Below, in pieces: positions 1-64,000 of a stretch of DNA of 64,000 bases (its first letter is position 1; every line of letters begins with the position of its first letter). The stretch spans positions 1 through 64,000 of the forward strand of contig OMZM01000002.1 of the NCBI GenBank assembly GCA_900315545.1, given 5' to 3'. The notes below the pieces were generated by a model. It was not told the origin of the DNA and did not search any database. It saw nothing but the letters and a program-made list of their open reading frames with translations. This stretch comes from an uncultured Prevotella sp. (GTDB taxonomy: Bacteria; Bacteroidota; Bacteroidia; Bacteroidales; Bacteroidaceae). Both the position numbers and the translations under genes were made by a program.

Positions 1-270
1 CTTGCGAAACATTGTGTCTGAGAGTCCCAAACACTATGTTTGGCATCCTCAAACAGTGTGTTTGACAATGTCAAACATGCTCTTTGACAATTTTAACACA
101 TCTGTTTCTTGCATAAATTCAACATGTTTCAAGATAACAAACTGATTGTCAGAGAATTACAAGCACATGCGAAATACGGGCGTATTTTGCCCCTAAGATT
201 TCGGAAACGACTTTCGCGGGCATTCTCGCGACAGTAAACGGGCGAAAATTGATTAGTGTTTTTTCTTGCC
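1..270 (+). repeat. Intergenic repeat element, copy A (5' truncated by window edge)
   Basis: This is one of four related non-coding elements in the window (A here, B 7438-7884, C 14661-15105, D 29240-29645). A and D share one orientation, B and C the other. Only the right core arm (71-97) and the right flank are present, because the window opens inside the core. Positions 61-75 hold the palindrome tttgacaatgtcaaa. The right flank carries a short hairpin around aaatacgggcgtatttt (174-190) and ends near the conserved gcgacagtaaacggg (229-243). Alignment by eye to the reverse complement of copy C is close over nearly the whole stretch. No convincing coding sequence. Confidence 0.85.
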
Positions 271-326
271 GAAGATAATATAATAATGTGTGTTGACTGA
301 TGTCTCGCATGCTTGGCAAATAATCT

Positions 327-359
327 AGGCAGCAATAAAGATATTCCTTATTGCTGCCT
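327..359 (-). terminator. Hairpin terminator downstream of rfbD
   Basis: A perfect 12-bp stem, aggcagcaataa at 327-338 and ttattgctgcct at 348-359, with a 9-nt loop, lies just beyond the rfbD stop on the minus strand. The T-tract after the stem is weak, so termination strength is uncertain. Confidence 0.6.
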
Positions 360-384
360 GTTGTTATAATGATTTTGTAGAGAA

Positions 385-1269
385 TTATCTCGGGAAATCA
401 CCGCGTGTTGTTTCCTGCTGCTCCAGTTTCTCTATGCACTGGCGCAGGCTGGCTTCCCAGTGTGGTATGTCGACGCCGTATGCCTGCTTTATTTTCGACT
501 TGTCGAGTACCGAATATGCCGGTCGCGTAGCCGGAGTAGGGTAGTCGCTGGTGTGTATTGGGCTGACGTGGCAGTTGCAGATGCCTGCTATGCGGTGTAT
601 GGCGACGGTGAAGTCGTACCACGACGTTATGCCCTCGTTGGTAAAGTGGTATGTTCCGGGCTTTATGCCTTTGCTGATAGCCGTCATTATCATTCTTGCA
701 AGGTCGGCAGCGTATGTAGGTGTGCCTACCTGGTCGAATACTACTCCGAGCGTGTCGCGCTCTCTGCCGAGTCGCAGCATGGTCTTTACGAAGTTGTTGC
801 CAAACGATGAATAGAGCCATGCCGTGCGTATTACCATAGCCTTTCGGCATAGTTTCAGCACGTTGAGTTCGCCCACGAGTTTTGTCTTGCCGTATACTCC
901 GATAGGGCATGTGTCGTCGTCTTCAGTGTATGGCGTGTGTGCCGTTCCGTCGAAGACGTAGTCGGTAGACACCTGTATGAGCCATCCGTCGCGTTTGTCG
1001 ATGGCAGCCGCGAGGTAGGCTGGTGCTTCGGCATTGAGTTTCCGGCACAGTTCCTCGTTGCTTTCAGCCTTGTCTACGGCAGTGTAGGCTGCGCAGTTTA
1101 CTATTCCGTCGATGTCGTTGTCGCCGACAAACTGTTCCACTGCTTGCTGCGATGTGATGTCGAGTTCGGCTACGTCGGTGTTAAAGAACTTCACGTCGGG
1201 CATTTCGCGTTGCAGCAGTTGCATCTCGTTGCCCAGCTGTCCGTTGCATCCTGTTATGAGAATATTCAT
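385..1269 (-). CDS. rfbD: dTDP-4-dehydrorhamnose reductase
   Basis: This is a 294-residue short-chain dehydrogenase of the RmlD/RfbD family, which reduces dTDP-4-keto-L-rhamnose to dTDP-L-rhamnose with NAD(P)H, the last step of rhamnose precursor synthesis in the cytoplasm. The Rossmann motif GCNGQLG is at residues 7-13, STDYVFDG at 101-108 and the catalytic YxxxK (Y126, K130) follows. Length is normal for the family. It is the last gene of a minus-strand run lysE - DUF4924 - rfbD (20-bp gap to the upstream gene). The other rhamnose genes rfbA/B/C are not in the window. The product could feed the polysaccharide locus at 37.8-48.3 kb, but nothing here proves it. Confidence 0.93.
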   Translation of the reverse strand: MNILITGCNGQLGNEMQLLQREMPDVKFFNTDVAELDITSQQAVEQFVGDNDIDGIVNCAAYTAVDKAESNEELCRKLNAEAPAYLAAAIDKRDGWLIQVSTDYVFDGTAHTPYTEDDDTCPIGVYGKTKLVGELNVLKLCRKAMVIRTAWLYSSFGNNFVKTMLRLGRERDTLGVVFDQVGTPTYAADLARMIMTAISKGIKPGTYHFTNEGITSWYDFTVAIHRIAGICNCHVSPIHTSDYPTPATRPAYSVLDKSKIKQAYGVDIPHWEASLRQCIEKLEQQETTRGDFPR

Positions 1270-1289
1270 AGTCTATATTGTTCTTTCGT

Positions 1290-1841
1290 TCAGTCTTCGT
1301 CAAAAATCAGTCCTTCGGTCTTGTCCTTGTGATAGTAGTCTGACAGCATACCTATGAGCGTTGTCATTTCGTCGATGGCATGCTTTGTGTCGGGCGATAT
1401 GTCTTTCCTTTGCAGTCGGAGCAACATCACTCCGTAGAGAGCGTTGAGGCATGTCTCTATCTCGTTCTCCTGCTTGTTTCCTCCCTTGTTTCTCAGTTCG
1501 ACGATGAAGGGCAAAACCTTGTAGTATTCGGCGTTGTAGAAAGGGAACTTCGTGCTGTTGAGCAACTTGGCATGCAGCTCGGCAAGGTCCATCACTATTA
1601 TTTCGTTTATCTGCAAGTGTCCCTTTTCGCGCTTGCCTTCGGTGTTCATCATGCGCACGAGGTTGCCATACCAGTCGGTCAGCTCCTCCTTGTCGTCCTC
1701 GTCGTAGTCGAACTGGCTAATGTATTCGCGTCGCAGGCGAGTCATGCTGCAGTCGTAAGCCCTTATGATGTCTTCTACCTGCCACATGTAGAGCAAGTAT
1801 TCGGCAATGCTTTTCTCGCGAAGTTGTTGTGATATAAACAT
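1290..1841 (-). CDS. DUF4924 family protein
   Basis: A 183-residue soluble, acidic, helix-rich protein resembling the Bacteroidetes family DUF4924, whose function is unknown. There is no signal peptide or membrane segment. The N-terminal half is rich in aromatic residues and acidic clusters (a DYDEDDKEE stretch about residue 46). It lies between a LysE-type exporter gene (45 bp upstream) and rfbD (20 bp downstream), all on the minus strand, so it is probably co-transcribed. Its neighbours do not suggest a role. Confidence 0.75.
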   Translation of the reverse strand: MFISQQLREKSIAEYLLYMWQVEDIIRAYDCSMTRLRREYISQFDYDEDDKEELTDWYGNLVRMMNTEGKREKGHLQINEIIVMDLAELHAKLLNSTKFPFYNAEYYKVLPFIVELRNKGGNKQENEIETCLNALYGVMLLRLQRKDISPDTKHAIDEMTTLIGMLSDYYHKDKTEGLIFDED

Positions 1842-1886
1842 CTTTCTGTATGTATAAGCGTGTTGTTGGTTATGCTTTCGGCAATA

Positions 1887-2558
1887 TTAATAGTATGGGA
1901 AGGTATATAGGTTGAACACCGTGCCAACGAGAACTATCAGCGATATGAGTATGACGATGCTGCCTATAACCTTATTAATAATGTTTATTCCTGTAACGTC
2001 GAACTTGTTTCTTATCTTGTCGATGAGCCATGTCAGCCCAAACCACCACAGCAGTGCGCCTGCTATGATGCTCAGGTAGCCTATGCACATCTCGAACGGA
2101 CGTCCCGGCTTGATGAATGCGAACTGTGCATAGACAGCCATGAAGATGAGAATTATCAGCGGATTAGACAGTGTGAGCAGAAAACCCGTTACTCCGTTGT
2201 GTACGAGCGTTCCCTTGCTCGTCCCGCTGCGGTGCATGTTTGTCGTAGGATTGGAACGGAAGGAATAGATACCGAATATGAGCAGCATGATGCTGCCTGC
2301 TATCTGAAGGAAAAATTGGTTGCGGCTGTTGTTGACAAGGTCCATGACGAAACTCATGCCGAGACCTGTCAGCAGAGCGTAGAATATGTCGCTTGCAGCG
2401 GCTCCGACACCAGTTACAAATCCGTACCAGCGCCCTTTGTTCAGTGTGCGCTGTACGCACAGTATTCCCACAGGACCCATCGGTGCCGATGCGAGAATGC
2501 CTATCAGCACCCCGCGAAATATCATGTCGAGTATGTCAATATGAAATTCAAATGGCAT
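1887..2558 (-). CDS. LysE/RhtB family amino-acid exporter
   Basis: A 223-residue polytopic inner-membrane protein with about six hydrophobic segments. The N-terminal segment carries the GxxxxxxPGP-like region of the LysE family (SAPMGPVGILCVQ, about residues 24-36), and a conserved NP-containing helix follows at about residue 130 (LSNPLIILIF). Family members export amino acids or related small molecules, but the substrate cannot be read from sequence. It is the first gene of the minus-strand run and has a Bacteroidetes -7 box just upstream. Confidence 0.85.
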   Translation of the reverse strand: MPFEFHIDILDMIFRGVLIGILASAPMGPVGILCVQRTLNKGRWYGFVTGVGAAASDIFYALLTGLGMSFVMDLVNNSRNQFFLQIAGSIMLLIFGIYSFRSNPTTNMHRSGTSKGTLVHNGVTGFLLTLSNPLIILIFMAVYAQFAFIKPGRPFEMCIGYLSIIAGALLWWFGLTWLIDKIRNKFDVTGINIINKVIGSIVILISLIVLVGTVFNLYTFPYY

Positions 2559-2566
2559 AACGCCTG

Positions 2567-2574
2567 CAAAAGTA
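2567..2574 (-). promoter_or_regulatory. -7 box for the lysE-DUF4924-rfbD run
   Basis: CAAAAGTA on the plus strand reads TACTTTTG on the minus strand, matching the Bacteroidetes consensus TAnnTTTG. It lies 9 bp before the lysE start, so the leader would be very short or the transcript nearly leaderless. No clear -33 TTTG was seen. Confidence 0.5.
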
Positions 2575-2614
2575 CAAAAAAAAGTATAAACATATGCATA
2601 ATAATGTTTAAATG

Positions 2615-2645
2615 TTGGTTAATTCAAACTTTTTTTATATTTTTG
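2615..2645 (+). promoter_or_regulatory. Promoter of the glucokinase gene
   Basis: TTG at 2615-2617, a 20-bp spacer and TATTTTTG at 2638-2645 fit the Bacteroidetes promoter (-33 TTTG, -7 TAnnTTTG). The predicted start site would be about 60 nt before the ATG at 2713. Confidence 0.65.
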
Positions 2646-2712
2646 CGGTGTTGCTGTCGAATGACGAGCAGCGCAGATTATGAAGTAATAACACATAAAA
2701 ACATAAACAAAA

Positions 2713-3687
2713 ATGAACTCACAACAGAACTTGAAGCCCTATGTAATAGGCTTGGACTTAGGTGGTACGAACTCCGTTTTCGGCATTGTGGACAGTCGCG
2801 GTGAAATAAAAGCAACGACAGCAATCAGGACACAAGGCTATGCGGGAGTAGACGAATATGTAGACGCAGCAGTCGATGCGCTGCAAGTGATAATAGAACA
2901 AGTCGGCGGAATAGAGCAGATAAAGGCTATGGGAATAGGTGCGCCTAACGGCAACTACTATAACGGCACCATAGAGTTTGCACCAAACCTGTCGTGGGGA
3001 CGCGACGGTATAGTGCCGCTGGCAGACATGTTCAGCAAGCGACTCAATATTCCCGTTGCACTGACCAACGACGCCAACGCTGCCGCCATCGGCGAAATGA
3101 CCTACGGAGTGGCTCGCGGCATGAAGAACTTTATAGTTATTACGCTCGGCACAGGTGTCGGCTCAGGCATTGTAGTCAATGGACAGCTGGTCTATGGAAG
3201 CGACGGTTTTGCCGGCGAACTTGGTCATACCATCATTCGTAAGGACGGACGCCCGTGCGGATGTGGCAGAAAAGGATGTCTCGAATGCTACTGCTCGGCA
3301 ACTGGTGTGGCTCGCACGGCACGCGAGATGCTCGACACTACCGACGAGCCGTCGCTGCTGCGCGAACTCAACAGAGACGAAATAACATCGCTCGACGTAT
3401 CTATAGCAGCAGGAAAGGGCGATGCACTGGCTAAGCGCATATATGAGTTTACAGGCGAAATACTCGGCGAGGCATGCTCCGACTTTACGGCATTCTCTTC
3501 TCCAGAGGCTTTCATCTTCTTCGGCGGACTGACAAAGGCCGGCGACTTGCTTATGGACCCGATAAAGCGTGCATACGATGAGCACGTACTAAAGATATTC
3601 AAGGGCAAGGCAAAATTCCTCGTCAGCGGACTCGACGGCTCAAGTGCGGCTGTTCTCGGGGCTTCAGCCATCGGATGGGAAATATAA
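2713..3687 (+). CDS. ROK-family glucokinase
   Basis: A 324-residue ROK (repressor, ORF, kinase) sugar kinase without the N-terminal DNA-binding domain, so an enzyme rather than a regulator. The phosphate-1 motif GLDLGGTN is at residues 13-20, the catalytic pair N119-D120 lies in TNDANAA, the LGTGVGSG adenosine/phosphate loop is at 145-152, and the zinc site is H172 with CxCGxxGC (C182, C184, C189). It most likely phosphorylates glucose in the cytoplasm. Other hexoses such as mannose or N-acetylmannosamine cannot be excluded. Its 3' end overlaps the longest reading of the downstream outer-membrane gene by 13 bp. Confidence 0.88.
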   Translation: MNSQQNLKPYVIGLDLGGTNSVFGIVDSRGEIKATTAIRTQGYAGVDEYVDAAVDALQVIIEQVGGIEQIKAMGIGAPNGNYYNGTIEFAPNLSWGRDGIVPLADMFSKRLNIPVALTNDANAAAIGEMTYGVARGMKNFIVITLGTGVGSGIVVNGQLVYGSDGFAGELGHTIIRKDGRPCGCGRKGCLECYCSATGVARTAREMLDTTDEPSLLRELNRDEITSLDVSIAAGKGDALAKRIYEFTGEILGEACSDFTAFSSPEAFIFFGGLTKAGDLLMDPIKRAYDEHVLKIFKGKAKFLVSGLDGSSAAVLGASAIGWEI

Positions 3688-6677
3688 AAAAAGTTTGTAT
3701 GCGACACTGTTTATTGTTTACAATACTTTTGTTGGTCTTGCCGATATGTTTGTCAGGACAGAATCTGTCAGTAAGCGGAACTATTGTAGACAACAAGAGT
3801 GGCGAAGAAATCATAGGTGCTACGGTACGCCTGCTGGCTGCCGACAGCACCTTTATTACTGGTACTGCAGCCGACGTAGACGGAAAGTTTACGGTTGAAG
3901 CACCAGAGAATGGACGCTTTATACTAAAGATGTCGGGAGTGGGATATACCGACGTTACACGCAACATAGAGTTTACAGACTCACGAAACATAGATCTTGG
4001 CATCGTCAGAATGAGCCAGGATGCTGTCATGCTTGATGAAACAGTGGTTACAGGCATGGCTAAGAAGGTTGTACTGAAGGAAGATACCTTTGTGTATAAT
4101 GCTTCTGCATACCGTACACCAGAGGGCTCGGCAGTGGAGGAGCTTGTCAAACGCCTGCCCGGTGCACAGATTAGCGATGACGGAACAATAAAAATCAACG
4201 GAAAGGAAGTGAAGAAGATTCTTGTCGACGGTAAGGAGTTTATGACTGGCGACACGAAAACGGCTCTGAAAAACCTTCCTACGTCTATCATCGACCAGAT
4301 AAAAAGCTATGATGAGAAGAGCGACCTGGCTAAGGTAACGGGCATCGACGACGGCGAAGAACAGACCGTGCTCGACTTCGGAATAAAGAAAGGCATGAAC
4401 AAGGGGCTTATGACTAACATTGACGCAGCCATCGGTACGCACAACAGGTATTCTGAACGCGCTATGGGGGCTTACTTCAATGCCAATCACAGGCTTATGC
4501 TCATGGCGAATGCCAACAATGTTAACGATATGGGATTCCCTGGAGGTGGCGGCGGACCGCGCTTCGGCGGCAGTCTGAACGGGCTGAATGCAACCAAGAT
4601 GATAGGAGCAAACTACAACTATGACGATGACAAATACCTGAAACTTGATGCCAGTCTGCGATGGAATCACAATAATGGCGACGTGTGGGCACGTACGTCG
4701 GAGGAGAATTTTGTCAGCACGGCAGCATCGTTTTCCAACTCGTTGTCGCAGGGATATACGCGCAGCGACAGTTGGGATGGTAGGCTGAAGATAAAGTGGA
4801 CGCCTGATACGCTCACGGACATTACGTTCCGTCCGAATTTCACTATAAGGAAAAGCGACAGCAGAAGAATGGAGACTTCGGCATCGTTCAACAGCGATCC
4901 GTATGACTACAGCGACAATCCGCTGGCTGATATCGACAAGTTGGCTGACGAGGAGTCGCTGATGGTAAACTCGCGGCAATACACCAGCATTTCGTATGGC
5001 AACCAGAAGAGTGCAAACGCCATGTTGCAGATGAACAGAAAGCTCGGCGCGAAAGGACGAAACCTGACGTTGCGCACGGAAGTGGGATGGGGAAACAACG
5101 ACAACACGCAACTGTCGTACAACGATGTGCATCTCTATCAGATACTGGCTGCTTCTGGCGCAGATTCTACTTATCAGACAAACAGATATAGCATAACGCC
5201 TACGCGCAACCGCAGTTTTGCTTTGCAGATGACTTACAGCGAGCCGATTGCACGGAAAATGTTTTTGCAGTTTGTTTACAAATACCAGTATCGCTACAAC
5301 AAAAGCGACCGCTCAACGTATGATTTCAGCGAGTTGGGAGAAGATTTCTTCAGCGGACTAACGCCGAGCTACCGCAACTGGCAGCCGTATCTCTCGCGTC
5401 TGACGAAGCCAGTAGACGATTATCTTGACAGCGACCTAAGCCGTTATTCTGAATATCGCAACTACATACACGACATACAGTTGATGTACAGATGGAAAGA
5501 GAGTAAGTTTAACCTCAATGCCGGTATCATGATGCAGCCGCAGCGCTCACGTTTCATACAGGATTATCGCGGACTGAGCATCGACACCACGCGCAATGTT
5601 GTCAACTGGAGTCCGACCCTGAACTTCCGCTACCGTTTCTCGAAGGTCAGCAACTTCCGCATCAACTATCGCGGAACAAGTGCGCAGCCTTCTATGAGCG
5701 ACCTGCTCGACATAGTAGACGACAGCGACCCACTGAACATTACCCGCGGAAATCCCGGACTGAAGCCGTCGTTCACAAACTCGCTGCGTATATTCTATAA
5801 TACGTATATACAGGAATATCAGCGTGCGATGATGACTTATTTCAACTTCCAGACAACGCGCAACAGCATAGCCAACAAGGTTACGTACGACGAAACCACT
5901 GGCGGTCGCATGACACAGCCGGTAAACATAAACGGCAACTGGAACATGCAGGCTGCCGTCATGTTCAATACGGCGCTCGACTCGGTGGGAGTGTGGAACA
6001 TAAACACGTTTACCGATTTTAATTACAACAACTATGTGGGTTTTCTTTCACTTGGAAAGACGAGCGATGCGCAGCGTAATGTTACGCGTACGACGTCTGT
6101 CGGCGAACGCCTGTCGGCAACATACCGCAACTCGTGGCTTGAGGTCGACCTGAACGGTTCGCTGAACTATACCCATGCACGCAACAAGTTGCAGGCGCAG
6201 AGCAACCTCGATACATGGCAGTTCTCTTACGGTTTCAATCTCAACATAGACTCGCCGTGGGGCACAAGCTTTGCCACTGACCTGCACATGAACTCGCGCA
6301 GGGGATACAACGACAAGTCGCTGAATACGAACGAGTTGGTGTGGAATGCTCAGGTGAGTCATTCTTTCCTGAAAGGCAAGCCGCTGACGGTCATGTTGCA
6401 GTTCTACGACGTGCTGCAAAAGCAAAGCACTTTCAGCCGGACTATAAACTCAATGCGCAGGAGCGACACCGAATATAATGCCATAAACAGTTATGTCATG
6501 CTGCATGCCGTATACAAGCTGAACCTCTTTGGGGGCAAGAAGGCACGCAAGGACAGCGACGACGGACCGCCTGACTTCGACGGCGACGGCAAGCATGGCG
6601 ACCGTTTGTGGAAGCATGGCGACAATACCCGACGAAACACGGGCATAGGCGGACATCCGCCGCATGGTGGATTCTGA
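3675..6677 (+). CDS. Outer-membrane beta-barrel protein with carboxypeptidase-like regulatory domain
   Basis: A 1000-residue outer-membrane protein of the TonB-receptor-like OMP barrel family common in Bacteroidetes. A signal peptide ends near residue 29 (LPICLSG). A carboxypeptidase-regulatory-like beta-sandwich follows (about 30-110, SGTIVDNKSGEEIIGATV region), then a plug-like segment with GxxVKKILVDGKEF (about 177-190), then a barrel rich in aromatic and Asn residues. The C-terminal 50 residues are unusual: rich in Asp, Gly and His (HGDRLWKHGD, GGHPPHGGF), which might bind metal. An alternative start at 3699 avoids overlap with glucokinase and has an A-rich upstream; the N-terminus is therefore uncertain. 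There is no adjacent SusD, so a role in glycan uptake is not supported. Confidence 0.85.
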   Translation: MGNIKKVCMRHCLLFTILLLVLPICLSGQNLSVSGTIVDNKSGEEIIGATVRLLAADSTFITGTAADVDGKFTVEAPENGRFILKMSGVGYTDVTRNIEFTDSRNIDLGIVRMSQDAVMLDETVVTGMAKKVVLKEDTFVYNASAYRTPEGSAVEELVKRLPGAQISDDGTIKINGKEVKKILVDGKEFMTGDTKTALKNLPTSIIDQIKSYDEKSDLAKVTGIDDGEEQTVLDFGIKKGMNKGLMTNIDAAIGTHNRYSERAMGAYFNANHRLMLMANANNVNDMGFPGGGGGPRFGGSLNGLNATKMIGANYNYDDDKYLKLDASLRWNHNNGDVWARTSEENFVSTAASFSNSLSQGYTRSDSWDGRLKIKWTPDTLTDITFRPNFTIRKSDSRRMETSASFNSDPYDYSDNPLADIDKLADEESLMVNSRQYTSISYGNQKSANAMLQMNRKLGAKGRNLTLRTEVGWGNNDNTQLSYNDVHLYQILAASGADSTYQTNRYSITPTRNRSFALQMTYSEPIARKMFLQFVYKYQYRYNKSDRSTYDFSELGEDFFSGLTPSYRNWQPYLSRLTKPVDDYLDSDLSRYSEYRNYIHDIQLMYRWKESKFNLNAGIMMQPQRSRFIQDYRGLSIDTTRNVVNWSPTLNFRYRFSKVSNFRINYRGTSAQPSMSDLLDIVDDSDPLNITRGNPGLKPSFTNSLRIFYNTYIQEYQRAMMTYFNFQTTRNSIANKVTYDETTGGRMTQPVNINGNWNMQAAVMFNTALDSVGVWNINTFTDFNYNNYVGFLSLGKTSDAQRNVTRTTSVGERLSATYRNSWLEVDLNGSLNYTHARNKLQAQSNLDTWQFSYGFNLNIDSPWGTSFATDLHMNSRRGYNDKSLNTNELVWNAQVSHSFLKGKPLTVMLQFYDVLQKQSTFSRTINSMRRSDTEYNAINSYVMLHAVYKLNLFGGKKARKDSDDGPPDFDGDGKHGDRLWKHGDNTRRNTGIGGHPPHGGF

Positions 6678-6723
6678 GAAGGAAGACCTAATCATGTGAA
6701 AACATAATATCAAAAAAACAGAT

Positions 6724-7416
6724 ATGAAAATAGCAATCATAATAGCAATGGAAAAGGAGTTCCGTCAGTTGAGAAAACTGCTGACTGACGGCAGGGAGGA
6801 ACAGTACGAAGGAACGACGTTTGTGCTTGGCAGCATCGGCGGCAACGAAATCGTCATGCAGCAGTGCGGCATAGGCAAGGTGAATGCAGCCATAGGTGCC
6901 ACGCGCATGATACACCACTATCGTCCTGACGTGGTCATCTCGTCGGGAGTGGCAGGCGGAGCAGATGTCAACATGAACATTATGGATGTCGTTGTCAGCA
7001 CGGAGTGTGTCTACCACGATGCCTATTGTGGCAAGAACTGTGCCTTCGGGCAGATACTCGGACAGCCGGAGCGTTTCTCTACGCCTGCCGACCTCGTTGC
7101 GCGTGCTACAAAACTGAGCAACAAGGAGGGCGCTGTGCATGCCGGACTGATAGTTACGGGCGACTGGTTTGTAGACGACAAGGCGAAGATGCAGGGCATT
7201 GTAGACAACTTTCCGGAGGCAAAGGCTGTCGACATGGAGAGCTGTGCCATTGCACAGACGTGCCATGCCTACGGCGTGCCGTTTGTTTCTTTCCGCATCG
7301 TCAGCGACATTCCGCTGAAAGACACCGATGCCTCGCAGTATTTCGACTTCTGGGAGCGCGTGGCAGAAGATTCTTTCGAGATAACAAAACAGTATCTTTC
7401 CACATTCAGCAAGTAG
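6724..7416 (+). CDS. mtnN: 5'-methylthioadenosine/S-adenosylhomocysteine nucleosidase
   Basis: A 230-residue MTAN enzyme (Pfs). It hydrolyses MTA and SAH to adenine and the thioribose or ribosylhomocysteine, clearing inhibitors of methylation and salvaging methionine. The general-acid Glu is E10 in IIAMEKE, the ribose-binding M171-E172 lies in VDMES, and the catalytic Asp is D195 in VSDIP. SSGVAGGAD is the conserved purine-site loop. Length matches the family. It lies 46 bp after the barrel gene on the same strand and may share its transcript. The repeat element copy B begins 21 bp after its stop. Confidence 0.93.
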   Translation: MKIAIIIAMEKEFRQLRKLLTDGREEQYEGTTFVLGSIGGNEIVMQQCGIGKVNAAIGATRMIHHYRPDVVISSGVAGGADVNMNIMDVVVSTECVYHDAYCGKNCAFGQILGQPERFSTPADLVARATKLSNKEGAVHAGLIVTGDWFVDDKAKMQGIVDNFPEAKAVDMESCAIAQTCHAYGVPFVSFRIVSDIPLKDTDASQYFDFWERVAEDSFEITKQYLSTFSK

Positions 7417-7437
7417 TCGGTTCATTGATTTTTTAAT

Positions 7438-7884
7438 AATCAATTTTGGCTCGTTTACTGTCGCGAGAATGCCCGCGAAAGTCGTTTCTGAAATCTGAGG
7501 GGCAAAATACGCGAGTATTTCGCGTGCATTTGCAATCGCCTGACAATCAACTTGTTATCCCTGAATATACGCTTTGTGTGCATAAATTGTATATGTTAAA
7601 ATTGTCAAAGAGCATGTTTGACATTGTCAAACACACTGTTTGAGGAGGTCAAACATAGTGTTTGGGGCTCTCAGACACAATGTTTTGCAAGCCAAAATAC
7701 GCATAAAATCGCCTCAAACATACTCTTTGACAATTTTAACACTTGTGTCTGGTCTCGAAATTAACACATTTTTGCAGTTTCGGAGGCTAATTTTTTTCTA
7801 TTTGGAGAGTTTTCCTCTGTCAAAATTTTTCATCATTTTTCGGCTTGAAGGAAAATTCTGATGAGTTTGGCACGGTTTTTGTAG
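7438..7884 (-). repeat. Intergenic repeat element, copy B (complete)
   Basis: Copy B fills the gap between the convergent genes mtnN and queG. The core is bounded by inverted 27-bp arms at 7595-7621 and 7714-7740 (26 of 27 bases complementary), each containing ttaaaattgtcaaagag. Inside are further short palindromes, including tttgacattgtcaaa at 7617-7631. The left flank holds the hairpin aatacgcgagtatt (7506-7519) and cgtttactgtcgcgagaatg. The right flank holds ctatttggagagtttt and ctgatgagtttggcacg. It is inverted relative to copies A and D. There is no transposase and no obvious target-site duplication. Confidence 0.88.
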
Positions 7885-7940
7885 TAACTCGGAAAACAAC
7901 CACTTTTTCCGTCCATGTTTGGTGTATTCGTCAAAAGAAA

Positions 7941-8915
7941 CTAACGGTTTCCTCTGCCGGTGTTAGTCTTTGCAATTCTGATGTTTTTCATCAGTTTGTC
8001 GTATTTCGCCCTTTTCACGGCACTGCCCTTGAATATTTGCCTGTATTGTTCTGTCGTCAGGTTTTCCCAGTCAGCATCGGTCATGCTGGAAAGACTGTCG
8101 TCAGGCATCAGCAGCGGTTCCGTTGTCGGTTTGGCAAGCGTATTGTGAGGGCATGCAGCCTGACATCTGTCGCATCCGTAGATGCTGTTTCCCATCCGGC
8201 AGGCAACGCTCTCTGGAATGTCGCCCTTGTTTTCTATAGTATGGTATGATATGCACATCTCGGCGCAGAAGAGGCTGTCGGTAGCCGAGCATATTGCTCC
8301 GGTAGGGCAGGCGTGTGTGCAGGCATCGCAATTACCACAGTGCGCGTTTATGGGCTTGTCGTATTGCAAAGGTATGGAAATGAAGAGTTCGCCGAGAAAG
8401 AACATGCTTCCCGCCTTCGGTATGATGAGTTGGTGGTTTCGTCCTATCCATCCCAGTCCCGCCTTCTGTGCCCAGTATCTCTCGAGCACCGGCGCCGTGT
8501 CGCAGAACGAGCGCATGACGGGCTTTTCTTCGCCGTCGACGCACGCATCGGCAATAAACTGTTCGAGCATGCGCAGACGCTGTTTCACGATGTCGTGATA
8601 GTCATGTCCGTAGGCGTAGGCGGCAATTTCGTATTGCGAAGTGTCGATATGTCTTGCGGGAGTATAGTTTAGCGCCACGCAGATAATGGTTTTCGTCTCC
8701 GGCATGAGCAGCAGCGGATTGAGCCTTTTCTCTACGTTGTTGGCAAGATAAGCCATGTCGGCGTGGTGGCTTTCGGCTATCCACAGCCTGTATCTCTCAG
8801 CCACGTGCTCGTCGACCGGCAGTGCTTCAGCCATGCCGCAGGAGTGGAAACCGAGACGTTTAGCCTCAGCCTTTATCATGTCGGTAAGTTGTTCAGTCGA
8901 AAATCTTAAACTCAT
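7941..8915 (-). CDS. queG: Epoxyqueuosine reductase
   Basis: A 324-residue QueG. It performs the last step of queuosine synthesis, the cobalamin-dependent reduction of epoxyqueuosine to queuosine in the tRNA wobble position. It has an N-terminal cobalamin-binding domain, the conserved Asp in CDTAPVLE (D139) that acts as proton donor, GLGWIGRN at 153-160, and two 4Fe-4S ferredoxin-type clusters (C193, C196, C199, C203 followed by Pro; C248, C251, C255 followed by Pro). The start overlaps the end of the upstream deacetylase gene by 23 bp, suggesting translational coupling although the functions are not obviously linked. Confidence 0.93.
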   Translation of the reverse strand: MSLRFSTEQLTDMIKAEAKRLGFHSCGMAEALPVDEHVAERYRLWIAESHHADMAYLANNVEKRLNPLLLMPETKTIICVALNYTPARHIDTSQYEIAAYAYGHDYHDIVKQRLRMLEQFIADACVDGEEKPVMRSFCDTAPVLERYWAQKAGLGWIGRNHQLIIPKAGSMFFLGELFISIPLQYDKPINAHCGNCDACTHACPTGAICSATDSLFCAEMCISYHTIENKGDIPESVACRMGNSIYGCDRCQAACPHNTLAKPTTEPLLMPDDSLSSMTDADWENLTTEQYRQIFKGSAVKRAKYDKLMKNIRIAKTNTGRGNR

Positions 8916-9504
8916 AACCCTCCTTCTGCAGCCATTCGATGGATTCGGGCAGTGCCGTCTTCAGTTTGTCGATGCTTTTCAGTGAGTCGTGGAAAGTAAT
9001 AATAGAGCCGTTTCTGGTATATTTCTTGACATTGTTTACGACATCTTCTGCCGTCAGTCTTTTGGAATAGTCGCGCGTGATGACATCCCACATGACGATA
9101 GTGAAGGCATGCTTGAGCCACCAGTATACCGTATATCTCATCCAGCCGTGTGGCGGACGGAACAGATGCGAGTGCAGAATCTCATTAGCCTTGTGGGTAT
9201 TGAGCGCGTATGTTATGGTCCAGTGCTTGAAACTACCGAGATGATTGTGAGTATGATTGCCAATCTGGTGTCCCTCTGCCTTGATTCTCTCAAACAACTG
9301 TGGGTATTTCTCGGCATTTTCGCCAACCATGAAGAATGTAGCCTTTGCCCCATACTTTGCAAGAGTGTCGAGAATGAAAGGTGTAGATTCTGGTATCGGA
9401 CCGTCGTCGAAAGTGAGATAAACCGCCCTAACCTTATGGTCCATTCGCCATAAAGCCTTAGGATAAATCCATCGGAGCCAGAATGAAGGATTTTCGATTA
9501 ACAT
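8893..9504 (-). CDS. NodB-type polysaccharide deacetylase
   Basis: A 203-residue carbohydrate esterase 4 (NodB homology) domain protein. It has the TFDDGP motif at residues 31-36 (catalytic base and metal-binding Asp), the metal ligands H84 and H88 in HTHNH, RPPHGW at 116-121 and FHDS at 171-174, so all main CE4 motifs are present. The family removes N- or O-acetyl groups from peptidoglycan, chitooligomers or exopolysaccharide. No typical signal peptide is visible, although the first 20 residues are hydrophobic and aromatic, so cell location is uncertain. It is upstream of and overlaps queG. Confidence 0.88.
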   Translation of the reverse strand: MLIENPSFWLRWIYPKALWRMDHKVRAVYLTFDDGPIPESTPFILDTLAKYGAKATFFMVGENAEKYPQLFERIKAEGHQIGNHTHNHLGSFKHWTITYALNTHKANEILHSHLFRPPHGWMRYTVYWWLKHAFTIVMWDVITRDYSKRLTAEDVVNNVKKYTRNGSIITFHDSLKSIDKLKTALPESIEWLQKEGYEFKIFD

Positions 9505-9550
9505 GTAGTGTCAGTTTTGTGTAAAAAATGGAAATATATGGAGTAGAAAC

Positions 9551-9708
9551 GGAGAAACGGGAAGATATAGGGAAATAGTTGACATCGGGTGATTCTGGTG
9601 TTCAGTATTGCCTGATGTTGGCATTTTTCGCCGAAAGTGGCATCTTAGTCTGCCGTCAGGCTGTTTTGCCGATGCAGTCGGCTCTCTCCCTATATCTTCT
9701 CAGTCTCC
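9551..9708. repeat. Nested intergenic palindrome
   Basis: The gap between the deacetylase start and the end of the DUF2723 gene contains a nested inverted structure. The outer arms are ggaga (9551-9555) with tctcc (9704-9708), then a perfect 13-bp pair gaagatataggga (9561-9573) with tccctatatcttc (9687-9699), then the inner pair gcctga (9610-9615) with tcaggc (9656-9661), with ggca/tgcc inside. It could be a strong terminator or processing structure for the DUF2723 transcript, or a MITE-like element. No coding sequence is seen. Confidence 0.55.
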
Positions 9709-9731
9709 TTAACGTTATAACTTCTTAAATG

Positions 9732-12700
9732 TTAGAAACTCATCATAGCTCCGCCACGCTGCTGATAGCTGTTTGTCAGGCTCTGCAGCATTTGCACGTG
9801 CTTTGCGCTCCATTCGCTGTCGTAATTCTCTACGGCATGCACGACAAGGTTGAGCATATAGATGTTGCGCAGGCAGTCTTCCTGTGTGTTCATAAACTTA
9901 TTCTGCGGCAGAGACAGGTAGAAGTTCATGTATTGCTGGCTGTTCTTCCACATTCTGTCAGCCACCTCAATCATCTTTTTCTTGTTCCCGAGCTTGCCGT
10001 ATGCCTCAATCAGATCTATACCGCCATTGTAGTATGTCATCTGAATGTTATTGTAGTACGGGAATTCCTTATCCATCATCGCCAGCAGTTTCGCTGCCTT
10101 GTCATTCTTTCCTTCCTCAATGAGTTCGGACGCCACAGTTACGCACAGGTCAATATGACTGAAAATCATGCGCATGACCGTCTCGTCTATATATATGCCA
10201 GGCTTGCTTATACCGCCAAACTTAAACCTGTTCATGATGGCATCGTATGAACGCTCGGTATCAATATTCTTGGCGCCTTCTACAGTAGTGTTGAACGGCG
10301 TGATGCGGTATGCCATTCCTTCGCGCACGAAGTTCTCTCCGAGATTCATGAAGTTCTCGTTTCCTACCGTCGTTGCTACATACAGCGGACGTGTCCAGTT
10401 GGTGTTGGCAATCATTTCCAGCATCATCAGGTCGCCCTTGCCAAGCGACTGCCTGTTGCCGAACGATATTATCATCTTGTCGGGAATAGAATCCTGCAAC
10501 AGCATACCGCTCTTGCGCACAGCCTCCTTGTCGATAGTCATATATACAGTGTCCGTAGGTATGACGCGCATATCGGCATCTGTGTTCCTAACCCAGTATT
10601 TAAGTACGTTCTTCAGCTCAAACGGCTCGTCGCCAAACTGTTTCTTTGCCTGCTCCGGATTTTGTGCATAGAATTCCAGAATCTGCTGTTTCATGTCCGG
10701 ATCTATGTCTATTGAGTTGTTCGTTCCTTCGCAATAGTCTATTCTTGCCCATGATATTGGCACAGCAGGAGAGTCGTATGCGGGTCGCTTCATCTGGTCA
10801 ATGTACCAGTCAGTCTGTAGGTAACTGAGGTTGCAGACACGTGCATCTGTGCGTATTCCCTCAGCTTCCTGACAATACCAGAGCGGGAACGTGTCGTTGT
10901 CGCCATTGGTAAAGATGATAGGATAGTTCTCTGCCTGCAGCGACATGAGATAGTTCTGACCGAAATCGCGGCAGACATAACGGTCGCTGCGGTTGTGGTC
11001 GTCCCATGTTTGCGATGCCATCTGTATCGGAACGATAAGGCATAGCAGTGCTATTGCTGCTGCCATGACAGTCTGCATCTGTGCCGTCATCTGTTTTTTC
11101 TTCTGCAATGCCTTCTTGAGGAGGTCGAAAAGAGCAACTACGCCGAGCCCGCACCAGATGGCGTAAGCATAGAATGAGCCTGCATAAGCATAGTCGCGTT
11201 CGCGTGGCTGCATAGGTGTCTGGTTGAGATATACCACTATGGCGAGTCCAGTCATTACAAACAGGAAGAAGACTACCCAGAACTGACGTATGCCGCGCTG
11301 TCCTCTGAATGCCTGCCAGAACAATCCTATCAGTCCCAGAAGCAGTGGCAGGCAGTAGAATACGTTGTGTCCCTTGTTGTCTTTCAGTTCGTCTGGCAGC
11401 ATCGACTGGTCTCCAAGCCGCATGTTATCAATAAATGATATTCCGCTGAGCCAGTTTCCGTGCAGCATGTCGCCATGTCCCTGCAAGTCGTTCTGTCTGC
11501 CTGCAAAGTTCCAGAGGAAGTAGCGCCAGTACATCCAGTTGCACTGATATGAAATGAAGAACTTTAGGTTTTCTATCTGTGTAGGTATCTTCACTGTGTA
11601 TCCTTCCTGGTAGTTGGATGGCTTTTCTGTTCCTTCTATGCCTCCGACCCATTGTCCGTCGTGGTTCTGGTAGCCTCCAAACCACTGCTCGTATGCGTTG
11701 GTATGCTGTTTCGACCACATTCTTGGGAAGAGCATGTTCTGTGCATAGTTTGGCTGTTGCTTATAGTCTACGATGAAGTATTCGTCCGGGTCGCTTGGAT
11801 TAGCCTTTTCCCTGCGCTGGTAGATTGGTCCTTCCTTGCGCATCTCTACGCCGTATCCGTTGTCGTTTATCTTGTATTCCGACGAGTAAGCCTGTCCGTA
11901 CATCAGCGGACGATAGCCGTACTGGTCGCGGCTGAGGTAGTTTCCGAGTGTGAAGATATCCTCCGGCGAGTTCTGGTCCATCGGTGTGTTAGCCGACGAG
12001 CGTATAACGATGACGGCATAACTTGAGTAGCCTATCATTATCATCATCAGGCAGAGGAGTATTGTGTTTTTGAGTCTTGCTGATACGAGTTGCTTCTGTG
12101 CGCGTTTTCGTGTCAGCAGGAATGCGAGTGCGGCAAGCACTATTATACCTATTATTACTGCCGACATTCCCCATCCGTAGAATGGTATGCCGAGCAGGGT
12201 TATAGCTGTTATGAACGATATGTTTTGTCGGCGCAGGCTGTTGCCGTACTGTGTTTCGTAGACTCCCCATATTATTGCGGCTGTCAGCAGTATGATATAT
12301 AGGTATAAGCCTGTGTTGAACGACATTCCGAGTATGTTGACGAAGAGCAGTTCGAACCATCCTCCTACGGTTATTACGCCTGGTACGATGCCGTAGAGCA
12401 CTGCTGCCACTACTGCAAACGATACGCAGAGTGCGATGAGCGAGCCTTTTGCGTCGGCGTTGGGAAATCGTCTGTAGTAGTAGACGAGCACTATTGCCGG
12501 TATGCAGAGCAGGTTGAGCAGGTGGATGCCGATAGACAGTCCCGTCATGTAGGCTATGAGTATGAGCCATCGGTCGCTGTGCGGCTCGTCGGCGTGGTCT
12601 TCCCATTTCAGTATGAGCCAGAACACTACGGCTGTGAATGCTGATGAGTAGGCGTAGACTTCGCCTTCTACGGCAGAGAACCAGAATGTGTCTGAGAATG

Positions 12701-13094
12701 TGTATATCAGTGCTCCGACGAGTCCCGATGCCTCTATGGCTATGAGTTTAGCCGTTGTCATGCTGTCCCAGTCTTTCACTATGAGTTTGCGTGCAAGGTG
12801 CGTGATGGTCCAGAACAGGAACATTATGCACGTTGCGCTGAGCAGTGCGCTCATGGTGTTTACCATGCGTGCGACCATTGCGGGGTCGCTGACAAACTGT
12901 GAGAACAGGTTTGCCGTTAGCATGAAGAATGGTGCGCCCGGCGGGTGTCCTACTTCGAGTTTGTAGCCGGTAACGATAAACTCTGGACAGTCCCAGAACG
13001 AGGCTGTCGGCTCAATGGTAGAACAATAGACTATGGCTGCGATGAGAAATGCCAGCCAGCCAAGCAGGTTGTCTACTAATCGGAATTGTTTCAT
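9732..13094 (-). CDS. DUF2723 GT-C fold membrane glycosyltransferase-like protein
   Basis: A 1120-residue multi-pass membrane protein. The N-terminal DUF2723 region (about residues 5-180) contains the diagnostic FWDCPEFI and GHPPGAPFF stretches. About ten hydrophobic segments follow to residue ~350, a second membrane block is near 575-720, and a long soluble C-terminal region (about 720-1120) ends in helical repeat-like sequence. DUF2723 proteins resemble protein O-mannosyltransferases and are widespread in Bacteroidetes, where general protein O-glycosylation of Asp-Ser/Thr-containing secreted proteins is known. A transferase role here is an inference from fold and motif. Length is normal for the group. 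It is transcribed alone or with the downstream deacetylase and queG. Confidence 0.8.
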   Translation of the reverse strand: MKQFRLVDNLLGWLAFLIAAIVYCSTIEPTASFWDCPEFIVTGYKLEVGHPPGAPFFMLTANLFSQFVSDPAMVARMVNTMSALLSATCIMFLFWTITHLARKLIVKDWDSMTTAKLIAIEASGLVGALIYTFSDTFWFSAVEGEVYAYSSAFTAVVFWLILKWEDHADEPHSDRWLILIAYMTGLSIGIHLLNLLCIPAIVLVYYYRRFPNADAKGSLIALCVSFAVVAAVLYGIVPGVITVGGWFELLFVNILGMSFNTGLYLYIILLTAAIIWGVYETQYGNSLRRQNISFITAITLLGIPFYGWGMSAVIIGIIVLAALAFLLTRKRAQKQLVSARLKNTILLCLMMIMIGYSSYAVIVIRSSANTPMDQNSPEDIFTLGNYLSRDQYGYRPLMYGQAYSSEYKINDNGYGVEMRKEGPIYQRREKANPSDPDEYFIVDYKQQPNYAQNMLFPRMWSKQHTNAYEQWFGGYQNHDGQWVGGIEGTEKPSNYQEGYTVKIPTQIENLKFFISYQCNWMYWRYFLWNFAGRQNDLQGHGDMLHGNWLSGISFIDNMRLGDQSMLPDELKDNKGHNVFYCLPLLLGLIGLFWQAFRGQRGIRQFWVVFFLFVMTGLAIVVYLNQTPMQPRERDYAYAGSFYAYAIWCGLGVVALFDLLKKALQKKKQMTAQMQTVMAAAIALLCLIVPIQMASQTWDDHNRSDRYVCRDFGQNYLMSLQAENYPIIFTNGDNDTFPLWYCQEAEGIRTDARVCNLSYLQTDWYIDQMKRPAYDSPAVPISWARIDYCEGTNNSIDIDPDMKQQILEFYAQNPEQAKKQFGDEPFELKNVLKYWVRNTDADMRVIPTDTVYMTIDKEAVRKSGMLLQDSIPDKMIISFGNRQSLGKGDLMMLEMIANTNWTRPLYVATTVGNENFMNLGENFVREGMAYRITPFNTTVEGAKNIDTERSYDAIMNRFKFGGISKPGIYIDETVMRMIFSHIDLCVTVASELIEEGKNDKAAKLLAMMDKEFPYYNNIQMTYYNGGIDLIEAYGKLGNKKKMIEVADRMWKNSQQYMNFYLSLPQNKFMNTQEDCLRNIYMLNLVVHAVENYDSEWSAKHVQMLQSLTNSYQQRGGAMMSF

Positions 13095-13141
13095 GATTGT
13101 ATTGATGTTTGTATTTTATTTCGTATTTTTTTAAAAACGTG

Positions 13142-13149
13142 CAAATATA
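13142..13149 (-). promoter_or_regulatory. -7 box of the DUF2723 gene
   Basis: CAAATATA on the plus strand reads TATATTTG on the minus strand (TAnnTTTG), about 48 bp before the ATG at 13094. No good -33 element was found. Confidence 0.45.
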
Positions 13150-13244
13150 CGAAAAAATAATTAACATTGCGAGAGCAGGTGTGTAGTTTTACATAGATTT
13201 TACGAAAACCATTGCAGTTTTAACACGATTTTATAAAGCATAAT

Positions 13245-13285
13245 GAAAAAAGGGCTTGCAGTTTTGTGTCTGCATAGCCCTTTTG
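13245..13285 (-). terminator. Terminator of the duplicated secreted-protein gene
   Basis: On the minus strand aaaagggct (with atgcag) pairs with ctgcaagccctttt, followed by a run of T. It lies 33-73 bp after the stop codon at 13318. Confidence 0.75.
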
Positions 13286-13317
13286 TTTTTATTTTTGCCG
13301 TTAGTCGTGGCGTGTCT

Positions 13318-14418
13318 TTATCGTGCTATTTTCTTTGAAAAGACTGTTCCGTCAGACATTCTGACAGTCTTTATGACGATGCCTGTTGCTGTCTGTGGGT
13401 TGCTGATGGTGCGTCCTGACAGGTCGGTGTATGTTGCTGACATCTCTTTGGCTGCCTCTATGTCTTCTACCGAGTTGGTTATGCGTTCGAGTTTTACGTT
13501 TGAATACTGCTCGAACGGTGCGTATGTGTCTTTCGTAGAGTTGAGCAGCACGTATTTCGTAGCTGTAAAGTTGTGTGTCTGGCGGTCGTAGTCGAACTCT
13601 ACGTCATAGAGTTGGTCTGTAACGCCGGCGAGTGCGCCTACGAAGTAGAGTTTCCAGTCGCCGTCAGCGTCGGTATAGTTGCCGAAGAACTGTCCTGTAG
13701 CGAATACTGCCTCTTCGCCGTTGAGCGTGCCTTTCACCCATGCTTCGGGCAGCTGTTCGCACATTCCCTGCACGTAGACATCGTTGTTGTCGAATGCCAC
13801 GTTAGCGTTGCGTGAGATGTTGTCGTATTGGAATCCTTCGCCTGTGTATATGCTGCGCAGTGCGGTGAAGAGATATGGCACTGTTGTTATGCCAGCCGGT
13901 GGCGTAACGGTCTCGTCGGCAGGCTCGGCAGCGCCTCTGAGCAGCATGACTTCCGTCAGGTAGTGGTATGCCGAGAGCTTTGTGGTGCTGCTGTTGGAGA
14001 TAATCCATGTCTGTGTCTTTATTATTCCGTACTCCTCGTTGTAGTCGAAAACGACGTCGCATATTGTGCCGTCGTATCCGCAGAAATATACCGAGTAGCT
14101 GTCGCTTCCGTAGGTGAATTCGCCGTAGAACTGTCCGGTCTTGAATGTTATCTGGCTTCCGTCGCGTGTTCCCTTGACCCATGCCGTCGGCAGATAGCCG
14201 CAGAGTCCCTGAATGTAGACGTCGTTGCCGTCGAAGGCAACCTTCACGGTTTCGTTCAAGTCCTCATAGACCGTCTCGTCTTCCGGATTGTAGTAGTTCT
14301 TTCCAGTCAGTGTGTAGTCTTCAATAGTGGCAGTAATAGGCGGTGTTACCGTAGCCTGCTGAGCCCAAGCCATGACAGCAGCCATGACCGCAAAAAGCGT
14401 TAAAGTAAATTTTTTCAT
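13318..14418 (-). CDS. Secreted protein with an internal duplication and a T9SS-like C-terminal tail
   Basis: A 366-residue exported protein that I cannot assign to a named family. A signal peptide ends around AWAQ (residue 20). Two homologous units follow, about 26-165 and 175-322. YIQGLCGYLPTAWVKG in the first corresponds to YVQGMCEQLPEAWVKG in the second, and each unit continues with TGQFxG and a D(V)xFDY segment, suggesting tandem beta-rich domains. The last ~40 residues (LSGRTISNP, then GIVIKTVRMSDGT) look like the C-terminal sorting domain of type IX secretion cargo. If so, it is exported to the surface. It is a single-gene unit with its own promoter and terminator. Confidence 0.72.
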   Translation of the reverse strand: MKKFTLTLFAVMAAVMAWAQQATVTPPITATIEDYTLTGKNYYNPEDETVYEDLNETVKVAFDGNDVYIQGLCGYLPTAWVKGTRDGSQITFKTGQFYGEFTYGSDSYSVYFCGYDGTICDVVFDYNEEYGIIKTQTWIISNSSTTKLSAYHYLTEVMLLRGAAEPADETVTPPAGITTVPYLFTALRSIYTGEGFQYDNISRNANVAFDNNDVYVQGMCEQLPEAWVKGTLNGEEAVFATGQFFGNYTDADGDWKLYFVGALAGVTDQLYDVEFDYDRQTHNFTATKYVLLNSTKDTYAPFEQYSNVKLERITNSVEDIEAAKEMSATYTDLSGRTISNPQTATGIVIKTVRMSDGTVFSKKIAR

Positions 14419-14464
14419 GTTTGTTTTGTTTTTAATAATGTAATAATTCTTAGATAATATGTTG

Positions 14465-14472
14465 CAAAAGTA
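14465..14472 (-). promoter_or_regulatory. -7 box of the duplicated secreted-protein gene
   Basis: CAAAAGTA reads TACTTTTG on the minus strand, about 47 bp before the ATG at 14418, and fits TAnnTTTG. Confidence 0.6.
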
Positions 14473-14660
14473 GTTTATTTGTAGTAAAGAAAAGGCTTTT
14501 CGGAGTTAATTAACATTAAAACAGGCTATTTTGTTTCTCGTATTGCATGCCGACGGTTGTATATCGCCGATGCAGTGTTTCCATCTGCGGTTTGTAGCTT
14601 TTCGTCTGCTTTCCGATTATGTTTGTCGAGTCTTTCTTTGTTTCTCGGTAAGAAAAATGA

Positions 14661-15105
14661 TAATCAATTTCAGCCCGTTTACTGTCGCAAGAATGCCCTC
14701 GAAAGCCGTTTCTGAAATCGAAGGGGCAAAATACGCGAGTATTTCGCATGTGCTTGTAATTCTCTGACAATCAGTTTGTTATCTCGAAATATGTTGAATT
14801 TATGCAAGAAACAGATGTGTTAAAATTGTCAAAGAGCATGTTTGAGATTGTCAAACAGTGTGTTTGAGGAAGTCAAACATAGTGTTTGGGAGTGTCAGAC
14901 GCAGTGTTTCGCAGGGCAAAAACGCGAAATAGGCGCGTCAAACATGCTCTTTGACAATTTTAACAGTTGTGTCTGGTCTGGAAATTAACAGATTTTTGCA
15001 GTTTCGGAGGCTATAAAATTTCTATTTGGAGAGTTTTTCCCTGTCAAAATTTTTCATCATTTTTCTGCTCGAAAGAAAATTCTGATGAGTTTGGCACGTT
15101 TTTTG
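14661..15105 (-). repeat. Intergenic repeat element, copy C (complete, perfect arms)
   Basis: Copy C has perfect 27-bp inverted core arms, 14819-14845 and 14938-14964, and is collinear with copy B over its full length: cgtttactgtcgc at the left, the aatacgcgagtatt hairpin (14731-14744), the core, then tgcagtttcggaggct, ctatttggagagttttt and ctgatgagtttggcacg at the right. Its right end abuts the stop codon of the yqaA-like gene (15106-15108). The 687-bp gap 14419-15105 otherwise holds only the promoter of the secreted-protein gene. Confidence 0.88.
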
Positions 15106-15558
15106 TTAGAAGAAAAATCCAGCCAGGTATAGCAGCACTGCATATCTGAATGCCTTGCCTATGAATGTGCTCAGCGCCGTGATGAAATGGTCAGCGTGCA
15201 TCAGTCCGAGCACGACGGAAATGGCAGAGCCCAGCACTGGCAGGAACGTCAGCAGTCCCATCCATGCTCCGCGTCCGTGAACAAATCGCTGTGCACGCTC
15301 TATTTTCTCTGGTTTTATGCGCAGGTAGCGCTCTATCCATTCAACCTTTCCAAGCCGTGCCACATAGTAGTTGAGCATCGTTCCTGCCCAGTTGCCTATG
15401 GTGGCATAGATGGCGAGAGGCAGAGGCTTTAGCCCCACAGCCACCAGTCCGACCATGACAGCCTCGCTGCTGAACGGAAAGATGCTGCCTGCGACGAATG
15501 CCGATATCAGCATTCCCCAGTAGCCGTAGTTTATAAGTTGCTCAATATACCACTCCAT
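15106..15558 (-). CDS. YqaA/DedA-like small membrane protein
   Basis: A 150-residue membrane protein starting at the ATG at 15558 (MEWYIEQLINYGYWG). The longer frame upstream overlaps the neighbouring gene in another frame and is a shadow. It resembles YqaA/SNARE-associated (DedA-related) proteins: an early GSIFPFSSEAVMVGL loop, an NYYVARLGK segment and a GRGAWMGLLTFLPVLGS re-entrant-type motif around residue 105. DedA relatives act as lipid scramblases or transporters; the role of the YqaA branch is unknown. The start lies inside the end of the preceding gene (28-bp overlap), so the two are probably translationally coupled. Confidence 0.8.
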   Translation of the reverse strand: MEWYIEQLINYGYWGMLISAFVAGSIFPFSSEAVMVGLVAVGLKPLPLAIYATIGNWAGTMLNYYVARLGKVEWIERYLRIKPEKIERAQRFVHGRGAWMGLLTFLPVLGSAISVVLGLMHADHFITALSTFIGKAFRYAVLLYLAGFFF

Positions 15559-16472
15559 AAATTGTAGACTGTAAGCAGAACGACGGCAGCCAGCAGCGCA
15601 ATGACCCCGATGTTGGTGAAGCGCGTTGACGTGAGCGCAACAAAATGCCCGATGATTGGACTGACACTGACCATCAGCACGCCCATCAGCGCATTGTAGT
15701 GCTGCGGCTGAAGAATAATGAATATGATGGCGGCAAGCGATATCAGTATAAAGATGTTGTAGAACATCCTTACCTTTATCTTGTCCTGATAATTCTGACG
15801 AATGTAGTGTGTTGTGCCGATGATGAACAGCACAACTACGAAAATAAACGTCAGTATGCTGTTTTCGCTGAGGCATGTGTAGTCGAACAGTGGTCTGAAC
15901 TCAGCCAGTGCCGTGAAGTGAGCCGTCAGGTCACCAATCCTGTTAAGGTAGACATACGCCAAAACGGCAAACCAGTATGGCGTTATCAGCCCCACCAGCG
16001 ATGCCATGAACGTGCGCAGGGTCATGCTGAAAAGGAAGATAGCCATGCTTATCCAGAGCAACGGAACAAAGTAGAGAATATGAACGAAGAACATGCTGCA
16101 CATGCCTATCGACAGAAATGCCAGATAGGTCATGTTCACGGCATTGCGATACTGATAGCACTGAAACATGAAGGTGTACATCAGCGTTGTCGACAGAGCC
16201 GTTATTCCGATGATAATGTCGGAAAACAGAAACGCATATACGCACATCAGTGCCAGAAATGAGCATGACACCATGCGGCTGTATGTGCGCAGGAGCGAGT
16301 GAAAGTTGTTGAGCTCCGCAAGCAGATAGGTCGTTGCTGCCACCAGTCCCAACTGTAGCCACCACTGGTGGGTTATGCCTCCGGTAACGACAAACACGAT
16401 GACAGCCAGAAATGCCGATGTAGGCAAGGCGATGCGGCTGCTTGCCATTTTTGTCTGAAATCGCTTAGCCAT
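15531..16472 (-). CDS. Uncharacterised polytopic membrane protein
   Basis: A 313-residue integral membrane protein with about nine to ten hydrophobic segments and a short basic N-terminus (MAKRFQTK). I do not recognise a named family with certainty. It resembles Bacteroidetes-restricted hypothetical membrane proteins. It sits 17 bp downstream of purD and overlaps the yqaA-like gene by 28 bp, all on the minus strand. No catalytic motif is evident. Confidence 0.7.
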   Translation of the reverse strand: MAKRFQTKMASSRIALPTSAFLAVIVFVVTGGITHQWWLQLGLVAATTYLLAELNNFHSLLRTYSRMVSCSFLALMCVYAFLFSDIIIGITALSTTLMYTFMFQCYQYRNAVNMTYLAFLSIGMCSMFFVHILYFVPLLWISMAIFLFSMTLRTFMASLVGLITPYWFAVLAYVYLNRIGDLTAHFTALAEFRPLFDYTCLSENSILTFIFVVVLFIIGTTHYIRQNYQDKIKVRMFYNIFILISLAAIIFIILQPQHYNALMGVLMVSVSPIIGHFVALTSTRFTNIGVIALLAAVVLLTVYNLWSGILSNL

Positions 16473-16489
16473 GTTTCCTGATATGTGTT

Positions 16490-17758
16490 TTACAAATCCT
16501 TTCCTATGTCAGAACGGAAATATTTGTTGGTAAAATCAATCTTGCTTGCCTCGCTGAAACTCGTAGCCAGAGCCTCGTGCCTGTCTTTGCCATACGACGA
16601 CACAGCTAGCACGCGCCCTCCGGCAGTAACGACATTGCCGTCTTTGACAGCCGTTCCGCTGTGGAAGACGATAGACTTGTCCACACTGTCGAGACCGCTG
16701 ATGACATATCCTTTCTTGTAGTCTTGCGGATAGCCACCGCTTACAAGCATGACGCACACGGCAGCACGCTCGTCGAAGGCTATTTCGCGGCGGTCAAGGT
16801 CGCCGCAGGCAACACCCTCGAACAAGTCTACTATATCGCTTTTCAGGCGCAGCATGACGCTTTCAGTCTCTGGATCGCCCATGCGGCAGTTGTATTCTAT
16901 GACCATCGGATTGCCGTCGACGTTCATCAGTCCGAAGAATATAAAACCCTTGTAGTCTATATTGTCGGCAGCAAGACCGTCAACCGTAGGACGGATGATT
17001 CTGTCTTCTACCTTCTTCATCCACTCTTTTGTAGCAAACGGAACTGGAGAAACCGAGCCCATGCCGCCCGTGTTTAGTCCTGTGTCGCCCTCGCCAATGC
17101 GCTTGTAGTCCTTTGCCTCAGGCAAAATCTTGTAGTTCTTTCCGTCTGTGAGAACAAAGACAGAACACTCGATTCCCGAAAGATATTCCTCTATAACCAC
17201 CCTTGCCGATGCCGAGCCGAACATGCCACCCAGCATTTCCGTCAGTTCACGCTTTGCCTCGTCGAGACTGTCGATTATCAGTACGCCCTTTCCGGCGCAC
17301 AGACCGTCTGCTTTCAGCACATATGGAGCGTTAAGTGTTTCCAAAAAGCGCAGTCCCTCGTCGAGCTGGTCGCCTGAAAACGTGCGGTAGCGGGCTGTAG
17401 GAATATTGTGTTTCTGCATAAACTGCTTTGCAAAATCCTTCGAACCTTCGAGCACGGCTCCAGCCTTCGACGGTCCGATGACTGCGATGTGGCTCGTCTG
17501 GCTGTCAGCCTTCAGGCAGTCGTAGATGCCTTTTACAAGCGGGTCTTCCGGTCCTACTACCACCATGTCGATGCATTCACTGATGCAGAAAGCCTTTACG
17601 GTATCGAAGTCGTCAGCCTTCATGCTGATATTTTCGCCCACGAGAGACGTTCCTGCATTTCCCGGAGCAATAAACAGCCTGTCAACCTTTTTGCTCTGGG
17701 CTATCTTCCATGCTAACGCGTGTTCGCGTCCGCCACTGCCTAAGAGTAATATCTTCAT
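16490..17758 (-). CDS. purD: Phosphoribosylamine-glycine ligase (GAR synthetase)
   Basis: A 422-residue PurD. It ligates glycine to 5-phosphoribosylamine with ATP, the second step of purine synthesis. The N-terminal [12 protein letters not shown] (residues 7-18) is the family signature, [10 protein letters not shown] follows at about 69-78, and the ATP-grasp core includes [12 protein letters not shown] and the metal-binding [10 protein letters not shown] near residue 288. Length is typical. It lies 26 bp after the DPP IV-like gene in a minus-strand run. Confidence 0.95.
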
Positions 17759-17784
17759 ATCGGAAACTTGATTTTTATAGAAAA

Positions 17785-19974
17785 TTATTTCAGATAGTCT
17801 TCAAAATACTGCGTTATTCGTTCGTGCAGGTGAGTGCTCTGGTGTCCTCTCATGTTGTGAGGCTCGCCGGGATAAACGTAGAAGTCAGGCTGTGTGCCAA
17901 CGATGTTGCACTCGTGGATGAACTGCAAGCAGTGCTGTGGCACAACGGTAGGGTCGTTCATGCCCTGTATAATCTGCAACTTTCCTTTCAGGTCCTTAGC
18001 CTTGCGTATGAGGTTTGTCTGCTCGTAGCCCTCAGGGTTGTCCTGCGGAGTGTCCATGTAGCGCTCTCCGTACATAACTTCGTAGAGCGACCAGTCGATG
18101 ACAGGACCTCCGGCTACGCCAACCTTGAAGATGTCGGGATAGTTGACCATGAGCGATATCGTCATAAATCCGCCGAAACTCCAACCGTGAACGCCGATGC
18201 GGTCGGCATCAACATAAGGCAGCGACTTCAGGAACTCTGCGCCTTTCACCTGGTCTTTCATCTCCTCCTGACCCAAGTGGCGGAACGTAGCCTGCTCAAA
18301 ATCGCGTCCCCTGTCCTTCGAGCCCCTGTTATCAAGGATGAACAGCAGATACCCCTTCTGCGCCATGTATGTCTCCCATCCGCGACTGTACCAGTTCCAG
18401 CGTGCCTCTACATTTCGTGCGTGCGGTCCGCCATATACATATATGACCGTAGGATATTTCTTCTGTGGGTCGAAGTTGGTTGGCTTTACCATGCGGTAGT
18501 ATAGGTCTGTGCTTCCGTCTGCAGCCTTTATCGTTCCGCATGAATATTCTGGCACATCGTAACCCTTCCATGGATTCTCGGCAGAGAACAGCTGTCGTCT
18601 TGACACTTTGGCAATGTCAATGACGTCGATGTTGCGCGGCACGTCAGGCTCGGTGTATGAGTCGTAGATGAATGTGCCAGAAGCCGACAGGGCAGAACTG
18701 CATCCTCCGTCAGCCTGCCATACGTTGGCATGGCATCCGCGACCATTGTCGAGCAGCGTGCGCTTGCCAGTCTTCACGTCGACGGCAAAGAGGTTGTTTT
18801 GCAAAGGATTACACTCGGTAGAGCGAATGATAACCTGTTTTTTTGCTGCGTTGAAGCCAAGAATGTCGAGAACGACCCATTTGCCCTGCGTAAGCTGCTT
18901 GAGTTGGTTGCCGTCCTTATCGAAAATATACAAGTGGTTGTAGCCGTCTTTCTGGCTCTGGAATATGAATTTGCTGCTGTCCCATGGCAGGAATGTTATC
19001 GGGTGCTGAGGCTCAACATATTTGTCGTGCTGCTCAGTGTAGAGAACTTTTAGCCTGTTGCCCGACACGGCATCATAGCAGACAAGCTGCATGTCGTTCT
19101 GGTCGCGGTTGAGTTCCTGTATGTAAATTGTACGTGAGTCAGGACTCCACGACACGTTCGTGAAATATCTGTCTGTTGGGTCGCCTGCCTTCAGGTATAT
19201 AGTCTTGCCCGTTTTCATGTCATAAACACCTACCGTAACCTTGTGCATTGTTTCGCCAGCCATAGGATATTTGTCGGCTTCAAGCGTAGCTATGCGCGTT
19301 GATGTATTGACCTGAGGATAGTCGGTAACCATAGACTGGTCCATGCGATAGAAAGCAAGTTTCTGTCCGTCTGGACTCCAGAATGTTCCTTTGTAAATTC
19401 CGAACTCATCGCGGTGGACACTCTTGCCGTAGACAATGTCAGAAGAGCCGTCGGATGTTATCTTATGCTGCACGCCGTCAGCATCGCCAACATATAGTTG
19501 CCAGTCCTTGACGTATGCCGTTGCCTTCGACTGCGGACACCATTCGGCTGCCTCGCTTCCAATCTCGCCAGAACTCCATACTTGCTTCTTTGCTTTCCAG
19601 TCTACAAGTATCGTCTCATATCTGTTGCCGAGCATGACAAGGGTCTTGCCTGAATAGGGGAAAATAGCGTTGTAGAGATGGCGAACGTACACAGAGTCGT
19701 TGGCATCAATCCAACTGTTTACTTCGTCTAAACTGAACATGACTTTCTCCTTTCCTGTCTTTTTGTCAACAACAAAGCATTTCTCAACGTCGGTTCTTAC
19801 AAGTTCGTCGCCCCACCAAGTGTAATACTGGTTTTTAGGGCTCATGTTGTAGTAGTTGTTGCCTCCGTAGTTGAGGTCTTCGAGTGTAAATTGTTTCAGT
19901 TGTGCCATTGCGTTACAGGCTACAGTTAATGATATTAGCAAGAACAGTGTTCTCATTTCTGACAATCTATTCAT
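17785..19974 (-). CDS. Dipeptidyl-peptidase IV-type S9 serine peptidase
   Basis: A 729-residue exported peptidase with an N-terminal signal peptide ending near residue 24 (ACNAMAQ). Residues ~30-470 form the DPP IV beta-propeller, with repeated SPDG/SPDS blades, and the C-terminal ~260 residues the alpha/beta hydrolase. The nucleophile is the Ser in GWSFGG, the Asp lies in GMNDPTVVP and the His in GEPHNMRG, so the triad is complete. Such enzymes release X-Pro or X-Ala dipeptides from peptides in the periplasm and are important to asaccharolytic relatives. The gene is 17 bp downstream of the THUMP methyltransferase gene and 26 bp upstream of purD. Confidence 0.9.
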
Positions 19975-19991
19975 AGTCTATTAATTTGTAA

Positions 19992-21458
19992 TTAGTATTT
20001 TTTTCTGTTTTTATTTCCGTTTCTGTCAAATCCTTTCGGGTTGTTCCTGTCGCGTCCCATGCGTCGCTCGTTGCTGTGGTAGTATCTGTCTTCGTCGTTG
20101 TCGAATCTGCGTTGACGTTGCTTTGGTTGTTTTTTAGCTCTTTCGCGTTCCTCCTGACGCTCAAGCGAATGGAACTTGAACGAGCGTATGTCGCCAGATT
20201 CGTTCTCAGCCTCTTCTTCCAGACGACGCTTGAACTCACGGTTTTTCTTAAATCTGTGCTTTTCCGCCATCTTGCGCTTTTCTTCTTCGGTCTTCACAAT
20301 GCCGCCTTCGCTGCGAAAAACCTTCATTCTTCCGTCGAACAATTGGTATTTCCTAAATTCACATTCCAGAGAGCCATTGAAGACAGGAATCTTTATTGAT
20401 GGTTTCAGACCAATCTGGTCGAAGCATTCTTCACGATAACTCAGTATCCATGCATCGTTGCCGGTGAACGCATGTTTCAGTCTTTCGCCTATGACGCGGT
20501 AGGTGTCGAGAAGGTTAGGAGTAGATATGCGTTCTCCGTATGGCGGATTTGTGATAATGATGCTTTTCTCCTTAGGCTGCTCGAAGTCTTTTATGTCGCG
20601 TTGCTCTATGGTAATATCGCTGTTCAGTCCTGCGGCACGCACGTTTAGTCGTGCAGTGTTGACAGCCTTGATATCAATGTCGTAGCCATAGATATGGTGC
20701 TTGAACTCGCGCTCCTGTGAGTCATCGTTGTATATTGAGTCGAACATTTCCCTGTCGTAGTCGTTCCATTTCTCAAAAGCATATTCCTTGCGGAACAGTC
20801 CAGGAGCCATGTTGTGTGCTATCAGTGCTGCCTCTATCAGCAGTGTTCCGGAACCGCACATCGGGTCGATGAAATCAGTGTCGCCATTCCATCCTGACAT
20901 CAGAATGAGTCCGGCTGCCAATACTTCATTCAGTGGTGCCTCTACAGACTCCTGACGATAGCCTCTGCGGTGAAGTGAGTCGCCGGAAGAATCGAGCGAT
21001 AGAGTGCATCTGTCTTCCGCAATGTGCATGTTAAGACGCAAATCTGGATTGCTGACAGAGATGTTCGGTCGACTGCCTGTCTTTTCGCGGAACTGGTCTA
21101 CAATGGCATCCTTAACCTTATAGGAAACAAATTTGGAATGTTTGAACTCTTCAGAAAATACAACTGAATCAACGGCAAAGGTCTTTGAATTGTCTAAATA
21201 TTGCGACCAGTCTATCTTTGTAACCTCATTGTAGACATCGTCGGCAGACTGTGCCTTGAAATGCCGTATAGGCTTGAGAATCTTCAGTGCAGTATGCAGT
21301 GCGAAGTTGGCACGGTACATTAGATGTTTGTCGCCTGTGAAAGAAACCATGCGACGACCTATCTCTACGTTGTTAGCCCCCAGTTGGGTCAGCTCTTGTG
21401 CCAAAACGGGCTCTAAGCCCATAAATGTTTTGGCAATGAGTTCAAATTCTGTGTTCAT
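19992..21458 (-). CDS. THUMP-domain class I RNA methyltransferase (RlmL N-half type)
   Basis: A 488-residue RNA methyltransferase. The N-terminal THUMP domain (about 45-155) binds RNA. The Rossmann methyltransferase (about 160-380) has DPMCGSGTLLIE as motif I and TNPPYGERI as motif IV, typical of N2-guanine methylation. By homology to the N-half of E. coli RlmL the likely target is G2445 of 23S rRNA, but this is inference. The last ~100 residues are a low-complexity basic tail rich in Arg, Lys, Asn and Glu, possibly RNA-binding. It is the first gene of the minus-strand run ending at yqaA. Confidence 0.88.
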   Translation of the reverse strand: MNTEFELIAKTFMGLEPVLAQELTQLGANNVEIGRRMVSFTGDKHLMYRANFALHTALKILKPIRHFKAQSADDVYNEVTKIDWSQYLDNSKTFAVDSVVFSEEFKHSKFVSYKVKDAIVDQFREKTGSRPNISVSNPDLRLNMHIAEDRCTLSLDSSGDSLHRRGYRQESVEAPLNEVLAAGLILMSGWNGDTDFIDPMCGSGTLLIEAALIAHNMAPGLFRKEYAFEKWNDYDREMFDSIYNDDSQEREFKHHIYGYDIDIKAVNTARLNVRAAGLNSDITIEQRDIKDFEQPKEKSIIITNPPYGERISTPNLLDTYRVIGERLKHAFTGNDAWILSYREECFDQIGLKPSIKIPVFNGSLECEFRKYQLFDGRMKVFRSEGGIVKTEEEKRKMAEKHRFKKNREFKRRLEEEAENESGDIRSFKFHSLERQEERERAKKQPKQRQRRFDNDEDRYYHSNERRMGRDRNNPKGFDRNGNKNRKKY

Positions 21459-21523
21459 CAGTATATATTAATATAATGTAGATGTCAAACGTTTGTTTGC
21501 ATCAACGCTGTAAAAATTTTCTG

Positions 21524-21531
21524 CAAAGATA
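21524..21531 (-). promoter_or_regulatory. -7 box upstream of the THUMP methyltransferase run
   Basis: CAAAGATA reads TATCTTTG on the minus strand and lies about 66 bp before the ATG at 21458. It is the likely promoter for the five-gene run 21458 to 15106. No clear -33 box was seen. Confidence 0.5.
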
Positions 21532-21601
21532 GTTGTTTTTTTTCAATAAAACATATTTTCACTTACAAATATGTTGCAGAAATATATAAAAGCGACACAT
21601 T

Positions 21602-22774
21602 TTATTTTCTTAGTTCAATTCTGAATGTAGTACCCTTGCCCAATTCTGAATTTTTCACGAAAATGTGCCCGTGATGATATTCCTCCACTATTCTCTTCGC
21701 CAGCGACAGTCCCAGTCCCCAACCTCTTTTCTTTGTAGTAAATCCAGGCGTGAAAACATTGCGGATGTCTTTCTTTTTTATTCCCTTTCCTGTATCGCTG
21801 ACCTCTATGATAACCTTGTCGTAGGTGTCTTCTGTATGTAGAGTAATGCATCCGCTGCCTTCCATTGCATCTACAGCATTCTTGCACAGATTCTCAATTA
21901 CCCACTCAAACAGTGACGCATTAAGTTTCACGATAGTATCGCCGTCTGGCATTTCTTTCTTTATTGTAACCTTTTGTGATGTGCGTTTGCTCATATAGTC
22001 TACCACATGGTTTATCACTTCGTTCAAGCTTGTTGGCACAGGCTCAGGCAGTGAACCAATTTTTGAGAACCTGTCGGCAATGAGTTGAAGTCGGTTGACG
22101 TCGTTAGCCATCTCTGGTATCAGCGTGTCGTCTGGATAGTTTTCCCTTAATATCTCAGTCCACGCCATTAGACTCGATATAGGTGTACCGAGTTGATGAG
22201 CTGTTTCCTTAGACAATCCAACCCATACCTTGTTTTGTTCAGCACGTTTTGATGTCAGTAGCGCAAAAATAGCAATGACGACAAATATCATAACCACGCC
22301 AAGTTGCACGTATGGCCATACGGAAAGACGCTTGAGCATGATACTGTCGTCGTAGCATACATATATATAATTATTGTAATCGTCAGAGTCATCGCCGTCA
22401 AGGTCTATTTTTATGGCTTTGCCGCTCTTTTGCAAACGATGTCCTATTTTCGTAGCATAGTTCATGCTGTCGGTATAGTTGTCGGCTTTAACCTTCAAGT
22501 TCCTGAATGTAGTGGCTTCGCCGTTGGAATCCATGACAATAACAGGTATTGTATTGTTTTCGTTAATAACTTTCAGTACCAGATTGAGGTCTGTTGTTTC
22601 ATCTGCATTGCTGAGCGAGCGCATGGCTTCTGCCCATACTTCCATGCGTGTGCGTTCTTCAGCATAAAGGTCGTGTACAAGAAAGCGAGAAACGACAAGC
22701 GACACAACAGCAATAAGCACGGCTGCTATGACGAGTATGATTTTTATTCTGCGTATCTGGTCTGTCCATTGCAT
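21602..22774 (-). CDS. Membrane sensor histidine kinase (orphan)
   Basis: A 390-residue sensor kinase. Transmembrane helices at about 11-33 and 154-174 enclose a ~120-residue periplasmic domain. The phosphoacceptor is H193 in ETAHQLGTP, the N box is NLCKNAVDAM (295-304), the G1 box DTGKG starts at D327 and G2 is GWGLGL (351-356). There is no recognisable HAMP domain. No response regulator gene is adjacent, so its partner is elsewhere in the genome. The H-box variant with QLGTP is common in Bacteroidetes kinases. The signal sensed cannot be inferred. Confidence 0.9.
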   Translation of the reverse strand: MQWTDQIRRIKIILVIAAVLIAVVSLVVSRFLVHDLYAEERTRMEVWAEAMRSLSNADETTDLNLVLKVINENNTIPVIVMDSNGEATTFRNLKVKADNYTDSMNYATKIGHRLQKSGKAIKIDLDGDDSDDYNNYIYVCYDDSIMLKRLSVWPYVQLGVVMIFVVIAIFALLTSKRAEQNKVWVGLSKETAHQLGTPISSLMAWTEILRENYPDDTLIPEMANDVNRLQLIADRFSKIGSLPEPVPTSLNEVINHVVDYMSKRTSQKVTIKKEMPDGDTIVKLNASLFEWVIENLCKNAVDAMEGSGCITLHTEDTYDKVIIEVSDTGKGIKKKDIRNVFTPGFTTKKRGWGLGLSLAKRIVEEYHHGHIFVKNSELGKGTTFRIELRK

Positions 22775-22813
22775 AACGAAATAATAACGTAAATTATTTA
22801 ATAATATTGTAGA

Positions 22814-22849
22814 TTTGTTTCGTTGTTTTAAGAAATAACGCTAAATTTG
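22814..22849 (+). promoter_or_regulatory. Promoter of the TIGR02757 gene
   Basis: TAAATTTG at 22842-22849 matches TAnnTTTG. TTTG at 22814-22817 or TTG at 22823-22825 could be the -33 box, although neither spacing is ideal. The start codon at 22872 lies 22 bp downstream. Confidence 0.45.
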
Positions 22850-22871
22850 CATTGCAATAATTAAAGAAGAT

Positions 22872-23627
22872 ATGTGCACAATAGATGATAGGACAGCGAA
22901 AATGTTGCGACATTATGCGCAAAAGTATGAGACTAAGGAGTTTTTAGACGGCGACCCATCGTGGTTTATGCATCAGGTGGACGGCAAACTCAACAAGGAA
23001 GCTATGGCGTTTGTTGCTTCATGCATAAGTTACGGAAGCAGAAAACAGTTTATGTCAAAGATAAACAATATTCTTGATTGGTGTGGTGGCGACATTGATG
23101 CATATATACGCAGAGGATTATATGAGCGACACTTTGCCGTTGACGATAATGGATGTTTCTATCGTCTCTATTCCCACAGCAAGATGTTTTATTTCTTTAC
23201 AGCATACAGTAAGTTGCTTAATACTTATGGCAGTCTTGGCGAATATGTCAGACAGAATGCTCATAGAGGTTTTGAGGCTGTCGATGCCATTTGCCGTTAT
23301 TTCGGTTCGGAAGGTGTCAGCGTTGTTGTTCCAAAGGATGCGACGTCGGCTTGCAAGCGGGTATGTATGTTCCTGCGGTGGATGGTAAGGGACAATTCTC
23401 CTGTAGATTTGGGACTTTGGACTGACTTTATTGACAAACGAACGCTCGTAATGCCACTTGACACGCATGTGGTTACCCAGTCTCAAAGACTCGGACTCAT
23501 TGCATGCAAGAATACTTCCATGCGTGTGGCGCAGAAACTGACGGCAACATTGACGCAGATTTTCCCAGATGACCCGTTGAAAGGAGACTTTGCGCTTTTT
23601 GGCTACGGCGTGAACAATGCAAGATAA
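22872..23627 (+). CDS. TIGR02757 family protein
   Basis: A 251-residue protein of the TIGR02757 family, found mainly in Bacteroidetes and of unknown function. Seen features: an early FLDGDPSWF segment (about 20-28), a SYGSRKQFMSKI segment, a FLRWMVRDNSPVDLGLW block around residue 170 and a DTHVVTQSQRLGL block around residue 198. The last two resemble the helix-hairpin-helix glycosylase fold, so a nucleic-acid role is possible but unproved. It is convergent with the cardiolipin synthase gene; only 2 bp separate the two reading frames. Confidence 0.8.
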   Translation: MCTIDDRTAKMLRHYAQKYETKEFLDGDPSWFMHQVDGKLNKEAMAFVASCISYGSRKQFMSKINNILDWCGGDIDAYIRRGLYERHFAVDDNGCFYRLYSHSKMFYFFTAYSKLLNTYGSLGEYVRQNAHRGFEAVDAICRYFGSEGVSVVVPKDATSACKRVCMFLRWMVRDNSPVDLGLWTDFIDKRTLVMPLDTHVVTQSQRLGLIACKNTSMRVAQKLTATLTQIFPDDPLKGDFALFGYGVNNAR

Positions 23628-23629
23628 GT

Positions 23630-25054
23630 CTACAGCAGTGGGGCGAAAAGTCTGACCACAGACTCCCAGAATCTGTAGAAGAATGGTCTGTTGCTTATTA
23701 TCTTCACATCGTTTATGAGAATACAGCGTCGCTGATCTTCCATAAATACCTTTTTCATGCGCAGTGCCATCTCGTTGTCATAGAAGAAAACATTTGACTC
23801 GAAGTTGTTGTCGAAACTGCGGAAGTCAACGTTTGTTGAGCCGCAGGTGCAGAGCGTATCATCGGAAATGAGAAGTTTAGAATGGTTGAACCCAGCCTTA
23901 TAGAAGTAAACCTTTACTCCTGCGTCGAGTACCTGCATGACGTATGAGCGGCTTGCCCATTCTGCCAGTTTTGCGTCGCTGTGTCGCGGTATCATCAGAC
24001 GTATGTCAACGCCCGACAGTGCGGCAGTGCGCAAGGCAAGAAGCACGGGTTCGGTAGGTAGAAAGTACGGAGTTTCTATATATACATACTTCTTTGCTTC
24101 GAGTATTATTCTTACATATCCCTGCATGATGTCGGGATATGTGCTTGTCGGACTGCTTGTTACTACTTGTGCAAGGCATTTGTTTTTTATGTTGTCGTCA
24201 ATGGCAGGATAATATATTTTGTCGGTTATCAGGTCTTGACTTACGAAGAACCAATCGGCAAGGAATGCTTCCTGTATTCCGTATACGGCACCGCCTCTTA
24301 TCATCAGGTGAGTGTCTCGCCAAGCCTGTTTTCCAGTACCTGTTATATATCGCTGTGCAATGTTCATTCCGCCGATAAACGCCTCGTGCCCGTCTACAAC
24401 GCACAGTTTGCGGTGGTTTCGGTAGTTTACTTTGCTGGTAAGCATAGGAAAGTGTACAGGCATGAAAGATCTGACGTCTACGCCGGCAGACGCCATCTGC
24501 TTATAGAACCTCGACGATACGCGCCAGCAGCCCACATCGTCATAGATTACTCGCACGACGACTCCCTCGCGAGCCTTTTCTTTCAGTATGTCGGCTATCT
24601 GCTGCCCTAATTCGTCGTCGGCAAATATGTATGACAATAGGTGTATATGGTGCTTGGCTTTCCTGAACGATTCCATCAGTATAGGGAAGAAGTCGCTGCC
24701 TTTGGTGTATATTTCCACCTCGTTGTTGTTGAACGGCTGTGCCCAACCTTGATGTGAAAACAGCTTTATCAGTTGTTTATGGTTAACGATGTCTTCAGTT
24801 TCTTCGTTCTTCAGGAACTTCAGCATGTCTCTTCGCTTCAGTTCTTTCAGGCTGTGTCTGCCGATGATGCGTTCCTTGCGTATGTTCTGACCGAAAAACA
24901 CATATATGATAACACCTACAACTGGGATGAATGCCAGCACCATAAGCCATGCCATTGCTTTGGCAGGCTGTCGGTTGTCCATAAGCACGGCTATCATCGA
25001 TGCAATGACTATGATTGCATATATGAATATTATTATCCAGTGTACATATATCAT
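23630..25054 (-). CDS. Cardiolipin synthase (two-HKD phospholipase D type)
   Basis: A 474-residue ClsA-type enzyme. It condenses two phosphatidylglycerol molecules to cardiolipin and glycerol at the inner membrane. It has two N-terminal transmembrane helices (about 5-25 and 33-55) and two PLD catalytic motifs: H214, K216, D221 in HRKLCVVD and H391, K393, D398 in HSKLLISD. GSTNVDFRSFDNNFE after the second motif is typical of the family. It lies 9 bp downstream of dnaG on the same strand. Confidence 0.93.
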   Translation of the reverse strand: MIYVHWIIIFIYAIIVIASMIAVLMDNRQPAKAMAWLMVLAFIPVVGVIIYVFFGQNIRKERIIGRHSLKELKRRDMLKFLKNEETEDIVNHKQLIKLFSHQGWAQPFNNNEVEIYTKGSDFFPILMESFRKAKHHIHLLSYIFADDELGQQIADILKEKAREGVVVRVIYDDVGCWRVSSRFYKQMASAGVDVRSFMPVHFPMLTSKVNYRNHRKLCVVDGHEAFIGGMNIAQRYITGTGKQAWRDTHLMIRGGAVYGIQEAFLADWFFVSQDLITDKIYYPAIDDNIKNKCLAQVVTSSPTSTYPDIMQGYVRIILEAKKYVYIETPYFLPTEPVLLALRTAALSGVDIRLMIPRHSDAKLAEWASRSYVMQVLDAGVKVYFYKAGFNHSKLLISDDTLCTCGSTNVDFRSFDNNFESNVFFYDNEMALRMKKVFMEDQRRCILINDVKIISNRPFFYRFWESVVRLFAPLL

Positions 25055-25063
25055 ATATGTGTG

Positions 25064-27067
25064 TCAAGTTATAATGTTGTTGCCTAAGTTTTTTGCGTAT
25101 ATGTTGCGCCTTTCTTGCAGTTCATGTATCTGCTGCATTAGTTTCATTATATCATCGGTGCTGTTTATTGCTGCAGACAGTTGCTGTCGCATTTGTCTCA
25201 GCTTCATTTCCACGTGATACATGCGGAAATCAAGTATCAGGTGTCGTACTTGGTTGCGCAGCGATTCTTCGTCGTGCACCACTTTCATGCTATCCGTCAG
25301 CGTATAGTCGTCTATGCTCAGCGTAGTCGCCAGCTGCGATATTTCCATGTCCGGGTGATGCAGGAAGAATGTTTCCGCCTTGAAATCGTCGTCGCGGGCA
25401 TGGGCTACTGCCTCCTGCAGAATCTTGTTGTATAATGGTACTGACAGTTGCAGGTTGTCGGCACCGAGATCCAGCGATATATATTCTATTACATTCAGGT
25501 TTACCAGTTGTCCGTCTTCCGTCTCTACATTGTGGAAAATGGTTTCCTCTCCGTATCTGACAATGCTCTGTACTATCAGTTTTTCTATTGTTTCCGACAG
25601 TATTTTCTCTTTGTTAGTCCTGTCGAAGTGTATGTCGGCGGCTGTCGCCCTCTGCACGTTTTCCTGCGCTGCCTCCTGCTGCTGACTGTTGTCCTGCTGG
25701 TTTTGTGCTTCTGTTTCCGGCAGATTTGTCTGCGGTCGGTTTCTCTCGTCGCGTATAAACCTGTTCATCTGCGTTATAAGGGTCTGCTCTGCTATGCCTA
25801 TGCGTTGTGAACAGTCCTTGATATATGTTGCTCTGATGATAGGGTCTTTTATTACCGATATGCTTTTCACTATGCTGCTTATAGCCTCGCTGCGCTTAAT
25901 GGGGTCGCTGACGCCTTTCAGCATCACATCGGTCTTAAACTGCATGAAGTCGGTCTGGTGTTCCTCTATATACTGTTTGAAGTCGGCAGCCGTGTGCTTG
26001 CGTGCAAAACTGTCTGGATCTTCCTGGTCGGGCAGCAGCAGAACCTTTATGTTCATGCCTTCAGCCAGCAGCATGTCGGTGCCTCGCATGGCAGCGTGTA
26101 TGCCTGCCTCGTCGCCGTCGTAGAGCAGCGTGATGTTCTGCGTAAATCGGCGCAGCAGCTTTATCTGGTGTATGCTCAGTGCCGTGCCGGAGTTAGCCAC
26201 AACGTTTTCTATTCCGCACTGGTGCATGGAGATGACGTCGGTATAGCCTTCTACCATATACACGCGGTCTTCCTTCACGATTTGTTTCTTTGCCTGGAAG
26301 ATGCCGTACAGCTCGTGGTCCTTGTGATAGATGTCGCTGTCGGGCGAGTTGACATATTTCTGTGCTACGCCCTTTGTTCGCGAGTCGAGCAGTCTGCCTC
26401 CGAATGCTATTATCTTTCCGCCAACTCCAATCCACGGGAAAATGACTCTTCCGCGAAAACGGTCAACTACGGTAGCGCCTTTCTCTGTGTTTTCTCCTGC
26501 TTCATAGCACAGTCCTGTCTTTACGAGAAACTCTTTCTTATATCCTTTCCTTTTCGCTTCCTGTGCCATGGCATCGCGTCGGTTGAGGCAGAAACCCAGT
26601 TTGAAGCGTTCTATTATGTCGTCTCTGAATCCGCGCTGCCTGAAGTATTGCAGTCCGATAGCCTGTCCGTCGCGGTCGTTGAGCAGTATGTCGTGGAAAT
26701 AGTCTGCTGCCCATTCGTTCACTATCAGCATCGACTCGCGTTCGCTCTGCTGCTTGCGTTCCTCGTCGGTCAGCTCGCGTTCCTCTATCTCTATGTGGTA
26801 TTTCTTTGCCAGCCAGCGCAGCGCATCGGGGTAGGTGAGCTGTTCGTGCTCCATGATGAAGTTTACGACGTTGCCAGCCTTTCCGCAGGCAAAGCACTTG
26901 TAGACTCCTTTGGCAGGCGATACTGAGAACGACGGTGTGGTGTCGTCGTGGAAGGGGCACAATCCCTTGTAGCTCGTACCGCGCTTGCGCAGCGAAACGA
27001 AGTCGGACACTACGTCTACTATGTTGGCTGCGTCCATTATTCTGTCTATCGTCTGTCTGTCTATCAT
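25064..27067 (-). CDS. dnaG: DNA primase
   Basis: A 667-residue primase that makes RNA primers at replication forks. The N-terminal CHC2 zinc finger has ligands C37, H40, C58 and C61. The TOPRIM core contains MVEGYTDVISM (about residue 272) and a DGDEAG metal site about residue 320. The C-terminal part (about 460-667), with a Gln-rich linker, would contact the DnaB helicase. A long antisense frame exists opposite but is not a gene. It is the first gene of the dnaG-cls pair. Confidence 0.95.
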   Translation of the reverse strand: MIDRQTIDRIMDAANIVDVVSDFVSLRKRGTSYKGLCPFHDDTTPSFSVSPAKGVYKCFACGKAGNVVNFIMEHEQLTYPDALRWLAKKYHIEIEERELTDEERKQQSERESMLIVNEWAADYFHDILLNDRDGQAIGLQYFRQRGFRDDIIERFKLGFCLNRRDAMAQEAKRKGYKKEFLVKTGLCYEAGENTEKGATVVDRFRGRVIFPWIGVGGKIIAFGGRLLDSRTKGVAQKYVNSPDSDIYHKDHELYGIFQAKKQIVKEDRVYMVEGYTDVISMHQCGIENVVANSGTALSIHQIKLLRRFTQNITLLYDGDEAGIHAAMRGTDMLLAEGMNIKVLLLPDQEDPDSFARKHTAADFKQYIEEHQTDFMQFKTDVMLKGVSDPIKRSEAISSIVKSISVIKDPIIRATYIKDCSQRIGIAEQTLITQMNRFIRDERNRPQTNLPETEAQNQQDNSQQQEAAQENVQRATAADIHFDRTNKEKILSETIEKLIVQSIVRYGEETIFHNVETEDGQLVNLNVIEYISLDLGADNLQLSVPLYNKILQEAVAHARDDDFKAETFFLHHPDMEISQLATTLSIDDYTLTDSMKVVHDEESLRNQVRHLILDFRMYHVEMKLRQMRQQLSAAINSTDDIMKLMQQIHELQERRNIYAKNLGNNIIT

Positions 27068-27105
27068 CTATGGCTATTGTACTGTGCAGTGAAATTATAC
27101 GACTG

Positions 27106-27136
27106 CAAAGTTACAAAGAAGTTATTATAAAACAAA
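27106..27136 (-). promoter_or_regulatory. Promoter of dnaG
   Basis: On the minus strand TTTG (plus 27133-27136), a 19-bp spacer and TAACTTTG (plus 27106-27113) match the Bacteroidetes promoter. The ATG at 27067 is about 40 bp further on. Confidence 0.65.
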
Positions 27137-27162
27137 AAAAGGAACTAAAAAGATTTAGTTCC
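27132..27162 (-). terminator. Terminator of the 27196 lipoprotein gene
   Basis: Stem ggaactaaa (27141-27149) with tttagttcc (27154-27162), 4-nt loop. On the minus strand it is followed by a run of seven T. It lies 34-64 bp after the stop at 27196 and overlaps the -33 region of the dnaG promoter. Confidence 0.82.
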
Positions 27163-27195
27163 CTTTCTTATAGTTATGTCTTTACGACATTATTG

Positions 27196-28194
27196 TTATT
27201 TCTCTACGAACCACAGACTTGCAGCCGATGTGTAGTTCTTGTTCTTGTAAGAGAAGTTTGTGTCGATTGTGAGCACGTAAGCACCGTCCTTCCATGTCAG
27301 AGTTGCCTTTCCGTTCTCGAAAGATGTACCCATTGAGCTGTCCTTCCAAGAGTATGTGAAGTCGTTTGTGCTGAGGTTCAGGTTGTATGTACCGTAGTCG
27401 CAGCTGCCGTCAGCGTAAGTGATGATGTAGCTGCCTGCTGCTGTGAGCATCAAGCCTGTAACATACTTGTTAGGGTTCTTCAGGTATTCAGATGTTTCTT
27501 CTACTTCTATACCTTTGCCGTTGAGAGTCTTGATAATCTCGTGGAGGTCGAATCCGGCACCGCGATAAGCAACGTTCTTGCCGTCTACCTTAACAGTCAG
27601 TTCTGACTTCTGGATGCTCCATGTACGGCAGAGGTTGCCGAAGCGTATGCTTGCTGAAGCGTTCTGACCTACAACGATTGAGCCTGTGAAGTCGAAAACA
27701 GATGGAGCCTTGCGCATCTTCTTTGCGCCGCTTGATGTGATGGCGTTCTCGTTTACAGTGAGCACTGCGCTTACCTTGCCGTCTTTCTTGCTTATGACAG
27801 TCAGTTCGCCGAAGTTTTCAAGCTTGTATGTTGCGTCCTTGTCTGTAGCGTCGAGCTTGTCGTATGTACCGAATAAGAAGTCAGACTTACCGTCTGTTGT
27901 TTCCTCGTCTGTCGGAGTGATCTCGATAACATAGTTTCCGCTTTCTGTCAACTCGAGAGTTGTCATAGCAAATTCCTCGTCTGTTACGCTCTTGAGAACA
28001 GGAGCTTCCTCCTTTGTTACTTCAATCTTCATGGCATCGTCCTTGAACTGAGGTGCCTTCATCTTTGTCTCCTGCTGTGGTGTTGTACCGCCACCGCCGT
28101 TGCCGCCGCCTTCGTTGTCGTCGCTACCGCATGCTGTGAATGCCAATGGTGCAATGGCGAGCATTGCTAAATAAAAAAACTTTTTCATTTTCAT
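27196..28194 (-). CDS. Putative surface lipoprotein of unknown function
   Basis: A 332-residue predicted lipoprotein. The signal peptide ends with the lipobox LAFTAC (Cys22), followed directly by GSDDNE and a Gly-rich linker. Acidic residues right after the acylated Cys resemble the surface-export signal of Bacteroidetes lipoproteins. The rest appears beta-rich and I do not recognise a family. The sequence begins a repeated Thr/Glu-rich strand pattern and later has FDFTGSIVVGQNAS (about 167-180) and a YADGSCDYGTYNLN segment. It lies 50 bp after the small barrel gene on the minus strand and is probably co-transcribed. Confidence 0.7.
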   Translation of the reverse strand: MKMKKFFYLAMLAIAPLAFTACGSDDNEGGGNGGGGTTPQQETKMKAPQFKDDAMKIEVTKEEAPVLKSVTDEEFAMTTLELTESGNYVIEITPTDEETTDGKSDFLFGTYDKLDATDKDATYKLENFGELTVISKKDGKVSAVLTVNENAITSSGAKKMRKAPSVFDFTGSIVVGQNASASIRFGNLCRTWSIQKSELTVKVDGKNVAYRGAGFDLHEIIKTLNGKGIEVEETSEYLKNPNKYVTGLMLTAAGSYIITYADGSCDYGTYNLNLSTNDFTYSWKDSSMGTSFENGKATLTWKDGAYVLTIDTNFSYKNKNYTSAASLWFVEK

Positions 28195-28244
28195 AGTCGT
28201 AAAAATTATTTGTTAGTTAATGTTTTTGTACTGTTGCCAGTATG

Positions 28245-29051
28245 TTAAAGGATGCGTCCGAAAATCTTGAGGCTGAGCACTGGGAATACCTTTATCTTAG
28301 AGATAGTGTCCAGTATCTTGGCATCGTCCTCGCCAAAGTCGTCGCTTGTGATTTTAATTTCCTGAGTAGGTGTTTCCGATGGAAGGAATGTGTTTGGGTC
28401 GTTGTAGCTGTGTACATATACCGACGGGCTTCCCCAGAACTGTACACCCATGTCGAACAGAACACTTACGCGCTTCTTTGTAACGGCACGTCCGAAACCG
28501 ATACCGAGATATGGCTTGAAACTGCCTACCTTTACAAAGCCGTCAACATAACCGTTCATGTCGGTAGTTGCAAATTTGTCGCTGTTGTTCTCGCCAATCT
28601 TCAGACCGAGCACAGCGTAGTCTTCTGGGTCGAGACCGTCTACAGGCTCAGTAGAGTAGGCGTCGATGAGGTGTGATTTGCCAACATAGAAACCTGCCGT
28701 GAAGTGGAATGAGCTGCTCTTTGATACATAGAAGTCGAAGAGCCAGTTGAAGTCTGTCATGTTCAGCTTGCCTTCGAGATTGGTAGAGCCTTTGTGGTCT
28801 ACGTTGTTCTTATTATATGTATAGGTGACGTCGGTGTCATACTTGAACTTTGGCATGAACGAAATACCCATACGTGTCTGCACGTAGTCGCCGATAGGCG
28901 CTGCTGCGTGGAAACCGAACAGTCCGTCTGTTCCTGTTGAGAAACCGAGCGAAACGTGGTTGAACATGTTTTTGTCTTCTTGTGCATTTGCGTTGAATAC
29001 ACCGAAAGACATCAGCATGAACATTGCTGTAAATAAAGTCTTGCTTTTCAT
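28245..29051 (-). CDS. Small outer-membrane beta-barrel-like protein
   Basis: A 268-residue exported protein with signal peptide (cleavage near NANAQ, residue 24). The alternating aromatic/Gly pattern (FSTGTDGLFGFHAAAPIGDY early, then FHFTAGFYVGKSHL and YLGIGFGRAV) fits an 8-10 strand outer-membrane barrel. The C-terminus is LSLKIFGRIL rather than the classical terminal Phe. I cannot name a family. It has its own -7 box and is followed by the lipoprotein gene, so the two may act together at the outer membrane. Confidence 0.68.
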   Translation of the reverse strand: MKSKTLFTAMFMLMSFGVFNANAQEDKNMFNHVSLGFSTGTDGLFGFHAAAPIGDYVQTRMGISFMPKFKYDTDVTYTYNKNNVDHKGSTNLEGKLNMTDFNWLFDFYVSKSSSFHFTAGFYVGKSHLIDAYSTEPVDGLDPEDYAVLGLKIGENNSDKFATTDMNGYVDGFVKVGSFKPYLGIGFGRAVTKKRVSVLFDMGVQFWGSPSVYVHSYNDPNTFLPSETPTQEIKITSDDFGEDDAKILDTISKIKVFPVLSLKIFGRIL

Positions 29052-29093
29052 AACTTAAATGTTTTTGTTGTTGTGTAGAAATCTAATTTTGTG

Positions 29094-29101
29094 CAAATAT
29101 A
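29094..29101 (-). promoter_or_regulatory. -7 box of the small barrel gene
   Basis: CAAATATA reads TATATTTG on the minus strand, about 43 bp before the ATG at 29051. Confidence 0.55.
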
Positions 29102-29239
29102 ACGCTTTATTCCCAATTAAATGTGAAATCAGTATAATTTTGTATTTAATTTAATAAACATTAACAGTATTTGTTATGCTAAAGACTAAATAATTGTTAA
29201 TAAATCAGACTTCCCCGTCTTGTGTGCGACAACAACTGT

Positions 29240-29645
29240 TTGTTCGAAAATATGAAAAATTTTGACAGGGCAAAACTCTCCAAAGAGATGTTAACAACTG
29301 TTTGATACAGTAAAATAGTGTAAAAATAAGTGCCGGCGCTAATTGTTAAAATTGTCAAAGAGTATCTTTGAGACGCCTGTTTCGTCCTTTTTGCAAGGCA
29401 AAACACAGTGTATGAAAGCCTCAAACACTATGTCTGACACCCTCAAACAGTGTGTTTGACAATGTCAAACATGCTCTTTGACAATTTTAACACTGTCAAT
29501 CCGTGTGCTAATTTGCATGTTTTGAGGCTATCGCATTGACATTCAGGGATTTAAGCCGTTATGCGAAATACTCGCATATTTTACTGCCGAAATCGTCGAA
29601 GTGGCTTTCGACGGCACTCACGCGACAGTAAAAATTAATCATTCC
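29240..29645 (+). repeat. Intergenic repeat element, copy D (diverged)
   Basis: Copy D has the same orientation as copy A. Core arms are 29343-29369 and 29463-29489 (2 mismatches in 27). The palindrome tttgacaatgtcaaa is at 29453-29467. The left flank (tgaaaaattttgacag, aaactctccaaagag) corresponds to the inverted right flank of B and C, and the right flank ends with gcgacagtaaaaattaatc (29622-29640). It is the most diverged copy outside the core. It fills most of the 881-bp divergent gap 29052-29932. The rest of that gap (29646-29870) shows nothing I can assign. Confidence 0.82.
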
Positions 29646-29873
29646 GACAAAAACGCAGTAGAAAATGCCATTTCCACGCCTCAGACAGACGGTTAAAAAA
29701 TCTAAAACATCACTATTAACAGAACACTAATAGGACAACTTGGCAATATATAAGACATCGGTCTCGTGTCATAATCCTGAGAAATATACGTGCAATCTTG
29801 AATTGCCAGACGTAAGATTGAGAACAGAATAAATCAATATTTATACACATTTCGACCTTTTTTGTGCATTTTC

Positions 29874-29904
29874 TTTGCCACAAATACAAAAATTATTACT
29901 TTTG
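29874..29904 (+). promoter_or_regulatory. Promoter of the etfB-etfA-acd operon
   Basis: TTTG at 29874-29877, a 19-bp spacer and TACTTTTG at 29897-29904 form a near-ideal Bacteroidetes promoter. The ATG at 29933 follows 28 bp later. Confidence 0.8.
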
Positions 29905-29932
29905 TAGCGGAAATATCTAATTTATTAAATAT

Positions 29933-30811
29933 ATGAGTTTAAAGATTGTTGTGCTTGCCAAGCAAGTACCAGACACACGCAATGTGGGCAAAGATGCCAT
30001 GACTGCCGAAGGTACAGTCAACCGTGCCGCTCTGCCTGCAATCTTCAATCCGGAAGATTTAAACGCCCTTGAGCAGGCTCTTCGACTGAAAGAGCAGCAT
30101 CCGGGCTCAACAGTTGGTATATTAACAATGGGTCCTCCACGCGCTGGAGAAATCATCCGTCAGGGACTCTATCGCGGTGCCGATACGGGCTGGCTGCTTA
30201 CCGACCGCCTCTTTGCAGGTGCCGACACGCTTGCCACCAGCTATGCGCTGGCTACGGCTATTAAGAAAATCGGCGACGTAGACATCGTTATCGGTGGACG
30301 TCAAGCCATCGACGGCGACACGGCACAGGTAGGTCCGCAGGTGGCTCAGAAGCTCGGACTCAACCAGGTTACTTATGCAGAAGAGATACTGAAGGTGGAA
30401 GACGGAAAAGCCACTATCCGACGCATCATCGACGGAGGCGTGGAGACGGTGGAAGCACCGCTGCCCGTAGTCGTTACGGTCAACGGAAGTGCTGCTCCGT
30501 GCCGTCCGCAGAACGCCAAGCTCGTCATGAAGTACAAGCGTGCAACATGTCCGCTGGAGCGCACAACCGACGGCGATAACAGCAAGTATAACTATCTCTA
30601 CGAGGAGCGTCCATACCTCACGCTCAATCAGTGGAGCGTTGCCGACGTTGATGGAGATGCCGAGCAGTGCGGACTGTCGGGCTCGCCTACGAAGGTAAAG
30701 GCAGTGAAAAACATCGTCTTCCAGGCTAAGGAGTCGAAAACTTTGACGGCTTCAGATGCTGACGTAGAGGGAATGATCAAAGAATTGTTGGACGAAAAAA
30801 TCATCGGATAG
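29933..30811 (+). CDS. etfB: Electron transfer flavoprotein beta subunit
   Basis: A 292-residue EtfB/FixA-type subunit. It binds AMP or FAD and, with EtfA, carries electrons between an acyl-CoA dehydrogenase and the respiratory or bifurcating partner. Seen: IVVLAKQVPDTRNV at the N-terminus, NPEDLNALEQALRLKE (about 41-56), DIVIGGRQAIDGDTAQVGPQ (about 119-138). Length is a little above the ~250-265 of short EtfB. It is the first gene of a tight three-gene operon (2-bp and 3-bp gaps). Confidence 0.93.
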   Translation: MSLKIVVLAKQVPDTRNVGKDAMTAEGTVNRAALPAIFNPEDLNALEQALRLKEQHPGSTVGILTMGPPRAGEIIRQGLYRGADTGWLLTDRLFAGADTLATSYALATAIKKIGDVDIVIGGRQAIDGDTAQVGPQVAQKLGLNQVTYAEEILKVEDGKATIRRIIDGGVETVEAPLPVVVTVNGSAAPCRPQNAKLVMKYKRATCPLERTTDGDNSKYNYLYEERPYLTLNQWSVADVDGDAEQCGLSGSPTKVKAVKNIVFQAKESKTLTASDADVEGMIKELLDEKIIG

Positions 30812-30813
30812 GC

Positions 30814-31836
30814 ATGAACAACGTATTTGTATATTGCGAAATAGAAGACACTCAGGTGAAGGAAGTGTCGCAGGAACTGCTTACCAAAGGACGTAAGCTC
30901 GCCAACCAGCTCGATGTAGAACTGCACGCCGTTGTCATCGGTACAGGCGTGAAGGGCAAAGTGGAAGAACAGATACTGCCGTACGGCGTAGACAAGCTGT
31001 TCGTCTTCGATGCACCGCAACTCTTCCCATACACATCGGCACCACACACCGACATCATCGTAAACCTCTTCAAGGAGGAAAATCCACAGATATGCCTTAT
31101 GGGCGCAACCGTCATAGGACGCGACTTGGGACCGAGAGTCAGCTCATCGCTCACAAGCGGACTGACAGCCGACTGCACACAGCTTGAAATAGGCGACTAC
31201 GATGACAAGAAAGAAGGCAAGCACTACGACAACCTGCTCTATCAGATTCGTCCTGCCTTCGGAGGAAACATCGTGGCAACAATCGTCAACCCAGACCATC
31301 GCCCACAGATGGCGACAGTGCGCAGCGGCGTGATGCAGAAGGCTCTCTACGACGGAAAGGCAAAGAACGAAGTCGTATATCCTGAAGTAGGCAAATATGT
31401 TTCTGCCGAAGCATTCGTCGTTAAAGTGCTCGACCACCACGTAGAGGAAGCCAAGCACAACCTCAAAGGCGCACCGATAGTAGTAGCCGGAGGCTATGGC
31501 GTAGGCTCGAAGGAAGGCTTCGACCAGCTCTTCGAACTCGCAAAAGTGCTTCACGGAGAGGTGGGCGGCAGCCGCGCAGCTGTGGATGCAGGATGGATAG
31601 ACAACGACCGACAGATAGGTCAGACAGGTGTAACAGTACACCCGAAAGTATATATCGCCTGCGGCATCAGCGGACAGATACAGCACATCGCCGGCATGCA
31701 GGACTCAGGCATCATCATCTCTGTCAACAGCGACCCTGACGCACCTATCAACAAGATAGCTGACTACGTAATAGTAGGCACCGTAGAAGAGGTCGTACCA
31801 AAATTAATAAAGTACTATAAACAAAATAGCAAGTAA
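30814..31836 (+). CDS. etfA: Electron transfer flavoprotein alpha subunit
   Basis: A 340-residue EtfA. The C-terminal FAD-binding domain is well conserved: GGSRAAVDAGW, then IGQTGVTVHPKVYIACGISG, QHIAGM, and SVNSDPDAPIN before the final TVEEVVPKL. The N-terminal half forms the alpha/beta domain that packs against EtfB. It begins 2 bp after etfB and ends 3 bp before the acyl-CoA dehydrogenase gene, so the three products are almost certainly made together as one complex. Confidence 0.95.
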   Translation: MNNVFVYCEIEDTQVKEVSQELLTKGRKLANQLDVELHAVVIGTGVKGKVEEQILPYGVDKLFVFDAPQLFPYTSAPHTDIIVNLFKEENPQICLMGATVIGRDLGPRVSSSLTSGLTADCTQLEIGDYDDKKEGKHYDNLLYQIRPAFGGNIVATIVNPDHRPQMATVRSGVMQKALYDGKAKNEVVYPEVGKYVSAEAFVVKVLDHHVEEAKHNLKGAPIVVAGGYGVGSKEGFDQLFELAKVLHGEVGGSRAAVDAGWIDNDRQIGQTGVTVHPKVYIACGISGQIQHIAGMQDSGIIISVNSDPDAPINKIADYVIVGTVEEVVPKLIKYYKQNSK

Positions 31837-31839
31837 ACA

Positions 31840-33567
31840 ATGGCAAACTTTTTCACTGACCATCCTGAACTTGAATTCCACCTTCATCACCCGCTGATGA
31901 AGCGCATCGTTGAGCTCAAGGAGCGCAACTTTGCCGATAAGGACAAGTATGAAGATGCACCAGTCGACTACGACGATGCAATAGAAAACTATAAGCAGCT
32001 GCTCGAAATAACGGGCGACATCGCTGCCAATATCATCGAGCCAAACTCGGAAAGCGTAGACCTTGAAGGTCCGCACCTCGAAAACAACCGCATGGTATAT
32101 GCTTCAAAGACATTCGAGAACATTGAGGCTACCCGTCAGGCAGGACTCTGGGGCATCTCGATGCCACGTCGCTATGGCGGCTTGAACATGCCAATAACCC
32201 CTTACTCTATGGCTTCGGAGATAGTATCTACCGCAGATGCAGGATTTCAGAACATCTGGTCGCTGCAAGACTGTATAGAGACACTCTATGAGTTCGGCAG
32301 CGAGGAACAGCGACAGAAGTACATACCACGCGTATGTGCCGGCGAAACAATGTCGATGGACCTTACCGAACCTGACGCAGGCTCTGACTTGCAGCGCGTA
32401 ATGCTCAAGGCTACATTCGACGAGGAGAACAACTGCTGGCGACTGAACGGCGTGAAGCGCTTCATTACCAATGGCGACTCTGACATTCACCTCGTGCTGG
32501 CTCGCTCTGAGGAAGGTACGCGCGACGGTCGCGGACTGTCGATGTTCATCTACGACAAGCGCGACGGAGGCGTTGACGTGCGCCACATCGAGCACAAACT
32601 CGGTATTCACGGCTCGCCAACATGCGAACTTGTCTACAAAAACGCTAAGGCAGAGCTCTGCGGAAGCACACGTCTCGGACTTATTAAATATGTAATGGCA
32701 CTTATGAACGGTGCCCGTCTCGGCATCGCAGCACAGTCGACAGGTCTGTCGCAGGCAGCCTACGATGAGGCTCTGGCATACGCTAAGGAGCGCAAGCAGT
32801 TCGATACGGCTATCATCGACTTCCCCGCTGTCTACGACATGCTGGCTCGCATAAAGGCTAAACTCGATGCAGGACGCTCGATACTCTATCAGACAGCACG
32901 CTATGTAGATATCTACAAGACACTAGAAGACATCAGCCGCGAGCGCAAACTGACACCGGAAGAACGTCAGGAACAGAAAAAATATGCACGTCTTGCCGAT
33001 GCTTTCACGCCAATAGCAAAGGGCATGAACTCGGAATATGCCAACCAGAACGCATACGACTGCATACAGATACACGGTGGCTCTGGTTTCATCATGGAAT
33101 ACAAGTGCCAGCGACTCTATCGCGATGCGCGCATCTTCTCTATCTATGAAGGTACAACGCAGTTGCAGGTTGTGGCTGCTATACGCTATATCACCAACGG
33201 AACATACCTGCAAGTTATGCGCGAAATGCTGCAGACTGAAGTCAGCGACGACCTGAAGGAACTGAAGAAGCGTGTAGAAGGACTCGTAAACATCTACGAA
33301 GAAGCCATCAACAGCGTTAAGGACAAGAACGATCAGGAACTGCAGGACATGCTCGCACGTCGTCTCTACGACATGACAGCAGAGATACTCATGTCGCTGC
33401 TCATCCTCGACGATGCAACACGCGCACCGGAACTCTTTGCCAAGTCGGCAAATGTGTATGTGCGCATGGCTGAAGAAAACGTAGTGGCAAAGAACGTCTA
33501 TGTTCATCACTTCAACGCCGACGATCTGAAGCACTTCCGTGCGTCCAACTGTTCTTGCGAAGAATAG
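31840..33567 (+). CDS. Acyl-CoA dehydrogenase
   Basis: A 575-residue flavoprotein dehydrogenase. The FAD/acyl-CoA core spans about 70-440 with MDLTEPDAGSDLQ and KRFITNGDSD in the middle domain and YEGTTQLQ near residue 435 supplying the catalytic Glu region. About 130 extra C-terminal residues form a helical extension like that of the larger ACAD types, and the protein ends in CSCEE. It oxidises an acyl-CoA to the enoyl-CoA and passes electrons to the EtfAB made by the two preceding genes. Chain-length preference cannot be told. A terminator follows. Confidence 0.9.
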   Translation: MANFFTDHPELEFHLHHPLMKRIVELKERNFADKDKYEDAPVDYDDAIENYKQLLEITGDIAANIIEPNSESVDLEGPHLENNRMVYASKTFENIEATRQAGLWGISMPRRYGGLNMPITPYSMASEIVSTADAGFQNIWSLQDCIETLYEFGSEEQRQKYIPRVCAGETMSMDLTEPDAGSDLQRVMLKATFDEENNCWRLNGVKRFITNGDSDIHLVLARSEEGTRDGRGLSMFIYDKRDGGVDVRHIEHKLGIHGSPTCELVYKNAKAELCGSTRLGLIKYVMALMNGARLGIAAQSTGLSQAAYDEALAYAKERKQFDTAIIDFPAVYDMLARIKAKLDAGRSILYQTARYVDIYKTLEDISRERKLTPEERQEQKKYARLADAFTPIAKGMNSEYANQNAYDCIQIHGGSGFIMEYKCQRLYRDARIFSIYEGTTQLQVVAAIRYITNGTYLQVMREMLQTEVSDDLKELKKRVEGLVNIYEEAINSVKDKNDQELQDMLARRLYDMTAEILMSLLILDDATRAPELFAKSANVYVRMAEENVVAKNVYVHHFNADDLKHFRASNCSCEE

Positions 33568-33599
33568 TTGTCGGCATCGACAATAGACAGTAAACAATT

Positions 33600-33652
33600 A
33601 CGCTGTCAGGATACAGTGAGGAAGATATATTCCTGCTTCTGCCTGACAGCGT
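33600..33652 (+). terminator. Terminator of the etf-acd operon
   Basis: An 11-bp perfect stem, acgctgtcagg (33600-33610) with cctgacagcgt (33642-33652), with a smaller aggaa/ttcct hairpin in the loop. The right arm runs into a T-rich stretch. Confidence 0.72.
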
Positions 33653-33720
33653 TTGTTGTATTAGGGCACGGCAACAATAAGACAACATTATGTGTGAACA
33701 GCAAAATATTACATTATTAG

Positions 33721-33751
33721 TTGTCTGTAAATCTTTTTTTTCTTACTTTTG
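33721..33751 (+). promoter_or_regulatory. Promoter of the tsaC-like gene
   Basis: TTG at 33721-33723, a 20-bp spacer and TACTTTTG at 33744-33751. Its position places transcription start near 33758 and thus argues for the ATG at 33774 rather than the upstream one at 33690. Confidence 0.72.
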
Positions 33752-33773
33752 CAGCAAATATAAAAAAGAAAAG

Positions 33774-34388
33774 ATGAAAAGCGACAAGCCAAGTAGAAAC
33801 CCAAATGCCATAGGCAACACATTCTTTACGAAAGATGTTAAACAGGCTATCGAAGTGATGAAGCAAGGTGGCGTAATACTTTATCCTACCGATACGGTGT
33901 GGGGGATAGGATGCGATGCCACCAATGCCGATGCCGTTCGCCGTGTTTATGAGATAAAGCAGCGCGAAGATTCAAAGGCAATGATATGTCTTGTAGACAG
34001 CGATGTGCGCTTGCAGCGATATGTCAGAAACGTTCCGGATGTGGCGTGGGATTTGATGGAGTATGCCACAAAGCCAACGACTGTTGTACTCGATGGAGCA
34101 ACGGGACTTGCAGAAAACCTTGTTGCAGGCGACGGCTCAATAGCAGTACGCATAACACGCGACCTGTTCTCGCGCGAACTGTGCTACCGTTTTCAGAAAC
34201 CGATAGTGTCAACAAGTGCCAACATAAGCGGACAGCCAACACCGCGACGGTTTACGGAAATATCGGAAGACATCATAAAGGCAGTAGACTATGTCTGCAC
34301 GTCGCGACGTGAGGAAAGAAAGACCAACACCCCGTCGAGCATCATAAAGCTGACGGCAATGGGAGAAGTAACCATAATAAGGGAATAA
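33774..34388 (+). CDS. Threonylcarbamoyl-AMP synthase-like protein (Sua5/YciO/YrdC)
   Basis: A 204-residue single-domain YrdC protein. The family makes threonylcarbamoyl-AMP from Thr, bicarbonate and ATP, the first step of t6A37 modification of tRNAs. Seen: GGVILYPTDTVWGIGCDA (about 27-44) and the substrate-binding VSTSANISGQP near residue 145. The Sua5 C-terminal domain is absent, so it is TsaC/YciO sized. YciO-type paralogues of weaker activity cannot be ruled out. The start at 33774 was chosen because the promoter lies between it and the upstream ATG. It is followed 16 bp later by the ClC gene. Confidence 0.87.
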   Translation: MKSDKPSRNPNAIGNTFFTKDVKQAIEVMKQGGVILYPTDTVWGIGCDATNADAVRRVYEIKQREDSKAMICLVDSDVRLQRYVRNVPDVAWDLMEYATKPTTVVLDGATGLAENLVAGDGSIAVRITRDLFSRELCYRFQKPIVSTSANISGQPTPRRFTEISEDIIKAVDYVCTSRREERKTNTPSSIIKLTAMGEVTIIRE

Positions 34389-34404
34389 TACAGCAAATGC
34401 AATA

Positions 34405-36198
34405 ATGAATAAACCTACAAGCAGACTGGAACAATTTATCGCTTGGCGCGAACAGCACGTCTCCGACCGTCAGTTCACGCTGCTGTTGAGCTTTGCTGTA
34501 GGTTTCTTTGCAGCAGTGGCAGGCTTTACGCTACACTGGCTAATAGAGAAAATAGAATGGTTGCTGACATCACGATTCACAGAAACGTCAATAAACTGGC
34601 TCTATCTTGTATTTCCTGTAGTGGGAATATACCTGACATCGCTTTTCGTGAAGTACATAGTTAAGGACAATATCAGTCATGGTATAACCCGAATACTCTA
34701 TGCCATAAGCACAAAGCGCAGCCGACTGAAGAAACATAATACGTGGACTTCAGTGATAGCATCGGCACTGACCATTGGATTTGGTGGGTCCGTAGGTGCC
34801 GAAGCTCCTATCGTGCTCACAGGTTCTGCTATCGGAAGCACGCTGGGGCAAGTGTTCCGTATGAACAACCGCACGCTGATGCTGCTTGTAGGATGTGGCG
34901 CTTCGGCTGCCATTGCCGGAGTCTTCAAGGCGCCGATAGCCGGTCTGGTGTTTACGATAGAGGTGTTGATGATAGACCTGACTATGGCTTCGCTGCTGCC
35001 TATACTCATTGCCAGTGTTACGGCAACATGCTTTACATATCTTTTCGTCGGCACAAACTCGCTCTTCGACTTCCATCTCGACAGTGCGTGGACAATCGAA
35101 AGGGTGCTGCCGAGCATCATGCTTGGAATAGCATGCGGACTTCTGAGTTTCTATTTCATTAGGATGATGACATTTTGTGAGAATGGCTTTGCCAAACTGA
35201 AAGACCATCGTTACGCAAAACTCTTGATAGGTGGACTTGTCCTGAGCACGCTTATTTTCCTTTTCCCTTCGCTATATGGAGAAGGATACAATAGCATCAA
35301 TATCCTGCTGAGTGGCAGCTCGGAGGCAGACTGGGAGGAACTGCTGAACAATTCACTGTTCTACGGCAACAACAATTTGCTAATTTTGTACATTGCCCTT
35401 GTACTTTTTACGAAGGTTTTTGCCACGTCGGCAACCAACGGAGGTGGAGGATGCGGAGGTACGTTCGCACCGTCGCTGTTTATCGGAGCTTTCTGCGGAT
35501 TCCTTTTTGCACGACTGTGGAATATCTACGACATAGGTGGGGTATATGTACCTGAGAAAAACTTCGCGTTGCTTGGCATGGCTGGCGTGATGGCTGGCGT
35601 GATGCATGCGCCGCTGACAGGCATTTTCCTCATTGCCGAGCTGACAGGAGGCTATCAGCTGTTCATACCTTTGATAATAGTAAGTGTCTGCTCATACCTT
35701 ACTATATATATATTCGAACCGCACAGCATCTATGGCATGCGACTGGCAAGACAAGGAAAACTGATAACGCACAATACCGACCGTTCCATTCTGAGACTTA
35801 TGAGCGTGGAAACGCTCATAGACAAAGACTTTATCGCCGTGCCGCCTGACATGCCGCTGGCAAAGCTTGTTAATAAGATTAGCAATAGTCCGACGAGTCT
35901 GTTGCCTGTAGTTGACAATGGCGAACATCTGCTCGGAGAAGTGAACTTCAACAACATACGTCATATCGTATTCCGAACAGAACTGTATCATCACTTCAAT
36001 GCTGCACAGCTGATGAGTCAGCCTCCGACTATGCTTGGAGACAACGACAAGATGGAAGAAGTGATGCGCAAGTTTGAGGAGACAAATGCAGAACAGTTGC
36101 CTGTGGTAACGACTGACCGAAGGCTGCTCGGATACATAGACAGAACACACATGTACACAACATATCGTCAGCTTGTGGCTGACTATTCTACAGAATAA
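34405..36198 (+). CDS. ClC-family chloride channel or antiporter with CBS domains
   Basis: A 597-residue ClC protein with about ten or more membrane helices (residues ~20-430) and two C-terminal CBS domains (about 455-595). The gating-Glu motif is GSVGAEAP (about 127-134) and the second selectivity motif GGTFAPSLF (about 352-360). The first one is divergent: ISHGIT (around 93-98) in place of GSGIP. CBS pairs usually bind adenine nucleotides and regulate transport. The gene is between tsaC-like and fmt with short gaps (16 and 14 bp). Confidence 0.9.
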   Translation: MNKPTSRLEQFIAWREQHVSDRQFTLLLSFAVGFFAAVAGFTLHWLIEKIEWLLTSRFTETSINWLYLVFPVVGIYLTSLFVKYIVKDNISHGITRILYAISTKRSRLKKHNTWTSVIASALTIGFGGSVGAEAPIVLTGSAIGSTLGQVFRMNNRTLMLLVGCGASAAIAGVFKAPIAGLVFTIEVLMIDLTMASLLPILIASVTATCFTYLFVGTNSLFDFHLDSAWTIERVLPSIMLGIACGLLSFYFIRMMTFCENGFAKLKDHRYAKLLIGGLVLSTLIFLFPSLYGEGYNSINILLSGSSEADWEELLNNSLFYGNNNLLILYIALVLFTKVFATSATNGGGGCGGTFAPSLFIGAFCGFLFARLWNIYDIGGVYVPEKNFALLGMAGVMAGVMHAPLTGIFLIAELTGGYQLFIPLIIVSVCSYLTIYIFEPHSIYGMRLARQGKLITHNTDRSILRLMSVETLIDKDFIAVPPDMPLAKLVNKISNSPTSLLPVVDNGEHLLGEVNFNNIRHIVFRTELYHHFNAAQLMSQPPTMLGDNDKMEEVMRKFEETNAEQLPVVTTDRRLLGYIDRTHMYTTYRQLVADYSTE

Positions 36199-36212
36199 AT
36201 AACGGAAAGACA

Positions 36213-37196
36213 ATGACAAAGAAAGACCTGAGAATAATCTTCATGGGAACACCTGAGTTTGCAGTGGAAACATTGCAGGCTCTATTGGCAAACGACTATA
36301 ATGTAGTTGCCGTAGTAACGCAGCCCGACAAACCAGTAGGAAGACATGGCAGCGTCTTGCAGCCGTCGCCCGTAAAGCAGCTGGCATTGGCTAACGGTCT
36401 GCCGGTGTTGCAGCCTGAGAAAATGAAAGATGAAGTCTTTCTTCAACAATTACGCGATTATAGTGCTGATATTCAAGTTGTTGTGGCATTTAGAATGTTG
36501 CCAGAAGTTGTGTGGAGCATGCCACGTTTTGGCACATTTAATGTTCACGCAGCATTGCTTCCACAATATAGGGGAGCAGCCCCTATTAACTGGGCTGTAA
36601 TAAATGGTGAGACTGAGACTGGTGTTACTACATTCTTCTTAGATCACGACATTGATACAGGTCGCATAATTCTTCAGCACAAAATGCCAATTCCCGATGA
36701 TGCAGATGTGGAATATGTTTATGATGGTCTGATGAATTTAGGTGCCAATGCTGCAATCGAAACTCTCGATTTGATATTACAACATGAAGGCTCTGTTGGC
36801 TCTGTTTCCCAAGAAACTCTTGTTACAAGCGACATTCAACTTCATCATGCGCCCAAAATTTTTAAGGAGACGTGCCAGATAGACTGGTCTAAGCCCTCAA
36901 AACAAATCTATGATTTCATACGTGGCTTGAGTCCATATCCAGGTACATGGACTAACCTTGTCGAACAGTCAGGCAGCAACAAATCACAAGTTGTAAAGAT
37001 TTTCAAGACATCAAAGACTACTCGTCCCTCAGTCGGTATACCCGGTTCCCTGTCTGTTGTCCACAATAGTCTTTTTGTAAACACCACCGATAGTCAACTC
37101 GAGATCATCGAACTTCAGCTAAGTGGCAAAAAACGAATGTCTTCCCGAAACTTCCTCAACGGCTTCAAACAAATCGAGAACTTCTTTTTTAGTTAA
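36213..37196 (+). CDS. fmt: Methionyl-tRNA formyltransferase (mosaic codon use)
   Basis: A 327-residue Fmt, which formylates Met-tRNAfMet with 10-formyl-THF. FMGTPEFAVETL is at residues 10-21, and HAALLPQYRGAAPINWA with the downstream FFLDHDIDTG forms the active site. The C-terminal OB-fold domain is present. Codon choice shifts inside the gene: the five Gln codons before residue 70 are all CAG, whereas 11 of the 15 after it are CAA, and the third-position AT content rises visibly from about 36430. This suggests that recombination with the downstream polysaccharide locus replaced the 3' two thirds. Confidence 0.93.
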   Translation: MTKKDLRIIFMGTPEFAVETLQALLANDYNVVAVVTQPDKPVGRHGSVLQPSPVKQLALANGLPVLQPEKMKDEVFLQQLRDYSADIQVVVAFRMLPEVVWSMPRFGTFNVHAALLPQYRGAAPINWAVINGETETGVTTFFLDHDIDTGRIILQHKMPIPDDADVEYVYDGLMNLGANAAIETLDLILQHEGSVGSVSQETLVTSDIQLHHAPKIFKETCQIDWSKPSKQIYDFIRGLSPYPGTWTNLVEQSGSNKSQVVKIFKTSKTTRPSVGIPGSLSVVHNSLFVNTTDSQLEIIELQLSGKKRMSSRNFLNGFKQIENFFFS

Positions 37197-37213
37197 TTGT
37201 TTTGCGTTATCTG

Positions 37214-37252
37214 GGAGCGCAGGCGTCTCGCCTGCTGTTAGTTATACGCTCC
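37214..37252 (+). repeat. Nested hairpin with the gcaggcgtctcgcctgc motif
   Basis: Inner stem gcaggcg (37219-37225) and cgcctgc (37229-37235), outer stem ggagcg (37214-37219) and cgctcc (37247-37252). It lies 17 bp after the fmt stop and may terminate the tsaC-clc-fmt transcript, though no T-tract follows directly. The inner palindrome is, to my knowledge, a short sequence seen scattered in other bacterial genomes (the frame giving SAGVSPA). Confidence 0.6.
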
Positions 37253-37558
37253 TATATGAGATTATAATTAAAAACAATGTTGCTATGAGCCATATCACTC
37301 AACACTGGTTCACAGACGAAACACGCGACTCCAAATGCTTCCAAAACGTGCAGTTGTCCACAACGTTCTTATAACGACTGAAGGCTTGCTGCGCAATGAA
37401 TATAGCAACATTTTTCAAAACACCGTTACAATCGACCAGTTAATCGTAAAACTGCATTTATAATTTCATAAACTCATAACTAAATCATGCCGACAGGCTT
37501 AAGGTAAAGTTAATCCCATGTGAAAAAGCACAAAAAAACAACAAAAACATGAATATTT

Positions 37559-37590
37559 TTTGTTGCTTTCACACTAATTTACTATCTTTG
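37559..37590 (+). promoter_or_regulatory. Promoter of the polysaccharide locus
   Basis: TTTG at 37559-37562, 20 bp, TATCTTTG at 37583-37590, matching the Bacteroidetes consensus. The first gene starts at 37796, giving an untranslated leader of about 200 nt. The stretch 37253-37558 shows no gene I can support. Confidence 0.75.
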
Positions 37591-37596
37591 CACCCG

Positions 37597-37795
37597 CACT
37601 ATGATTACATTTTCTCTTTCTGCGAGACTCTGTTCTCTAAGGCGGACGGCTGAATTTGTGGTCGGTGCACTATAGAATTACTACGTTGCGGCTCATCTAA
37701 AAACGCTCTTAGGTAAGCCTATACTATGTGCATGTCTATAGTGCAATCCGTCGAGAAAGCGAAAATGTATCATTTTTTTTATAATAACCCACACA
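37597..37795 (+). promoter_or_regulatory. Structured 5' leader of the polysaccharide operon
   Basis: The leader between the promoter and the first gene contains nested inverted repeats: tgcactataga (37666-37676) with tctatagtgca (37735-37745), inside which ggct (37690-37693) pairs with agcc (37716-37719) and ctaa (37697-37700) with ttag (37709-37712). A gacgg/ccgtc pair extends the outer stem. I do not recognise a known riboswitch. An attenuator or antiterminator target is possible, since long leaders of Bacteroides capsule operons serve this role. Confidence 0.5.
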
Positions 37796-38881
37796 ATGCG
37801 AATAACCATTATAGGAGCAGGCAACTCTGGACTTATCCATGCTGCCAAACTTGCTGAAAACAATTTTGAGGTCGCCATTCTAAAGACCTCAGATAGTGGA
37901 AATGTTGACTTTTTCAACACCATAGCAAAAGATAGTGCTTACGATGTTGTAGACCTCACCAACCACGGCAAACACTTCCGTGCAAAGATGGCTTTCATCA
38001 CACGCGATGTTGATCGGGCTATAGCATTCGCCGACATCATCTTTGTCATGACCACCACTCTTCAGCACGAGCATGTGGCAAAGACCATTGCACCATACGT
38101 CAGAGACAGCCAGATTATTGTCTTAGTGCCAGGATATATGGGCAGCCTGATATTTAAGAAATTCATAAGCAAAAACGTAATATATAGCGAGTGGGAGACA
38201 ACAGCCTACAATGGCAGGATAGTAGACAACTCGTTCGTAAGAATATCATTCTATAATCCTCGCAATGCCATTTCCGTTTTGCCCGTTTCAGAGGCAGACA
38301 ATGTTCTGAAAACACTGTCAACTCTCTTCGACAACACACGCTATCTGCGTCGCAACATACTTGAGTCAGCCTTCCACAATCCCAATATGATAGTCCATCC
38401 TATTGGCATCCTCTTCTCTGCGGCACGCATAGAATATAGCAAAGGCGAGTTCTGGATGTATAAGGAAGCCTTCACCGACTCAGTCATCAATGTAATTAAA
38501 GCTTTCGATGTTGTTAAGAATCAGGTTCTCAATGCTTTCGGCTGCGACTCGTTAAACTATTTCGATGCTGCCAAATGGCGTAATGAAGAGAACTTAAACG
38601 TCGATGCAATGGCAGTCTTTAAGTCTTTTGCCGACTCTTCAAACAAAGGTCCTTCAGTCATAAACCACCGCTATCTCAACGAAGATGTACCAATGGGGCT
38701 CGGTCTTTTCATCTCCGTGGGCAAGGTTCTCGGCATCAACACATCCATTCCTGAGTCAATCATGACTTTGGCTTCAGCCTTGTTGTGCAAAGACCTTAGG
38801 AGCCAGTCGCGTTCAATCCAACGTCTGCTTGGCAAAGACACCGTTACCAAAGAAGATATTGTTGATGCTATTTGCAGCTAA
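37796..38881 (+). CDS. Octopine/nopaline dehydrogenase-family protein
   Basis: A 361-residue NAD(P)-dependent opine dehydrogenase-like protein. The N-terminal Rossmann motif is GAGNSG (residues 7-12). The C-terminal octopine-DH domain begins near residue 175 and has the conserved His region HNPNMIVHP (about 198-206). Members reductively join an amino acid to an alpha-keto acid or act on related imino substrates. It is the first gene of the polysaccharide locus and is less AT-rich than the genes after it. Opine residues such as alanopine and carboxyethyl-lysine are known in O-antigens of Proteeae, so a glycan-decoration role is a reasonable inference. A primary-metabolism role cannot be excluded. 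Confidence 0.8.
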   Translation: MRITIIGAGNSGLIHAAKLAENNFEVAILKTSDSGNVDFFNTIAKDSAYDVVDLTNHGKHFRAKMAFITRDVDRAIAFADIIFVMTTTLQHEHVAKTIAPYVRDSQIIVLVPGYMGSLIFKKFISKNVIYSEWETTAYNGRIVDNSFVRISFYNPRNAISVLPVSEADNVLKTLSTLFDNTRYLRRNILESAFHNPNMIVHPIGILFSAARIEYSKGEFWMYKEAFTDSVINVIKAFDVVKNQVLNAFGCDSLNYFDAAKWRNEENLNVDAMAVFKSFADSSNKGPSVINHRYLNEDVPMGLGLFISVGKVLGINTSIPESIMTLASALLCKDLRSQSRSIQRLLGKDTVTKEDIVDAICS

Positions 38882-39063
38882 TCTCCGTCAACTGCCCTGT
38901 TGGGAATTATAACTACCTCATTTTCAGTACATTTTTTTGATGAGTGATTTTTGAAAGAAGCGCATTTATTTTTGATTCTTTTATAAGAGAAACATAATAG
39001 GTTATCCTCATTTTTTGTAGATATTATTATTGCAGAATTTAATTGTATTTAAAGCTGATAATT

Positions 39064-39222
39064 ATGCTATTAAAAAAAATCAAATTTATATTGAAAGAAT
39101 ATTTTGGATTGTGGCGATTAGCTAATTATCTACATTATCGAAAAGTTAAAGACATTAGAGCATTGCCTATCGAAAAACGAGTAGATGGGAGAATTATTTC
39201 AATTGCCAATATAGACTTATAA
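39064..39222 (+). CDS. Small ORF of 52 codons, possible gene remnant
   Basis: A 52-residue frame (MLLKKIKFILKEYFGLW at the start, ending RIISIANIDL) lying 10 bp before the flippase gene. It has the amphipathic basic start seen in many membrane-associated glycosyltransferases and stops abruptly after a beta-strand-like end, so it could be the N-terminus of a deleted transferase. It could also be a true small protein. The codon use fits the AT-rich locus. The 182-bp gap before it holds nothing I can assign. Confidence 0.4.
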   Translation: MLLKKIKFILKEYFGLWRLANYLHYRKVKDIRALPIEKRVDGRIISIANIDL

Positions 39223-39232
39223 CGATTAAATA

Positions 39233-40690
39233 ATGCCATCTACTCTTAAAGAACGAACGATTTTTGGTATAGTTTGGAGTGGTATCCAAAAAACAGGAAC
39301 AATACTTTTAAATTTCATTTCAAGTATTGTTCTTGCTCGTTTATTAACTCCACACGACTATGGTGTTATTGGAATGTTGACAATATTCCTAGCCCTTAGT
39401 AATACATTCATTGATGGTGGATTTGGCTCAGCACTGATACAGAAAAAAAATCCTAATAACTTAGATTATTCAACAATTTTTTATTGGAATCTATTTTTGT
39501 CATTTTTTTTGTATGCAGTTTTATGGTTCAGTGCTCCGTTTATAGCTTTTTTCTATAATTTATCAATACTAACAGACGTACTTAGAGTCCAAAGTTTAGT
39601 ACTTATTATAAATGCTTTACGTATTGTTCAAATTAATCAATTAAGAAAAAATCTAAAAATTAAGATAATTGCATTTGTTGAATTAGTTTCAGCTGGAATA
39701 GCATTGATAATTACTATCTTCTTAGCTTGGAAAGGTTTTGGTGTTTGGGCTCTTGTTATTCAACAGTTAGTTTTCAGTACTCTATCCACTCTTCTATGTT
39801 GGATATTAAACAAATGGCGTCCTCTTATTACATTTTCTAAGACTTCATTTTATGAATTGTTTAGTTTTGGAGGCTTCATTCTTTTATCCAACTTACTAAA
39901 TACTTTTTGCAATAATATACAAGGATTGTTAATTGGTAAGGTTTATAATTCATCTACTTTGGGGCTTTTTACAAAAGCTAAACGAACTGAAGAATTGCCC
40001 TCAACATTTATATCCCACATCCTTGATCAAGTTTCCTACCCAGTGTTATCTGAATTACAAAATGATAAAGAAAAGATGATAAAAATATTAAAGAACTTCA
40101 TTACCACTTCTGCATATATCACATTTCCTTTAATGCTATTTCTTATAGTTTTTGCAAAACCAATATTTATAGTTTTGTATTCAAATAGATGGCTAAACAG
40201 CGTTCCTTATTTTCAAGTCCTATGCATTTCAGGAATAGCGATATGCTTGCAAACTATAAACTATTATGCAGTTGCTGCGATAGGAAAAAGCAAAGAGTTA
40301 TTCAAATGGACTATAATAAAACGATTGCTTGGACTAGTATTTATTGTATTAGGAATTATATGCTTTGGAATGTATGGAGTTCTTTTTGGAATGGTTCTTA
40401 CCTCATGGACAATATATTTAATTAATGCAATGTTAGTATCTAAATATGTTGGTTATTCTTTAAAGCAACAATTTTCCGATTTATTCCCGATACTAACGCT
40501 CGCGGTATTGACAGCCGTTTTAACTTACACTATCAATATTATCGTTGAATTGGAAATTCCCATAATCTCAGTTTTACAAGCAATATTTTTCTGTTTATTC
40601 TATATATTTTTTTCATATATATTTAAATTTGAAGCATTAAAGAATACTAAATCAGTATTTCAGGTATTACTTTCGAAATTGAAAAACTAA
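39233..40690 (+). CDS. Polysaccharide flippase, MOP superfamily (Wzx/WzxC type)
   Basis: A 485-residue membrane protein with about 14 hydrophobic segments. The N-terminus (ERTIFGIVWSGIQKTG, then LARLLTPHDYGVIGML at about 34-49) is characteristic of the lipopolysaccharide-biosynthesis flippase branch (polysacc_synt_3, WzxC/TuaB-like). It would move undecaprenyl-linked repeat units across the inner membrane for periplasmic polymerisation. The gene is strongly AT-rich and is followed 31 bp later by the first ATP-grasp gene. Confidence 0.9.
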   Translation: MPSTLKERTIFGIVWSGIQKTGTILLNFISSIVLARLLTPHDYGVIGMLTIFLALSNTFIDGGFGSALIQKKNPNNLDYSTIFYWNLFLSFFLYAVLWFSAPFIAFFYNLSILTDVLRVQSLVLIINALRIVQINQLRKNLKIKIIAFVELVSAGIALIITIFLAWKGFGVWALVIQQLVFSTLSTLLCWILNKWRPLITFSKTSFYELFSFGGFILLSNLLNTFCNNIQGLLIGKVYNSSTLGLFTKAKRTEELPSTFISHILDQVSYPVLSELQNDKEKMIKILKNFITTSAYITFPLMLFLIVFAKPIFIVLYSNRWLNSVPYFQVLCISGIAICLQTINYYAVAAIGKSKELFKWTIIKRLLGLVFIVLGIICFGMYGVLFGMVLTSWTIYLINAMLVSKYVGYSLKQQFSDLFPILTLAVLTAVLTYTINIIVELEIPIISVLQAIFFCLFYIFFSYIFKFEALKNTKSVFQVLLSKLKN

Positions 40691-40721
40691 ATATGATAGT
40701 AGAATTGTAATATATTTAAAT

Positions 40722-41825
40722 ATGGAACATATGCATCTAAAAAAACTAATTAAATCAGTTGTATTAAAAGTTAATGATAAACTTTTAGAGAAGCAATATA
40801 TCAAAAAAATTAATTCAAGTTTTAAGAAGCTTGAAAACAAACAATATTTATCCAAAGAACAGGTAAAAGAGATTAAGACTTATTACAAAGAGCTTATTGG
40901 AGTGGATGTCCCTATAGCTTGGCATCAATATATGTTTTCAAGAACAGGTATATATTCGAAGCAATATATACCAACGAGTTTATATCGTGTGTCTCTTATG
41001 CATAAAGCAAATATAAATTCTTACCGCGACGCTTATGTTGATAAAAACATGATTGATGTTTTTTTGCCAATGGCTAACCATCCAAAATATTATCTTAAAA
41101 ATATGAATGGATATTATTATATTAATGATAAGCCTGTAAGTAAAGAAGACGCAATTACTTTTTGTTCAAATATATCTAACGTTCTAATTAAACCTTCATT
41201 AGAAAGTCATGGAGAGGGAATCAGAAAGTTAAACGTAAAGAATGGATTGACTAATGTTGATAACTTAACAATCGGTCAACTTTTTGATCGATACAAAAAA
41301 AACTTCAGTATTCAAGAGTTCGTTGATCAGCATGAATTAATGAGAAGATTAAATCCCAGCTCGGTCAATACTCTTAGAATTTTGACTTTTCGCTCTGAAA
41401 TGGAAATACTTGTCTTGTATTCGGTTGTTAGAATTGGACGGGATGGAAAAGAAATTGATAATGAGAGTGCTGGTGGTATTAGTACTAAGATAAACCCTGA
41501 TGGCACATTATCAAAATATGCTTATGGTAGTCCTGGTGTTGATGATAAAGTGGAAAAAACAGACACAGGAATAATACTGGAAGGATATAAAATTCCATCT
41601 TACGAATCTGCTGTTGAAATGGTAAAGAAATGTCATCTTAACCTACCTTTCTTTGATATGATAGGATGGGATATTGCCATAGATAAAGAAGGTAAACCTG
41701 TGTTACTTGAATGGAATATTCATACTGAATTGAGTCAGTCTGCAAATGGTCCTGCTTTTGGTGCTTATACCGAAAGAGTTCTAAAAGAATTGTGGAAAAG
41801 AAAAAGTACTTTGCATTCTAAATAG
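40722..41825 (+). CDS. Sugar-transfer-associated ATP-grasp protein 1
   Basis: A 367-residue protein of the ATP-grasp type linked to sugar transfer (ATPgrasp_ST). Seen: KPSLESHGEGI (about 163-173) as nucleotide loop, FSIQEFVDQH, NPSSVNTLRI (about 209-218), VRIGRDGKEIDN then SAGGIS, and the metal-binding end IGWDIAIDKEGKPVLLEWN (about 314-332). Such enzymes use ATP to form an amide or similar bond through an acyl-phosphate and occur in capsule clusters. The substrate is unknown. It lies 6 bp before the cyclodeaminase homologue and is a distant relative of the second ATP-grasp at 42812. Confidence 0.82.
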   Translation: MEHMHLKKLIKSVVLKVNDKLLEKQYIKKINSSFKKLENKQYLSKEQVKEIKTYYKELIGVDVPIAWHQYMFSRTGIYSKQYIPTSLYRVSLMHKANINSYRDAYVDKNMIDVFLPMANHPKYYLKNMNGYYYINDKPVSKEDAITFCSNISNVLIKPSLESHGEGIRKLNVKNGLTNVDNLTIGQLFDRYKKNFSIQEFVDQHELMRRLNPSSVNTLRILTFRSEMEILVLYSVVRIGRDGKEIDNESAGGISTKINPDGTLSKYAYGSPGVDDKVEKTDTGIILEGYKIPSYESAVEMVKKCHLNLPFFDMIGWDIAIDKEGKPVLLEWNIHTELSQSANGPAFGAYTERVLKELWKRKSTLHSK

Positions 41826-41831
41826 ACAATA

Positions 41832-42788
41832 ATGAATTCAATGAAAATAATCACTTCCAAAGAAATACAATCGCTCGCAATTAGTCCCAAGACCTGCGTT
41901 GATTGGGTTCGTGAGGCATTTCTTATAAAAGACAAGGTGCAGATGCCTGCTAAACTCAGTGTGCATCCGCAGGGCGAAGATTTCATCACTACCATGCCTT
42001 GCCTGCTGCCTGAGACCGATGGAGAACAGGTCTTCGGTGTGAAGATAGTAAGCCGCATAGCAGGGCAACACCCTTCATTAAAGAGCCATATCTATCTATA
42101 CGACAGTAAGACGGGCAGACTGAAAGCAAATCTCGATGGCGATTGGATTACGTCTATGCGGACAGGTGCTGTAGCTGCTCTTGCTGCTAAAACTTTTCAA
42201 AAGTCTGGTACGGATACTTATTCCTTGTTAGGTTTGGGCAGTATAGCAGAGGCAACAGCATTATGCTTAATAGCAGATAATTCAAATAGGAGTATTAATT
42301 TACGGCTATTAAAATATAAAGATCAGGCAGAATTATTTATAGAACGTTTTAGGGAATATGATAATGTAACCTTTGAGATAATAGATGATAAAACTGATTT
42401 TATACGAGATGCCGATGTAGTTATCTCTTGTGTAACTTTTGCACAAGAATTGCTCTTCCCAAATGATTGTGATTATCGTCCTGGTATTACAGTTATTCCA
42501 GTTCATACACGTGGGTTCCAAAATTGCGATTTGTTTTTTGATAAAGTTTTTGGAGACGACACAGATCAAATAAGAAACTTTAAATATTTCTCGAAATTTA
42601 AAAAGTATAGTGAGTTCCATAAGGTTTTGTTAGGTGAGATTCATGGACGTGAAAGTGATGAAGAAAGAATTCTTTCATATAATTATGGAATTGCATTGCA
42701 TGACATGTTTTTTGCTGCAAACATATTAAATTTACTAAAAAAGAGCAATGTAGATAATAATCTTTTATTTGAAACTTCATTAAAATAA
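41832..42788 (+). CDS. Ornithine cyclodeaminase/mu-crystallin family protein (mosaic)
   Basis: A 318-residue NAD(P)-dependent protein of the ornithine cyclodeaminase/mu-crystallin superfamily. Seen: VKIVSR (about 72-77) and SMRTGA (about 107-112) of the substrate site and the Rossmann GLGSIAEA (about 134-141). The loop that usually carries GADxPGKxE is replaced by HTRGFQNCD, so it is unlikely to be a standard ornithine cyclodeaminase. Relatives act as imine/ketimine reductases, alanine dehydrogenase or SbnB-type opine oxidoreductases. The first ~350 bp have balanced base composition and the rest is very AT-rich, a sign of recombination. A start at 41841 is also possible. Confidence 0.82.
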   Translation: MNSMKIITSKEIQSLAISPKTCVDWVREAFLIKDKVQMPAKLSVHPQGEDFITTMPCLLPETDGEQVFGVKIVSRIAGQHPSLKSHIYLYDSKTGRLKANLDGDWITSMRTGAVAALAAKTFQKSGTDTYSLLGLGSIAEATALCLIADNSNRSINLRLLKYKDQAELFIERFREYDNVTFEIIDDKTDFIRDADVVISCVTFAQELLFPNDCDYRPGITVIPVHTRGFQNCDLFFDKVFGDDTDQIRNFKYFSKFKKYSEFHKVLLGEIHGRESDEERILSYNYGIALHDMFFAANILNLLKKSNVDNNLLFETSLK

Positions 42789-42811
42789 TTTTTATATTAT
42801 GTAAAGTAATT

Positions 42812-43957
42812 ATGTATAAACATTCTAAGCGTAGAGATTTATATTATAACATTTTGGAATATGCCTATTTAATAATACGGTGGATATTCCGAACAATAAT
42901 TAAGAAACCATATTATTTTTATTTGTTAATTAAAAATAAGTCTTTATGGGATCACCCAAGTTACTATCCTGAAAAACCAAGAAAATCTAAATATAGAATT
43001 TTGTTGGATCAGATTAATTGTATATTATGTTATGGGATACCTAACAAATATTATTTTATGTATGGACAGGATGTCAAATATGGCAATGATTACAGTAATT
43101 ATGTTCAATATATTCCATTTTCAGAGAGAAGAGATAAACTCAATCTTAGAGATAATAATGGAAGCTTGTGTCTTTTAAGAAATAAATTTTATTTTGGTGC
43201 ATTATGTGATGAATTAGGTATATGTTCTCCTGACAATGTTGCTATTGTCAATGGTAATAATGTTTTTGATATTGGCAGTAAGTGCACAATAGATTTAAAG
43301 ACCTTTGTAAATGGAAAAAATGAAGATTTTTTTTGTAAACAAATAGATGGAGAATGTGGACGTGGTATTTTTGTTTTAAAAATTAAAGAAGGTGTCGCTA
43401 CTATAGATGGAAAACAATTGTCGATTAATGAACTTATTGCTATAATAAGTGGTGCTACTTACCTTTTTCAGAAAAAAATAGTTCAACACGATGAAGTAAA
43501 TCGCTTATATAGAAATTCTATAAATACTATAAGGTTAATAACAGTAAGAAATTTAAAAACAGGAAAAATTAGAGTTCTTCCTTCTATTATTAGGGTTGGC
43601 GCTAATGGTAATGAAGTTGATAATACTTCTCAAGGTGGTCTTGCTATAGGTTTTGATTTAGATACAGGTCTGCTTCATAAATTTGGTTTCTTTAAACCTC
43701 AATTTGGTTTAAAAACGGAAAAACATCCAAATAGTGGAGTTGTTTTTGAGAATTTTAAAATACCATATATACAACAAGTTAAGGAGCAGGCAATATTATT
43801 TCATTCAATGCTAACAGATATACATTCCATTGGGTGGGATATTGCAATTGGAGAAAATGGACCAATTTTTATTGAAGGTAATGATAATTGGGAAATTAAT
43901 GGACCACAAGTTGGAAATTATGGCTTTAAAAAAGAATTTCAAGATAATTTCTTTTAA
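42812..43957 (+). CDS. Sugar-transfer-associated ATP-grasp protein 2
   Basis: A 381-residue ATP-grasp protein of the same family as the gene at 40722. Seen: FFCKQIDGECGRGI (about 171-184) as the nucleotide loop, the NTIRLITVRN strand (about 236-245), VDNTSQGGLAIG, and IGWDIAIGENGPIFIEGND at the metal site (about 346-364). It has a longer basic and aromatic N-terminus (residues 1-60) that may sit at the membrane. Two different members within 2 kb suggest two ligation steps or two acceptor positions. It is followed 4 bp later by the LicD-like gene. Confidence 0.82.
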   Translation: MYKHSKRRDLYYNILEYAYLIIRWIFRTIIKKPYYFYLLIKNKSLWDHPSYYPEKPRKSKYRILLDQINCILCYGIPNKYYFMYGQDVKYGNDYSNYVQYIPFSERRDKLNLRDNNGSLCLLRNKFYFGALCDELGICSPDNVAIVNGNNVFDIGSKCTIDLKTFVNGKNEDFFCKQIDGECGRGIFVLKIKEGVATIDGKQLSINELIAIISGATYLFQKKIVQHDEVNRLYRNSINTIRLITVRNLKTGKIRVLPSIIRVGANGNEVDNTSQGGLAIGFDLDTGLLHKFGFFKPQFGLKTEKHPNSGVVFENFKIPYIQQVKEQAILFHSMLTDIHSIGWDIAIGENGPIFIEGNDNWEINGPQVGNYGFKKEFQDNFF

Positions 43958-43961
43958 TGTT

Positions 43962-44654
43962 ATGGATATATTAAATTACATAAGAACGAAAGGTGCTTCT
44001 ATAGTCTGGTTTAAAAAAATGTTTATGCCTGTAAATCGGTATATAAGAAGATGTAATGAACGTAAAATGAATAAACTGTTTACAGAACAGTCTGAATATG
44101 TTTTTTCAAAAATATGTGATTCTCTTTCTAACGAAATCTCATTTTGGCCTGAGTTTGGTACATTATTGGGTATATATAGAGATAATGATTTTATTAAACA
44201 TGATTGTGATTTTGATTTTGGAGCATATGTAGAAAATGCAGAACTGATAAAAGAAAAACTTTTGGCAAATGGATTTACTTTAGAATCAGAGTATATTGGG
44301 ATAGATAATGACGAAATACGTGAAATGACATTTACTTATAATGGAATAGGAATAGATTTCTTTTATTTCACAGAAATGAGAGATTGTATGACTTGTTTTG
44401 TATTTCATCCATATAAAATTGATTTGATAGGTACAAACACAATTTATAAAATTAAACCATTTTATTTCCCATATTTTAAATTAGAAAAGTCCATATTTAA
44501 AGGACAAACAATTAGTATACCTGTTGATACGGCAAAGCATTTGGAGTATTCTTATGGTCCTAACTTTATGATTCCAGATCCAAATTTTAAAAGTATACAT
44601 AATGAGTATTTAACAGACTTTTATGCAAAAAAAATAATACAAAATCAGATATAA
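43962..44654 (+). CDS. LicD-like nucleotidyltransferase-fold protein
   Basis: A 230-residue protein starting at the ATG at 43962; the longer upstream frame overlaps the ATP-grasp gene and is a shadow. The LicD signature is visible as FWPEFGTLLGIYRDNDFI (about 62-79) followed by HDCDFDFG (about 81-88), with the paired Asp residues that would bind metal. LicD proteins transfer phosphocholine or other phospho-substituents to glycans. The substrate here is unknown. It lies 9 bp before the polymerase gene. Confidence 0.78.
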   Translation: MDILNYIRTKGASIVWFKKMFMPVNRYIRRCNERKMNKLFTEQSEYVFSKICDSLSNEISFWPEFGTLLGIYRDNDFIKHDCDFDFGAYVENAELIKEKLLANGFTLESEYIGIDNDEIREMTFTYNGIGIDFFYFTEMRDCMTCFVFHPYKIDLIGTNTIYKIKPFYFPYFKLEKSIFKGQTISIPVDTAKHLEYSYGPNFMIPDPNFKSIHNEYLTDFYAKKIIQNQI

Positions 44655-44663
44655 TGAAGGCTA

Positions 44664-45890
44664 ATGAAAAGTATAGTTCGATATTGTATATTTCTATTTC
44701 TAGGTTTTCTTCTTCTGTATATTGATGGTCAAGATAGTGATGGAGGTATGTCTGTTGGTCAGATCTGGAAAATACCAGTTCTGTTATTTTTACTATATAA
44801 AGTAATTCTGCATCTTAGGCATAAATTTATAAAATTTAGATTTTGGTATGCATTAATTAAGATTTTTAATAGAGATACAATAATTAATATAGTAGGAAAT
44901 GCTTCAAACGTGTTAAGATTTATGGCACTGCCTTTATTTCTTTCATATATAGAAAACAATGTGAAAAAAGATAAGGCTGTTAAGATTTTATTATATATAG
45001 CACACGTTTTGATATTATCATTTTTGCCATATAGTTTAGGTCTTTTGGAACAGACACATTCTTACATCGGTGCAGATTTGTTGGGGGTAGAGTCTTTAAT
45101 TGGTCCCTTTTTAAATGCGCACACAGCAGCAGTATATTTGAGTAGTTCTCTAATTGTCATTCTGTTTTATATTCGTTTTGGCAAAATTTCTAAAGAGTAC
45201 AAATTATTAAATTTCATCATATTTCTTTTAGGGTCTTATTTCTTATATGAAACTTATGTACGAACAGGTTATCTAATACTTGTAATTGGTGCTTTCATAG
45301 TTTTGCTTCCAAGAAAAAGTTTACTTAAACAAATAACATATGGTATTATTGTTCTTTCTATATCGTATTTGTTAATTATGCATTTTATCCAGACTGAAGA
45401 AGTTTTTAGACAAAGGATTTATGAACAGTCAGACACAGGTTCTGGTAATAATAATGAAGAGGTAACTGGAAGTGGTAGAATCTTTTTTTGGATAACATCA
45501 TATAATTTATGGAAAAATTCAGATGATGCATGGCATTATCTTTTTGGTTATGGTTATAATAGATTAAAAGAACAACAGTTCATAGAGAACGATCTCAGAA
45601 TAGGCTCTCACAATGGCTTCCTTGATGCACTCTCACAAAATGGTTTAATAGGTTTTTTATTATTATTACTATTTTATATTTATTTATTCAAATATAATTA
45701 TAGTTATAGGAGAAGCAAATATTATTTACTGTTTCTTGCATGGTATATAAGTAATTTGTCTTTTCAATTAGTACAGGGAGGTGTATTTATTTTCTATGAC
45801 TTGCTATCAGCATTTATAATATTGTTACCCAAAATGGATATTGCTGATAGCAAAAAATATATAACCATTAAAAAAAGAAAAGTTTCATAA
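44664..45890 (+). CDS. O-antigen/capsule polymerase (Wzy-like)
   Basis: A 408-residue integral membrane protein with about eleven hydrophobic segments and a hydrophilic loop near residues 245-300 (QSDTGSGNNNEEVTGSGRI) of the Wzy/WaaL type; GSHNGFLDALSQNGLIG (about 313-329) is the typical distal motif of O-antigen polymerases. It would polymerise lipid-linked repeats in the periplasm after the flippase. Sequence identity among these proteins is low, so the call rests on topology, motif and location. Confidence 0.82.
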   Translation: MKSIVRYCIFLFLGFLLLYIDGQDSDGGMSVGQIWKIPVLLFLLYKVILHLRHKFIKFRFWYALIKIFNRDTIINIVGNASNVLRFMALPLFLSYIENNVKKDKAVKILLYIAHVLILSFLPYSLGLLEQTHSYIGADLLGVESLIGPFLNAHTAAVYLSSSLIVILFYIRFGKISKEYKLLNFIIFLLGSYFLYETYVRTGYLILVIGAFIVLLPRKSLLKQITYGIIVLSISYLLIMHFIQTEEVFRQRIYEQSDTGSGNNNEEVTGSGRIFFWITSYNLWKNSDDAWHYLFGYGYNRLKEQQFIENDLRIGSHNGFLDALSQNGLIGFLLLLLFYIYLFKYNYSYRRSKYYLLFLAWYISNLSFQLVQGGVFIFYDLLSAFIILLPKMDIADSKKYITIKKRKVS

Positions 45891-45903
45891 TTGTTTTATA
45901 TTA

Positions 45904-46977
45904 ATGTATATAATAATTGTTTCTCCATCTTTAGATCCGAAATATAACGTAAGTGGGATATCTTCTGTTACAAGATTTATAATAGGTAACTGTACGTCTC
46001 ATAGTTTTATTCATTTCCAATTGGGGAAAAGGGACAATGAGAAGGGCGGAATAATGAGAATTCCAAACTTAATAAAATGCCTTTTTTCTTGGATATTCTT
46101 ATTGTTGAATAATAAAAATGTTTTAATTCATTATAATTTTTCATTAGACAAAAAAGCAATTTTACGAGATTTCTTTTTTATATCAATTGCAAAACAGATG
46201 CATAAGCCAATGGTTTTGCATCTTCATGGTGGCAAGTATCTTGACAACGATAATCCGCCTATTTATTTAGAAAATATGATAAAACAAATCTTTTCATGTA
46301 AATGTCCAATAATTGTTCTTGGCTGCAAAGAACAAAAGATACTTCAGAAAAGATATAGAAAGAAAGATATTGTAGTTTTGCCTAATCCAGTTGACTCTCC
46401 CAATATGTATATAAATAGAGATGTAAATGAAAATACCGTAATACATTTCCTTTTTTTGGGTAGGATAGAAACTAATAAAGGTATAGATGAAATATATAAG
46501 AGTTTTTCTGATATACAAACTTGCCATTCAGACTTTGTACTTCATTTTGCAGGAAAAGAACAAGGTGCAAATAGCTATATTGATAAGTTTTCCGAACTAT
46601 TAGGTAATAAATTCATATATGAAGGTGTAGTATCTGGCAATAAAAAAGAAAATCTCCTTAAACAGTGTCATGTATTCCTTCTTCCATCTTATTATGAAGG
46701 ATTGCCAATGTCATTGCTTGAATCAATGAGTTATGGAATGGTCCCTATAGTTACTGAGGTCGGGAGTATTGGCGATTATGTTGTTGATGGAAAAAATGGA
46801 ATGATTGTAAACGTAGGCGATGCTAAATCATTATATAATTCTGTCAACCGTATATTGGAAAACAGAAAGATTATTAATGATTTATCAAAAGATGCTTACG
46901 AAACGATGAGCAATTACTTTTCAAAAGATGAGTATATTGACAAATTAAATGAAATATATACTAAAGTTAGATTATGA
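45904..46977 (+). CDS. Glycosyltransferase family 4-type (GT-B)
   Basis: A 357-residue GT-B transferase. The C-terminal domain (about 170-340) has FLGRIETNKGIDEI (about 183-196) and the nucleotide-sugar site YEGLPMSLLESMSYGMVPI (about 265-283) with the EX7E pair, then DGKNGMIVNVGD. It would add one sugar of the repeat unit on the cytoplasmic side. Its stop codon overlaps the start of the frameshifted acyltransferase (ATGA). Confidence 0.88.
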   Translation: MYIIIVSPSLDPKYNVSGISSVTRFIIGNCTSHSFIHFQLGKRDNEKGGIMRIPNLIKCLFSWIFLLLNNKNVLIHYNFSLDKKAILRDFFFISIAKQMHKPMVLHLHGGKYLDNDNPPIYLENMIKQIFSCKCPIIVLGCKEQKILQKRYRKKDIVVLPNPVDSPNMYINRDVNENTVIHFLFLGRIETNKGIDEIYKSFSDIQTCHSDFVLHFAGKEQGANSYIDKFSELLGNKFIYEGVVSGNKKENLLKQCHVFLLPSYYEGLPMSLLESMSYGMVPIVTEVGSIGDYVVDGKNGMIVNVGDAKSLYNSVNRILENRKIINDLSKDAYETMSNYFSKDEYIDKLNEIYTKVRL

Positions 46978-47562
46978 ATATTTATAAAATTGGCGTATTA
47001 TTAAGAAATGGTATTGAACATATTTGTGATGTTTTTTTATCTTTTTTCTTTAAACGCTCTTTTGGCAGTTGTGGCAAAAATGTAATGATTAAGCCTGTTA
47101 CTTCAATATTTATGGGGGGGTGAAAACATACATATCTCGGATGACGTAAGAATAGCAAGATATGCTGCTATATATACAACAGGTGCCAAAGTATATATTG
47201 GAAGCAAAACGGGAATAGCCCCGTACCTTAAAATTATAACAGGTAACCATAGGGTTGATTGTGTCGGGCACTATATGTTTGATGCAGATTTCCCGAAACA
47301 TCCAGATGATGACCAAGATGTGGTAATCGAAGGTGATACATGGATTGGAATGGGTGTAACCATCTTAAAAGGAGTAACCATAGGAAGAGGAAGTGTTATT
47401 GCAGCAGGTGCAGTTGTTACAAAATCATGTCCTCCATACTCAATCTTGGCTGGTGTACCGGCAAAGGTTGTGAGGAGAAGATTTTCAGAGGAACAAATGC
47501 TTGAACACGAGAGAATACTTTATCCTGCAGAAAAAAGATTGACAAAAGAACAACTTCTGTAA
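46974..47562 (+). pseudogene. Hexapeptide-repeat acyltransferase, frameshifted at a G7 tract
   Basis: The ATG at 46974 opens a frame that stops at TGA 47121-47123 after 49 residues. The break is at seven consecutive G (47114-47120). With six G the frame would continue GENIHISDDVRIARYAA and join, without gap, to the left-handed beta-helix protein ending at 47562 (VVIEGDTWIGMGVTI, GVTIGRGSVIAAGAVV, YSILAGVPAKVV). The whole product would be about 195 residues, a normal CatB/LacA/WbbJ-type O-acetyltransferase. It is either a phase-variable OFF allele, a recent mutation or a sequencing error. It would O- or N-acetylate a sugar of the glycan. Confidence 0.85.
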
Positions 47563-47606
47563 GAATCTGTTGTCGTTCATCTGTTTAATAAGAATTATTT
47601 AATAAT

Positions 47607-48338
47607 ATGGTAAGACTATCTAACATTCATATTCTTGAGTCAAAGAAGGAATTGAGCAAGATTCCAAAAGGGAAGTTTTTGATAAACACGATAAATGCAC
47701 ATTCTTATAATACAGCTCAGAACGATATTTATTTTGCTGAGGCATTGGAGAAAGGTGATTATCTTATTCCTGACGGCGCTTCAATTGTAAAGGCATGTCG
47801 CTGGTTAAAGGCAAAATCACAACCTACGGAAAGGATTGCGGGGTGGGATTTGTTCGAGATTGAGATGAATAGGCTAAATGAGAATGGAGGTGTTTGTATG
47901 TTTATGGGGTCATCAGAGCGTGTTTTAAGTATGATTAGGGAGAAATCAAAAGAAATATATCCCAATATTATAGTTGAGACGTATTCTCCGCCATATAAAC
48001 CCGAGTTTTCAGCAGAAGATAATTCTGCTATAATAAACGCTATAAACAAAGTTAACCCGGACTTACTTTGGATTGGCATGACAGCGCCAAAACAAGAGAA
48101 ATGGACTTATGCACATTGGAATGACTTAAAGATAAACTGTCATGTTGGAACCATCGGTGCAGTATTTGATTTCTTTGCAGGAACAGCTCAACGTGCACCT
48201 ATTTGGTGGCAAAAACATTCCTTAGAATGGTTATATAGATTACTGAAGGAACCTAAACGCATGTGGAGACGATATGTGATTGGAAATCCTTTATTCATTT
48301 ATAATGTTCTAAAAGAAAAATTCATTGTTTCAAAATAA
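47607..48338 (+). CDS. WecG/TagA/CpsF family glycosyltransferase (GT26)
   Basis: A 243-residue GT26 enzyme. Seen: NTINAHSYNTAQND (about 28-41), LIPDGASIVKA (about 52-62), FMGSSERV, and LLWIGMTAPKQEKW (about 153-166) followed by GAVFDFFAGTAQRAP (about 186-200), all typical of WecG/TagA. Members transfer ManNAcA or ManNAc onto lipid-linked GlcNAc and are often the last gene of a glycan operon, as here. No initiating sugar-phosphate transferase (WbaP/WecA type) is in the window. Confidence 0.9.
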   Translation: MVRLSNIHILESKKELSKIPKGKFLINTINAHSYNTAQNDIYFAEALEKGDYLIPDGASIVKACRWLKAKSQPTERIAGWDLFEIEMNRLNENGGVCMFMGSSERVLSMIREKSKEIYPNIIVETYSPPYKPEFSAEDNSAIINAINKVNPDLLWIGMTAPKQEKWTYAHWNDLKINCHVGTIGAVFDFFAGTAQRAPIWWQKHSLEWLYRLLKEPKRMWRRYVIGNPLFIYNVLKEKFIVSK

Positions 48339-48386
48339 ATATACGTAAAACTTTAATATAGAAACCCTTTCCAAATTATAAAGTAG

Positions 48387-49487
48387 TTGACTAATAATAT
48401 TTCGGAAATACTTAAGGATTATTTTTTGTTTTTACGGTTTTGCTTAGACGATACGGCTGACATACCGGCATCGGTTGACCGTATTGTCTGGCATGATTTG
48501 CTGGAGTTTGCCAAGCGTCAGAGCCTGACGTCGGTATTCTTTCACGGCATGGAACGTCTTGTCGGACATGAGAATAAGCCTACCGACGACGATGTACTGG
48601 AGTGGTTCGGGCATGTCAACGATATTCGTGAGCGAAACAAGTTTGTATATGAGAGGTCTGCGTGGGTCGTAAAGAACTTTGCGACAGAAGGTTTTCGCAG
48701 CTGTATACTGAAAGGACAGGGCAATGCCTTGCTCTATCCGGACATTATGATGCGTATGTCGGGCGACATAGACGTATGGGTTGACGGTACGCCGCGACAG
48801 GTTATCGCTTATATACGGAAGTTGTCGCCAAAGGACAAGGTGTGCTATCATCACATAGATTTCTCCCGCGTGAAGAAAGTGCCTGTCGAAGTTCACTATC
48901 GCCCTTCGTTCATGAACAATCTGGTGGCTAATGCCCGCTTGCAGAGATTCTTCAAGGATGAGGCTGACAGGCAGTTCACTAACCGTGTGTCGCTGCCCGA
49001 CGGCATGGGCGAGATATGTGTACCGACGCCTGCTTTCAACCGTATATACCAGATGAGCCATATCTCTAACCATTTTTTCCATGAGGGGATTGGTCTTCGT
49101 CAGTTGGTTGACTATTATCTTGTGCTTATGCAGGGATTTACAGCCGATGAGAAACGCAATGACGAGAGGCTGTTGCGCCAGTGTGGATTGCTGAAGATGG
49201 CGCGTGCCGTGATGTATGTCCTGCATGAGGTTTTGGGGCTTGACGAGCAGCACATGATAGTATCTGTCGACAAGAAACGCGGCAAGAAACTGCTGGATGA
49301 GATATTGGCTGGCGGCAATTTCGGCAAGTATGATGAGCGCATAGGCAACAACGTCAATGCCGGCGGTGTCCAGAAGAACATTCAGCGCATATACCGCGAC
49401 TTGCGTATGGCTATGCTTTTTCCGTCGGAAAGCCTTTGGGAACCGGTGTTCAGGCTGTATCATTACTTCTGGCGACTGGCTCACTGA
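48387..49487 (+). CDS. Nucleotidyltransferase-family protein
   Basis: A 366-residue protein resembling the NTP_transf_5 family of uncharacterised nucleotidyltransferases. LKGQGNALLYPDIMMRMSGDIDVWVDG (about residues 111-137, with the DIDVW acidic pair) is the diagnostic core, with HIDFSRVKKVPVEVHYRPS after it. The start is a TTG at 48387 immediately preceded by an in-frame TAG. The first in-frame ATG would cut off about 55 residues that look native, so TTG is preferred. Base composition returns to that of the rest of the window, so it lies outside the AT-rich island. Function is unknown. Confidence 0.78.
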   Translation: MTNNISEILKDYFLFLRFCLDDTADIPASVDRIVWHDLLEFAKRQSLTSVFFHGMERLVGHENKPTDDDVLEWFGHVNDIRERNKFVYERSAWVVKNFATEGFRSCILKGQGNALLYPDIMMRMSGDIDVWVDGTPRQVIAYIRKLSPKDKVCYHHIDFSRVKKVPVEVHYRPSFMNNLVANARLQRFFKDEADRQFTNRVSLPDGMGEICVPTPAFNRIYQMSHISNHFFHEGIGLRQLVDYYLVLMQGFTADEKRNDERLLRQCGLLKMARAVMYVLHEVLGLDEQHMIVSVDKKRGKKLLDEILAGGNFGKYDERIGNNVNAGGVQKNIQRIYRDLRMAMLFPSESLWEPVFRLYHYFWRLAH

Positions 49488-49556
49488 AATGTATAAATGT
49501 ATTGTAAGCACAAGAAGATAAGGCGAGAATAAAATATCAGAGGCATATCTGAAAGC

Positions 49557-49610
49557 AAAACACAGCGCCCGACCATTTGCTATCTGTGCAATGGTCGGGC
49601 GCTGTGTTTT
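49557..49610. terminator. Strong bidirectional terminator
   Basis: A perfect 21-bp inverted repeat, 49557-49577 and 49590-49610 (cacagcgcccgaccatt core) with a 12-nt loop and A/T tracts on both sides. It lies between the convergent nucleotidyltransferase (+) and Gate-protein (-) genes. Confidence 0.9.
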
Positions 49611-49708
49611 ATGAGGTTGTGTGAATAACTGTTTCTTTCCGATTATAGGGCAATTCTTCTTCTGTCTGTCAGTTTGCAGGCTTGTGCTCTACGGAGGTTG
49701 TTCTCTGC

Positions 49709-50845
49709 TTATATCAGGCTTACCAGCAGGAATACCCAGTGTGCCACGAGTGCTGCGCAGATGCCGCCTATGGTGTGCGACAGTATGGCTTTCGATGTCA
49801 GTTCGCGGTAGCCGAGTGAGTCGAGCATGGCTGTGTGTGTGCTGAGATATCCGCTCCAGCACATTCCGATGGCTGTGAATACTGCGATGGCGTTGCCGTC
49901 GACCCAGCCCTGAGCAACAAAGTTTGGAACGAGACTGAGGGCTGCTCCTACGGCTCCGAGTGCTGTTATCGGGAATGCAACGAGGTGTGGGTCGTTGAAT
50001 CCGAAGAGCCAGTTGAATACGAAATCAATCTTCGATGCCAGATAGGGCAGCAGTTCTATTCCTTCGTATGCAGCTCCCGTGAAAGTGCCGTCGCTGCTCT
50101 TTCCGAAGGTCAGTATCATCACTATAGTTGATATTATCAGCACGCCCGGAATGATTGCGACGCCTACGTCTACACCTGTTCGTCCGCCGTCGAGCAGCGA
50201 GTTTAGTATGCGTGTAAACAAGCCTTTGTCGTCTTGTTTTTCCTGTTCGTCCGCTTTCTCTTGGTTTTCTCTTTCGGCAGCGTTTTCTTTAGCATATTGC
50301 GGATATGCTTTCAGTACGAAATACTGCATCAGTCGTGTAGAAACGATGCATCCGCAGAATGCTCCGAACAGTCCTATCAGCGGCTCCTTGAAGAAACCCT
50401 GACCAATCATGAAGATTATGACTATTAGTCCCATGCCGAAAGCCGTTCCGAAGTTGGTCAGCGAAATGTATTGATATTTCTTGAAGTAACTGCTGAATCG
50501 CTTGTCCTGCGATAGTGATATGATTGCAGGATTGTCGCTGAGGAATGTCATTACGGCACCCAGCGATGCTACTCCTGGCAGGTTGAACAGTGGCCGCATC
50601 AGTGGTCGGAGAATGCGCTCGAGCATGTCTACCACTCCAAATTCTACGAACAGTTTGCCGATAGCACCGGTGATGACACAGATAGCCATGAGGTAGAAAC
50701 ATGTGTTGAGCAACAGGTCGTGTGCTGTTTTCATAATGGTGTTCAGCATGTTGGCTGCTCCCATCTGCCATCCGATGCCTGTAAACAGGGCAAGGATAAT
50801 GAAAAGGCAGATGATGCCAGAGAGTACTTTGCTTTTCTTTTGCAT
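49709..50845 (-). CDS. Nucleoside-recognition (Gate) domain membrane protein
   Basis: A 378-residue membrane protein with about eight to nine helices and two Gate (nucleoside_recognition) type modules, roughly 40-165 and 230-370, separated by a charged cytoplasmic linker (about 173-200, Glu/Lys-rich). FLSDNPAIISLSQ (about 101-113) lies in the first. Related proteins include spore maturation proteins SpmA/B and transporters, but the bacterial standalone type has no proven substrate. It has its own promoter. Confidence 0.82.
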   Translation of the reverse strand: MQKKSKVLSGIICLFIILALFTGIGWQMGAANMLNTIMKTAHDLLLNTCFYLMAICVITGAIGKLFVEFGVVDMLERILRPLMRPLFNLPGVASLGAVMTFLSDNPAIISLSQDKRFSSYFKKYQYISLTNFGTAFGMGLIVIIFMIGQGFFKEPLIGLFGAFCGCIVSTRLMQYFVLKAYPQYAKENAAERENQEKADEQEKQDDKGLFTRILNSLLDGGRTGVDVGVAIIPGVLIISTIVMILTFGKSSDGTFTGAAYEGIELLPYLASKIDFVFNWLFGFNDPHLVAFPITALGAVGAALSLVPNFVAQGWVDGNAIAVFTAIGMCWSGYLSTHTAMLDSLGYRELTSKAILSHTIGGICAALVAHWVFLLVSLI

Positions 50846-50903
50846 AAGAGTTCTGAAATAATAATCGTGTATGAAATTTTCGTTTTATGTTTATTTCCGC
50901 ATG

Positions 50904-50935
50904 CAAAAGTACAAACAATTCTCTTAAACGACAAA
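50904..50935 (-). promoter_or_regulatory. Promoter of the Gate-protein gene
   Basis: On the minus strand TTTG (plus 50932-50935), a 20-bp spacer, TACTTTTG (plus 50904-50911). The ATG at 50845 lies about 58 bp further. Confidence 0.75.
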
Positions 50936-51009
50936 CTTCGCGCGTGTTTTTTGCGATGTTTTTGAAAGACGGGAGTCTGCCGCGTGAAAAGCCGGCAAAA
51001 TGCTTGAAA

Positions 51010-51097
51010 ATTACAGACGCTTTGTAGCGGCGTTACAGATAAGTTGTAATGGTGTGACAGCTTAGCTGTAACAGGATTACAGAGTACTTGTAAAAAT
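51010..51097. repeat. Four tandem 22-bp dyad repeats
   Basis: Four units of exactly 22 bp begin at 51010, 51032, 51054 and 51076. Each reads approximately nTTACAG, five variable bases, then a TTGTAA-like half, so each unit is itself a short dyad. A partial fifth half (cctgtaatttt) follows. They lie 75-165 bp upstream of the Gate-protein promoter and beyond the rubrerythrin terminator. The rest of the gap 50846-51259 holds the promoter, the terminator and an alternating purine-pyrimidine tract. Confidence 0.8.
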
Positions 51098-51127
51098 CCT
51101 GTAATTTTAGTTTCTGTTTCCGACAAC

Positions 51128-51174
51128 ATAAAAATACCTTCCTGAAATTGCCATTCAGACAGGTTCAGGAAGGT
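51128..51174 (-). terminator. Terminator of rubrerythrin gene
   Basis: An 11-bp perfect stem accttcctgaa (51136-51146) with ttcaggaaggt (51164-51174) and a T-run on the minus strand (plus ataaaaat at 51128-51135). Confidence 0.8.
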
Positions 51175-51224
51175 AACGGAATAGTTTCAGTTATCGGCAT
51201 CCGCCGCCGCTTTATACCTTATTA

Positions 51225-51244
51225 ATATATGTGCGCGCGCGTAC
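51225..51244. other. 20-bp alternating purine-pyrimidine tract
   Basis: The run atatatgtgcgcgcgcgtac alternates purine and pyrimidine without a break and includes (GC)n, which favours left-handed DNA under supercoiling. It lies just after the rubrerythrin stop. Confidence 0.5.
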
Positions 51245-51259
51245 CGACAACGTTGTTTC

Positions 51260-51802
51260 TTAATAGTTTTGTGCCACAAGCTCGAAGTAGCTCTGCGGAT
51301 GGTCGCAAACCGGGCACTTTGCTGGTGCTTTCTTGCCGATGACGATGTGTCCGCAGTTGCGGCATTTCCATATAGCGTCGCCGTCGCGAGAGAAAACTAT
51401 CTCCTCCTCGATGTTGTTCAGCAGCTTGCGATAGCGCTCTTCGTGGTGCTTCTCAATGGCAGCCACGCCTCTGAACTTGGCGGCTATTTCTGCAAATCCT
51501 TCTTCCTCAGCCTCGCGAGCCATGCGCTCGTACATGTCGGTCCACTCAAAATTCTCGCCTTCAGCAGCAGCCTTCAGGTTGTCGTCAGTGCTCTTTATGC
51601 TTCCACCTTCAAGAAGTTTGAACCACAATTTTGCGTGTTCCTTCTCGTTGTTTGCTGTTTCTTCAAAAATGGCAGCAATCTGCTCGAAACCGTCTTTCTT
51701 AGCCTTAGAAGCCCAGTAAGAATACTTGTTGCGTGCCATTGACTCGCCTGCAAATGCTTCCATAAGGTTTTTCTCTGTTTTTGTTCCTTTTAATTCCTTC
51801 AT
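51260..51802 (-). CDS. Rubrerythrin
   Basis: A 180-residue rubrerythrin, a non-haem iron peroxidase that protects anaerobes from hydrogen peroxide. The ferritin-like four-helix domain carries the di-iron ligands (E20, E53 and H56 of ExxH, E117 and H120), and the C-terminal rubredoxin-like domain has C147, C150, C163 and C166. Length is standard. It is transcribed 32 bp downstream of the asparaginase gene; a strong terminator follows. Confidence 0.95.
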
Positions 51803-51834
51803 AATGTAATATTTTTTTTTGTTAGTTAATAAAA

Positions 51835-52899
51835 TTAAGATTCACATTCTATAGTTATTTCTCCACAAATAGATTTATTCATGTATTTGCAGATTGTTTT
51901 ATGGTCGCTGTATCTGGCATGCAGATACATCAGTTTCGTAACCGCACTTTCCACCGTACTGTCGTATCCGCTGACCACTCCAGTGTCTTTCAGCTGATAT
52001 CCGGTGTCGTAGCGACTCATCTCGACGGCACCTGTAACGCACTGACTGATGTTGACGACTGTAATGTTTCTGTCGGCAGCCTCGCGCAACAGCTTGATGA
52101 GCCATTGCTGCTGCGGTGCGTTGCCACTGCCGTAGCTGCGCATCACTATGGCGTGCAGGTTGGGTATGCTGAACACATTGCGCACAATGCTCTCGCCGAT
52201 GCCTGGAAACAGCGAGAATACCATTACGTTGGCATCCATCTCCGTATGGGTAACGAGCGGCTTTGAATAGTCTGGTTTCAGAATGTTATGCTCGTGGAAA
52301 GCAAAGTTTATGCCTGCATCGCAGAGTGGGGGATAGTTGAACGAGCAGAATGCGTCAAAGCCTTCGGAGTTCATTTTCGTAGAACGGTTGCCGCGCAGCA
52401 GCTTGCCGTTGAAATAAATACAGACCTCCGGCACCATCGGACGGCCGTCCTTGTGGTGTGCGGCAGCAAGCTCGATACTGCTCATGAGATTCTCCTTGCC
52501 GTCAGTGCGCAACTGCCCGATAGGTAACTGTGAACCGGTCAGGATGACAGGCTTGGTGAGATTTTCCAGCATATACGACAGTGCCGATGCCGTGTAAGCC
52601 ATCGTGTCGGTGCCATGAAGCACTACAAAACCGTCATATTTGTCGTAGTTGGTCGAAATGATGTTGACAATCTGCGACCAGTATTGCGGCGACATGTCGC
52701 TTGAGTCGATGATAGGCTCAAACTGATAGACGTCTACGTCGGTCTTCAGAAATGCAAACTCAGGCATCTTGTCTTTAAGATGATTGAAGTCCAACGGCTC
52801 CAGCGCACCCGTCTTGGGATTGCAACCCATGCCGATTGTGCCGCCCGTGTAGATAATAAGCACCCTTTCCTTACGATAATATTTTTTTGTATCAATCAC
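51835..52899 (-). CDS. Type I L-asparaginase
   Basis: A 354-residue asparaginase of the AnsA/type I group. It hydrolyses asparagine to aspartate and ammonia in the cytoplasm. The first active-site motif YTGGTIGM (nucleophile Thr21) and the second [16 protein letters not shown] (about 92-107, with the Thr-Asp pair) are intact. There is no signal peptide. It is upstream of rubrerythrin by 32 bp. Confidence 0.93.
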
Positions 52900-52943
52900 T
52901 GTTTTATATGTAATAAAAATGATTTTCTTATCATAATATTCTG

Positions 52944-52973
52944 CAAATATACGTTTTTTTTCTCAGATACAAA
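52944..52973 (-). promoter_or_regulatory. Promoter of the asparaginase-rubrerythrin pair
   Basis: On the minus strand TTTG (plus 52970-52973), an 18-bp spacer, TATATTTG (plus 52944-52951), about 45 bp before the ATG at 52899. Confidence 0.62.
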
Positions 52974-52990
52974 ATCTTTCGCAGGTTTTT

Positions 52991-53021
52991 TTTGTCAATT
53001 AAAAAAATAAAAGTACCTTTG
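52991..53021 (+). promoter_or_regulatory. Promoter of the Wza-like gene
   Basis: TTTG at 52991-52994, 19 bp, TACCTTTG at 53014-53021; the ATG at 53047 follows 25 bp later. The two divergent promoters are only about 20 bp apart. Confidence 0.78.
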
Positions 53022-53046
53022 CAGAAAATAAATTAACTAAAGTAAA

Positions 53047-53850
53047 ATGAAAAAAATATTATTACCTTTGATAGCTGCAGTTATCCTTCTGTCAGTTAGT
53101 AGTTGCAGAACAGCAAAGAATTATTATTATTTTAAGAATATCGACTCTATAGATTGGAACAGTCAGACCGGCAACTTACACGACGTGAGAATAATGCCGA
53201 AAGACATGCTTACCATCACGGTCAGCACCAGCGACCCAACAGCTGCTACTCCTTTCAACCTCTCGGTGTCGAATACTCTTAATGCTAGTGGACGTATTAA
53301 TTCTACTGGTGTTGCATTACAGGGGTATCTTGTTGACAACGACGGTAATATCAATTTCCCTATAATCGGATCAATTCATGTTGCAGGACTGACAAAGGAA
53401 GAATGTCAGACCATCATCAGAAACAGAATCATGCCATACCTGTCAGAAACGGAAAACCCTATCGTAACCGTTCGTATGTCGAGCTTCTATGTAACCGTAA
53501 TCGGTGAAATCGGAAGTCCTAAGCGTGTACAGGTAACAACAGAGAAGATGAACGTCATAGAGGTACTGGCTGATGCCGGCGACTTGGGCAGATATGCCCT
53601 GCGCGACGATATCCTGCTGATACGTACGGATGCTGATGGACGCAAACATCATGTTCGACTGAACATAAACGATGCAAATATTCTGAACTCGCCATATTAC
53701 TATGTGCAGCAGAACGACATAATTTACATCAAGCCAAACAAGGTTGCCGTAAACAACTCTATGTGGGGACAGTCAACGACGATTTGGTTCTCTGCATTCA
53801 GCATCATGACGTCGATAGCATCGTTGGTAGTGAATATTTTGAGAAAATAA
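53047..53850 (+). CDS. Polysaccharide export lipoprotein (Wza-like)
   Basis: A 267-residue outer-membrane export protein. The signal peptide ends at the lipobox SVSSC (Cys20). The Poly_export domain (about 45-140) begins with IMPKDMLTITVS and is followed by an SLBB-type domain (about 145-235, VTVIGEIGSPKRVQV) and a C-terminal hydrophobic helix (about 243-264). Wza homologues form the channel that exports capsule. The usual partner tyrosine autokinase Wzc is not adjacent. It may serve the polysaccharide locus 5-15 kb upstream, but this is inference. Confidence 0.88.
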   Translation: MKKILLPLIAAVILLSVSSCRTAKNYYYFKNIDSIDWNSQTGNLHDVRIMPKDMLTITVSTSDPTAATPFNLSVSNTLNASGRINSTGVALQGYLVDNDGNINFPIIGSIHVAGLTKEECQTIIRNRIMPYLSETENPIVTVRMSSFYVTVIGEIGSPKRVQVTTEKMNVIEVLADAGDLGRYALRDDILLIRTDADGRKHHVRLNINDANILNSPYYYVQQNDIIYIKPNKVAVNNSMWGQSTTIWFSAFSIMTSIASLVVNILRK

Positions 53851-53905
53851 TAAATACCAAAGGAAAGATTAAAACAACACCCGTTTTAATCTTTCTTTTT
53901 TATAT

Positions 53906-54556
53906 ATGAACACCGAGATAATCGACAATCCCAGCGTAATGCTACAGAATGTTGCTGCGCATATTCCGGCAGACAAATATATTGCAGAATACAGGGACAG
54001 CGAGCGTTTTATGGGCTACTGCAGACAGTGCCGAAGGTATGGAAAAACCTATGCCTGCCCTCCGTTCGACTTCGATGTTGACGACTATATCTCAGGCTAT
54101 AGGGACGTATATATAATAGGTACGAAGATTGTCTTCGACGACTTGACACGCGAAAGTTCTGCCACAGTGAAGTTGCGCGACGAGATTACTAACAACGCAA
54201 TGTTTCATGTTCTCGACGAAATGGCTGTACTGCATAAGAGAGTGCTGGCTGTGTTTCCTGATACCCTGTCCTTCCTCGTAGGCAAATGCCGTCTGTGCCT
54301 GCCGCAACCATGTGCCAGGTTAGAGGGCAAACCTTGTCTTCATCCCGACGAAGTGCGCCACTCCATAGAGTCGGTAGGCTTCGACGTGGGAAAGACAACG
54401 TCGGATTTGTTGGGTATTGAGCTGAAATGGAGCAACAATCATAGGCTTCCGGATTATGTAACGCTGGTAACGGCGTTTTTTACCAATGCTGAACAATCGG
54501 AATTTTGTGAGCTACTGAAACAAATGTTCGGTTGCAATGTGGTGCTGAAAGAATAA
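53906..54556 (+). CDS. DUF2284 metal-binding protein
   Basis: A 216-residue Cys-rich soluble protein of the DUF2284 family. The N-terminal block has C39, C42 and C51 (CRQC, then CPPF). A second block around residues 131-150 has CRLC, CARLEGKPC and a downstream HPDEVRHSIE, so it probably binds one or more iron-sulfur clusters or other metals. The function is unknown. It lies 55 bp after the Wza-like gene, after an A/T-rich short hairpin-like stretch, so it may be a separate unit. Confidence 0.8.
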   Translation: MNTEIIDNPSVMLQNVAAHIPADKYIAEYRDSERFMGYCRQCRRYGKTYACPPFDFDVDDYISGYRDVYIIGTKIVFDDLTRESSATVKLRDEITNNAMFHVLDEMAVLHKRVLAVFPDTLSFLVGKCRLCLPQPCARLEGKPCLHPDEVRHSIESVGFDVGKTTSDLLGIELKWSNNHRLPDYVTLVTAFFTNAEQSEFCELLKQMFGCNVVLKE

Positions 54557-54569
54557 GTAGACCGTCTTT

Positions 54570-54860
54570 TTAGTAGAAGTGTATGTCGCTGATGACATAA
54601 CTTCCTACTGCCATGTTAAGGCGTCTGACAAGCTCAGAACGCATCATGGAAAGGTCGTTGCGCAATGCCGGACGGGTAATCTTTACGTAAAGAATCTGAT
54701 TTTTTATGTATTTTTCTGCAGTATATCGTGCAACCACAGCCCCTGCGATATTTTCGTATTCCCTTACTATACGCCGTTGAAGAAGCGGAGTCTCAAGTCC
54801 CTCCTCACGAAGAAAACTGTCAAGAATGTCGCCGACGTGTTCTACTTTCTTTCTAAACAT
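54570..54860 (-). CDS. DUF721 protein (DciA-like)
   Basis: A 96-residue protein of the DUF721 family, related to the helicase loader DciA. The KH-like region is visible around VGDILDSFLREEGLETPLLQ and the basic YIKNQILYVKITRPALRNDLS segment in the middle. It overlaps the end of recF by 8 bp, and the recF-DUF721 order matches the known dnaA/recF neighbourhood of such genes in other phyla. A role in replication initiation or DNA repair is inferred. Confidence 0.78.
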   Translation of the reverse strand: MFRKKVEHVGDILDSFLREEGLETPLLQRRIVREYENIAGAVVARYTAEKYIKNQILYVKITRPALRNDLSMMRSELVRRLNMAVGSYVISDIHFY

Positions 54861-55989
54861 GCTTTTCCTCCTTCATTCTAATTTCTCCGTTTTCAACAAA
54901 AAACAGTTTGTAGTCGTCTGAGCCAGCCTCAAGAATCTTGTCCAGATATTCGCGGTTAGTGTCAGTAATGAATATCTGCCCATAGTTGTCGCTCGAGACA
55001 AGACGTACGATTTGCTCCACGCGATTTGCATCCAGTTTGTCGAAGATGTCGTCCAGCAGCAGCAGTGGAGTTTCCAGCTTGCTATTGCTCCTGCCGGAAT
55101 TAACGATATTGCGCAAAAAGTCAAACTGTGCCAGTTTGAGTGCAGTAACAAATGTTTTGTTCTGTCCCTGACTGCCCTCACGTTTCATCATGTAGTCATC
55201 CAGCATAAAGTCAAGATCGTCGCGATGAATGCCGTGAAGCGAATAGCCCATGATGCGGTCTTTCGCCCTGTCGCGGCTTATCACGTCAAGCAAGGGACCG
55301 CGCTGGCAGTGAGATTTATACTCTATTGCAACTCTCTCGCCAGATGCCGATATCTCTTTATATATATGCTGGAATATGGGAGTCAGTTGTTCTATAAACT
55401 CTTTACGCTTGCTGTATATGGCTTCTCCGAGCCTGCCCATTTCCTGCTCCATCAGCTCCATGAGAGTCAAGTCGGGCTCTTCTTCTGCCTTCAGCATGGT
55501 GTTTCGTTGAGTCAGAGCTTTATTGTAGCGGGTCAGAGTGTCTATATAGGTGTTGTCGTATTGTGATATTACCACATCCATGAGTCGCCTGCGTTCCTCG
55601 CTGCCACCCTCAATAAGTGAAATATCGTTGGGGGAAATCATGATGAGCGGTATCAGCCCGATATGTTCCGACAGGCGTTTATATGCCTTCTTGTTGCGTT
55701 TCAGAGTTTTCTTTACGCCTCTTTTCAGTCCGCACGACACCAGTTCCGTATTGTCGTTGCTGTTGATGTATTCGGCTTCGAGAAGGAAATAATCTTGCGA
55801 ATGTCGTATGAGTTGAGAATCGATGGGATTGTTAGCGCTCTTGCAGAACGAAAGAAAATACAAAGCATCGAGGAAGTTCGTCTTGCCCTCGCCGTTGTTG
55901 CCAATCAGGCAGTTTATCTTTGGCGAGAGCTGAAGGTGAGCCTCTGCAATGTTTTTATAATTAAGTATGGTTATCTTGTTCAGAAACAT
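54853..55989 (-). CDS. recF: DNA replication and repair protein RecF
   Basis: A 378-residue SMC-like ATPase. The Walker A motif GNNGEGKTN is at residues 30-38 and the Walker B LLLLDDIFDKLD at about 306-317. The signature loop and coiled-coil arm lie between. RecF helps load RecA on gapped DNA through RecOR. Length is typical. It is transcribed with DUF721 and has its own promoter. Confidence 0.93.
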   Translation of the reverse strand: MFLNKITILNYKNIAEAHLQLSPKINCLIGNNGEGKTNFLDALYFLSFCKSANNPIDSQLIRHSQDYFLLEAEYINSNDNTELVSCGLKRGVKKTLKRNKKAYKRLSEHIGLIPLIMISPNDISLIEGGSEERRRLMDVVISQYDNTYIDTLTRYNKALTQRNTMLKAEEEPDLTLMELMEQEMGRLGEAIYSKRKEFIEQLTPIFQHIYKEISASGERVAIEYKSHCQRGPLLDVISRDRAKDRIMGYSLHGIHRDDLDFMLDDYMMKREGSQGQNKTFVTALKLAQFDFLRNIVNSGRSNSKLETPLLLLDDIFDKLDANRVEQIVRLVSSDNYGQIFITDTNREYLDKILEAGSDDYKLFFVENGEIRMKEEKHV

Positions 55990-56025
55990 ACAGACTTCGG
56001 ATTATTGATTTTGCAATTATTTCTG

Positions 56026-56059
56026 CAAAATTACATATAAATATCGAATTATCTGCAAA
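56026..56059 (-). promoter_or_regulatory. Promoter of recF-DUF721
   Basis: On the minus strand TAATTTTG (plus 56026-56033), with TTTG (plus 56056-56059) at 22-bp spacing; about 37 bp before the ATG at 55989. Confidence 0.55.
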
Positions 56060-56196
56060 GTAGACACAATCTTTTTGTAAATTAAGAGAAACCATCTGGA
56101 TGGTTATAATCTGTCAGATAAAACTTTTTGTTTCAAATTTTTAGGTGAAAAACAAAAAAAAACAGAGATAAATTTCAATATATGAGATAAAATAAC

Positions 56197-56204
56197 TAAT
56201 TTTG
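56197..56204 (+). promoter_or_regulatory. -7 box of the TPR-ribH pair
   Basis: TAATTTTG matches TAnnTTTG and lies 61 bp before the ATG at 56266. No clear -33 box was found. A short aaccatc/gatggtt hairpin at 56090-56105 lies upstream of it. Confidence 0.5.
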
Positions 56205-56265
56205 CGGCGCATTATAAATTTGTATATACAGAAAGATTAGAAACAAAAATAAAAAACAAAAATAA

Positions 56266-56964
56266 ATGGCAAAGAATCAGAAAAATCAGCCCACTAACGA
56301 GGTTAATGAGGCATTAGGCAAGTACGAAGCATTCTTCGAGAAATACATGAAGGCAATACTCGTAGCCGTAGCAGCAGTAGCTATTTTAATTGCTGCCATA
56401 ATTCTGTATCACAATTTTGTAGCAAAACCACGCGCCGAAAAGGCTTCTACAATGCTCGCGAAAATGGAGCAGCTCTTTGAACAGCAGCAATATGAGCAGG
56501 CATTGAAGGGAAATGGTGCCGATGCACCTGGCTTTACTCAGATTGCAAGCGACTATAGCAGCACTGATGCAGGCAATCTTGCCAACTATTTTGCTGGTAT
56601 ATGCTATGCCAAACTTAACAAATGGCAGGAAGCAGCCAACTATCTCGAGAAGTTCGATACAAAGAAAGACCTTTTCGTAAGCCCTATGAGCCAAATGGCT
56701 CTTGGCGATTGTTATGCTAACCTGAAGCAGTATGACAAGGCAGTCAATGCATTCAAGAAGGCAGCATCTATGGCTGACAAGGCTGCCGCAGACGGAAGAA
56801 ACAACACAATTTCGCCTACTGCACTTAAGAAAGCCGGCATAGTTCTCTATGAGCAGAAACAAAACGCACAGGCGCTCGAACTGTTCAAGGAAATAAAGCA
56901 GAAGTATGTTAATTCTCCGATGAGCATGGAGATAGACAAATATATTGAACTTGTTAGCGAATAA
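56266..56964 (+). CDS. TPR protein with N-terminal membrane anchor (YfgM-like)
   Basis: A 232-residue protein with a charged cytoplasmic N-terminus, one transmembrane helix (about 33-53) and a periplasmic TPR array: the Gln/Glu-rich [11 protein letters not shown] and the [15 protein letters not shown] repeat (about 145-159). It resembles YfgM, which helps periplasmic chaperones and outer-membrane protein folding in E. coli. The TAATG overlap with ribH implies translational coupling. Confidence 0.82.
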
Positions 56965-57440
56965 TGGCAACATCATTGCACAACCTTTCTGACTATGACG
57001 AAACGAAAGTGCCGGACGCAAGCAACATGTGCTTCGGTATAGTCGTGTCGGAATGGAATAAGGATATCACGGGAGCATTGCTAGAAGGTGCTGTGTCTAC
57101 GTTGGAGAAGCATGGAGCAATGCCGGAAAACATACATGTAAAGACAGTTCCTGGAAGTTTTGAACTTATTTACGGGGCTCACCAGATGACTCTCAATGGC
57201 GGATATGATGCCATAATAATTCTTGGAAGTGTCATTCGTGGCGAAACACCACACTTCGACTACATCTGTCAGGGAGTAACCTATGGTATAGCAAGGCTTA
57301 ATGCCAAGAGTGAGATACCAATCATTTATGGTTTGCTTACCACAAACGATTTGCAGCAGGCAAAGGACAGAAGTGGCGGACGATTAGGAAACAAGGGCGA
57401 TGAATGTGCCATCGATGCTATAAAGATGGCAAAGTTTTGA
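56964..57440 (+). CDS. ribH: 6,7-dimethyl-8-ribityllumazine synthase
   Basis: A 158-residue RibH. It condenses 3,4-dihydroxy-2-butanone 4-phosphate with 5-amino-6-ribitylaminouracil in riboflavin synthesis. Seen: [18 protein letters not shown] (about 21-38), [11 protein letters not shown] (about 59-69) and [15 protein letters not shown] with the catalytic His (about 85-99). Length is typical. It starts at the ATG of the TAATG overlap and is followed by a strong terminator. Confidence 0.95.
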
Positions 57441-57441
57441 T

Positions 57442-57490
57442 AAAAATAATTGCACTTAACAATAACAGCAAGTTAAGTGCAATTATTTTT
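57442..57490 (+). terminator. Terminator of the TPR-ribH pair
   Basis: A perfect 19-bp inverted repeat (57442-57460 and 57472-57490, core ttgcacttaac) with an 11-nt loop, flanked by A and T tracts, so it may act on both strands. Confidence 0.9.
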
Positions 57491-57574
57491 TATGGGTTAA
57501 TTCTATTTGATTTCAGCATATTGCTTGTCTGCCGGAGCAGCCATGCCAATTATAATGCGTCAGATGCCGATGAG

Positions 57575-58129
57575 CTAAACGCCATCGTCAACGTCGGTAT
57601 CGATAATTGTTCCGCGAGATATAGACAAGCTTCCCATGCGGTTAAGTTTTACAACGACAGGTATAAAGTCTTCACTTACCTGATCAGGTGAGCCCACACT
57701 TCCTTCAAAAATAATGTTGTTGCCTTCTGTTTTAGAGTACATCAGACCGAGCAAGGCACCGTTTTTCCTTGTCTTATCATCAAGTTGTGCAGAAAAGTCA
57801 GACTTGCTGAATGTCCTGTTGAAGAACTCGCTGCCGTCAGACCTTACTATGCGGATGTTTATTTTATTGTCGTAGTATTTCACACCAGTTTCATCTGTTG
57901 CTTTGGGCAGGCTCTCATCCGCAGCCCTGTGAACGATAACTTTATAGTCAGCACCAATCCATTGCACTACCTGTTCAAAGTCCATTTCTTCCATCTGCTG
58001 TGTCCCGACAGTCTTCGGAACTTCCTGTACTGTTGGTTCAATGATGATATCCTTAGTCTCTTCTTTCTTCCCGCAACTGACAAGACTTAAAAGTGCCAGC
58101 GTGGACAATATCAGTTTTTTTTTCTTCAT
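57575..58129 (-). CDS. DUF4738 family lipoprotein
   Basis: A 184-residue predicted lipoprotein. The signal peptide ends at SLVSC (Cys19), followed by GKKEE. The mature part looks like a small beta-sandwich (DYKVIVHRAADESLP about 81-95, then YDNKINIRIVRSDGSEFFNRT) and matches DUF4738, a Bacteroidetes family of unknown function. The gene is monocistronic with its own -7 box. Confidence 0.8.
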   Translation of the reverse strand: MKKKKLILSTLALLSLVSCGKKEETKDIIIEPTVQEVPKTVGTQQMEEMDFEQVVQWIGADYKVIVHRAADESLPKATDETGVKYYDNKINIRIVRSDGSEFFNRTFSKSDFSAQLDDKTRKNGALLGLMYSKTEGNNIIFEGSVGSPDQVSEDFIPVVVKLNRMGSLSISRGTIIDTDVDDGV

Positions 58130-58149
58130 AATGTTATTTTTATCTCCTG

Positions 58150-58180
58150 CAAAGATAAGTAAAATGTATTAAATGTTCAA
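58150..58180 (-). promoter_or_regulatory. Promoter of the DUF4738 gene
   Basis: TATCTTTG on the minus strand (plus 58150-58157), 20 bp after a TTG-like box (plus 58178-58180, CAA); about 20 bp before the ATG at 58129. Confidence 0.6.
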
Positions 58181-58196
58181 GAAATATTGCTTTTTC

Positions 58197-58227
58197 TTTG
58201 CATTTTACTCACTTAATCGTACCTTTG
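58197..58227 (+). promoter_or_regulatory. Promoter of the DUF4230 pair
   Basis: TTTG at 58197-58200, 19 bp, TACCTTTG at 58220-58227, 28 bp before the ATG at 58256. The promoter is divergent from and close to that of the DUF4738 gene. Confidence 0.78.
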
Positions 58228-58255
58228 CCGAGAGTAAAAATCAAAAAAAGAGAAT

Positions 58256-58948
58256 ATGGTGAGTGTGAAGTCAATATATCACATAATAGTGTTTGCCGTT
58301 GTGTTTATTGTCGTCGGTATGGGCAATACAGCTTGTTCGCGAGACGAAAAGGCAAAGCAAGAGGCGGAAATAGATTCGTTTCCAGTGCTGATAAACCAGA
58401 TACGCAGTTGCTCACGACTATATACCACTGAAATAAAGGTACACAAGATAGTTACACACGACGACCAACTGAAGTTGCACGGCAAGATACTTTCGAAGGA
58501 AATTGATGTCAACCTGCCTTTCGGGGAGAGAAAAATAGCTATTCCAATGGATGCCACGTTGAAGGGATATATTGATTTTTCAGACTTCACGGAAGACAAT
58601 ATCAAAAGACGTGGAGGCAAAATCGAAGTATTGCTGCCTAATCCTCAAGTGGAGATAACCAGTTCAAGGATTGATCACGACGAGATAATGCAGCACGTAG
58701 CGCTGTTCCGTTCCGATTTCACAGACAAGGAACTCACTGCATACGAGCAGCAAGGCAGAAGGTCGATACTTAAAAGTGCTGACAAGATGGGCATTGCCGA
58801 GCACGCCCGCATAGGTGCAGCTAACGTTCTGATACCGATAATAATGCAGTTCGGATACGATGAAAAAGACATCACAATAAGCTTCAGCAACAAGCAAGAT
58901 ACAAGCAGCAGCCTGCTGGATTTTGACAAAAAGGAGGTCAGGAAATGA
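58256..58948 (+). CDS. DUF4230 family protein 1 (membrane-anchored)
   Basis: A 230-residue protein with an N-terminal hydrophobic segment (about 8-26) that ends near GNTACS, which could be a lipobox (Cys26). The DUF4230 region shows RLYTTEIKVHKIVTHDD, FGERKIAIPMDATLKGYIDF (about 85-104) and the IEVLLPNPQVEITSSRIDHD segment. The family function is unknown. It overlaps the following DUF4230 gene by 4 bp (ATGA). Confidence 0.78.
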   Translation: MVSVKSIYHIIVFAVVFIVVGMGNTACSRDEKAKQEAEIDSFPVLINQIRSCSRLYTTEIKVHKIVTHDDQLKLHGKILSKEIDVNLPFGERKIAIPMDATLKGYIDFSDFTEDNIKRRGGKIEVLLPNPQVEITSSRIDHDEIMQHVALFRSDFTDKELTAYEQQGRRSILKSADKMGIAEHARIGAANVLIPIIMQFGYDEKDITISFSNKQDTSSSLLDFDKKEVRK

Positions 58949-59565
58949 AACACAAGATGAAGAAAGTATTGCAGTGGATGAAAACAACCACCATAAGACA
59001 ATATCAGATAGCGATAATAGCCTTGTTGCTCATAGTAGTCGGTCTTTTCTGGCTTTTCCGTTCTACAGAAAACAGCCTCGACGTGGTAACCCCAACAGCC
59101 GTCGGCATAACACCGTCGCAAGTAGAGAGCATCCGCGAAATAGGCGAGTGGGAATTTCTGACAGTAGAAACGGAGGAACTGGTAGATACCGTCGACCGCA
59201 ACATGTTCAGCAGCCGACAACTCTCAAGGGTTTATTATGGCAAAGCAAGACTTGGGATAAACCTGAAAAAGACCCCCAAACACTTTATCACGATGCGTGG
59301 CGACACAGTAGACGTGCGTCTGCCAAAGATACAACTGCTCGACAAAGACTTTGTAGACGAGGCTCGCACAAAGTCCTATTTTGAGACAGGCAAGTGGACA
59401 AACGCAGAGCGCAAGCAGCTGTATCGTCGTGCCTACAACAAAATCTACCGCCGCGCCATGACGCGCCAGAACATCGCGACAGCGCAAAAAAATGCCATAG
59501 CACAGATGAAAAGCCTTCTCCGTGCTATGGGCTATGAATATGTCAGCGTAAGATTTGCTGATTAG
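58945..59565 (+). CDS. DUF4230 family protein 2
   Basis: A 206-residue protein with one N-terminal transmembrane helix (about 22-41). The DUF4230 region has WEFLTVETEELVDT (about 71-84), RVYYGKARLGINLKK and VRLPKIQLLDKDFVDE (about 124-139), parallel to the first protein of the pair, to which it is distantly similar. It is translationally coupled to it (ATGA). The two probably form one assembly at the inner membrane. Confidence 0.78.
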   Translation: MKHKMKKVLQWMKTTTIRQYQIAIIALLLIVVGLFWLFRSTENSLDVVTPTAVGITPSQVESIREIGEWEFLTVETEELVDTVDRNMFSSRQLSRVYYGKARLGINLKKTPKHFITMRGDTVDVRLPKIQLLDKDFVDEARTKSYFETGKWTNAERKQLYRRAYNKIYRRAMTRQNIATAQKNAIAQMKSLLRAMGYEYVSVRFAD

Positions 59566-59571
59566 TGCGGT

Positions 59572-61071
59572 CTACAGCGCCACTTTCTTCTTCGCTCCCT
59601 TGCTCTCGTTGCTCATCCTGTCGAGTGCCGTTACGACGTAAGTAGCCTGCGAATAAGCCTGGCTTGCAGGCAGTTTGTAGAACGTATTGCGTGTAGTTGC
59701 TATAATCTTCGATGCATCGTTCAGGTCTATCTTCTCGCCTTTGTTGAAGCGATAGACAACGTATTGCGTAACCACATCATGCCAGTGCTTTCCCTTTGGA
59801 GCCGTCCAGAACAGCACGTTGCCGTCGTTCATGGCAATGATTTTCAGTTTCTTTGGCTTTTTCGGAGCCTTATTGTCGATGAAAGGCATAAGCGGTTGCA
59901 GTGCCGGTGTGCGCCAGTAGTTCTGTCGCAGTGAAGTGCCGTAGTTTCCAACATTGTCTACAGCCGCTTTCGCATACCAGAGTACGGTGCCCTTCACGTT
60001 GCGCATCTGGTCGTGCAGGCGTCGTTTTGCGTTCAGCTGATGCCTGTTCGGGTCGTTCGGGTCGGCATGTTTCACGGTGCGCTCAACATCCTCACCTATA
60101 TACAACGGTCGTTTAGAAGCATATCTGTTCCACCATTTTATCAGTTCCTCATAGTCGGCTGCCTTGTTGCCAATCTCCCAATAAAGTTGTGGAACACAAT
60201 AGTCAACCCATCCGTTGTTCACCCACAGCAAGATGTCGGCATACAGGTCGTCGTAGTTTTGCAGACCGTTGGTCATGCTGCCAATCTCCGGTGCGCTTTT
60301 CTTGTTGCGGTAGATGCCGAAAGGCGAAACGCCAAACTTAACCCACGGCTTGCGTTTATGAATGGTTTTCGACATTTTCTCTATCAGCACGTTCACGTTG
60401 TCGCGTCGCCAGTCGCCCTTATCCCTGAACCCGTTGGGCGTCATCTTAAACTCGCGGTCGTCGGGAATAGGCACTCCGCTGACGGGGTACGGATAGAAAT
60501 AGTCGTCTATGTGCAGTCCGTCGATGTCGTATCTCGCCACAATGTCGTCGACAATCATGCACGTATAGTCAATGTTTTCCTTTATTCCCGGATTGAGAAT
60601 AAACAGTCCGTCGTATGAGAACACACGTTCCGGATGCTTTATAGCCACATGGTTTGCAGCCAGTTCGTTAGTGTTTTTCGTCTTTGCTCGGTACGGGTTT
60701 ATCCATGCGTGAAGTTCCATTCCGCGCTTATGACACTCGTCAATCATCCATTGCAGCGGGTCCCAGTATGGCGACGGAGCCTTGCCCTGCTTGCCCGTGA
60801 GGAATCGGCTCCATGGCTCCAGCTGACTCTCGTAGAGCGCGTCGCACTCAGGGCGCACCTGAAAGATTATCGCGTTGACACCGTCTTTCTGCAACTCGTC
60901 CAACTGATAGCGCAGTGTCTGCTGCATCTTGTCGGTCGACATGCCTAAGAACTGTCCGTTCACACACTGTATCCAAGCACCTCTGAACTCTCGTTTCGGT
61001 GCAGCAACCATGCTCATTGCGCAGCACAGCAGCAATGAGAGAATCGTGGTTTTCATGCTAAATGTTCTCAT
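59572..61071 (-). CDS. GHL10/DUF187-type glycoside-hydrolase-like protein
   Basis: A 499-residue exported protein. A signal peptide is visible when starting at the ATG at 61056 (MKTTILSLLLCCAMSMVAA); the longer frame starts at 61071. The GHL10 (TIM-barrel) region follows: REFRGAWIQCVNGQF, IIFQVRPECDALYES, ELHAWINPYR and the metal-binding-like HIDDYFYPYPV, typical of family DUF187 (GH-like). A fibronectin-like C-terminal domain (about 400-499) ends the protein. It probably acts on peptidoglycan or glycans outside the inner membrane. It is convergent with the DUF4230 pair (6-bp gap). Confidence 0.85.
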   Translation of the reverse strand: MRTFSMKTTILSLLLCCAMSMVAAPKREFRGAWIQCVNGQFLGMSTDKMQQTLRYQLDELQKDGVNAIIFQVRPECDALYESQLEPWSRFLTGKQGKAPSPYWDPLQWMIDECHKRGMELHAWINPYRAKTKNTNELAANHVAIKHPERVFSYDGLFILNPGIKENIDYTCMIVDDIVARYDIDGLHIDDYFYPYPVSGVPIPDDREFKMTPNGFRDKGDWRRDNVNVLIEKMSKTIHKRKPWVKFGVSPFGIYRNKKSAPEIGSMTNGLQNYDDLYADILLWVNNGWVDYCVPQLYWEIGNKAADYEELIKWWNRYASKRPLYIGEDVERTVKHADPNDPNRHQLNAKRRLHDQMRNVKGTVLWYAKAAVDNVGNYGTSLRQNYWRTPALQPLMPFIDNKAPKKPKKLKIIAMNDGNVLFWTAPKGKHWHDVVTQYVVYRFNKGEKIDLNDASKIIATTRNTFYKLPASQAYSQATYVVTALDRMSNESKGAKKKVAL

Positions 61072-61137
61072 TTGTCTTTTTATATTCTTTGTTATTGTTT
61101 ATATAATCCTTATATATATAATAATGTATGCCTTTCT

Positions 61138-64000
61138 TTATTTCGTCATTTTCTCATACAGCTTAAACAACTCAGCCACGATTTGGCTTTCCGTAAAAAC
61201 AGAATTCACAGGGAAACCATACGCCTGCATCACGGCACGGTCGTTAGCCTGATGGGCTTTGCGGAGTTCGATAGGCATAGTCAGCTTATCGTATAGGTCT
61301 GCCAAAGAAGAATCTGGATATTTAGCACGAGCATCAAGAATAGCCTGTGCAGTCTGTACTATCTTTGTTTTCTGTTCTTTAGTTGGGTTTGCCCAAGGGA
61401 AATTGTTGTAAACAATATCCTTAGAATAGCGATAACGCATTTCCAGACGTCCGCATACAGCCCTCATCCATGCCATGTGAACACTGCTTTCGAGGATGCC
61501 GAAATGGTAAAGAGTAGCATCTGGAATGATGTGTACAGCATCGCTGGCTAATGACTCAGGATACATAAAGCCTATAGGAATGTAGTCTCGTTTCTCAGAT
61601 GAAACTCTTGGAATGATAATGTAGTTGCTTTCCGGCATGTTCTCTACATGGAAACGTGTAGGTCGGTCTGCAAGTTTACGCGTACCGGCGCTGGTACTTG
61701 CTAATCTTGTTTTCCTTACTGCTTCTATCCGTTTCATGCAATGTGGCATTTGTCTTAGTTCTGCGGGCGAACAGTCACCAAGCCACAGGCAATATCGTGG
61801 TTTCTGATGGATAAACTCTTCTGAGCCATACCAAGGCTTGAAATACTGTTCTGATTTAGGTTCCAGCTTGATAAACTCGCTCATTTCGTCTTTTGTGAAG
61901 AGATAATTGCCGCCATCTATGGGCTTGTTTCCAATGCCAATGTTTGGAACATTGCAAACAGGCGTTTGCCTGCTTCCTATAAAGACATCAGGCGCATCCA
62001 TGAGATAAGCGTTGATATGGTTTGCCTTTATTGTCTTGTCGTTGTCGAATATAAGGCATTCTCTTGCCTTGCTGTCTTTATGACTAAAGCCAACAATGAC
62101 ACAATGCACATGAGCCTTTTGCGTAGCCTCGTTGTCCCAGCGGAAAGTGCGGTGTGCAAAGTCTATGCGCAGTCCATTTTCCATGAGAGTCTGCCATAAG
62201 TTTGCCACCTGCTCACCCTGGCAAATGCTGTTTGTCGACACAAAAGCCACTTTCGTGTTTGCTTCTTTTGTCAGCATAAAAGCCTTTTTAAACCAACAGC
62301 AAACATAGTCCATATTGCCCACGTTCTTCCACCTGGCTCCAAAAACAGACATCATGTCTTTCTTTTGTTCCTCGCTCATCTGCCTTGCGCCAATGAACGG
62401 CGGATTGCCAATGATGTAGTTGTAGTTAACAAGATAGCGATTCATGCTTGGCTTAACCTTGCCGTCGAACTGGTGGGTTACAACATTGATTTCGTCATAT
62501 TCTTCAATTTTCTCACTGACAAATGCCGGCTCTGGCTCAATCATCAAGTGTATATTGTTGGCATAAATGGTAGGAACGTTTGATGGAATGTCAATAATAT
62601 TCCAGTCCATCCTCAAGGCGTTGCCTTCGCGTATGTTGGTATATGATTTCAGTGGCAGGAATTCGATGTCGCGACGTATTATCTTCTCAGTCTCGCGGAG
62701 CATCTGCGCCTCTGAAATCCATAGGGCAGTAGTGGCTACGGTTACGGCAAAGTCGTTGATTTCGATGCCGTAGAACTGCTGTATGCTTACCTTTACGGGA
62801 TTCATTTCCTCGAATCCTATCAGCGACTGGTCGTGAAAGCGTTCGCGTATCACTTCGTTTTCCAGCCTGCGCAGCGACAGATATGTCTCCGTCAGGAAGT
62901 TTCCGGAGCCACAGGCAGGGTCTAAGAAGGTAAGCGATGCCAGTTTGTCCTGGAACGCCTCGAGCTTCTTTTGTCGCTGTCGCTCAATCTTTTCTTTCAG
63001 TATCTCGTCCAGTTCGTGTTGCAAGTCGTTGAGGAAAAGCGGGTCTATGACTTTGTGTATGTTCTCTATTGATGTGTAGTGCATTCCTCCGCTGCGCCTC
63101 GTCATCGGGTTGAGCGTGCTCTCAAAGAGTGCGCCGAAGATAGTTGGCGATATCTCGCTCCAGTCGAAGCCGAGACATGCGTTCTTCAGGAGTATCTGCT
63201 TCAGTTCCTCGCTGAACTGCGGTATTTCTATTTCTTCTTCAAACAGTCCGCCGTTGGTGTATTGAAATGCTTTCAGTTCCTCTTGTAGATACTTGCTTCG
63301 CTTCTCCATAGGTGTGTTGAGCACCTCGAACAAGTCTTGCAAGGCGCGTCGCAAGTCCTTTGCCTCGTATGATGCAAGATAGTCGTGGAACTGGTCGTGC
63401 GTGAATATTTCCGCATCTTCGGCATATAGACAGAACACGATGCGCACGCAGAGTATGTTGAGCCACCGCAGTGCTTCGGGCGAGTTGTCGTCGTATTGTT
63501 TCAGCAGCTCATCATAGATTTTTGCAACAATCGTGCCTGCCTTTATAGACACTTCCATCTCCTTGTCGAGATGTTCGTTGTTGCTGTCTACGAGAAAGAG
63601 CAGTCTATAGTATTCCTTTCCCAAGTTTTCCAGCAGTATCTGCTGCGGCTCGCCGTCGGGCTGTTCCATGTCGTAGACAAGAAACTCAGAGAAATTGCAG
63701 GTAACAATCCATCTCGGATGTTCAGACACTGGCAGGCTGACAACATACCGGCGTGCCTGCTGAAAGGGATTGAGCGTCTTGCCGTCGCTTTGCAGTATGC
63801 CTTTGCGCAGGTCTTTGCCCATCGATTTCTGCTCTATCAGCACTCGTGTGGAAGGTATGCGTCCGTCGATGAAGTTTGAAGCGTCAACCTTTCTGTGGTC
63901 TTCAAAGCATATAAAGCCGTCGGACGGTGTTTCTATTCCAAACACGTTAGAGAGCAAGTCGATCCAGAAAGGTTGCGACTCGCCTCTTTCGTAGCCCCTG
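61138..64000 (-). CDS. MmeI-type single-chain restriction-modification enzyme (5' end outside window)
   Basis: The reading frame is open to the window edge, so the N-terminus is missing. The apparent TTG start at 63957 is internal, since RGYERGESQPFWID is read upstream of it. Counting from 63957: the nuclease motif D31, E42 and K44 (IEQK) of the PD-(D/E)XK type; a helical connector to about 330; adenine methyltransferase motif I DPACGSGNF at 346-354 and motif IV NPPF at 518-521; then a target-recognition region and C-terminal helices to 939. This is the MmeI (type IIL) layout, in which one chain methylates one strand and cuts about 20 bp away. It seems intact in what is visible. Confidence 0.87.
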   Translation of the reverse strand, partial: RGYERGESQPFWIDLLSNVFGIETPSDGFICFEDHRKVDASNFIDGRIPSTRVLIEQKSMGKDLRKGILQSDGKTLNPFQQARRYVVSLPVSEHPRWIVTCNFSEFLVYDMEQPDGEPQQILLENLGKEYYRLLFLVDSNNEHLDKEMEVSIKAGTIVAKIYDELLKQYDDNSPEALRWLNILCVRIVFCLYAEDAEIFTHDQFHDYLASYEAKDLRRALQDLFEVLNTPMEKRSKYLQEELKAFQYTNGGLFEEEIEIPQFSEELKQILLKNACLGFDWSEISPTIFGALFESTLNPMTRRSGGMHYTSIENIHKVIDPLFLNDLQHELDEILKEKIERQRQKKLEAFQDKLASLTFLDPACGSGNFLTETYLSLRRLENEVIRERFHDQSLIGFEEMNPVKVSIQQFYGIEINDFAVTVATTALWISEAQMLRETEKIIRRDIEFLPLKSYTNIREGNALRMDWNIIDIPSNVPTIYANNIHLMIEPEPAFVSEKIEEYDEINVVTHQFDGKVKPSMNRYLVNYNYIIGNPPFIGARQMSEEQKKDMMSVFGARWKNVGNMDYVCCWFKKAFMLTKEANTKVAFVSTNSICQGEQVANLWQTLMENGLRIDFAHRTFRWDNEATQKAHVHCVIVGFSHKDSKARECLIFDNDKTIKANHINAYLMDAPDVFIGSRQTPVCNVPNIGIGNKPIDGGNYLFTKDEMSEFIKLEPKSEQYFKPWYGSEEFIHQKPRYCLWLGDCSPAELRQMPHCMKRIEAVRKTRLASTSAGTRKLADRPTRFHVENMPESNYIIIPRVSSEKRDYIPIGFMYPESLASDAVHIIPDATLYHFGILESSVHMAWMRAVCGRLEMRYRYSKDIVYNNFPWANPTKEQKTKIVQTAQAILDARAKYPDSSLADLYDKLTMPIELRKAHQANDRAVMQAYGFPVNSVFTESQIVAELFKLYEKMTK

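Follow-up and report, generated by a model that had tools for sequence, protein, structure and literature searches.

Dispersed intergenic repeat families are an already known kind of sequence, and the element described here belongs to that kind. Its closest published relative, set beside it by description, is PINSR of Prevotella intermedia. In the text available of the PINSR report, the repeat is intergenic and non-coding, measures 188 bp and is present in 177-184 copies per genome; it has no terminal inverted repeats, its authors set it apart from MITEs, and its function is given as unknown (PMC4755523). The same text has about three-quarters of the PINSR sites common to two strains (PMC4755523), consistent with copies that stay in place instead of moving. 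Compared by description only, our element is likewise found in Prevotella, intergenic, present in high copy number, non-coding and devoid of terminal inverted repeats. It differs in its length of about 455 bp, against 188 bp for PINSR, and the available PINSR text mentions neither a 22-bp array nor a rule of spacing nor a test of selection (PMC4755523).

A second relative is the BrickBuilt MITE of Porphyromonas gingivalis, for which the text available describes 19 copies, a 23-nt unit (AGAYCATARTATCCTCTCRTRTG) and IS5-family-like terminal inverted repeats (PMC4596501). Both are intergenic elements of Bacteroidales with a tandem array (PMC4596501, same text), whereas the unit step of our element is 22 bp, the unit sequence is another one, and no terminal inverted repeats were seen. 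REP/BIME sequences, as far as described in the text available (PMC2817692), also form many intergenic palindromes per genome with composite copies, and they bind proteins. In contrast to them, the element is constrained to about 455 bp and phased at 22 bp, and no Y1/RAYT gene was found in its host.

The matS sites of MatP, the ram sites of RacA and the Noc-binding sites are many short palindromes across the chromosome, and they work free of orientation. They are short single or clustered sites, unlike the arrays of our element. In the literature searched there was no report of 22-bp arrays or of even spacing in Prevotella. Measured against that literature, three properties of the element appear to be new: its even spacing, a fixed 22-bp frame in which the units can be swapped, and selection on each copy.

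The element in the window and in the host genome

The window, a stretch of 64,000 nucleotides from an uncultured Prevotella sp. (GenBank GCA_900315545.1, contig OMZM01000002.1, positions 1 to 64,000), had been predicted to hold four collinear copies of an intergenic element within 30 kb, with copies B and C in one orientation and A and D in the other. A repeat search combined with a profile search of the 64 kb bore this out, with the orientations as given, and the profile refined the limits of the copies. The features are as follows.

1..260, minus strand: copy A, nhmmer profile match to model positions 2-261; right part absent, cut by the contig start
7435..7884, plus strand: copy B, full length (profile and sequence)
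7594..7621, plus strand: left arm of copy B, inverted repeat of 28 nt, 96% (1 mismatch)
7605-7621, plus strand: palindrome slot 1 of copy B, TCAAA-N7-TTTGA, inside the left arm
7627..7643, plus strand: palindrome slot 2 of copy B, TCAAACA-CAC-TGTTTGA, at +22 bp, in highly conserved columns
7649..7665, plus strand: palindrome slot 3 of copy B, at +44 bp (sequence)
7671..7687, plus strand: palindrome slot 4 of copy B, more variable, at +66 bp (sequence)
7714..7741, minus strand: right arm of copy B, inverted repeat and last palindrome slot, at +109
7867..7882, plus strand: right end of copy B, TTGGCACGGTTTTTGT, outward pointing, resembling a sigma-54 -24/-12 site (motif search)
14656..15109, plus strand: copy C, full length, arms at 14819-14845 and 14938-14964 (profile)
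15091-15106, plus strand: sigma-54-like end of copy C (motif search)
29246..29641, minus strand: copy D, variant without the last ~50 bp and without the sigma-54-like end, arms at 29344-29371 and 29465-29492

The inverted arms of the original prediction were also present, with 1 mismatch in copy B and 2 mismatches in copy D (28 nt, 93%), and those of copy C sit within a 35-nt inverted pair of 91% identity. They do not bound the element, however, as they lie internally, at about columns 164-191 and 285-312 of a 460-column alignment. Likewise, the count of four holds for those 30 kb but not for the family, which is genome-wide; the refuting outcome named with the prediction, a total of four copies, thus did not occur.

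The 2.29-Mb, 56-contig host assembly (92% complete) contains at least ~137-143 copies. The profile found 136 of them with nhmmer (132 loci and the window), 104 of full length and 15 cut by contig ends; the range adds seven further places and subtracts possible halves of one copy, and it is given as a range because contig-end cuts may count one copy twice. The list was built from the matches listed, and contigs 34-56 may hold more copies. A list based on motifs comprised 145 places, 138 from four merged searches and seven from a fifth, three of which were lone right ends without the element (L067 and L068 on contigs 6 and 7, and L156 on contig 29). The 18-bp arm motif GTTAAAATTGTCAAAGAG had 276 matches in the genome at ≤2 mismatches, and its reversed control had 0, an excess well outside chance expectation.

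The element is about 455 bp long, and 92 of the 104 full-length copies measure 450-459 bp (range, 431-476). Its left block reads TAATCAATTTT...GTTTACTGTCGCGAGAATGCCC...GGGGCAAAATA and is followed by a short CTGACAGTCAG palindrome and then by the core; 3' of the core come TCTATTTGGAGAG...CTGTCAAAATTTTTCAT and the right end, TTTGGCACGGTTTTTGC. Simple repeats of the type GGGAACGTTAACG adjoin the right flanks of the copies in L175, L176, L071, L189 and L139, and are also found at the left flank in L184 and beside the lone right ends L067 and L068, as if they were a further portable module.

The core is a row of palindromes on a 22-bp frame

The core consists of about five 17-bp palindromes placed at 0, 22, 44, 66 and 110 bp, with conserved flanks of greater length on either side, and the arms are the outer members of this row. 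Slot 0 is TCAAA-N7-TTTGA, within the left arm, and slots 22, 44 and 66 are of the type TCAAACA-NNN-TGTTTGA. The distance between the outer slots was 110 bp (5 x 22) in 82 of the 113 copies measured and 109 bp in 21; the other 10 gave neither value, in seven cases as the search halted at the next slot (22). Between the arm motifs the distance was 110 or 111 bp in 111/113 copies. Matches to the unit site were confined to the element, with 482 inside copies and 0 outside in 688 kb of the host genome.

The frame accommodates other units. Seven host copies, interspersed among the ordinary ones, carry units of the type TTACAAG-CAT-CTTGTAA at 22-bp steps, with the flanks and the right arm of the family unchanged. 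We rejected the idea that the core inverts between its arms: none of the 113 cores fitted copy B better when reversed, and even the lowest difference favored the forward direction. At a smaller scale, copies B, C and others differ in the direction of the 3-5 bp centers of single palindromes (ACACT/AGTGT; CATAG/CTATG), as though individual units flipped.

Copies keep a distance from one another

The neighboring genes of the 136 copies are convergent in 24 cases, divergent in 32, tandem in 58 and incomplete in 22; this analysis counted ORFs of ≥110 aa with an overlap of <30% with the element. An ORF spans 13/136 copies, each of 72-155 aa, and we read these as chance.

We compared the distances between neighboring copies with uniform placement on the contigs, using contigs of ≥10 kb and the matches listed only, and merging places <150 bp apart (contig 33). 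Only 2 of 93 gaps were shorter than 6 kb, against 34.9 expected, and 10 were shorter than 8 kb, against 43.7 expected; none of 5000 simulations gave values as low. With the three lone right ends included, which had produced two small gaps of 1.7 and 5.0 kb, and with two of the places from the fifth search absent, the counts were 3/92 and 11/92, respectively. Beyond 6 kb the gaps were near exponential (CV of 0.88; the histogram and the CV include the three lone right ends), and the pattern is therefore one of an exclusion zone, not of a ruler.

Two pairs break the exclusion, at 330 bp and 3.8 kb, with one truncated member in each. The clearest exception is the first, at G000:C17:146696 and 147026 (L082), where the two copies are in opposite orientations. 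Gene size is an unlikely cause of the exclusion zone, since the ORF list of the window has intergenic gaps every few kilobases. Deletion between direct repeats was rejected as a cause, as gaps of <9 kb joined copies of opposite orientation in 10 cases and of the same orientation in 11.

Copies appear to be under selection where they sit

Full-length copies have diverged widely by substitution and hardly at all in length: among the 5356 pairs of the 104 full copies, the median was 107 substitutions and 1 indel event. The minimum in the pairwise table was 0.396, because it takes in the seven variant-unit copies. We asked where the closest copies differ, leaving out the columns between two conservation cut-offs. 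In the 9 closest disjoint pairs (≥90% identity), 11 differences fell in 148 conserved columns, where 219.8 were expected at equal rates, and 209 fell in 142 variable columns, with 1 indel. Changes in conserved columns are thus depleted ~20-fold between the closest pairs. The same held for 9 further pairs at 86-90% identity (16 versus 389 expected) and 12 at 82-86% (35 versus 640 expected).

Because changes in conserved columns are depleted and indels are nearly absent, the copies seem to be individually maintained, under purifying selection where they sit. A lineage that moves at high frequency and is tested at every move may instead have left such a record, but it would not predict a length lock across the whole element.

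Arrays in other genomes

With copy C as the query, 4 of the other 59 genomes gave a match. The best of these, and the one match of appreciable size, covers 159 bp at 80% in G005. What remains of the element in that genome is its right half (L195:6854-8597), located a few hundred bases from an IS-like pair of ORFs that by eye resembles an IS3-type transposase.

In G174, a MAG of Prevotella sp. Tb.RUG.131 (L240), a homologous element carries other units (GTAATATGATAGCTTTTAC plus 3 bp). Of 232 candidate places 40 were scored, and 20 of these matched over most of the query; a two-unit pattern had 122 matches, against 0 for the control. By eye, 20 further array loci comprised 14 solo arrays without common flanks, the element-like L303 and L307, and L304, L312, L313 and L315, which have a GTTAAGAAAACTTTAC tail in common that in three cases follows a terminator-like hairpin.

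These arrays are spaced as well. The 88 arrays considered, a subset drawn from 100 of the 122 pattern matches and from the scored 40/232 candidates, gave 33 neighbor gaps. The smallest gap was 9,036 bp, so that among the matches listed none was below 9 kb, against 16.1 expected under a null that set the last array as the end of each contig. Fourteen of the gaps join the full-element class to another class, and the smallest of these, among the arrays listed, is 10.6 kb. As mixed-class pairs and solo arrays are also spaced, the spacing belongs to the arrays and not to the ends of one transposon. Over the two genomes, neighbors stay at least about 6-9 kb apart, with few exceptions.

Traces of the family extend further within the genus. 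The anchor AAATACGCGAGNATTTCGC was present in 6 of 150 same-genus genomes. Inspected by eye, G014 and G012 show, besides the host genome, palindrome arrays of the same kind; G093 has a large palindrome and no clear 22-bp row, the element in G001 is a shorter hairpin, and the match in G102 looks like a chance match within a gene. In G014, 13 of 21 matches span ≥369 of the 410 query bases. Among named loci, Hoylesella saccharolytica L241 and P. illustrans L244 are examples that carry the anchor together with arrays; among the 16 named stretches, no array was seen in L231, L234, L236, L238 and L242. Two same-genus loci matched named records in sequence, L205 of G012 with L244 (Prevotella illustrans A2931) and L203 of G093 with L237 (uncultured Prevotella RUG413), which points to Prevotella as the genus.

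We also took 200-kb samples of two single-contig congeners picked without prior knowledge of arrays. Lags 22 and 44 were the commonest tandem lags in both G016 (7 and 6 sites) and G024 (3 and 4 sites), where the median of all lags was 0, and 200 kb of E. coli K-12 had 0 and 0 sites at these lags. An example of the units of congener arrays is GGGTAAT-NNN-ATTACCC. In G016, the third species, the smallest distance between arrays was 4.2 kb in the 200 kb, at a density too low for a spacing test. The G024 sample also contains, at ~85-91 kb (L330), a repeat that recurs 88-89 times in steps of ~65 bp, which is probably a CRISPR array.

The positions of the arrays are largely particular to each species. 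A gene near a host copy was matched by 13 of 179 flanking ORFs, and two neighboring genes were shared at one locus (L241/L137); the idea of array positions common to species was accordingly rejected, since it holds for that one locus only. With positions mostly unshared, copies come and go on the scale of the genus.

Weighing the explanations

The original prediction had offered three readings: a supercoiling or structural element, a MITE-like element moved in trans, and a non-coding RNA family. The structural option fits best, because the copies space themselves, though this falls short of proof. On the sequence evidence, we tentatively propose that the copies could well form arrays for protein binding, distributed across the genome and maintained by the host, that act at the level of the chromosome, in its architecture or topology.

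A mobile element is an unlikely explanation. Target immunity is a property of Mu and Tn7, and a non-autonomous element moved in trans by an unseen transposase or recombinase that binds the 22-bp sites could be kept apart in the same way. The sharp lower limit at 6-8 kb, followed by a tail that looks exponential, is the distribution expected under immunity. High copy number in one species only, with 5 of the 60 genomes searched matching and the host among the 5, agrees with it, as do positions mostly not common to other species. Nevertheless, conservation falls on internal sites and indels are nearly absent throughout the element, and the scarcity of changes between the closest pairs suggests that selection acted once copies had inserted. 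Nor did the ends look like those of a transposon: no terminal inverted repeat was seen when the left end, TAATCAATTTT..., was compared by eye with the right end, ...TTTGGCACGGTTTTTGC. As to target duplications, no k-mer of length 2-8 exceeded the 95% point of shuffles in 92 copies, and old ones may have decayed. The Y1/RAYT transposase (Y1_Tnp, PF01797) had 0 matches in the host genome (92% complete) and was present in 5 of 14 control genomes, which led us to reject a REP/RAYT system; the predicted lack of a transposase holds for the Y1 family genome-wide and for nine genes of the window (Pfam; two of them without any match). The best pair identity of 94.7% argues against a recent transposition burst, and the single spacing rule of G174 holds across full elements, solo arrays and a third class of flanks. 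Taken with the purifying selection, these results disfavor the MITE. A phage or plasmid origin was rejected as well, copy B having no match in phages or plasmids at an E value of 1e-5, and no exact match to the arm was found in viral contigs.

The right end, TTTGGCAC-N4-TTTTG, resembles the consensus of a sigma-54 -24/-12 promoter, and the element might be a sigma-54 control unit, with the palindromes as an enhancer array and the right end as the promoter. The right end TTTGGCACRN3TTTGC/T is conserved, the GG of the -24 box being kept in 114 of 116 right ends in agreement with the -24/-12 motif; the motif has 119 matches in the genome at ≤1 mismatch, against 0 for the control, and the genome encodes a sigma-54 factor. 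Nine right-end sites lay outside copies in the DNA examined, four of them exact (L067, L068, L156 and L184). The one at L156:2800 (G000:C29:24316) stands alone, directly 3' of the stop codon of a gene that by eye resembles the end of dnaE, and may perhaps be a genuine promoter of the next gene. The direction of the copies, however, is random with respect to the neighboring genes: in tandem gaps, 31 copies are co-oriented with the genes and 27 opposed, and the right neighbor is co-directional in 72/128 (p = 0.18). Across the family, then, no direction bias that would betray the driving of an adjacent gene was found. Moreover, fourteen copies exist without the right end, and the G174 elements do not keep it in the same form. 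Because copies ignore gene direction, we do not read the family as promoters, and a control unit of this kind is improbable. The conservation of the sigma-54-like right end weighs against the binding-array reading, which does not account for it, as do the largely unshared positions, the near-exponential gaps beyond 6 kb, the two close pairs and the 4.2-kb distance in G016.

It also appears quite improbable that the family is ancient and non-functional, its conservation being the product of gene conversion between copies. In favor of exchange, linkage between variable columns drops near background within ~25 bp, the mean r2 falling from 0.149 at 1-3 bp to 0.028-0.029 beyond 50 bp (permuted, 0.021); each copy is therefore a mosaic or has long had a history of its own. 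Conversion would nevertheless homogenize all columns rather than spare 148 and leave 142 highly variable, and it leaves the spacing unaccounted for.

A structured non-coding RNA or DNA hairpin family is very improbable: the units are palindromic and the arms complementary, but RNAalifold gave compensatory changes at 0 of 57 predicted pairs in 47 copies (46 of the 92 regular full copies, taken every second, and copy B), two variable arm positions were unable to pair, wobble allowed, in 35/63 and 43/63 copies, and no Rfam family reached its gathering threshold. A scan of mutual information gave mostly short-range signals; the strongest pair of columns (160-163) does swap TA for CG, at a distance of 3 columns, too close for a stem.

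A proposed model for the putative binding arrays

Returning to the binding arrays, we suggest how they might work. A sequence-specific dimeric DNA-binding protein would occupy the palindromes side by side, on one face of the helix and cooperatively, and the flanks would place further proteins. The complex would then act locally on the chromosome, as a boundary of domains or supercoils, as a loop anchor or as a loading site for an organizer protein, and might serve supercoil insulation, looping or segregation. An array roughly every ten kilobases would benefit the cell, and a second one nearby would add no benefit. Between species, the recognized sequence would drift or be swapped, and the 22-bp frame would be kept. 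It is possible, if rather doubtful, that the arrays represent an undescribed chromosome-organizing system of Prevotella, made of centromere-like, 22-bp-phased arrays that selection keeps at least several kilobases apart around the whole chromosome, with a recognition sequence that can be swapped, being different among species and present in two versions in one genome, and a geometry that is fixed.

Repeats scattered between genes are commonly interpreted as remnants of transposition. The family described here is evenly spread, locked in length and selected copy by copy, and a second species has the same spacing with a different unit. This suggests that the cell needs the arrays, perhaps for the organization of its chromosome. 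If the arrays do organize it, Prevotella, which is abundant in the gut and the rumen, has a distributed system of DNA architecture that can be mapped and excised, and the function-less PINSR repeats would gain a testable role.
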